Of a stretch of 27,462 nt of DNA, positions 1 through 27,462 are shown piece after piece (position 1 is the first letter of the stretch; the number at the start of each line of letters is the position of its first letter). The stretch comes from Streptomyces katrae. Lineage in GTDB: Bacteria > Actinomycetota > Actinomycetes > Streptomycetales > Streptomycetaceae. Under the pieces are notes generated by a model. That model saw only the letters and a list, made by a program, of their open reading frames with translations, had not been told where the DNA came from and did not search any database. The position numbers and the translations under genes are program-made. The stretch is from NCBI RefSeq assembly GCF_000717655.1, contig NZ_JNZY01000056.1, forward strand, positions 1 through 27,462. Reading direction: 5' to 3'.

Positions 1-437
1 AAGTCAGTGAGCAGCACCTCGGTGAAGGCGTCGGCTGCGGGCGCGCGCACCGGGAAGTTCGGCAGTGGGGTTCTAAGCCAGAGCAGACGCAGGACGGGCG
101 ACGGGGCTGGCTGCCGAAGAGTGGCGCTACTGCAGGCCACTGAGCAGTTCGCATCACCAGCAGTACCGAGTGGAGCAGTACCCGCAGTTCGCATTACCAG
201 CAGTACAGAAGTTCCCGCAGGTAGCAGTTGATCACCAGAGGGAAGAACGGAGGAGTTGAGGCGCCATCAGGATCGCCCGGACGCCACGCGAGTCCGGGTA
301 CCGCAGGACATCGTTAGTGAGGTGGTCTCCGGTCACGCATCCGCGATCCCCGCATCCCCGACGAAGCTCAGGTCGGGCAGGCGGAAACAGAACGCCGGCG
401 CAGTATCAGGCCCGGCAGATGGTGTAGCAGTTCCTTC
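1..437. other. Left-edge region without a confident gene
   Basis: No convincing coding frame was found before the MerR-type gene. The first 80 bases read on the minus strand as a short peptide fragment (PLPNFPVRAPAADAF) that could be the start of a gene running off the left edge. It has no clear start codon or ribosome binding site, so I do not call it. The rest holds a short tandem repeat and the approach to a strong hairpin. A TTG-started frame at 256 follows a GGAGG sequence, but its composition is unconvincing. Confidence 0.4.
144..206. repeat. Two-copy 23-bp direct repeat, 40-bp period
   Basis: Bases 144-166 and 184-206 share 22 of 23 positions, starting GCAGTTCGCAT and ending ACCAGCAGTAC, with 17 bases between them. 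A weaker related stretch (GTAGCAGTTGATCACC) follows near 222. The origin is unknown: it could be repeated protein-binding sites or the relic of a repetitive coding sequence. Confidence 0.7.
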
Positions 438-469
438 GGGGCCCGGGTGCCAGCAGGCACCCGGGCCCC
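438..469 (+). terminator. Perfect 14-bp hairpin upstream of the MerR-type gene
   Basis: GGGGCCCGGGTGCC at 438-451 pairs perfectly with 456-469 across a four-base loop. There is no T-run after it. It sits 25 bases before the ATG of the regulator at 495, so it either terminates transcription entering from the left or forms a structured leader just upstream of the ribosome binding site. The sequence alone does not separate these. Confidence 0.6.
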
Positions 470-494
470 TCCACGCGTTCCGCAGAGAGGTGAA

Positions 495-833
495 ATGACC
501 GCAGAAGACATGCTTGGCCGTCTCGACGACGACGACTACCCCGCCTACACCATGGGCCGGGCCGCCGAAATGCTCGGCACCACCCAGGGCTTCCTGCGCG
601 CCATCGGAGAGGCCCGCCTGATCACCCCGCTGCGCTCCGCCGGCGGGCACCGCCGTTACTCCCGCTACCAGCTGCGCATCGCGGCCCGCGCCCGGGAGCT
701 CGTCGACCAGGGCACCCCGATCGAGGCGGCCTGCCGCATCGTCATCCTGGAAGACCAGCTCGAGGAAGCCCAGCGCACCAACGCCGAGTACCGCCGCGCC
801 GCCGGTTCGGCGAACCCGGCGGCCGCGGCCTGA
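495..833 (+). CDS. MerR-type helix-turn-helix regulator, small
   Basis: This 112-residue cytoplasmic protein has a MerR-like DNA-binding head. YTMGRAAEMLGTTQGFLRAI forms the helix-turn-helix (about residues 15-35), followed by the wing motif SAGGHRRYSRYQL typical of the family. The tail (about residues 75-105) is a short charged helix that could dimerise (ILEDQLEEAQRTNAEYRR). It lacks the long effector-binding domain of classical MerR proteins. The ATG at 495 is chosen because GAGAGGTGAA lies directly upstream; the longer frame from 447 would run through the hairpin. A cold-shock gene follows on the same strand after about 240 bases, and a role in stress regulation is inferred only from that. 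Confidence 0.85.
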   Translation: MTAEDMLGRLDDDDYPAYTMGRAAEMLGTTQGFLRAIGEARLITPLRSAGGHRRYSRYQLRIAARARELVDQGTPIEAACRIVILEDQLEEAQRTNAEYRRAAGSANPAAAA

Positions 834-845
834 GACCGCACCCAC

Positions 846-866
846 GCCCGCCGGACACCGGCGGGC
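846..866 (+). terminator. Hairpin after the MerR-type gene
   Basis: GCCCGCCGG (846-854) pairs perfectly with CCGGCGGGC (858-866) around a three-base loop, 13 bases after the regulator's stop. It is a probable factor-independent terminator of the GC-rich actinobacterial kind without a T-run. Confidence 0.5.
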
Positions 867-961
867 CCCGCGGCCCGGTGTGCCGAGTCGTTTCCTCTGG
901 TGACAGGGTGTGCGGGCGTGTAACGTTTGGGTCAGCTGTCGTGGTTCGGAAGTTCCCTTTG

Positions 962-986
962 CCCACGCCTTCGGCGTGGGTGTTTT
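962..986 (+). terminator. Hairpin plus T-rich tail in the cold-shock gene leader
   Basis: CCCACGCC (962-969), loop TTC, GGCGTGGG (973-980), then TGTTTT. This has the form of an intrinsic terminator. It lies 85-110 bases before the cold-shock start, so it may end transcription from upstream or, if the cold-shock promoter is further left, act as a structured 5' leader or attenuator, as cold-shock genes often have long leaders. Confidence 0.5.
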
Positions 987-1070
987 GCTGTGCTGTGCCG
1001 CAGGAACCAGGGCGATCACCTCCGCTTTCCGCACATCGTGGGAGGCGTACATCGACTGGAAGGCATGGAT

Positions 1071-1274
1071 ATGGCTACGGGAACTGTGAAGTGGTTCAAC
1101 GCTGAGAAGGGCTTCGGCTTCATCGCCCAGGACGGCGGCGGCCCGGATGTCTTCGCCCACTACTCGGCGATCAACTCCTCGGGCTTCCGCGAGCTCCAGG
1201 AGGGCCAGGTTGTGACGTTCGACGTCACCCAGGGCCAGAAGGGCCCCCAGGCCGAGAACATCACCCCGGCCTAA
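1071..1274 (+). CDS. Cold-shock domain protein (CspA family)
   Basis: A complete 67-residue single cold-shock domain, the usual length for bacterial Csp proteins. It binds single-stranded RNA or DNA and acts as an RNA chaperone. The RNP1 motif KGFGFI (about residues 16-21) and the RNP2-like VFAHYSAI (about 30-37) are present, and it opens with the family hallmark [13 protein letters not shown]2 has Ala and Tyr where VFVHFSAI is typical. The start MATGTVKWF at 1071 fits the family. An in-frame ATG at 1065 would add two residues, and AAGG lies just upstream. Confidence 0.96.
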
Positions 1275-1498
1275 CCCTCCCCACCTCCGCCTGCGGGCAC
1301 CGAGATCGGCCCGGCTTCCCAACCGCCCGGTAGCGGGCGACCCGAACGACGGAACCCCGGTCGGCGCCCCAGAGGCAACGGACACGCACCGGACGAGGGC
1401 TGCGCGACTGCGCCCGGCCCTCGTCCGTGGTGCACCGCCACCTCCCGCGCGGTCGCCCCATCGAGCAGGGGGCCGGGTACCGCGCCGTGCAGAGGCGC

Positions 1499-1714
1499 TC
1501 AGCCTGCCTGACTGCTCGGCCGCTTGGGCAGGAAGAACATCAGGGTCCACATCAGGGCCCACATCAGGGCGAGGGTGCCGCTGATCCACCAGAGGGTGCG
1601 GTGGGCAGTCAGCGCGGTGCCCAGCGCGATGCCCAGGCTGGTCTGTAACCGGCGTTCCGGGGTTTGCCTGACCTCGGGGGAGCGCAGGATCGGTCCATGA
1701 TTGAGCAGCGGCAA
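1499..1714 (-). CDS. Possible small single-span membrane protein
   Basis: This frame could encode up to 71 residues. Its C-terminal half holds one strong hydrophobic segment rich in Trp and Met (WWISGTLALMWALMWTLMFF), followed by the positive tail PKRPSS. That is the pattern of a small membrane protein with a cytoplasmic C-terminus. The start is uncertain: a TTG at 1714 with a weak ribosome binding site is the longest option. No family is recognised. The hydrophobic segment is encoded partly by a short DNA repeat (the 9-bp unit CACATCAGG on the plus strand), which could make it an accident. Confidence 0.35.
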   Translation of the reverse strand: MPLLNHGPILRSPEVRQTPERRLQTSLGIALGTALTAHRTLWWISGTLALMWALMWTLMFFLPKRPSSQAG

Positions 1715-1776
1715 CTCGTGGTCGCAATCATGCGTGCAGGTTCGTCGGGACCTTGCCCGTGTGTGACGAGGTGACG

Positions 1777-2112
1777 GTGCCGTCCGCAGGGGCCCGCCCC
1801 GGTTTCGGCGGGCACGCAGCCGGTCCTGCCCGGCTGTCTCCCGCGGTACGGGAGACAGTCGAGGCGATCGTGCGGGCGGTGGGAGCCGGCGACGACATCC
1901 TGATCGACCGCCTGCTGACCCGCTTCACGCACCTCGCGGACTTCCACGCCCTCATACACCTGCGCACCCGCCTGCACACCACACTCCGAGCAACGACGGG
2001 CCTACGCCCGAACACCACGCTCCCGTTTGCGCCTGGAAGTCGCAGTTCGCTTCGCGCTGCTGGCTACGCCAGGGTGCTGGGCCAGCAGGCCGACTCTCTT
2101 GTGGAGGGGTGA
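1777..2112 (+). CDS. Hypothetical protein
   Basis: Unrecognised protein of about 111 residues. The central part (LSPAVRETVEAIVRAVGAGDDILIDRLLTRFTHLADFHALIHL, about residues 20-62) looks like genuine amphipathic helix. The tail beyond is Arg/Thr/Ser-rich and less convincing, so the 3' end may be decayed. The GTG at 1777 follows GAGG at a suitable distance; alternative in-frame starts lie at 1753 (TTG) and 1771 (GTG). It could be a regulatory or toxin-antitoxin remnant, but nothing shows this. Confidence 0.4.
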   Translation: MPSAGARPGFGGHAAGPARLSPAVRETVEAIVRAVGAGDDILIDRLLTRFTHLADFHALIHLRTRLHTTLRATTGLRPNTTLPFAPGSRSSLRAAGYARVLGQQADSLVEG

Positions 2113-2149
2113 CGTGGAGGCTGCCGGATCGTTTCAGCTGATGTGAATT

Positions 2150-2533
2150 ATGCATTCCGCTTTCTCGTTCCGGGCTTCCGCCGTCCGGTCCACACCAGCA
2201 TGCCGGTCCGGGGCCGAGCGTCCACGGTGGCAGTCGTGGCGCGTCCGCGTGAGGGGCGCCGGGGTGAGGGGGCGGTCGTTCTACTGGTGTCGCTCCTGCC
2301 GCGGGCCCCTCTACGCCACCAGTTTCCACGCGATTCCGGCCGGCTGGGACTGGGAGATCGACCATCAGCAGCCCGGCGACTGCGCCAACGGGCACCTGAT
2401 GCCCCTGACCGGCACCGCCACCGTCCCTGAGGACCTGCCCAACGCACCCGGCTGCTCGTCCTCGGATCCTGACCCCGAACCGCCGGCACCCAAGGCAGGC
2501 ATACCCGTCACCCCGTTGCGGGTCTCCTGGTGA
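2150..2533 (+). CDS. Hypothetical protein with Cys/His pairs
   Basis: Unrecognised; up to 127 residues. The credible part is the C-terminal half, which has CRSC (about residues 47-50) and later DCANGH (about 77-82), a spacing that could bind zinc like a small ribbon domain. It also contains WDWEIDHQ. The N-terminal 40 residues are Arg/Ser-rich and may not be translated. A GTG or other start inside the frame, around residue 33-39, is possible. No partner genes help to define its role. Confidence 0.35.
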   Translation: MHSAFSFRASAVRSTPACRSGAERPRWQSWRVRVRGAGVRGRSFYWCRSCRGPLYATSFHAIPAGWDWEIDHQQPGDCANGHLMPLTGTATVPEDLPNAPGCSSSDPDPEPPAPKAGIPVTPLRVSW

Positions 2534-2835
2534 CGGTCGGGATACGGGCCGCCACGGCGCCCGGCGTGGGGCCGCTGGGCTGCTTGTGGACCACAGGAAC
2601 GCTCCAGTGCAGAGAAGTTTCGCCGACGTGCGGGCGGGCGGCGGGTGGGTGTCGGATTCTCCGAACTACGACGCCCTCGAGCGGCAGTGGGGCCAGGAAG
2701 GCCGGGAGGTTCCCGGCGGCGAAGGAACGCGCCAAAAGGAAGGCACCGGTCGGCAGGCGCAGACCTGTTCCACCGCGGCTGACCGTACCGGCGGTGCCGC
2801 TGGTACGGCCGAAAGGTCTGACCCAATACCGGGAA
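2534..2835. other. Intergenic region downstream of the desaturase
   Basis: No convincing gene in this 302-base stretch. It contains nested inverted repeats at 2760-2820 (described separately) in the 3' flank of the minus-strand desaturase gene. Minus-strand peptide readings here have low-complexity character. Confidence 0.4.
2760..2820 (-). terminator. Nested inverted repeats after the desaturase gene
   Basis: CAGACCT (2760-2766) pairs with AGGTCTG (2814-2820), and inside it CCGTACC (2783-2789) pairs with GGTACGG (2802-2808). The structure begins 15 bases past the desaturase stop codon on the minus strand and is a plausible transcript end. There is no T-run. Confidence 0.4.
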
Positions 2836-3954
2836 TCAGGCCGCGACGAGCTCCTGCTCGCGGTCCGGCGTTTTGACCTTGGGCTTCCTGTTCGGCAGTG
2901 AGAGCCGGAAGACCTTGCGCCACGCGGAGAACACCTGCTTGGGGAGCGGCCCGGTGACGTACTCCAGCTCGTACTTCTCGAACAGCGCGCGCACCTTCAC
3001 CGCGACCTCGGCGTATCGGTTGCTGGGCAGGTCCGGGAACAGGTGGTGCTCGATCTGGTGCGACAGGTTGCCGGTCATGAAGTGCATGGCCCTGCTGCCG
3101 CTGATGTTCGCCGAGCCCATCATCTGGCGCAGGTACCACTGGCCGCGCGTTTCGTCCTTGATCGACCGGCGCTCGAAGACCTGTACGCCCTCGGGGAAGT
3201 GCCCGCACATGATCACCGAGTGGGTCCAGACGTTGCGGACCAGGTTGGCGGTGAACGTGGCGGCGAGGGTGGTGAGGAACGACGGGCCCGACAGCAGGGG
3301 GTGGATGACGTAGTCCTTGAGGACCTGCTTGCGGATCTTGCGGCCCACGGCCTTGGCCCGCGCGCGGAACTCCGGGTTCTTGCGGCGGCGCTTGTGCAGG
3401 TTCTTGCCCAGCTCCAGGTCGTACGCGGCGATGCCGTACTCGAAGAAGCAGGCGTTGATGAAGTTCCACAGCGGCTGGCCGAGGTGGAACGGGTGCCACT
3501 TCTGGTCCTCGTCGACGCGCATGATGCCGTAGCCGAGGTCGTTGTCCTTGCCGAGCACGTTGGTGTACGTGTGGTGCAGCTCGTTGTGCGAGTGCTTCCA
3601 CTGGTCGGCCGGCGAGACGTGATCCCAATCCCAGGTGGAGGAGTGGATCTTCGGGTCTCGCATCCAGTCCCACTGGCCGTGCAGGATGTTGTGACCGATC
3701 TCCATGTTGTCCATGATCTTCGCCACGGACAGCCCGGCGGTGCCGAGCAGCCACGCGGGCGGGAAGAACGAGAACAGCAGCACGCCCCTGCTGGCCAGCT
3801 CGAGCTTGCGCTGCGCCGAGATGACCTTGCGGATGTAGGCGGCGTCCTTCTCGCCGCGGTCGGCGATCACCTCGTCGCGGATCGCGTCCAGCTCGCGGCC
3901 GAGCTCCTCGATCTGCTCCGCGGTCAGGTGGGCGGTGGGGTCGATAGCGGTCAA
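2836..3954 (-). CDS. Membrane fatty-acid / acyl-CoA desaturase
   Basis: A 372-residue di-iron membrane desaturase that introduces a double bond into fatty acyl chains using O2 and electrons from a reductase. All three histidine boxes are visible: HNILHG (88-93), HNELHH (123-128) and HQIEHH (299-304). Hydrophobic spans flank the boxes (for example around residues 57-75). The pattern matches the mycobacterial DesA3-type group. The start is a TTG at 3954, preceded by AGGAAG and lying 7 bases after the stop of the upstream reductase gene. The frame continues further upstream, but there it reads antisense-like sequence inside the reductase gene. The two genes are clearly an operon with tight coupling, so the reductase is the likely electron donor. 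It is probably regulated by the divergent PucR protein. Confidence 0.93.
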   Translation of the reverse strand: MTAIDPTAHLTAEQIEELGRELDAIRDEVIADRGEKDAAYIRKVISAQRKLELASRGVLLFSFFPPAWLLGTAGLSVAKIMDNMEIGHNILHGQWDWMRDPKIHSSTWDWDHVSPADQWKHSHNELHHTYTNVLGKDNDLGYGIMRVDEDQKWHPFHLGQPLWNFINACFFEYGIAAYDLELGKNLHKRRRKNPEFRARAKAVGRKIRKQVLKDYVIHPLLSGPSFLTTLAATFTANLVRNVWTHSVIMCGHFPEGVQVFERRSIKDETRGQWYLRQMMGSANISGSRAMHFMTGNLSHQIEHHLFPDLPSNRYAEVAVKVRALFEKYELEYVTGPLPKQVFSAWRKVFRLSLPNRKPKVKTPDREQELVAA

Positions 3955-3961
3955 GGTCTTC

Positions 3962-5017
3962 CTATCGTTCGATGTCGCAGGGGCCCGCGGCGGCGGACAC
4001 GCAGGTCTGGATGAGGACGCCCGGCTCGGCCTCGGTGATCTCGCCGGTGCGCAGGTCACGGACGGCGCCCGCCTTGAGCGGCGTGATGCAGCCGAAGCAG
4101 ATGCCCATGCGGCACCCGGAGGGCATGAGCACGCCGGCCTCCTCGCCGATGTCCAGCAACGGCGTGGCGCCGTCCGCGTCGACCGTCTTGCCCGTGACGC
4201 TGAACGTAACCTCGCCGCCGTCGCCGGCGACGACGATGCTGGGGCGGAAGCGTTCGGTGTGCAGGCGCTCTGGTACGCCGTGCTCGGTCCAGTGCTCTTC
4301 GGCGGCGTCCAGCAGGCCCGCGGGCCCGCAGGCCCAGGTCTCGCGCTCGGCCCAGTCGGGCACGAGTGCGTCGAGACGGGCGATGTCGAGCACGCCGTCT
4401 GTCTCGGTGTGCACCTCGGTGAGCCGCAGCTTCCTGTCCGCGACCAGGCCGTGCAGTTCGTCGCGGAAGATCACGTCGTGCGGCCGTGGCGCGCAGTGGA
4501 CCATGACGACGTCGTCGAGCTCGTTGTCGCGCAGCATGCCCATCACGGGCGTGATGCCGCTGCCGGCCGTCAGGTAGAGCACTTTGGCGGGCTTGGCCTG
4601 CGGCAGCACGAAGTCACCGGTCGGCTGGTCGAGCTGGACCAGCGTGCCCGGTTTCGCCCTGCGGACCAGGTGGTTGCTGACCTTGCCGTCCGGGATCGCC
4701 TTCACGGTGATTGTGACGCGGCCGTCCCGGCGGTTCGTCGGCGAGGTGATGGAGTAGGCACGCCACAGGCGCACCCCGTCGACATCGACCCCGATCCGCA
4801 TGTACTGACCGGCTCTGTGGCCGCGCCAGCCCCGTCCCGGCCTGATCACGATAGTCGCGGCGTCACTCGTCTCGGGGTGCACGGTCTCGATGCGCCCACG
4901 CAGGTCAGCGCCCGCACGCAGCGGGCTGACCAGGTCGAGGTAGTCCGACGGCAGCAGCGGCGTCGTGACCATCTCCAGCAGTTTCCACGCCCTGCTGCGG
5001 AGGGCTGCACTCGTCAT
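3962..5017 (-). CDS. Ferredoxin-type flavin reductase with 2Fe-2S domain
   Basis: A 351-residue reductase that passes electrons from NAD(P)H through FAD and a [2Fe-2S] cluster, here most likely to the desaturase encoded next in the operon. Visible elements are a flavin-binding RAYSITS (86-92), an NAD(P)H-binding LYLTAGSGITPVMG (147-160), a C-terminal nucleotide-fold motif WACGPAGL (228-235) and a plant-type ferredoxin domain with cluster ligands C302, C307, C310 and C339. This order matches Rv3230c, partner of DesA3 in mycobacteria. The ATG at 5017 follows GGAG. The intergenic region to the divergent regulator carries two inverted repeats that may control both directions. Confidence 0.93.
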   Translation of the reverse strand: MTSAALRSRAWKLLEMVTTPLLPSDYLDLVSPLRAGADLRGRIETVHPETSDAATIVIRPGRGWRGHRAGQYMRIGVDVDGVRLWRAYSITSPTNRRDGRVTITVKAIPDGKVSNHLVRRAKPGTLVQLDQPTGDFVLPQAKPAKVLYLTAGSGITPVMGMLRDNELDDVVMVHCAPRPHDVIFRDELHGLVADRKLRLTEVHTETDGVLDIARLDALVPDWAERETWACGPAGLLDAAEEHWTEHGVPERLHTERFRPSIVVAGDGGEVTFSVTGKTVDADGATPLLDIGEEAGVLMPSGCRMGICFGCITPLKAGAVRDLRTGEITEAEPGVLIQTCVSAAAGPCDIER

Positions 5018-5048
5018 GACTCCAGCTTGCTGCGCCTCAAGGGGTAAA

Positions 5049-5064
5049 GTCCTGACCGCAGGAC
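5049..5064. promoter_or_regulatory. Perfect inverted repeat, likely operator 1
   Basis: GTCCTG-ACCG-CAGGAC is a perfect 6-bp inverted repeat with a 4-base spacer, 32 bases upstream of the reductase ATG and 41 bases upstream of the PucR-type start. Its position in the divergent promoter region suggests a binding site for the PucR regulator. Confidence 0.55.
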
Positions 5065-5083
5065 GTAAATCTGATCGGCTGAA

Positions 5084-5100
5084 TTGTTCGCAGGGAACAA
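5084..5100. promoter_or_regulatory. Perfect inverted repeat, likely operator 2
   Basis: TTGTTC-GCAGG-GAACAA is a perfect 6-bp inverted repeat with a 5-base spacer. It ends 4 bases before the chosen GTG start of the PucR gene and overlaps its ribosome binding site (AGGGA), so a protein bound here could block the regulator's own expression. Confidence 0.6.
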
Positions 5101-5104
5101 AACC

Positions 5105-6244
5105 GTGAGCCATGCAATCCGGAGGGCCAGCGAACTGGCCCTGGATGAGACGACGGTCACCGCACTTCGGGCCGCGCTGAAGACCACCGCCGACGAGGTC
5201 GTTCAGGCGATCATCGACGAGGTCCCTCCCTACGCCAACGCCCTTTCGGGCCGCATGGGCGCCACCATCCGCCGAGCCGTCCGTACCGCCCTGGGGCACT
5301 ACCTGGACCTCGCGAGCGGGAACGCCACAGGCGGCGACGCCGGTGACGCAGCCTACGAGCTGGGCCGCGGCGAGGTGCGCGACGGCCGTTCGATGGACGC
5401 CCTGCTCAGCGCCTACCGCGTCGGCGCCCGCGTGGCCTGGCGATGCCTGGCAGCGGGTGCCGTACCCGTAGGTCTGCCCGCCGCCGAGGTCGCCAAGTTC
5501 GCCGAGCTGACCTTCGCCTACATCGACGAGCTCTCTGCCGCGAGCGCTGCGGGCCACGCCGACGAACTGGCCGCCCGGGGCAGGGCCCACGAGCGCCAGC
5601 TGGAACACCTGGCCCGCGACCTCCTCGCCGGCGCGAGCCCGGAGGTGCTGCTGGCCTCTGTTCAACGGGCCGGCTGGCAGCCTCCGGTTTCGCTGACCGC
5701 GGTCCTTCTGCCCGCCGCCCAGGCCCGGCCTGCCTACCGCGCGCTCGACCCGAGCACCCTCGTCCTCGACGATCTGCCGGACGCCACCGGTGTGCTGCTC
5801 GTCCCCGATGCCGACCGATCACATCTCTTGCGGCAGCTGACCGACCGCACCGCCGTGGTCGGCCCGGCCCGGCCATGGACTCGTGCTTCCGCCTCGTACG
5901 CACGAGCCGTACGCGCGCGCTCCCTCTCCTCCGATATTCGCGACACCGAGGACCACCTGCCCGAGCTGGTGCTGAGCGCCGACGTGGACGCGTTCGCAGA
6001 CCTGCGTGCCCGAGCCCTCGCACCGTTGCGTACCTTGCCTGTCGCGACGGCACGGCGGCAGGAGGAGACGTTGCGGGCGTGGCTGCTGCACCAGGGCAGG
6101 CGGGACGAGGTGGCGGCGGCGTTGTTCGTCCATCCCCAGACGGTCCGGTACCGGATGTCGCAGCTGCGGGAGCTGTTTCCGGATCTCGCATCGCCGCACC
6201 GGGTCCTTGAACTGACGCTGGCGGTCGGTCTTCGGGTCAGCTGA
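5105..6244 (+). CDS. PucR-family transcriptional regulator
   Basis: A 379-residue DNA-binding regulator of the PucR/CdaR type. The C-terminal region EETLRAWLLHQGRRDEVAAALFVHPQTVRYR (about 325-355) is the characteristic PucR helix-turn-helix, ending LFPDLASPHRVLELTLAVGL. The N-terminal part is helical and probably a sensory or RsbR-like domain. It is transcribed away from the desaturase-reductase operon, the usual layout for a local regulator of that operon; known PucR proteins are often activators. The GTG at 5105 is preferred because AGGGA lies 8 bases upstream. The TTG at 5084 has no ribosome binding site and lies inside the palindrome. Confidence 0.9.
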   Translation: MSHAIRRASELALDETTVTALRAALKTTADEVVQAIIDEVPPYANALSGRMGATIRRAVRTALGHYLDLASGNATGGDAGDAAYELGRGEVRDGRSMDALLSAYRVGARVAWRCLAAGAVPVGLPAAEVAKFAELTFAYIDELSAASAAGHADELAARGRAHERQLEHLARDLLAGASPEVLLASVQRAGWQPPVSLTAVLLPAAQARPAYRALDPSTLVLDDLPDATGVLLVPDADRSHLLRQLTDRTAVVGPARPWTRASASYARAVRARSLSSDIRDTEDHLPELVLSADVDAFADLRARALAPLRTLPVATARRQEETLRAWLLHQGRRDEVAAALFVHPQTVRYRMSQLRELFPDLASPHRVLELTLAVGLRVS

Positions 6245-6355
6245 CGCGTACTTCGACCGTCCACGACCGCGTCCGCGAGCAGTCCAGGAATCGTGCCTCG
6301 TTCTCGGTGCCATCAGTTGGCTCATGCGGCCCGGGGGAGAGCTGTATTGGCCAGC

Positions 6356-6666
6356 TCAATGGGGATCGGTGGCCACTGGTGTCCTGGGCGTGGTGTGGGT
6401 GTGCGGCAGGTAGAAGGTGGGGTGGGGGGTGAGGATGACGGTGGTGTCTCTCTTGCCGTTCCAGGTGTGGCCGAGCCCGTTGTAGCGGGGGTGAGGTAGG
6501 ACCATTCGAGGTTCCCGGCCAGCATCGCTTCCAGCGCGTCGAGGCAGGCGTGAAGACTGCTGTCCTGGCCTGCCGCGGCTTTCACCCGGTGGACGGTCGC
6601 GGCGATGCGGTCGACGGCGGCTTGGAGGTTGCCGCCGTTGTCGGCGAGCGAGAGGTGGATTTTCGT
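6356..6666 (-). pseudogene. Broken hypothetical gene, 5' end cut by an IS
   Basis: Read on the minus strand, a coherent peptide (IHLSLADNGGNLQAAVDRIA, then SSLHACLDALEAMLAGNLEW) runs from 6666 towards 6500. After LEWSYLTP it continues sensibly in another frame (RYNGLGHTWNGKRDTTVILT) to a stop at 6356, so one base appears lost in a C-run near 6490. The first codon follows a stop and has no start. The truncation point coincides with the end of the IS5-type transposase remnant, suggesting the insertion removed the 5' part. No function is recognised. Confidence 0.5.
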
Positions 6667-6679
6667 TCATGGAGGGTTT

Positions 6680-7108
6680 TCAGCGGTAGCTCTCCAGGGT
6701 GAGGACGGCTTTGGCTGCCTGGGTGAGCCAGGTGGGGCTGCGGCGGGCATGGCGGAAGATCTTCCAGGTCTTCAGTCGTGCGATGCCGCGTTCGACGGGG
6801 TAGCGGAGCCTGGCGTGGGCCCGGTTGATCGACCGCTGGCCAGCGAGGTCCTGGCGGGGCCGTCGTCGGTGGGGAACAGCGAACGTGCCGCCGGCCCCGA
6901 CGTAGCCGAGGTCGGGCAGGACCGGGGTCCCGACGCGGACGCAGGTGGCGATGATGCGGTGCCGGCGGGCGGCCGTGAGGTCGTGGGTCCGGCCCGGCAA
7001 CGCTCGCGAGACCCAGAGGATTTTGCCTGTGGGGTCGGTGATGACCTGCAGCGAGTTCGGTGCGGTGGCGGACTGGCTCGGGGGCGGGTGCACCTCCGTG
7101 CCGGCCAC
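6680..7108 (-). pseudogene. IS5-type transposase, C-terminal remnant
   Basis: The frame carries the C-terminal catalytic half of an IS5-group DDE transposase. LQVITDPTGKILWVSRALPG is followed by GRTHDLTAAR (the second catalytic Asp region) and later by NRAHARLRYPVERGIARLKTWK, which holds the catalytic Glu region. The N-terminal part with the DNA-binding and first Asp segments is absent: before about 7080 the reading is unrelated. The element is therefore truncated and inactive. It has a natural stop at 6680, next to the broken hypothetical gene. Confidence 0.8.
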
Positions 7109-7170
7109 CGGATCGGGGAAGCCAGGGTACCCCCACCTGCCCCGGGCCCTGGCAGCTCTGTAACCTCTCC

Positions 7171-7762
7171 CGCCCCGTCAGTTCGACCGCCGCGCGGTGG
7201 TCCTGGCTCCTCGCCCACGACAAGATCGAAGTACCCATGGGGCCGACGGTCGCTTCGCTGGTGCTGGCCGGTGCCGTGGGCGCCACGCACCGGGTCCGTC
7301 TCGATGACCCGGGGCTGACCCCGGCCGACGACGCCAAGGGCGAGGACCAGTTGTCCGGCTGGTCCACCGACTATGACGCCGACGCGCTGGCCGAGCTGGC
7401 GGCATGGGGAGCTTGGGGCTTCGGTGCGCCGGCTGACCGCGCCGGGCGCGGGGCCGTCGGCGGTGCTGGGGGAGGTGCGGGTGATCAAGCGGTTCCGGTC
7501 GGGGTCGGGCGGCCTGCGGATGACGCTCGCGTGGCCGGCTGGTCTGCGAGGCGCCGCCTCGGTGGGCTCGGTGGGGGTGGTCCGTCACGGGGTGACGTAC
7601 GCCAGCCCGGGGCCGGAGTGCGTGTGCAAGCGGCACGACTGCGGCGGCGTCGTTCCGGTCGACTGGTGCCGGGAGCACGGGCGCGCGCCAGGGCCCTGTA
7701 CGAGCGGCGCAGCTTCACGGCCGTGCGGACCGAGCACACGTCGCCGAGTTGGGTTCCTTTGA
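7171..7762 (+). pseudogene. Remnant hypothetical gene(s) with Cys motif
   Basis: Two plus-strand segments look once-coding. The first (about 7180-7420) reads VASLVLAGAVGATHRVRLDD, then LSGWSTDYDADALAELAAW. The second, in another frame (about 7560-7690), reads VTYASPGPECVCKRHDCGG, then VPVDWCREHG, a Cys-rich stretch that could be a small zinc site. The frame change and lack of a start argue for decay. I do not recognise the family, and they may derive from one gene or two. Confidence 0.35.
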
Positions 7763-7785
7763 GCACCGCAGACCCTTTGGAGGGG

Positions 7786-7994
7786 TCACGGGCTCGCTTC
7801 CACAGCGCGCGGCGGCAGCATGCGCGCCATGTGGGTTTTCCCGGCTCCCTACGGGCCCATCACGTACAGGGTGACCGGGTCGTCCTGCGGGGTGATGGAG
7901 CTCAGGTACATCGGACGATCAGCTCGTGGAAGATCCACGTGTGCTCGCTGGCTGAGAGGCGGTGGTAGTCGACGCCGGGCGGGACCGTGAGCGG
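7786..7994 (-). pseudogene. Zeta-toxin-type kinase, decayed N-terminal fragment
   Basis: On the minus strand, PGVDYHRLSASEHTWIFHEL leads, after a frameshift near 7905, into SSITPQDDPVTLYVMGP-stop-GAGKTHMARM. This matches the N-terminus of actinobacterial zeta-toxin family kinases, which phosphorylate UDP-sugars or related substrates and use a Walker A motif GPxGAGKT. Here the x position is a TAG stop (CAG to TAG would restore Gln). A TAA precedes the fragment, and the frame ends after about 10 further codons. At least three lesions make it a clear pseudogene; the kinase core is absent. Confidence 0.65.
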
Positions 7995-8025
7995 TTACCC
8001 GGTCCGGCGGACCGGCTCGGCCAGC

Positions 8026-8203
8026 GCGGCGGCGCGCCCAGGCCGCCGGCCACCGCCAGGCGCCGCTCCGGCGTGAGCACGGCAGGGTGCAGCCGCTGCT
8101 CCGCGCCCCTCACCGAGAACTTGAAGCCCTAGAGCGGGCCGTGGCAGATGAGCCCGGCCGGGATGGGGATGCCGATGCCGTCGGGGCAGAGGGTGAAGCC
8201 AAG
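8026..8203 (-). pseudogene. Broken hypothetical gene upstream of the zeta remnant
   Basis: Minus-strand reading GFTLCPDGIGIPIPAGLICH, GPL, stop (TAG), GFKFSVRGAEQRLHPAVLTP, then ERRLAVAGGLG. It looks like a conserved peptide interrupted by one nonsense codon (probably Tyr TAC to TAG). It lies just upstream of the zeta-toxin fragment on the same strand, so the pair may once have been one operon. Unrecognised; a partner or antitoxin role would be a guess. Confidence 0.45.
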
Positions 8204-8207
8204 CCAG

Positions 8208-8243
8208 CCTGCCCCGGTGCCCCAGTAGGGGCGCCGGGGCAGG
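8208..8243 (-). terminator. Strong hairpin downstream of htpG
   Basis: CCTGCCCCGG-T-GCCCC (8208-8223) pairs with GGGGC-G-CCGGGGCAGG (8228-8243) around a four-base loop with one mismatch. It begins 31 bases past the htpG stop on the minus strand and is the likely htpG transcript end. Confidence 0.65.
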
Positions 8244-8274
8244 TGGGTTCATCTGTGCCGGGCCGCACCCGTGG

Positions 8275-10194
8275 CTACAGGGTGCGGGTCAGACGGTCGG
8301 TGAGCAGCCGCGTGAAGCGGGCCGGGTCGGGCAGGTCGCCCCCCTCGGCGAGCAGCGCGCTGCCGTAGATCAGCTCGGCGATCTCCGCGAGTGCGGGGTC
8401 GTCGGCGCCTTGGGCGTGTGCTGTGCGCAGGGCGTTGATCAGGGCGTGTGTGGGGTTGAGTTCCAGGATCCGCTTGACCGGGGGCATCTGCTGGCCCATT
8501 GCCCGGTACATCTTCTCCAGGGTCGGCGTCACGTCATGGGCGTCACCGACGATGCAGGCCGCCGAGGTCGTCAGGCGTGAGGACAGACGGACCTGCTTGA
8601 CGTGGTCGGACAGGGTGGTGGTCAGCCAGGGCAGCAGGGCGGCGAAATCCTGCTCGCGCTGGGCCTTGTCGGCGTCGGTTTCCTTCTCACCGTCGGCGGA
8701 CTCGTCGAGGTCGACCTGGCCCTTGGCGATGGACTGCAGACGGTGGCCGTCGAAAGCCGGGACCTGGTCGACCCACACCTCGTCGATGGGGTCGGTGAGG
8801 ATGAGGACCTCGTAGCCCTTGGCGGCGAAGGCTTCCATGTGGGGGGAGTTCTCCACCATGGCGCGGCTCTCGCCGGTCAGGTAATAGATGGTGTCCTGGC
8901 CGTCCTTCATACGCTCGACGTACTCGCGCAGCGTGGTGGTCTTCTCCGGGTCATGGGTGGAGGCGGCCGACACCAGCTCAAGCAGGGCCTCGGTGTGGTC
9001 CGTGTCCTCGACCAGGCCTTCCTTCAGCGCCCGGCCGAACTGCTCCCATACCTTCGCGTAGCGTTCGGCGTCCTTGGACTGCATATCCTTGAGGGCTGCG
9101 AGGACCTTCTTGACCAGGCGCCGGCGTACGCCGCGGATTTGGCGGTCGTGCTGGAGGATCTCGCGGGAGACGTTCAGCGACAAGTCGTGCGCGTCCACGA
9201 CACCCTTGACGAAGCGCAGGTAGTGAGGCATGAGCGCTTCGCAGTCGTCCATGATGAACACCCGCTTGACATACAGCTGTACGCCGCGCTTGGTCTCGCG
9301 GGAGAACAGGTCGAAGGGTGCCTGCGAGGGGATGAACAGCAGCGCCTCGTACTCGAAGGTGCCTTCGGCGCGCATGTGGATCGTCTCGGCCGGGGGCTGC
9401 CAGTCGTGGCTGATCTGCTGATAGAACTCGTTGTACTCGTCCTCGGTCACTTCGGTGCGCGGCCGGGCCCACAGCGCCTTCATCGAGTTGAGCGTGTCGA
9501 GGTCGGAGGTGGTTTTGCCCTCGGCATCGGTGCGCTCGGTGGCCATCCGGATGGGCCAGCGGATGAAGTCCGAGTACCGCTTGACGATCTGGCGGATCTT
9601 CGGCTCGGACAGGTAGTCGGCGAGTCCGTCCTCACTGTCGGCGGGCTTGAGGTGCAGGGTGACCGAGGTGCCCACGGGCAGGCCGTCGACGGCCTGGATG
9701 TCGTAGGTGCCCTCGCCGTCGGACTCCCACTGGGTGCCAAACTCGGTGCCGGCCCGGCGGGTGCGCAGGGTGACCTTGTCGGCGACCATGAACGCCGAGT
9801 AGAAGCCGACGCCGAACTGCCCGATCAGGCTCTCCGCGGTGGCGGCGTCCTTGGACTCCTTTATCTTCTCCAGCAGGCCGGCGGTGCCGGACTTGGCAAT
9901 CGTGCCGATCAGCTCGACGAGATCTTCCCGGGTCATGCCGATCCCGTTGTCCCGGACGGTCAGCGTGCGGGCATCTTTGCGGACCTCCAGCGAGATGTGC
10001 AGGTCGGTGGTGTCGGTCTCGGTAAGGCCGGAGTCGGTCAGCGATGCCAGCCGCAGCTTGTCCAAGGCGTCGGAGGCGTTCGAGATCAGCTCGCGCAGGA
10101 AGATGTCCTTGTTCGAGTAGATCGAGTGAATCACCAGCCGGAGCAACTGGCGGGTCTCGGCCTGGAATTCCAGCGTCTCGACACTGCTGCCCAT
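8275..10194 (-). CDS. htpG: Molecular chaperone HtpG (bacterial Hsp90)
   Basis: A full-length 639-residue cytosolic ATP-dependent chaperone. The GHKL ATPase motifs are all present: ELISNASDALDKLR (35-48) with the catalytic Glu and Asn, DNGIGM (82-87), GTIAKSG (97-103) and IGQFGVGFYSAF (124-135). The middle domain carries LNVSREILQHDRQI, with the conserved Arg that contacts ATP. The C-terminal dimerisation domain ends at LTRTL. The ATG at 10194 is preferred: AGAAAGAG lies 6 bases upstream, whereas the ATG at 10221 has no ribosome binding site. It lies 129 bases downstream of the HSP18-type regulator on the same strand, so read-through or shared heat control is possible. Confidence 0.97.
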   Translation of the reverse strand: MGSSVETLEFQAETRQLLRLVIHSIYSNKDIFLRELISNASDALDKLRLASLTDSGLTETDTTDLHISLEVRKDARTLTVRDNGIGMTREDLVELIGTIAKSGTAGLLEKIKESKDAATAESLIGQFGVGFYSAFMVADKVTLRTRRAGTEFGTQWESDGEGTYDIQAVDGLPVGTSVTLHLKPADSEDGLADYLSEPKIRQIVKRYSDFIRWPIRMATERTDAEGKTTSDLDTLNSMKALWARPRTEVTEDEYNEFYQQISHDWQPPAETIHMRAEGTFEYEALLFIPSQAPFDLFSRETKRGVQLYVKRVFIMDDCEALMPHYLRFVKGVVDAHDLSLNVSREILQHDRQIRGVRRRLVKKVLAALKDMQSKDAERYAKVWEQFGRALKEGLVEDTDHTEALLELVSAASTHDPEKTTTLREYVERMKDGQDTIYYLTGESRAMVENSPHMEAFAAKGYEVLILTDPIDEVWVDQVPAFDGHRLQSIAKGQVDLDESADGEKETDADKAQREQDFAALLPWLTTTLSDHVKQVRLSSRLTTSAACIVGDAHDVTPTLEKMYRAMGQQMPPVKRILELNPTHALINALRTAHAQGADDPALAEIAELIYGSALLAEGGDLPDPARFTRLLTDRLTRTL

Positions 10195-10304
10195 GTGGGT
10201 CTCTTTCTGTAGGAACGTCATAAACGGATTTGTACTCGGGCTGGGACGGATCGTTGCCCGTCGTCGGCGTGGTTCGGGGCGGGCCGGAGCGTACCCGCAT
10301 GGTG

Positions 10305-10326
10305 TGACTCCGCATGGCGGGAGTCA
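10305..10326 (-). promoter_or_regulatory. Inverted repeat at the end of the HSP18-type regulator gene
   Basis: TGACTCC (10305-10311) and GGAGTCA (10320-10326) form a perfect 7-bp inverted repeat with an 8-base spacer. It overlaps the regulator's stop codon and lies about 110 bases upstream of the htpG start. It may be a weak terminator or an operator for htpG. Confidence 0.4.
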
Positions 10327-10977
10327 GTCATCGCCAACGGCTGCAGTTGTCGTGCGCCGGGCTTCAACGGTGTCCAGGCCTTCGATGAGGTCGGTGTGGC
10401 GGGCATCGAGGTAGGGCCGCATGCCGGCCAGGGGGGCGATGAGCTCGGCGGCGTCGGTGGCGCCGAGAGCGGCATTCAGGACGGCCTGGGCTGAGCGCGC
10501 TTCGGGTGCGAGGTGGCTGAGTGCGGTGATCTGTCCGGCGATGCTGCGCAGCTCGGCGGCGTGGACCCGGGCCCAGGTGGCGGTGGCGCGTTCGGCGGCC
10601 CGGGCCTGGCGGGTGGCCGTTACGCGCTGCTCGCCGGTGGTGCCGACCGCGCCGGGGCGGCCGCGCAGGTAGCGGCGTTCGGCGGCCTGGCGACTGGCGA
10701 CGCCGAGGGGGCCGGCGAGGTCGGCCCAACTGGCGCCCACGTTGCGGGCGGTTTCGATCAGGCCGGTCTCCCATCCGGCGAGCTGCTCGCGTACCTGCCG
10801 CAGCAGCATCAGGGAGGCCAGAGCCTGCTCGGGGCCGGGCCCGGAGGCATCGGGGCTCTCGTGCTGGGCGTCACGCAGCGCGTCTTCTATGGCGGCAAGG
10901 GCTGCCGCGGCGGCGAGAAAGGACGCCGGGCCGTGGGCGGCGGTGCGGGGCGTGGATGGTTGTTCGACTGCGGTCAC
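10324..10977 (-). CDS. HSP18-type transcriptional regulator
   Basis: A 217-residue helical protein of the kind annotated in Streptomyces as HSP18 transcriptional regulator. A putative helix-turn-helix lies at SWADLAGPLGVASRQAAERRY (about 87-107), followed by RGRPG. The N-terminal half is Ala-rich helix; the C-terminal half contains a further helix bundle. The GTG at 10977 follows GGAGG at a good distance. It is divergent from an hsp20 gene, the expected target, with an 8-7-8 inverted repeat between them. That target is now broken, so its remaining function may be control of htpG or of itself. The family name is from recall of typical annotation and is not proven here. Confidence 0.75.
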   Translation of the reverse strand: MTAVEQPSTPRTAAHGPASFLAAAAALAAIEDALRDAQHESPDASGPGPEQALASLMLLRQVREQLAGWETGLIETARNVGASWADLAGPLGVASRQAAERRYLRGRPGAVGTTGEQRVTATRQARAAERATATWARVHAAELRSIAGQITALSHLAPEARSAQAVLNAALGATDAAELIAPLAGMRPYLDARHTDLIEGLDTVEARRTTTAAVGDD

Positions 10978-11005
10978 GGGCACCTCCCTAAGGCCGTCAG
11001 CAGGT

Positions 11006-11028
11006 CGACGACACCATGATTGTCGTCG
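11006..11028. promoter_or_regulatory. 8-bp inverted repeat between regulator and hsp20
   Basis: CGACGACA (11006-11013) and TGTCGTCG (11021-11028) pair perfectly with a 7-base spacer. The geometry (long arms, 7-base gap) is like the HAIR element bound by HspR, but the arm sequence differs. The position, 29 bases upstream of the regulator start and 84 bases upstream of the hsp20 start, makes it a good candidate for the regulator's operator. Confidence 0.6.
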
Positions 11029-11111
11029 GTTGGATGACATGTTACAACGGTTTCAGTGCAGCGCATTGGCAGCCAATGGCTCGAATCTGCTGGAGGTGTT
11101 TCACGAGGTTG

Positions 11112-11394
11112 ATGCGCACTGACCCTCTCCGTGAGCTGGACCGCATGGCGCAGCAGCTGATGGGGCCGGGTGCGTGGTCAAAGCCGTCGGTAATGCCGAT
11201 GGACGCCTACCGCGAGGGCGACCAGTCCGTGGTGGCCTTCGACATCCCCGGCGTGACCGCGGACGCGATCGACATCGACGTAGCGGAACATGCTCACCGT
11301 CAAGGCCGAGCGGCGGCCGGTGGCGAAGGGCGACGACGCGAAGGAGGAGCTGGAGTGGCTGGCGCGAGCCCTGCGTGCCGCGGGTCAAGCCTGA
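11112..11394 (+). pseudogene. hsp20 small heat-shock protein, frameshifted and truncated
   Basis: The start MRTDPLRELDRMAQQLMGPG, then MPMDAYREGDQSVVAFDIPG and VTADAIDIDV, is a typical actinobacterial Hsp20/HSP18 N-terminus and the beginning of the alpha-crystallin domain. Near 11283 the frame shifts: the family continues in the next frame as MLTVKAERRPVAKGDDA, then turns into unrelated EELEWLARALRAAGQA and stops at 11394. The rest of the crystallin domain and the C-terminal IxI motif are missing. The lesion is next to IS21 remnants, which probably caused the deletion. The ATG at 11112 follows GAGG. Confidence 0.8.
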
Positions 11395-11419
11395 CCGGCC
11401 GTACGGCCCCCCTGCCTCG

Positions 11420-11842
11420 CATGGTGCCGAGCTGGAGCAGACCCGAATCGTCAGCCCGCAAGGACTCGTCTCCTTCGCGGGCAACCACTACTCCGTCCCG
11501 CCCGGGCTGACCGGTGCCCGCGTGACGGTCCGGATCCGCCTCGGGGGAGGGGCGACCTGCATGTGGTCACCTCTGGCCGCTCGGTGATCGCCCCACCACC
11601 GCCGGGCACCGGACGGAGCCGGGCAGACCATGCGGGACGCCGGACACGTGATTGCCCTCGAACGAGCGGTACTTGCCTCGTTCTCCGACAGGGCCCCGTG
11701 CCGCACCAAGGTCCGCCGCCGGCCCCGGTCGGCCGCGGCCCAGGCGAAAGCCGAGAAGCTCCGCGGCCGACCTGGTCCCACTACGCCGCCGTCGCCGACC
11801 GGCTGCGGCAGGCCCCCACCCATGAAGGCCAGGAGCGTGAGA
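11420..11842 (+). pseudogene. istA: IS21-type transposase IstA, C-terminal remnant
   Basis: The segment LVSFAGNHYSVPPGLTGARV (about 11462-11520), followed in another frame by MRDAGHVIALERAVLASFSD (about 11630-11690), is the C-terminal end of an IS21 IstA transposase. The catalytic DDE part is entirely missing and there are at least two frame changes. It follows the broken hsp20 and precedes the istB remnant on the same strand, the normal IS21 order. Confidence 0.7.
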
Positions 11843-12602
11843 GTGAGTGACGTCATGCCGATGAGCGAGCCCGCCGCTACCAGAGCTGCAAGGCCACCTG
11901 TCCTATCTGAAACTCAACGACGCCGCCGAAGCCCTTGCCCGTGTCCTGGACCGGGCCCGAGCCGAGCGGATGACCCTCACCACCGCCCTGGAGAGGCTCC
12001 TCGAGATCGAAGTGGAGGCGACCGAGGCCCGCAAACCTTCTCCCGGCTGAGGTTCGCCTGCCTGCCAGAGCCATGGACCTTGAACGACTTCGACTTCGAC
12101 TTCGCCACCCAGCCCGGCGTCGACGAGAAACTCATCCGCGATCTGGCCACCCTGCGGTTCCTCGACAACGGGCCGCCTGGAGCCGGCAGGACGATGCTGG
12201 CCCGTCGCACTCGGCCGCTCCGCGGTCGATGCCGGCCACCGCATCTGCTTCACCACCGCCGCCGAACTTGCCGCCAAATGCCACAAGGCCGCACTCGAAG
12301 GCCGCTGGTCGAGCATTATGCGGTTCTTCGCCGGACTCCGCCTGCTCGTGATCGACGAACTGGGCTATCTCCCGCTGCCGGGCGACCGCGCTTCGGCCCT
12401 CTTCCAGGTGATCAATCGGAGGTATCTGAAGTCGAGCACGATCCTCACGACCCGTGTCGAAAAGCGCATACGTTCCGGCGAACCTGTGCCAGGCGGCGCC
12501 GAAGCTTCACAGATTCCGGCAGAAACCTGGATGCTGCATGAGCGAACGATGCTGATCGAGCTGGAGAAGGTCGCAAAGGAGATGGCAACCTTTCCGCTTT
12601 GA
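11843..12602 (+). pseudogene. istB: IS21 helper ATPase IstB, multiply frameshifted
   Basis: Pieces of IstB, the AAA+ ATPase helper of IS21 transposition, occur in three frames. LSYLKLNDAAEALARVLDRA to ERLLEIEVEATEARK (about 11897-12040) comes first. FACLPEPWTLNDFDFDF and GVDEKLIRDLATLRFL lead to a degraded Walker A GPPGAGRT (about 12165-12190) lacking the preceding beta strand. Then GRSAVDAGHRICFTTAAELA to the Walker B region LLVIDELGYLPLPGD (about 12340-12380) and NRRYLKSSTILTT. After this the family sequence is replaced by unrelated residues to a stop at 12602. Several lesions make it inactive. Confidence 0.8.
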
Positions 12603-12626
12603 GTGGCCACTTAGGGGTGTACCGAC

Positions 12627-12660
12627 GAGGGCGAGCCGTGGTCAGCGGCGCTACGCCCTC
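12627..12660 (+). promoter_or_regulatory. Imperfect hairpin upstream of the glycoside hydrolase
   Basis: GAGGGCG (12627-12633) pairs with CGCCCTC (12654-12660), extended inside by AGC/GCT with a one-base bulge. It lies 28 bases before the GTG of the secreted hydrolase and could be the end of the IS21 transcript or a leader structure. Confidence 0.35.
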
Positions 12661-12687
12661 TGTGTCAACACCCGATCGGAGCCCCAC

Positions 12688-14472
12688 GTGTCACCAGACA
12701 ACCCAAGATCCGCCGAGCAGCCGATGCTTCGGGGGCGCACGCCCCGCCGTAGCCGGATGCGTTGGCGCTTTGTCGCGGGGGCGGTGGCAGTGCTCGCCGC
12801 CTCGGCCGGTGTCGGCGCCCTGGCGCCCAGCGCGGGCGCCGCGCCGACCGTCGGCATCAGTGTGGATGCCGGTGCCTCCCTGGGCACGGTGCCCAGCAGT
12901 GGTGTCGGCCTCAACACGGGCTTCGGCGACGAGCACATGGGGGACGCCAAGGTCACATCGCTGATGAAGGCCGCAGGAGTTCGGCAGCTGCGCTATCCCG
13001 GCGGCTCCGGCGCGGACGACTACCACTGGAAGACCCACACCTCCGGCGACGGCACCGGCTGGATCCCCTCCAACACCAACTTCGACCGCTTCATGGCCAC
13101 CGCGAAGACGGTCGGCGCCCAGCCGATCGTGACCGCGAACTACGGTTCCGGCACCCCCCAGGAGGCCGCCGACTGGGTCAAGTACTCCAATGTCGACAAG
13201 GGTTACGGCGTGAAGTACTGGGAGATCGGCAACGAGGTCTACGGCAACGGGCACTACGGCAACGGCAAGGGCTGGGAAACCGACACGCACGCCGACAAGA
13301 GCCCGAGGGAGTACGGGAAGAACCTGGTCGCCTACTCGAAGGCGATGAAGGCCGTGGACCCGACGGTGAAGATCGGAGCGGTGCTCACCACCCCCGGCGG
13401 CTGGCCGGACAAGGAGAAGGCTCCCGGTGACAGCGCCGACTGGAACAACACGGTGCTCTCCATCGCGGGAAGCTCGATCGACTTCGTCATCGTCCACTGG
13501 TATCCGGGCGGTACCACCACGGCCGACCTGCTGAACACCCCCTCCCGGATCGCCGGTACCAGGTCCGAGCTGCGCTCGCTGATAGCCAAGTACACGGGCT
13601 CGCGCGCCGCTTCGGTGGAGATCGCGGTCACCGAGACCGACGGCGTCGGCTCGCCCGCCTTGACCAGCCAGGCCGCGGCCCTGTTCGCGCCGGACACCTA
13701 CATGACCTGGTTCGAGCAGGGTGCCACCCACGTGGACTGGTGGAACCTGCACAACGGCTCGGGCGAAGTACCCACCACCGTCAACGGCGAGATCGACTAC
13801 CGGGACGGGGGTGTGCTCTCCGCTGGAACCTGCGCCGGGGGGAAGTGCCAACCGCCGCGCGATACGCCCTTCCCCACCTACTGGGGCATCCGCTCGCTGA
13901 CCGCACTGGCGCAGCCCGGCGACACCATGGTCAAGTCGTCCTCGGGCAACTCGTCGGTCACTGTGCACGCGGTGCGGAGCGGCAACGGTGGTCTGAACGT
14001 CATGCTGACCAACAAGAGCCCGCAGAACGCGGCGCAGGTGTCGCTCTCGTACGCCGGATTCACCCCGGCCGCAGGGGCGGTCACGACCGTTTCGTATGCC
14101 ACGGGAGGCACCGCCCTGACGACGGCGGAGCGGGGCACGGCGGTCGCGCAGACGCTGCCGCCGTACTCGATCACGACTCTTCAGCTGAAGCCCGCGTCGG
14201 GGACTGCCGGCGCTGTCAAGCCGACGCCCGTCCCCACGCCGACCGCCGTCACGCCGGTTGTCTCCGCCCCCGGCACGACCGGCACCCGTGCGCAGCAGGA
14301 GGCCGGGGCACCCGTCGGCCGGCCGACCCCGAGCAGCACGTCCGGCGGCCTGGCTTCCACCGGGGTGAGCAACACTGTCACGTACAGCGCCCTCGGTGGC
14401 CTGCTGGCCATCGCTGCCGGCGGCGTGCTGGTGCTTCGCGGACGTCGCCGCAGGGCTTTGCACGGGAAGTGA
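12688..14472 (+). CDS. Secreted, sortase-anchored arabinofuranosidase-like glycoside hydrolase
   Basis: A 594-residue exported glycoside hydrolase. Domains in order: a signal peptide (basic RSRMRWR, hydrophobic core about 29-46, cleavage near AGAAP at 49-53), a clan-A barrel (about 55-365), a small beta domain (about 405-500), a Pro/Thr/Ser-rich wall-spanning linker (about 505-550), the sortase signal LASTG (555-559), a membrane helix (about 565-584) and the positive tail RGRRRRALHGK. The motif WEIGNE places the likely acid/base at E183, and VTETD places a candidate nucleophile at E316. It resembles alpha-L-arabinofuranosidases (GH51-like), but the exact family and substrate are inferred. LAXTG is the Streptomyces class E sortase signal, so the enzyme is probably attached to peptidoglycan. 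The GTG start follows GGAG. It is flanked by IS remnants on both sides. Confidence 0.9.
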   Translation: MSPDNPRSAEQPMLRGRTPRRSRMRWRFVAGAVAVLAASAGVGALAPSAGAAPTVGISVDAGASLGTVPSSGVGLNTGFGDEHMGDAKVTSLMKAAGVRQLRYPGGSGADDYHWKTHTSGDGTGWIPSNTNFDRFMATAKTVGAQPIVTANYGSGTPQEAADWVKYSNVDKGYGVKYWEIGNEVYGNGHYGNGKGWETDTHADKSPREYGKNLVAYSKAMKAVDPTVKIGAVLTTPGGWPDKEKAPGDSADWNNTVLSIAGSSIDFVIVHWYPGGTTTADLLNTPSRIAGTRSELRSLIAKYTGSRAASVEIAVTETDGVGSPALTSQAAALFAPDTYMTWFEQGATHVDWWNLHNGSGEVPTTVNGEIDYRDGGVLSAGTCAGGKCQPPRDTPFPTYWGIRSLTALAQPGDTMVKSSSGNSSVTVHAVRSGNGGLNVMLTNKSPQNAAQVSLSYAGFTPAAGAVTTVSYATGGTALTTAERGTAVAQTLPPYSITTLQLKPASGTAGAVKPTPVPTPTAVTPVVSAPGTTGTRAQQEAGAPVGRPTPSSTSGGLASTGVSNTVTYSALGGLLAIAAGGVLVLRGRRRRALHGK

Positions 14473-14488
14473 GACCGCGTGAGTGACT

Positions 14489-14538
14489 GACGGCCCGGCA
14501 GCAACGCCACCCACCCCTGGCGTGCGCGCCGGGCCGTC
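14489..14538 (+). terminator. Nested hairpin after the glycoside hydrolase
   Basis: GACGGCCCGGC (14489-14499) pairs with GCCGGGCCGTC (14528-14538), with an inner stem ACGCCA (14504-14509)/TGGCGT (14518-14523). It starts 16 bases after the stop codon and is the likely transcript end of the hydrolase gene. Confidence 0.65.
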
Positions 14539-14665
14539 GGCCTCCGCGCCGGAGTCGGCGGTCAGGAAACAAACAAGGCCCGGGTCGTTTGACCTGGACC
14601 TGGCCTACCTAGTACTGCAACGGCGTTTGCCGTGACGGTTGGGCAGGTCGGTCGTTGGTCAGGTC

Positions 14666-15015
14666 ATGGGTGGGGAACTTGGGGATGCCCGGTTGTGGGC
14701 TGGTGAACTGCAGGCCTTGCACGAGCGGTTCGTACACCGTTTCTCCAGGTCGGAGCCGCGGGAGTCGGCTCTTGCCTATATGCGGGGGCTGGTAGCTCCG
14801 TTGGACGGAAGAACGGGTGGACGCTTGCCGAGGAGGCGGGGCATGCGGGTCTGGACCGGATCCATCGGCTGCTGAACCGGATCGAGTGGGCCGCGGACGA
14901 GGTCCTGGACGATGTGCGGGACTACGTCATCGATCACCTCGGCGACCCGGAAGCGGTGCTGATCGTGGACGACACGGGCTTCCTGAAGAAGGGTGTCCGC
15001 TCGGCCGGGGTCCAG
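14666..15015 (+). pseudogene. IS701-type transposase, N-terminal remnant
   Basis: LQALHERFVHRFSRSEPRES, then ALAYMRGLVAPL (from about 14706) is the standard N-terminus of IS701-group transposases. The frame is lost near 14808 and resumes as LNRIEWAADEVLDDVRDYVI, then LIVDDTGFLKKGVRSAGVQR, which holds the first catalytic Asp region. It then stops matching at about 15015, where a different protein begins. The upstream bases around 14612-14640 (CTAGTACTGCAACGGCG) resemble the left end of such an element inserted at a CTAG target; that part is recalled, not proven. Confidence 0.8.
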
Positions 15016-15404
15016 CGCCCCACCGAAGTGGTCATCGGCGCCATCACCGGCACCCTGGCACGCCCGCAGCTCCTGATCCTCGGCCGCCACGACCAGGCCG
15101 GCCGGCTGCGTGCGATCGGCCGCACCGTGCCGCTGCGCCCGGACGCTTCTCGGCAGATCGGCGACCACCTGGCCGCCACCGACACCGGACACCCGTGGAC
15201 TGGCGTACGGTTCGCCGTGTCCTGGGGCACGCGCGAGGCCCTGGACGCGGTCTTGGTCCGCCCCGAGCTGGTGGCGGAGATCAGCGCCGACCGGGCGATC
15301 GACTACGGTGGCGTCTTCCGCCAACCGCTGCGCTTCCAACGGCTACGCCTGGACGTGAGCGCCGACGACGTCCCGCGGTTCGGGGCGGGTTGGCCGCGAG
15401 CTGA
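15016..15404 (+). pseudogene. ATP-dependent DNA ligase, C-terminal fragment
   Basis: Directly in frame after the transposase remnant, the sequence becomes RPTEVVIGAITGTLARPQLL, RTVPLRPDASRQIGDHL, HPWTGVRFAVSW, LVAEISADRAIDYGGVFRQP, LRFQRLRLDVSADDVPRFG. This is the C-terminal OB-fold domain of an actinobacterial ATP-dependent DNA ligase. The nucleotidyltransferase domain with its catalytic Lys is missing. One extra G near 15390 shifts the last residues; without it the protein would end GLAAS at the stop at 15404. The gene was probably beheaded by a deletion between the IS and the ligase. Confidence 0.8.
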
Positions 15405-15440
15405 CACGGCAAGGCGCGGTCGCAGGACGTCAAAAACTAA

Positions 15441-15468
15441 GCAGGGCCGACCCGGGGGTCGGCCCTGC
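15441..15468. terminator. Perfect 13-bp hairpin after the ligase fragment
   Basis: GCAGGGCCGACCC (15441-15453) pairs perfectly with GGGTCGGCCCTGC (15456-15468). On the minus strand it is followed by TTAGTTTTTG, so it has intrinsic-terminator form in that direction and could act on both strands. Confidence 0.7.
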
Positions 15469-16000
15469 TGGTGCGGCACTCGCGCGGCAACGCGGTGCTG
15501 CTGTGTCCCTTGCGTGACGTCACCACTTCAGGGGGCCGCCGGTATACCCGACGGATCTATCCCCCACGGTGCCGGGGACTTGTCCTTGGGGCAAGTACAA
15601 CCGGGACGACGGTTGACGAACGAGGGCGTTCGTACCAGTGACGGGGGGCATCAATGGGGGCTGATTTGGGGTAGTTTGTGAACGGCCTGGCGGGCGCGGC
15701 GGCGAGGCGGGCGGAGCATGTCGCAGGTCAGAGGTGTTGCTTGAGAGATTGGACCCTGTGGACACTGGTGAACGAATTCCCGGCATTTCCGCCAGTGGGT
15801 GGTCAGCGGGCCCGCCCAGCGGCCGTGAGCGCTATCGGGTATCCCGGGGGTGCGTGCCATGCTGTGGTGACCGGGTCAGCGACGGCAATCGCCCCCGGAA
15901 ATACGCCACTTGGCGTTACGTCACCAGCGTGAGAGAGGGAAGTCCCGCGCCTTCGCACGCACGTCAGGGGGCCACCGCGTGGTACCCGGAAGGGAAAACC
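15469..16000. other. Intergenic region, no convincing gene
   Basis: About 530 bases without a supported coding frame. It holds a perfect 7-bp inverted repeat (ACGAACG at 15616-15622, CGTTCGT at 15627-15633). The left arm overlaps a TTGACG hexamer at 15613-15618 that could be a -35 element. It probably contains the promoter of the small membrane protein gene at 16001. Confidence 0.4.
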
Positions 16001-16288
16001 ATGCCGACGTACCAGAAGACGGGCCGCGCACCGGGCGGGCAGGAACGGGCGGAAGTGAGCCGGACGGCCGGCCCCACGATGCCGCAGGCGGTGATCATCA
16101 GCACGATCGTCAGCGCGGTCCTCGCCCTCGCGGTGGTCCTGCGGCTGAACGGGATCCCGATGGCCGAAACCCTCCAGATACTGGGCGGCGCCGGAGGAAT
16201 CGCTGTGGGCGTGGTCCTCGCCGTGACGCCCGGCGGCCGCGGCCGTATGGCCGCCATGGCTCGCGCCGCCCTGCACGCCGCCCGCTGA
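16001..16288 (+). CDS. Small two-helix membrane protein, hypothetical
   Basis: A 95-residue protein with a short polar N-terminus (about 1-25) and two hydrophobic segments: QAVIISTIVSAVLALAVVL (about 28-46) and LQILGGAGGIAVGVVLAVTP (about 57-76). The tail GGRGRMAAMARAALHAAR is basic. No family is recognised. The ATG at 16001 follows AAGGGAAAACC, a good ribosome binding site. A truncated XRE-type regulator gene begins 35 bases after its stop, on the same strand. Confidence 0.7.
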   Translation: MPTYQKTGRAPGGQERAEVSRTAGPTMPQAVIISTIVSAVLALAVVLRLNGIPMAETLQILGGAGGIAVGVVLAVTPGGRGRMAAMARAALHAAR

Positions 16289-16322
16289 AAAGGGGGACGA
16301 TCATGGGACGCCTGAGCTCCCC

Positions 16323-16424
16323 GTGAACCACACCGTTCCCGAACGCGCCGAACTCGCGACAGCCCTACGACGATGCCGCGCCAAGGCAGGACTGAGCGGC
16401 GAGTCCACTGACTGTTGCGGCTAA
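16323..16424 (+). pseudogene. XRE-family regulator, 33-residue N-terminal stub
   Basis: VNHTVPERAELATALRRCRA, then KAGLSGEST matches the first helix and turn of XRE helix-turn-helix regulators, in which GLS is normally followed by the recognition helices and a SRIE motif. Here the reading changes at about 16400 and stops at 16424, before the recognition helix. The break probably marks an insertion or deletion junction. Confidence 0.5.
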
Positions 16425-16721
16425 ACCACGAATGTTGGGCAGCTCCGCCAGATAGGGGAACTGCACCGAACCAGCCCGCCCGCTCTTCTGCACCGTGGGT
16501 CGGACAGATCGGGCTGGTAGGGGCGTCGGCCGTGGCTCAGTGAGTAATCCCCGTGGAATGCATGTTCTGGGCGTGTGTTCGGCAGATGCCCGCCCCTTGA
16601 GTGCGCCGAAACATCACACACCGTCATCCGCCTACCTTCCCGGCCTTCCGGTAGAGCGCCAGGGTGGTCGGACCCGACGGTGACTACCGGGCTCACAAAG
16701 CCCGCCCACAGGAGGTTTGTG
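16425..16721. other. Intergenic region, probable junction of lost sequence
   Basis: About 300 bases after the XRE stub. A minus-strand peptide (VQFPYLAELPNIRG) near 16430-16480 could be a transposase scrap, but I cannot assign a family. The right part leads into a strong AGGAGG ribosome binding site (16710-16715) for the next gene. Confidence 0.35.
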
Positions 16722-17264
16722 ATGGCGCTGACACAGTGGACGAAGGCAATGGAGTGGCTGGCAGCCGCCGCCGACGATCCGCAAGCCTACGAGCGCGACT
16801 GCCGCCGCAGCGGCGCTGGCATCCATCTATTAGCTGCCGGACGTCTATGGGACGTGCTGATCGTTCCCGCGTGCCTGGGCCTGCGCGCTGCGGACATGCT
16901 CGATGACCTTCCTTGCGGCGGTCCCGGCCCTGTACTGCTGGACGGCCGGCGGCGTGAGGTCGGTTTCTTCCTGCCTCCCGACCCTCGGGCCACCTGGGTC
17001 GGTGACGGCACCCGCCACATCACCCAGGGAGGATGGATCGCCGTCCCTGCCCCTCACTGCCGCTGGGGAGACCTGCGATGGCTTGTACCGCCCGACGGAA
17101 GCGGCGCCCTGACAACACCCCGCGCCATGGAGCTCGCCCTGCACCGGGCCACGCGAGAGCTCGTCCGCTGCCACGGCACCCCCATCCACACCGGTCGGTC
17201 CCCCCACCGACGTGCCGACGGCACTTCCACGGCGATCGACAGCACAAGCCGTCGGGACCGGTGA
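16722..17264 (+). CDS. Conserved actinobacterial hypothetical protein
   Basis: A 180-residue soluble protein. The central motifs LLAAGRLWDVLIVPACLGLR (about 34-53), GPVLLDGRRREVGFFLPPDP (about 67-87), GGWIAVPAPHCRWGDLRWLV and PPDGSGALTTPRAMELALH are typical of a conserved Streptomyces family without known function. The GRLWDVL, GFFLPP and WLVPPDGSG signatures recall the N-terminal part of primase/polymerase-like proteins. The last 20 residues are Arg/Ser-rich and may be decayed. The ATG follows AGGAGG with 6-base spacing; an overlapping GTG at 16719 is possible. Confidence 0.7.
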   Translation: MALTQWTKAMEWLAAAADDPQAYERDCRRSGAGIHLLAAGRLWDVLIVPACLGLRAADMLDDLPCGGPGPVLLDGRRREVGFFLPPDPRATWVGDGTRHITQGGWIAVPAPHCRWGDLRWLVPPDGSGALTTPRAMELALHRATRELVRCHGTPIHTGRSPHRRADGTSTAIDSTSRRDR

Positions 17265-17354
17265 CGAGCACAGCCAGGACTGGCAGCCGCTTCCGTGTGG
17301 GTGCGGCGAGGGCTTGGACGGCTTCGTCGTGGGTGGCGAACAGGTCGCCGGCCG

Positions 17355-17519
17355 TCAGTCGGAGGTCGGTGGGGTGAGGTGGCGGGAGAGGCGGGCGAGG
17401 GAGAACCGGGCGCTGGCGAAGCCGGTTCCCCGGTGACGGAAGTCCTCGGCGATCTCGCGGACGGCCCTGGCGCCGGTGTAGTCGATGCCAGTGACGGCCT
17501 GCGCGTCGAGGGCAGGTTC
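17355..17519 (-). pseudogene. STAS-domain fragment, probably from a SulP transporter
   Basis: Immediately after the phosphoesterase stop, another minus-strand frame reads PALDAQAVTGIDYTGARAVR, then EIAEDFRHRGTGFASAR, and stops at 17355. This is the core of a STAS domain (the strand and helix around the conserved D-x-T/S-G site), as found at the C-terminus of SulP anion transporters and in anti-sigma antagonists. There is no start codon and no transporter part, so it is a leftover. Confidence 0.6.
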
Positions 17520-19113
17520 ACGCGTGCACTCCGGGGAACAGCTTCCGGAACAGTCCGTGCGTGGCGTCGATGGCCTCGGCGCCGGTGGCCCGCTCCAGGT
17601 CGATGGCTGTCACGGGCGTCCCGAGTTCGGCGCCGAGGGCGAAGACGGTCGCGAAGAGGGCCTTGGCGTGGCTGCCCAGCGGTGCGTCCAGCGGTACCAG
17701 TGACTCGTGCAGCGGGGGTACGGGCTGCGGGCTCACCTCCGGCCAGTCCTCCTGCGGGCGCGGCGCATCGAGGGTGAAGATGTCGGTGAAGGTGGCTGCG
17801 GCCGCGTCCCGTTCGGTCAGCGGGGGCCCCAGATTCCACCGCTCGCGCAGGGTTGCCAGTACGGAGGTGTTCCAGTGCTCCCGGGTGACGACCGTGCGCT
17901 CGGGGATCCAGGCGGAGACGGCGATGGTCGGGACGCGTACGCCGAGGCGGTCGAAGCGGAAGCCGAGCTGCCCGGCCGGCGCGCCCGCTGTGGGCGCGGG
18001 CGCGGGGCCGGGCGGCACGTGGTCGTAGGTGCCGCCGTGCTCGTCGAACGTCACCAGCAGCGTCGTGTTCAAGTGATTAGACCCCTGCGGCGACGACGAG
18101 GAGCGCACCGCCTCGTACACCCGCGCGAGCAGGTCCTCGCCTCCCAGCACACTGGAGGGCGGGTCCCACATCATTCCGGGCGCCGAGGACCAGAACGGGG
18201 GGTGCATGTCGTTGTGCGCCCAGCCGATGATCTGCGGCTCGATGAAGGAGTACCGGGGCAGTCGGCCGGCCTCCGCGTCCTCGAAGAACCGTGTGGTGGA
18301 GGAGAAGTGGGTGGCGAACTTCTCCCGTAGCCGTGCGGCGTGGATGAGCCCGGTCAGGGAGTAGTGGGACAGGGGATCGCAGTACACCCGCCAGTCCAGG
18401 CCCGCCGCGTCCAGACGGTCGAAGAGCGTCTCGGCCGTGTTCTGGCGCAGGAAGTCACCCTCCTCGCCCATGTTCACGACCAGCCCGGACGCGGTGGCGG
18501 CGTGGAAGAAGGAGCGGTTGGTGAAGGTCTGCGAGGGGACGTCGCAGAACCAGTGGTCGAAGGCGGCGAACCCCTTCACCAGAGCGGACACGACCGGCAC
18601 CTGCTTGGGTGTGTAGCCGGCCATGATCTGCCGGTACTCCTGGTAGAAGGGCTGGCGGCCGGTGGCCGCCCACCAGGTGTGGATGTAGTCGGTGACGAAC
18701 CCGTCCATGGTCGGCACCGCCCCCGGCGCGGGCGCGTTGTAGGGCGGACTGAACGCGGCCGTCCCCGGCTGGCCGAGCACGTTGAACAGCTGCGTGTTGA
18801 TGTGCGGGTACTCCTCGCCCGGATCCAGGCTCGGAGTGTTCATCGAGCTGGCGACGCCGTACGGCACGCTGCCGCGCTCGGCGCCATCCTCGGCCCAGGA
18901 CGGGATCGGGTTCGACAGCTCCTTGCCCAGCACCCCCTCGAACGAGGCCACCTCACCCGGCTCGTACAACCGGCCCAGGAGGTTGTCGAACGACCGGTTC
19001 TCGAACATCAGCACCACGACATGGTCCAGCGCGTTCTCCGGCCCGACCGCCACAACCCTCACCCGCAATCGCATAGCCCGCCGCGCCGGATCCGACGCCG
19101 AACCGGGTCCCAT
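17518..19113 (-). CDS. Phospholipase C-like phosphoesterase
   Basis: A 531-residue member of the phosphoesterase family (PF04185) that includes non-haemolytic phospholipase C and acid phosphatases; it hydrolyses phosphate esters such as phospholipid head groups. Characteristic motifs are HVVVLMFENRSFDNLLG (31-47) with the catalytic Asn/Glu region, DHWFCDVPSQTFTNRSFFHA in the middle, and TLLVTFDEHGGTYDHVPPGP towards the C-terminus with metal-binding residues. There is no signal peptide, unlike the Tat-exported PlcC group, so the location is uncertain and it may be cytoplasmic. The ATG at 19113 follows GGAG by 7 bases. A perfect 21-bp hairpin lies just upstream of that site and may affect translation or transcription. 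Confidence 0.88.
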   Translation of the reverse strand: MGPGSASDPARRAMRLRVRVVAVGPENALDHVVVLMFENRSFDNLLGRLYEPGEVASFEGVLGKELSNPIPSWAEDGAERGSVPYGVASSMNTPSLDPGEEYPHINTQLFNVLGQPGTAAFSPPYNAPAPGAVPTMDGFVTDYIHTWWAATGRQPFYQEYRQIMAGYTPKQVPVVSALVKGFAAFDHWFCDVPSQTFTNRSFFHAATASGLVVNMGEEGDFLRQNTAETLFDRLDAAGLDWRVYCDPLSHYSLTGLIHAARLREKFATHFSSTTRFFEDAEAGRLPRYSFIEPQIIGWAHNDMHPPFWSSAPGMMWDPPSSVLGGEDLLARVYEAVRSSSSPQGSNHLNTTLLVTFDEHGGTYDHVPPGPAPAPTAGAPAGQLGFRFDRLGVRVPTIAVSAWIPERTVVTREHWNTSVLATLRERWNLGPPLTERDAAAATFTDIFTLDAPRPQEDWPEVSPQPVPPLHESLVPLDAPLGSHAKALFATVFALGAELGTPVTAIDLERATGAEAIDATHGLFRKLFPGVHA

Positions 19114-19133
19114 CTCCAAGCTCCGCCATCAAA

Positions 19134-19179
19134 CCTGTCCCGCGGGACCAGGGGCCCGCCCCTGGTCCCGCGGGACAGG
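19134..19179 (-). promoter_or_regulatory. Perfect 21-bp hairpin in the phosphoesterase leader
   Basis: Bases 19134-19154 and 19159-19179 are exact reverse complements with a four-base loop (CCCG). Each arm also contains the 12-bp palindrome GTCCCGCGGGAC, so the site can form one long stem or bind a dimeric protein twice. It ends 21 bases upstream of the phosphoesterase ATG, next to the ribosome binding site. It could be a terminator shielding the gene, an RNA switch or a tandem operator. Confidence 0.75.
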
Positions 19180-19576
19180 GGCGGGCGCAACACAAACCCG
19201 GCCGCTCTCGCCGCTACACGGAGATCAATCCACTACGGGCCAGCCAGGTCCGCACCAATACAGGCCGAGGAGCTGCACATATTGCGCCCATATGCGCAGA
19301 CTATGCACTTTATGGATGTCGGTCGTGTAGGCGCGGGGCTTGCCCGCCGGGGCGCGCGTAGCTCCAGACGATGAGGCGCTGCGGCCCCGCGCTTGCCTCG
19401 GCCCCTGCACGGATGGCATTCCGCATCGATCCCTGGTGGGTCCCTGTGCTGTGAGCTGCCGCTCGGCGCTCGGTCAGCAGGTGTGGTGCTATCGCTCGAT
19501 CCGGTGGTCTTGAGGCTTCCCGATCTGGTTCAGCCATCGGGCAGCCTGGGATTGGCAGCCGGTTCTTTTCAGGCAG
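19180..19576. other. Intergenic region between phosphoesterase and secreted peptide genes
   Basis: No supported gene in this stretch. A locally AT-richer segment (about 19270-19320) contains the imperfect inverted repeat described separately and probably holds promoters for one or both flanking genes. A minus-strand frame at 19225-19419 has odd composition and no ribosome binding site. Confidence 0.4.
19274..19298. promoter_or_regulatory. Imperfect inverted repeat in an AT-richer island
   Basis: TGCACATAT (19274-19282) and ATATGCGCA (19290-19298) are 9-base arms with one mismatch and a 7-base spacer. It sits between the divergent phosphoesterase and secreted-peptide genes and may be an operator. 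Confidence 0.4.
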
Positions 19577-19807
19577 ATGGTCGTTGATCGGATTATGAAG
19601 ACGATGAAGATCGCTGCCAGCATGACGCTGGCAGCCGCCGTAGCCTTTGCCGTGGCTTCCCCTGCTCTTGCTGCCCCGGCGTCAGTTCCCAGCGGCCGCC
19701 CGTCCGCGGTTGCTGACGGGAACCTCATCCACGAAGTTGGCGGCGCTGCCGTCCGGCCTGCTGAGTTCATCCGCTTCCAGGTCAAGCAGATCATTGGGCC
19801 GCAGTAG
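19577..19807 (+). CDS. Small secreted peptide, hypothetical
   Basis: A 76-residue exported protein. The signal peptide is clear: MKTMKIAASMTLAAAVAFAV, ASPALAAP, with likely cleavage after ALA (about residue 32). The mature part is about 44 residues, has no Cys, and ends EFIRFQVKQIIGPQ. The start may be ATG 19577, 19595 or 19604; all precede the signal peptide and none has a strong ribosome binding site. No family is recognised. A perfect 15-bp hairpin lies 59 bases after the stop. Confidence 0.6.
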   Translation: MVVDRIMKTMKIAASMTLAAAVAFAVASPALAAPASVPSGRPSAVADGNLIHEVGGAAVRPAEFIRFQVKQIIGPQ

Positions 19808-19866
19808 GGCTAGTCGGCTTCTTCGGAGCCTGCAGCGGACAGGCAGACGGATTCTTTGAAATGTGT

Positions 19867-19899
19867 TGGGTCCCCGGCGGCGGAGCCGCCGGGGACCCA
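19867..19899 (+). terminator. Perfect 15-bp hairpin after the secreted peptide gene
   Basis: TGGGTCCCCGGCGGC (19867-19881) pairs exactly with 19885-19899 around loop GGA. There is no T-run. It is the likely terminator of the secreted-peptide transcript and may also serve the minus-strand pseudogene that ends at 19928. Confidence 0.7.
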
Positions 19900-19927
19900 C
19901 TGCTGTGACCTGTCACCCGGGTCTCGG

Positions 19928-20425
19928 TCAGCGTGACTCTTGAGGGGCGTGGTTCAACGCCCGGGTCAGTTCACGGTTCGCGGCCCGCGCAGCATCCAGC
20001 TCTTCCGTCCGCTCTTCGAGCTGGCCTTTCTTCTCGGCGAGGTCCTGTTCGAGCAGGGCGATCCGCCGTTGGAGCTGGTCGATGTCGACCGGGACTCCGA
20101 GCCCGCCCGGATTCTGCCCAGACGCCCTCGCCGAGCTGGGACGACAGGCTTTTCTCCAGCTGCCGGACCCGTGCGGTGAGGTGCTTGTTGGCTTCCTGCC
20201 CGTTCGCGAGGTCGGTTTGGAGCGAGGTCCGGCTGACCGCGGCCATCCGTCCGTTCTCGACGGGTGCGCTTGCAGCGACGTGGACGCGTTCGAGCAGGGT
20301 ACGTCGTCATCTCCTGGTAGACAGCAGCCCGCCCCGGCCGCGATCGGTGGATCAGGATCAGCGGAGGCGCTGTCTGTAGTAGGCGGCCGACTGCCCGAAC
20401 GCTGACCTCGCCTTCGCGCGGGCAC
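19928..20425 (-). pseudogene. Coiled-coil DUF6262-like gene, frameshifted
   Basis: Two overlapping minus-strand frames together give one sensible protein. VSRTSLQTDLANGQEANKHL, then TARVRQLEKSLSSQLGEGVW and AESG (about 20095-20235) continues, after a shift near 20095, with VPVDIDQLQRRIALLEQDLA, EKKGQLEERTEELDAARAAN, RELTRAL to a stop at 19928. The heptad pattern of Leu and charged residues marks a long coiled coil. The arrangement (SRTSLQ helix-turn, then coiled coil) resembles DUF6262/TnpC-type accessory proteins of tyrosine-recombinase transposons. The upstream part is scrambled across frames, so it is not functional. Confidence 0.55.
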
Positions 20426-20743
20426 ACTGAGACAGCCCCGCGCAGGAAACGGCGGCTGCGGTCACCGTCACGGTAACCGCAGCTGTCGTGCGGGTACGCG
20501 AGCCTGTGAGTAGGTGTCGTACTGATCATCCCGGCTACTCCGAGGCGCTGCACGACCGGACAGACGCAGGCTGCTCGGCAGGCATCCGCACGGGACTCGC
20601 TCCAGCCAAAGGCGCCGTGGCATTGACCGCTTCCTCCTGGGGTCGGATGGGAATGATGGCCCAGCTCTCCTGTAGCCGACTGCGAAGGCAGGTCTGGCGA
20701 GTGTGGCGAGGACCACCGGTGTCCCTACCAGGGCGAACCATGG
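20426..20743. other. Intergenic region between the pseudogene and the MpaB-type gene
   Basis: About 320 bases without a convincing gene. It holds an inverted repeat: GCTGCGGT at 20455-20462 with ACCGCAGC at 20476-20483, and inner ACCG/CGGT. A minus-strand frame at 20535-20747 touches the MpaB-type stop and could encode 70 residues, but it lacks a ribosome binding site, so it is not called. Confidence 0.4.
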
Positions 20744-21661
20744 TCACAGGGGGTCGTGCACGGCGTTGTTCTGCTCGTCAGGCCTGCCCTCTGTAAGCCA
20801 GCCGGGTCCGATTTCACAGACCTGGTGGCCGTCGGGATAGGTGGCCAGGACGGGGCGGTGGGGACGGCTGTCCGGGCGCGGCGGCAGCACCCGTAGGAGG
20901 CGGCCGCGCGTCCGCAGCAGCCAGGTGACCAGGCGCCGGTCGCGTGCACGCGGCAGGGGCAGGCCGACCGCATGCAGGAGGGCGTCGTCCAGGCCTGCCA
21001 GGGAGTAGCGGCGCATCACCGGCTTGAGCGGGCCGCGCAGCGACTTGGGGAGCAACTCTTCGGTGAACGCCATGGCCCCTTCGGCCAGGCGCCGGCTGCT
21101 GCCGGTGACGGCGAAATGCAGGCGCTCGTATGACTGGGCGAACTGGTCGAAGTCGGCGAAGGTGGTCGGGACGTCCTTGATGCCCATGAGGTGGGCCAGG
21201 CGCCTGCCGTAGTTGGTCAGGGCCCGCTGTTCGTGCACGGTCAGCCGGCGCCAGCCGAACCGGTTGATCCACTGCGCCGGCGTGACGATGAACAGCGCGA
21301 TGGTGTACAGGTTGTCCTCGTTGCTGATGACGTAGCGCCGGTGCATCTGGTTCATGCGCCGCAGATAGGCCCGACCTTCGGGGCTTTCCAGGCCCAGGCG
21401 GCCCATCTCGTACATGATCAGCAGGGTGTCGTCTGCGCGTTTTTGGGTGTGGCCGACGATCTCGCCGGTCTCCTCGAGCAGGGCGCTGATGGACGGGATC
21501 GCGAAGGTGCGGAAGAAGGCCAGGGATACCGACTGCCAGTAGTCCCACGGGAACTCGTACGCGGTGACCAGCTGCCAGATCTCCTCGTAGTCCCGCTCCG
21601 GATCCAAACCCTGAATACGGCGAAGCCGGTCAAAGCGTCGTTGTGCAAAAGTCACAGACAA
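20744..21661 (-). CDS. MpaB/DUF2236-family oxygenase
   Basis: A protein of about 305 residues of the DUF2236 family, which includes the fungal oxygenase MpaB (cleaves a farnesyl chain) and latex-clearing protein Lcp (cleaves polyisoprene), both haem-dependent. Visible family features are DYEEIWQLVTAYEFPWD near the start, FFRTFAIPSISALLEETGEI, RMNQMHRRYVISNEDNLYTI with the conserved His region, and INRFGWRRLTVHEQRAL. The start is uncertain: TTG at 21661 (GGAG 5 bases upstream), GTG 21655 or ATG 21679. An IS5 remnant ends within about 30 bases upstream, so the native promoter may be lost. It is divergent from the MMPL-prenyltransferase operon, and a role in modifying an isoprenoid is only inferred. 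Confidence 0.82.
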   Translation of the reverse strand: MSVTFAQRRFDRLRRIQGLDPERDYEEIWQLVTAYEFPWDYWQSVSLAFFRTFAIPSISALLEETGEIVGHTQKRADDTLLIMYEMGRLGLESPEGRAYLRRMNQMHRRYVISNEDNLYTIALFIVTPAQWINRFGWRRLTVHEQRALTNYGRRLAHLMGIKDVPTTFADFDQFAQSYERLHFAVTGSSRRLAEGAMAFTEELLPKSLRGPLKPVMRRYSLAGLDDALLHAVGLPLPRARDRRLVTWLLRTRGRLLRVLPPRPDSRPHRPVLATYPDGHQVCEIGPGWLTEGRPDEQNNAVHDPL

Positions 21662-21687
21662 GCTGGCTCCAAGAAACATCGCTACCC

Positions 21688-21866
21688 GATGGGCGGTATG
21701 CCGCGGACGAGTGGCCCGAGGGCCTGCCGTGCAGGTTCGCCCCCGAGATCCCGACGGACAGGGGCAGACCGGTCCGCTCGGCGACGAAGTGGATCTTCGA
21801 CCCGAACTTGCGCCCGTCACCAGGATGCGGAGCCAGCAGCCCCCCTTTTTCAAGACCCGCATATGG
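21688..21866 (-). pseudogene. IS5-type transposase fragment
   Basis: The minus-strand peptide RKFGSKIHFVAERTGLPLSV, then GISGANLH, and after a one-base shift QALGPLVRGIPPI is the central part of an IS5-group transposase (the segment with SGANLHDSQAL, where the second catalytic Asp of DSQ is lost in the shift). Both ends are missing. It abuts the start of the MpaB-type gene, so the element may have replaced that gene's upstream region. Confidence 0.75.
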
Positions 21867-22123
21867 ACGAGATGGCCAGGGCCCCGCGGTAAGTACGCGT
21901 TTCGTCCTTTGAGCATTGTTGCGGCGCCGCCGACACTGTGCAGCCCCTCACAGGAGTGAAACCCGCACTGCCTCGCAGGATCCGGGCGAAGAGGCGGGGC
22001 GGCGCGCGGGCCTACGGCGTACCCGGGACACATGGGATGGCCGCCGTCAGGGACCGCCTCAAGCGGTGTACTACCGGGGCGGGCTCTGCGTAACTCCCGC
22101 TGTGGAGTGATCGTTGAAGGGCT

Positions 22124-24328
22124 GTGGCCGGACAGGAAGAGCATGCTGCTGCCGCTGGGAAGTGGACGAACGGCTCGTGGCTGTCCGGTGGTTTCGGCGT
22201 TGTAGGCATGGTCGTGTGGGGCTTGGCGGCGGTGGCCGCGGTGTTCGTCGTGGCCATCGGCCTGGGTGATCTGCGCAGTACAGGGTTGCCGGTGCCGAAG
22301 GGCGGTGACTCCCAGCGGGCTGGCCGTCTCATCGCGGACCGGATGCCGCAGCTGGGGGAGGAGCAGGCTGTTCTTGCTTTCTCCTCACAGCGGTTGCGCG
22401 GCGGGGATGCGGCCTATGACCGGGCCATGGTGGCGGCGGCGCAGGCGGCCGCCCGTGTGCGGGGGGCCGGCCAGGTGCTCGCGCTGCCTCAGGTGCCGGG
22501 GCAGGACCCCCATCACGCCTACCTTCTGGTGGCTTTGAAGGGCGATACCGCCGCACGGCTCGGCGGTCTTCCCGTTCTGCGCGAGGCCGTGCACCAGGCC
22601 GTGGCCACCGCCTCCGAGGGCCGTGTCACGGTGGCGGTGACCGGCCAGACGCCACTGGCGGAAGAGCTCGTGACCTCGGACCTCAGGGACGTGCGCGTCG
22701 TTGAAGCCGTCACGGTGCCCGTCGCCCTGATGCTGCTGGTCTACGGTCTCGGCTCGGTGGGGGCGGCCCTGCTGGTGCTGTTCACGGCCGGGCTCGGTGT
22801 TCTGGTCAGTGCGGGAATGGTGGCCGGGCTCGGGCTGATGATGCCCGTGGACACGCCCGCGCTGGTGGTGGCCATGACGATGGGCTTCGGGCTGGGCCTG
22901 GACTACGCGCTGCTGATTCTGATCCGCTACCGCCAGGCCAGAGCAGAGGGCCTCGGCCCGCAGACGGCCGCCGAACAGGCGACGGCGACGGCCGGGCGTG
23001 CGGTGCTGTGGTGCGCCGGAGCGGTGGTCGTCACCGGCGCTGCCCTGCTGACCGTCCCGGTAGAGCTGCTGCGTACGGTCGCGGTGGCGGCCGGTCTGGC
23101 CACTGTGGTGGCCGCGGGGGTGGCGACGACGCTGCTGCCGTTGCTCCTGCCCCGGCTCGATCGGCTGCTGTCGGCCGGGCGCGTCCGGCGGCCGGGTGAC
23201 GCGCGGGAGATCTGGGAGCGGTGGGCACGTCACCTGATGCGCCGCCCGTGGCCGTACCTGGGCAGTGCTGCCGTTCTGCTGGTGCTGGCCGCGCTGCCCA
23301 TGGCCGGCATGCGCTTGGGCGTGGATGTGGACCGTGCCTCGCTCACCGGCAGCGAAGTGGGCGCGGGACTGGCGCAGACGGAGCGCGACGGTCTGGCGAA
23401 CGTCACACTGCTGGCCCTGCCGCATGCCGCCGGCCAGGACCCTGTCGACACGACGGACCTCATCACTGCCCTGGCCGACGATCCGCGCATCACCACCGCC
23501 GTGGCGCTGGACAACGGCCGTGACCTGACCGTCGTCGCTGTCGCGGACCGGATCCCGGTGGACAGCCCCGCGGCCGGACAGCTGCTGGACGACGAACGCC
23601 GGCTCGGGCAGTCCACCCTGACCCAGGGGCAGAAGATTCTTGCCGGGGGAGGATCGGCTGCCCTAACCGACCTGCAGCGCGCAATGCGCTCCGCCCTCAC
23701 CCAGGTGGCGATCCTGGTCCTGGCGGGCGCCTTCCTGCTCATGCTCGTCGTCTTCCGCAGTCTTGTGCTGCCGGTGAAGGCGATCGCGATGAACCTGCTG
23801 GCCACCGGGGCGGCCTGCGGGCTGCTGAGCTGGTTCACCGGCCACACGGTCAACGTCCTCGTCCCTCTGATGGCCTTGACACTCGTCTTCGGCCTGTCGC
23901 TGGACTACGAAGTCTTCCTGGTGCACCGCATCACCGAGCACTACCGTGCCGGCGCCTCCTGCCAGGAGGCCGTGGTGCGCGGCCTGTCCAGCACGGCCCA
24001 GCCCATCACGCTCGCCGCCACCACCATGTCCGTCGTCTTCGCCGGCCTCCTCGTCACCGGCCGCCAAGAACTCCGGCAGGTCGGCTTCCTCGTGGCTGTC
24101 GCCGTCCTGCTCGACGCAACCGTCATCCGCCTTCTCGTCGTACCCGCTCTCATGCGTCTGCTCGGCCACCGCAACTGGTGGCTGCCCAGCCCCCTCGCCC
24201 GGCTGTGGCCACCCCTGCCCGTCCTGCACACCACCCCACAGGTCCCAGGGCAGGTCCCAGGGCCCAACAAGGCCGCCGACTCGTACACCACCACCGCCTG
24301 GTCACACAGTGAGGAACGCCCCTCATGA
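22124..24328 (+). CDS. MMPL-family RND transporter
   Basis: A 734-residue inner-membrane exporter of the MMPL/RND superfamily, driven by the proton gradient and typically moving lipids or polyketide-like molecules outward. It has two halves. Each has a hydrophobic helix (about 25-47 and 378-396) and a periplasmic domain, then a block of five helices (about 193-345 and 525-685). The proton-relay Asp-Tyr pairs typical of MmpL3 are present as GLDY (D260-Y261) and SLDY (D594-Y595). The end LLGHRNWWLPSP is a family signature. The tail carries a tandem 12-bp repeat (24239-24262) coding QVPGQVPG. The GTG start follows AAGG. Its stop overlaps the next start (ATGA), so the next gene is translationally coupled. 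The substrate is unknown; the operon suggests an isoprenoid. Confidence 0.92.
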   Translation: MAGQEEHAAAAGKWTNGSWLSGGFGVVGMVVWGLAAVAAVFVVAIGLGDLRSTGLPVPKGGDSQRAGRLIADRMPQLGEEQAVLAFSSQRLRGGDAAYDRAMVAAAQAAARVRGAGQVLALPQVPGQDPHHAYLLVALKGDTAARLGGLPVLREAVHQAVATASEGRVTVAVTGQTPLAEELVTSDLRDVRVVEAVTVPVALMLLVYGLGSVGAALLVLFTAGLGVLVSAGMVAGLGLMMPVDTPALVVAMTMGFGLGLDYALLILIRYRQARAEGLGPQTAAEQATATAGRAVLWCAGAVVVTGAALLTVPVELLRTVAVAAGLATVVAAGVATTLLPLLLPRLDRLLSAGRVRRPGDAREIWERWARHLMRRPWPYLGSAAVLLVLAALPMAGMRLGVDVDRASLTGSEVGAGLAQTERDGLANVTLLALPHAAGQDPVDTTDLITALADDPRITTAVALDNGRDLTVVAVADRIPVDSPAAGQLLDDERRLGQSTLTQGQKILAGGGSAALTDLQRAMRSALTQVAILVLAGAFLLMLVVFRSLVLPVKAIAMNLLATGAACGLLSWFTGHTVNVLVPLMALTLVFGLSLDYEVFLVHRITEHYRAGASCQEAVVRGLSSTAQPITLAATTMSVVFAGLLVTGRQELRQVGFLVAVAVLLDATVIRLLVVPALMRLLGHRNWWLPSPLARLWPPLPVLHTTPQVPGQVPGPNKAADSYTTTAWSHSEERPS

Positions 24329-24927
24329 ACATCACCACGCCGACACCGTCCACTTGGCGGACCTGGACGGCAGCGACCGCCGTTCTTCTCACCACGGCCA
24401 CTCTCACCGCTCCGGCCGCCACACCCGCCGCAGCACGCACCACCGCCATCGCGGCGAACACACCTCACACAGCCCTGTCCTGCCGGGCCGCGACCCCACC
24501 GGGCCGCCCCCTCACCTTCACGCCCGCGCTCACCTTGAGCCAGCGCACCACCCGCATCACAGCAACCCTCCGCCTCACCGGATGCACCACCCCCAACGGT
24601 CACCACCCCCAGCTACGCAGCGCCACCCTCACCCTCGACGGCACCGCCCGGGCCGGATGCAGCGGCGCCTCCACCCCGGACGGCTCCGCACGCATCACCT
24701 GGTACAACGCCCAAGGCCACCACACCGGAACTTCCACCGTCCAGTCAACCCCGCGCTTCGTCAGCAGCTACAACCCCGGCGACGCCCTCCTCAGCGGACG
24801 GGTCACACAAGGCCCGCTGCACGGAACCCGGATGACCGGAACCGCCACACCCACCAGCGACGTCAGCGGCTGCGCCGCCCATGGGCTACGTACCCTGTCC
24901 GCCACCGGAACGCTGAAATTCCAGTGA
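24325..24927 (+). CDS. Secreted four-cysteine hypothetical protein
   Basis: A 200-residue exported protein. The signal peptide spans about residues 1-38 (WRTW, then the hydrophobic ATAVLLTTATLTA and APAATPAAA). The mature part is Thr-rich and beta-strand-like (TFTPALTLSQRTTRITATL, RSATLTLDGTARAG) with four Cys at 53, 87, 112 and 183, enough for two disulfides. The family is unrecognised, though similar secreted Streptomyces proteins of unknown function are common. The ATG overlaps the MMPL stop, so it probably works with the exporter, perhaps as an extracytoplasmic partner or carrier; that is inference. Confidence 0.85.
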   Translation: MNITTPTPSTWRTWTAATAVLLTTATLTAPAATPAAARTTAIAANTPHTALSCRAATPPGRPLTFTPALTLSQRTTRITATLRLTGCTTPNGHHPQLRSATLTLDGTARAGCSGASTPDGSARITWYNAQGHHTGTSTVQSTPRFVSSYNPGDALLSGRVTQGPLHGTRMTGTATPTSDVSGCAAHGLRTLSATGTLKFQ

Positions 24928-24967
24928 GGGCAGCAGTCCCTCCCCTGAGGGCACCGGTCCTTCCCCA
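24926..24967 (+). repeat. Tandem 21-bp repeat between operon genes
   Basis: 24926-24946 and 24947-24967 share 17 of 21 bases, both beginning GAGGGCA and containing GTCC and TCCCC. The first copy starts inside the stop codon of the secreted protein gene. It may be a local duplication; an RNA role is possible because it lies 34 bases upstream of the fusion gene. Confidence 0.6.
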
Positions 24968-25000
24968 CAGTCCCGCTTCTCCTCGCTGCGTGGAGGCCAC

Positions 25001-26794
25001 GTGATCCATACCGCCTACTCCGGGGCGAGCCTGCATGACGCACGTCTGCGGGAGGCGTACAAGGTGTGCCTGCGCCTGCTCCGGCGGCGCTACCCCAGCG
25101 AGAGCGACTGCCTGGCAGTGCTGCCCGCCAAGGTGCTGCTCAGTTTGTCCCCGGTGCTGGCATCCGGGAGCGTGATCGACGACCTGTCGGACAACGGAGC
25201 GGCGTCGGCGGACGAGCGTGCGGGACAGGCGTCGGCCTGGATCAGGATGCTGGAAGAAGACATCGAGCGCGGTGACAGCACCGATCCCGTGCGCCGGGCG
25301 ATGGCACACCTGACACGGACGCTAGACCTGCCGGCCGACAGCGTGCGGCTGATGCACGAACGGATCGCCCGGGACGCAGTCAAGGCCACCCCGCAGACAT
25401 GGCAGGAATGGGCGGAATACCAACGAGCGGCCCTGGGCCCGATCCTCATCGCGGTGGACTGCGTCACCTCACGGCTCGGAGCGCCCCTGATCATGTCCGC
25501 GGGACACGAAGCGGCACTGGTAGACGCCATGCTCGGCTTCCAGCTGACCGACGACCTGACGGACTTCGCCGAAGACCTTGAGCGTGGCTACGTAAAACTC
25601 CCCGCGGAGGCACTGGACGGGTGCGGCGTGTCAGCCGAGGACCTCCTCGCCCGCCGGTGGACACCGGCCACCGCCCGCCTGGTGCGGGCCGCGACCGAAC
25701 GGGCACGCGCATGGCTCCAGCCGCAGGAGCCCACCGTCCACTGGTCCATCACCTCAGCCCTGCTCACCCGGGCGTTCACGAACGTGTACCTAGCCGCGCT
25801 GCACAAGGTCGAACGCGCCGGCCCCGCCCTCCTGTCGCAGAAAGTCACTCTCTCCTCCGCCGCCCGGCAGCGCATCCTGCTGCCCACCCGCGCGGCGGCA
25901 GCCGTGGCCTGGAAACTCAGCCCCTACGCACGCCATACGCCCACGGCCCCCACCCCGCACGAGCAGCGTGCCGCAGCAGACCTTTCCGGCCGTCTGCCCG
26001 CCCCGCGCGGCCGGATGCTGCCCCCGGCACCCCACCCGTCCGGAGCGCGACCACCCGTCCTCAACCCCGCGGCGTTGCCCCGGCACGTGGCCGTCATCAT
26101 GGACGGCAACGGCCGCTGGGCCGCCGACCGTGCCCTCCCCCGCGCCGAAGGGTACCGGGCGGGAGCCAACGCACTGCGGGACGTCGTAGACGGCGCTCTG
26201 GAGATCGGACTGCCCTGCCTGACGGTCTACGCCTTCTCCACCGAGAACTGGAACCGCTCCTCCACCGAGGTCGAAGCCATCTTGGACGTGGTACGAGACA
26301 ACATCGCAGACCAGGAGTTGTTCGACCGCGACCTGCGGTTCTGCTGGGCAGGCGTGCCCGACGGACTCCCCAAGGACCTCGTCGACGGGCTCCGGGAACG
26401 TGAGCGCACCACCCAGCACCGCACCAGCCTCACGTTCACCATGTGCGTCAACTACGGCGGTCGCAGCGAGCTGGCCCAAGCCGCCCGAAGCCTCGCCCGG
26501 GCAGCCATGGCCGGCGAAATCAACCCAGCACACATCGATCAGCGAGCCCTCGCCCGGCATCTGCCCCACCCTGTCCCCGACGTCGACCTGCTCTGGCGCA
26601 CCGGCGGGGAACAACGCACATCCAACTTCCTGCCCTGGCAGAGCTCCTACGCCGAACTGCTCTTCACCCCCACCTACTGGCCGGACATCGACCGCCGTGA
26701 TCTATGGCAGTCCATCACCACCTACACGCAACGCCAGCGCCGCTACGGCACCGCGCCCATCGAGAACACCGCCCCGATGTCGAGCTCAAAGTGA
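25001..26794 (+). CDS. Fused squalene/phytoene-synthase-like and cis-prenyltransferase protein
   Basis: A 597-residue two-domain protein. The N-terminal domain (about 12-300) matches the squalene/phytoene synthase fold: first Asp motif DDLSD (60-64), a helix WAEYQRAALGPILIAVDCVT (137-156) and second Asp motif LTDDLTDFAEDLERGYVKLP (182-201). Such enzymes join two prenyl diphosphates head to head. After a Pro/Ala linker (about 310-358) comes a complete UppS-type cis-prenyltransferase (359-585): MDGNGRWA (367-374, catalytic D368), YAFSTENW (410-417), NYGGRSEL and RTGGEQRTSNFLPWQSSYAE (533-552). The usual active-site His (GHxAG) is Tyr here (GYRAG, 384-388). The GTG follows TGGAGGCC. It lies 73 bases after the secreted protein gene in an apparent operon with the MMPL exporter. 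The product is unknown: a long cis-polyprenol, or an irregular terpene as made by lavandulyl-type UppS relatives, are both possible. Confidence 0.93.
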   Translation: MIHTAYSGASLHDARLREAYKVCLRLLRRRYPSESDCLAVLPAKVLLSLSPVLASGSVIDDLSDNGAASADERAGQASAWIRMLEEDIERGDSTDPVRRAMAHLTRTLDLPADSVRLMHERIARDAVKATPQTWQEWAEYQRAALGPILIAVDCVTSRLGAPLIMSAGHEAALVDAMLGFQLTDDLTDFAEDLERGYVKLPAEALDGCGVSAEDLLARRWTPATARLVRAATERARAWLQPQEPTVHWSITSALLTRAFTNVYLAALHKVERAGPALLSQKVTLSSAARQRILLPTRAAAAVAWKLSPYARHTPTAPTPHEQRAAADLSGRLPAPRGRMLPPAPHPSGARPPVLNPAALPRHVAVIMDGNGRWAADRALPRAEGYRAGANALRDVVDGALEIGLPCLTVYAFSTENWNRSSTEVEAILDVVRDNIADQELFDRDLRFCWAGVPDGLPKDLVDGLRERERTTQHRTSLTFTMCVNYGGRSELAQAARSLARAAMAGEINPAHIDQRALARHLPHPVPDVDLLWRTGGEQRTSNFLPWQSSYAELLFTPTYWPDIDRRDLWQSITTYTQRQRRYGTAPIENTAPMSSSK

Positions 26795-27364
26795 AGGGAG
26801 CACCGCACCGTCCTTTGCACCTGCCGGTGGGGACGATCAAGGCGGGCTGGGTTGCCACAAGGACCGCGAAGCGCTGACCCTGCTGCGCTATCTGACCCCG
26901 TCCCGGCGCCAACGGCGCGGCAGTTGCAGCGCGACCCGGCGGGAGGCGTTCGGTGTGCTCTGCAGCAGCGCACCCGCGCCACCGGTCTGGGTGAGCCCGG
27001 CTCCCACACCATCCCGCCCTCGGGTCTGCCCTTGAACAAGCCGCCCTGCGGGGCCAACCTGTTGGCGAAGTCCGCGTGTCCCGGCATTCCCGGGATGGTG
27101 CGCACCCTCGAGACGCCGACGACCGGGACCGAGCAAGGAGGCGGGATCGTCTGGGCGGGGGATCAAGCCGTCACCAGGGCAAACGTTGCCTGATGCGGCA
27201 CTAGTAGTCGTCGCAACACCCCAGTTCAGGGGGTATGCGGTGGACGTCTGTGGGGCGGGAGGATGGTGCTGCGCGGGCCGGGGTGGGCTTGGGCCCTGGG
27301 TCCAACCGCATACCCAAACGGTTCCTCTTCCCGACGGCGGAGTCGCTGCGTATACGCGAAGACT
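26795..27364. other. Right-end region without a convincing gene
   Basis: About 570 bases after the prenyltransferase fusion. Frames on both strands are open because of high GC content, but none shows recognisable motifs or a ribosome binding site with natural composition. A short stretch near 27200-27240 (CTAGTAGTCGTCGCAACACC) has the look of an IS terminus, but I cannot confirm it. Confidence 0.35.
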
Positions 27365-27443
27365 GCAGCGCACAGCCCGGCACGATTCGGCCTCCCCTGG
27401 GGAAGGAAGGGGAGGCCGATTTCGGTACCGGGCTGTGCGCTGC
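27365..27443. terminator. Compound nested hairpin near the right edge
   Basis: GCAGCGCACAGCCCGG (27365-27380) pairs exactly with 27428-27443 (16 bp). Inside, TCGGCCTCCCC (27387-27397) pairs exactly with 27409-27419 (11 bp), followed by TTT on the plus strand. The inner hairpin is a good intrinsic terminator; the outer stem makes a much larger structure that may be part of a bidirectional terminator or a structured RNA. Confidence 0.7.
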
Positions 27444-27462
27444 GGCTGGTTCAGTTGGCGCT

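Follow-up and report, generated by a model that had tools for sequence, protein, structure and literature searches.

Prenyltransferases with the squalene synthase (SQS) fold are described from carbazole and indole diketopiperazine pathways (LvqB4, CqsB4, NzsG, DmtC1 and NozPT); nothing of such pathways was recognised in the window, the whole stretch of 27,462 nucleotides analysed here, and, unlike the protein encoded in it, none of these enzymes is described as joined to a cis-prenyltransferase. NzsG is reported to move the prenyl group of DMAPP onto a carbazole and CqsB4 to be indispensable for prenylation (PMC7466098); DmtC1 is reported to condense FPP in vitro with diketopiperazines that contain Trp (PMC6173783), and NozPT to require DMAPP (PMC10156859). 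LvqB4 (7vws) and CqsB4 (7vwt), the two known PSL sequences compared here, share with the N-terminal half of the window's protein the SQS fold, two aspartate motifs and an Asp at the start of motif 2; LvqB4 covers the whole half at 21% identity and CqsB4 is 19% identical (structure alignments). HpnC, HpnD, CrtM and CrtB have the same fold and metal-binding aspartates, whereas squalene and phytoene synthases (25/25 sampled) carry Asn or Glu at the start of motif 2 and Arg or Gln three residues on, where the family of the N-terminal half has Asp and a variable residue. The cis-prenyltransferases 7cpm/7cpn and other actinobacterial UppS enzymes are stand-alone proteins, whereas that of the window is fused and has Tyr385 in place of His. 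Cyclolavandulyl diphosphate synthase, which has the cis-prenyltransferase fold, makes the donor for LvqB4, a division of labour like that proposed below for the fusion but spread over two separate proteins; it was only a distant match of the C-terminal half (E about 1e-12). The earlier note knew of no characterised enzyme with this domain order, and we found none in the open-licence literature; a word search of PMC7839719 brought up no passage describing such a fused protein.

Domains of the fused protein

Coordinates of the fusion gene and its surroundings are collected in the table. One protein with an SQS/PSY-like and a cis-prenyltransferase domain, as the earlier note had read the sequence, was confirmed: the single 597-aa frame contains SQS_PSY (72.2 bits, cut-off 26) and Prenyltransf (233.7 bits, cut-off 27), both above the Pfam cut-offs. 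The domain search placed the SQS/PSY fold within the N-terminal ~300 residues, where it had been expected, and the predicted model of this half was matched by LvqB4 over residues 1–317 and by a CrtM-like enzyme over residues 14–297. All six aspartates of the two motifs are present and conserved in the aligned relatives (window included): D60 and D192 in 50/50, D184 and D188 in 49/50, D64 in 48/50 and D61 in 40/50. Residues 311–332 of the Pro/Ala linker had pLDDT < 50 in the predicted structure, and the linker end PHPSGARPP also occurs in stand-alone 7cpm. An assembly artefact or two separate genes could be ruled out, because a 602-aa relative matches over the full length at 82% identity and both domains were found in 112 among the 120 listed of 152 database matches.

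Nearest to the C-terminal half (54%) is the dodecaprenyl diphosphate synthase from Thermobifida fusca (7cpm/7cpn), and in a quick tree this half groups with actinobacterial housekeeping-type enzymes (support 100). The UppS core reported earlier is present, D368, N370, R372, W373, S413, E415, N416, R419, E423, R533, R539, S541 and E552, the catalytic residues among them, being kept in 50/50 aligned relatives. Position 385, which follows the conserved Gly384 and presumably corresponds to H43 of E. coli UPPS, is His in 46 of the 50 sequences, whereas the window's protein and three of the 49 others have Tyr; a sequencing error is unlikely, since P0002 (82% identical to the window's protein) has the same Tyr. 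The interval E423–W449 comprises 26 residues in the window's protein, as it does in 69 of 120 homologue rows (the SQS half is missing from 8 of these 120), and 28 residues in 7cpm and in 76 of 81 stand-alone rows, from which L008, itself a fusion, was excluded. The helix region between these positions influences the chain length of cis-prenyltransferase products, so that the shorter region makes a product below C60 possible.

Features of the fusion locus, with positions given in the window
Feature	Position	Strand	Basis or remark
MPAB/Lcp-type oxygenase-like gene, upstream of fusion	20744..22144	-	true start perhaps near 21607
MMPL-family transporter gene, upstream of fusion	22124..24328	+	start may be 22208
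Gene of 200-aa protein, no recognised family	24325..24927	+	hydrophobic N-terminus by eye
GGAGG, probable ribosome-binding site of fusion gene	24992..24996	+	by eye
Fusion gene, SQS/PSY-like half and cis-prenyltransferase half, 597 aa	25001..26794	+	single frame, GTG start, Pfam
SQS_PSY domain, residues 55-285	25163..25855	+	Pfam, structure match
First aspartate motif DDLSD, residues 60-64	25178..25192	+	alignment
Second aspartate motif, residues 184-192 (D184, D188, D192)	25550..25576	+	alignment
Linker, residues 307-350	25919..26050	+	model, alignment
Cis-prenyltransferase (Prenyltransf) domain, residues 366-583	26096..26749	+	Pfam
Tyr385 codon	26153..26155	+	alignment of 50 relatives

The second aspartate motif and the chemistry of the N-terminal half

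Motif 2 of the head-to-head type, [N/E]xx[R/Q]DxxxD, does not fit the window, which has D184, T187, D188 and D192; among 50 aligned fusions, the first residue of the motif is D in 49 and E in one. For comparison by alignment column, 25 head-to-head-type sequences (22 of 38 stand-alone rows together with the PDB chains of HpnC, a CrtM-like enzyme and 5iys; most of them labelled by family, not by assay) were set against 30 sequences of the window's family and its kin (18 fusions, stand-alone P0122, 8 of 21 exporter-linked copies, the diverged copy from the window's own genome, LvqB4 and CqsB4). The first residue was Asn in 23 and Glu in 2 of the former, with Arg or Gln three residues on in 25/25, and Asp in 28, Glu in one and Asn in one of the latter, in which the residue three positions on is variable. 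Counting by regular expression matched 110 of 112 P rows, 95 with D first, the other 15 being in part perhaps misplaced matches; it gave 20 D and 1 N for the 21 exporter-linked rows, and 34 N, 3 E and 1 D for the 38 stand-alone rows, some sequences of which were counted twice.

In a tree, the 25 head-to-head-type sequences were separated from the 30 with support 99/97. The branch grouping the family with the known PSL enzymes had support 87/62, or 99/97 when the N-type row L251 was included, and an alternative tree with LvqB4 and CqsB4 on the head-to-head side was not rejected (p-AU 0.266). HpnC (4hd1) was the top solved relative of the N-terminal half in a profile search, with LvqB4 scoring level, and the NCBIfam models HpnD and HpnC matched below their cut-offs. 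Head-to-head condensation, which the earlier note had assigned to this half, is not favoured: Asp stands where the head-to-head type has Asn or Glu, and Arg/Gln is not kept. We therefore lean, with moderate confidence, towards prenyl transfer of the kind carried out by LvqB4 or DmtC1 as the chemistry of this half, although the level scores of HpnC and LvqB4, the alternative tree that was not rejected and the identity of only 21% to LvqB4 speak against it.

Among 7999 candidates scored, one close relative of the window's N-terminal half proved to be a stand-alone protein. Besides the fusion, the genome of the window contains three SQS_PSY genes, two of them adjacent and the third a diverged copy. 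This copy, a stand-alone SQS-like gene (L159:9569-10504, minus strand) with Asp in motif 2, had matches in 13/61 genomes at E 8.1e-30 or better, and no cis-prenyltransferase was found within four called genes of its stand-alone relatives in 11 loci (one of them, L168, a 3-kb contig); L180, also among the 11, appeared carotenoid-type by eye. The ABC genes flanking the own-genome copy were disregarded, because the surroundings of the L181 copy (83% identical) showed none.

Distribution and gene neighbourhoods

The same fusion occurs elsewhere in actinobacteria, the count of 112 given above (precomputed Pfam) including the window's own protein; the organisms named among the matches listed were mostly Streptomyces, together with Embleya, Kitasatospora, Amycolatopsis, Actinokineospora and Solihabitans. 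Many database entries call such fusions 'polyprenyl diphosphate synthase', and because these names derive from the second half, they hide both the first half and the exporters nearby. Of 150 genomes of the window's genus, 21 (own included) matched the N-terminal half at E ≤ 1e-20; the match in G077 is a separate gene with a 315-aa frame, which leaves 20/150 genomes with this half in a fusion-type gene. Both halves were found in 17 of 20 further loci from these genomes, the gene being broken by a contig end ahead of the second half in L112, L115 and L123. A search of genome contigs (80 loci) yielded one further fusion, L008, the others matching the cis-prenyltransferase half only. Some fusion copies may be decayed, since a stop codon lies within the frame of the N-terminal half in L095 (G104) and L107 (G027). 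Quick trees are compatible with separate as well as with shared origins of the diverged fusions (P0111, P0115 and their kin).

Longer forms were also seen. Proteins of 860–910 aa account for 16 among the 120 homologues listed; when the extra N-terminal part was scanned in three of these, an ABC-2 transporter model matched below cut-off in two and gave no match in one, and a gene beside the fusion in L008, related to the N-terminal part of P0044 (one of these longer proteins), passed the ABC2 cut-off. The fusion of L117:8429-11779 (P0121; 1116 aa) instead carries an FAD-binding-like part ahead of the SQS and cis-prenyltransferase halves; several FAD-enzyme models, including geranylgeranyl reductase, match this part weakly. 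An MMPL gene lies directly 3′ of this fusion.

In the window, the MMPL gene, the gene of the 200-aa protein and the fusion gene share a strand, the first two overlapping by 4 bases and the second ending 73 bases before the third, which suggests an operon. Scans for promoters, terminators and Rfam families gave nothing useful. A 19-nt inverted repeat with 41 nt between its arms (27365-27443) is located near the window end, and a DDE-type transposase domain matches the frame at 14914-15681 (plus strand) weakly, with a score below its cut-off. Lcp enzymes cleave cis-polyisoprene; the MPAB/Lcp-type oxygenase was rejected as a constant partner, being within 7 kb of the fusion in only 2/20 genomes (window, G067). 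Another such gene is close to the fusion at L111:7974-8723 (minus strand).

Neighbouring genes were compared in 22 fusion loci (window, L008 and L110–L129; L010, a stand-alone UppS, was left out), genes in the fetched loci being called by our own script, which scores G+C by codon position and gives rough starts. An ABC ATPase and permease adjoin the fusion in 5/22 loci, on the same strand in L008, L119, L121 and L124 and on the other strand in L128. A DUF6230 + DUF6114 pair lies directly upstream in five others (L110, L111, L112, L116, L118), DUF6114 being confirmed in all of these and DUF6230 by Pfam in L110 and L111 and otherwise by sequence clustering; DUF6114 is present in 2–5 copies per genome in ten genomes checked, five of which were picked for having the pair. 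MMPL genes are near the fusion in two loci (window, L117) and BrkB-type membrane protein genes in another two (L115 and L120, the latter examined with Pfam). In 8/22 loci none of these kinds of membrane-protein gene was found, no single neighbour was constant across the 22, and the window showed no gene recognisable as making an acceptor; these three results count against the pathway proposed below.

The N-terminal 257 residues of P0044 match places in 71/295 genomes of the window's genus. In 80 permease loci (none longer than 14.8 kb, interrelated, and found with a query taken from a fused protein), an ABC ATPase gene was present in all 80, an SQS-like gene in 21, a cis-prenyltransferase in 12 and a trans-polyprenyl synthase in 31 (19 of these with E < 1e-60). 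At least one of the three was present in 42 loci, or in 30 if only strong trans matches are counted, and 38 had none; by chance, roughly 0.6 (SQS_PSY) and 0.8 (polyprenyl synthase) loci of 80 would be expected, as estimated from the 43 SQS_PSY and 61 polyprenyl synthase genes of ten of these genomes of about 9 Mb each. The SQS-like and cis-prenyltransferase parts share one frame in nine of the 80, with the permease also in that frame in L228. Split forms were found in L216 and L218, where D-type SQS-like and cis-prenyltransferase genes are separate and share the locus with the exporter and with either one or two polyprenyl synthases (Pfam scans of example genes). The cis-prenyltransferase of L216, a split form with 94 database relatives, differs from the fused one and has as its best matches among solved structures 8wu7 and a short-chain Z-isoprenyl diphosphate synthetase. 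L251 also has separate SQS, cis-prenyltransferase and trans-prenyl synthase genes, and was not grouped with these two because its SQS is N-type. Judging from the split forms and the enrichment at permease loci, an SQS-like enzyme, a prenyl diphosphate synthase and an exporter form a recurring unit, of which the fusion looks like one version. Five loci (L213, L214, L215, L217 and L219) combine the same kind of exporter with a trans-polyprenyl synthase and a WS/DGAT-type acyltransferase, with no SQS-like gene found, and perhaps encode a prenyl ester pathway; a PAP2-like protein (match below cut-off) adjoins the exporter in at least L215.

Proposed pathway and alternatives

We tentatively prefer, at somewhat less than an even chance, a two-step isoprenoid enzyme that would make a Z-prenyl diphosphate and transfer it to a non-prenyl acceptor, the product being exported. 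The C-terminal half, as its family and kept residues suggest, would extend an allylic diphosphate with IPP to the Z-prenyl diphosphate. This would be ionised by the N-terminal half, in which D60/D64 and D184/D188/D192 would bind the Mg2+, and the prenyl group would be moved to some other acceptor, not to a second prenyl diphosphate, in the manner of phytoene-synthase-like prenyltransferases. The lipophilic product might then leave the cell via the neighbouring or, in some relatives, joined transporter to which the gene order points, MMPL in the window and an ABC-2 exporter in a number of relatives.

Among the alternatives, it is rather unlikely that the N-terminal half is a diphosphate-removing terpene synthase or phosphatase that converts the cis-prenyl diphosphate to an alcohol or cyclic terpene, which would perhaps be acylated and exported. 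The SQS-fold protein YisP, which acts as a phosphatase, was a more distant profile match. WS/DGAT-type acyltransferase genes occur in 15/80 permease loci (scoring strongly in 7), including L250 and L265, where a fusion is also present, and in some loci the exporter has a PAP2-like protein as its neighbour; however, the surroundings of the window's fusion showed no recognisable acyltransferase of this type, 7/9 permease loci with a fusion have none, and the one PAP2 match tested scored below cut-off.

We regard it as unlikely that the N-terminal half joins two prenyl diphosphates, at least one of them from the C-terminal half, to a hydrocarbon that resembles squalene or phytoene and has Z double bonds. 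The SQS_PSY, HpnC and HpnD matches described above speak for such a synthase, as do the matches of the MMPL proteins at two fusions to hopanoid/sterol transporter models, which are far below cut-off and behind general MMPL models. Motif 2 speaks against it, and so does the adjacent SQS_PSY pair elsewhere in the genome, which lies beside genes for an FAD protein, a polyprenyl synthase and a cyclase-like protein in what appears by eye to be a squalene/hopanoid cluster.

A non-catalytic N-terminal half, determining the chain length or the location of an additional long-chain cis-prenyltransferase whose only product is carrier lipid, is very improbable: the fused copy is probably accessory, since the genome has two further cis-prenyltransferases (one closest to short-chain Z-isoprenyl diphosphate synthetase), and the SQS-type halves diverge faster than the other halves (window to P0003, 0.35 vs 0.20; window to P0005, 0.58 vs 0.21; pairs printed in both quick trees), but the near-invariance of D60, D64, D184, D188 and D192 argues against it, as do 7/80 permease loci in which an SQS-like gene is paired with a trans-prenyl synthase and no cis-prenyltransferase, which suggests that the SQS-like protein is an enzyme in its own right.

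New with respect to the earlier note are the recurrence of the architecture in the window's genus and the transporters that lie beside the fusion or, in some relatives, are joined to it. A wider reading, which we consider doubtful, is a Streptomyces make-and-export family secreting a new class of Z-prenylated lipid, in which three-domain chains of 860–910 aa (ABC-2 permease, SQS-fold prenyltransferase and cis-prenyltransferase) beside an ABC ATPase, two-domain forms with a separate ABC or MMPL exporter, and the form with the FAD part would be variants. If the N-terminal half does transfer prenyl groups and receives its donor from the domain fused to it, the gene would encode a pairing of donor supply and transfer, perhaps also of export, and would point to an undescribed lipid or natural product.
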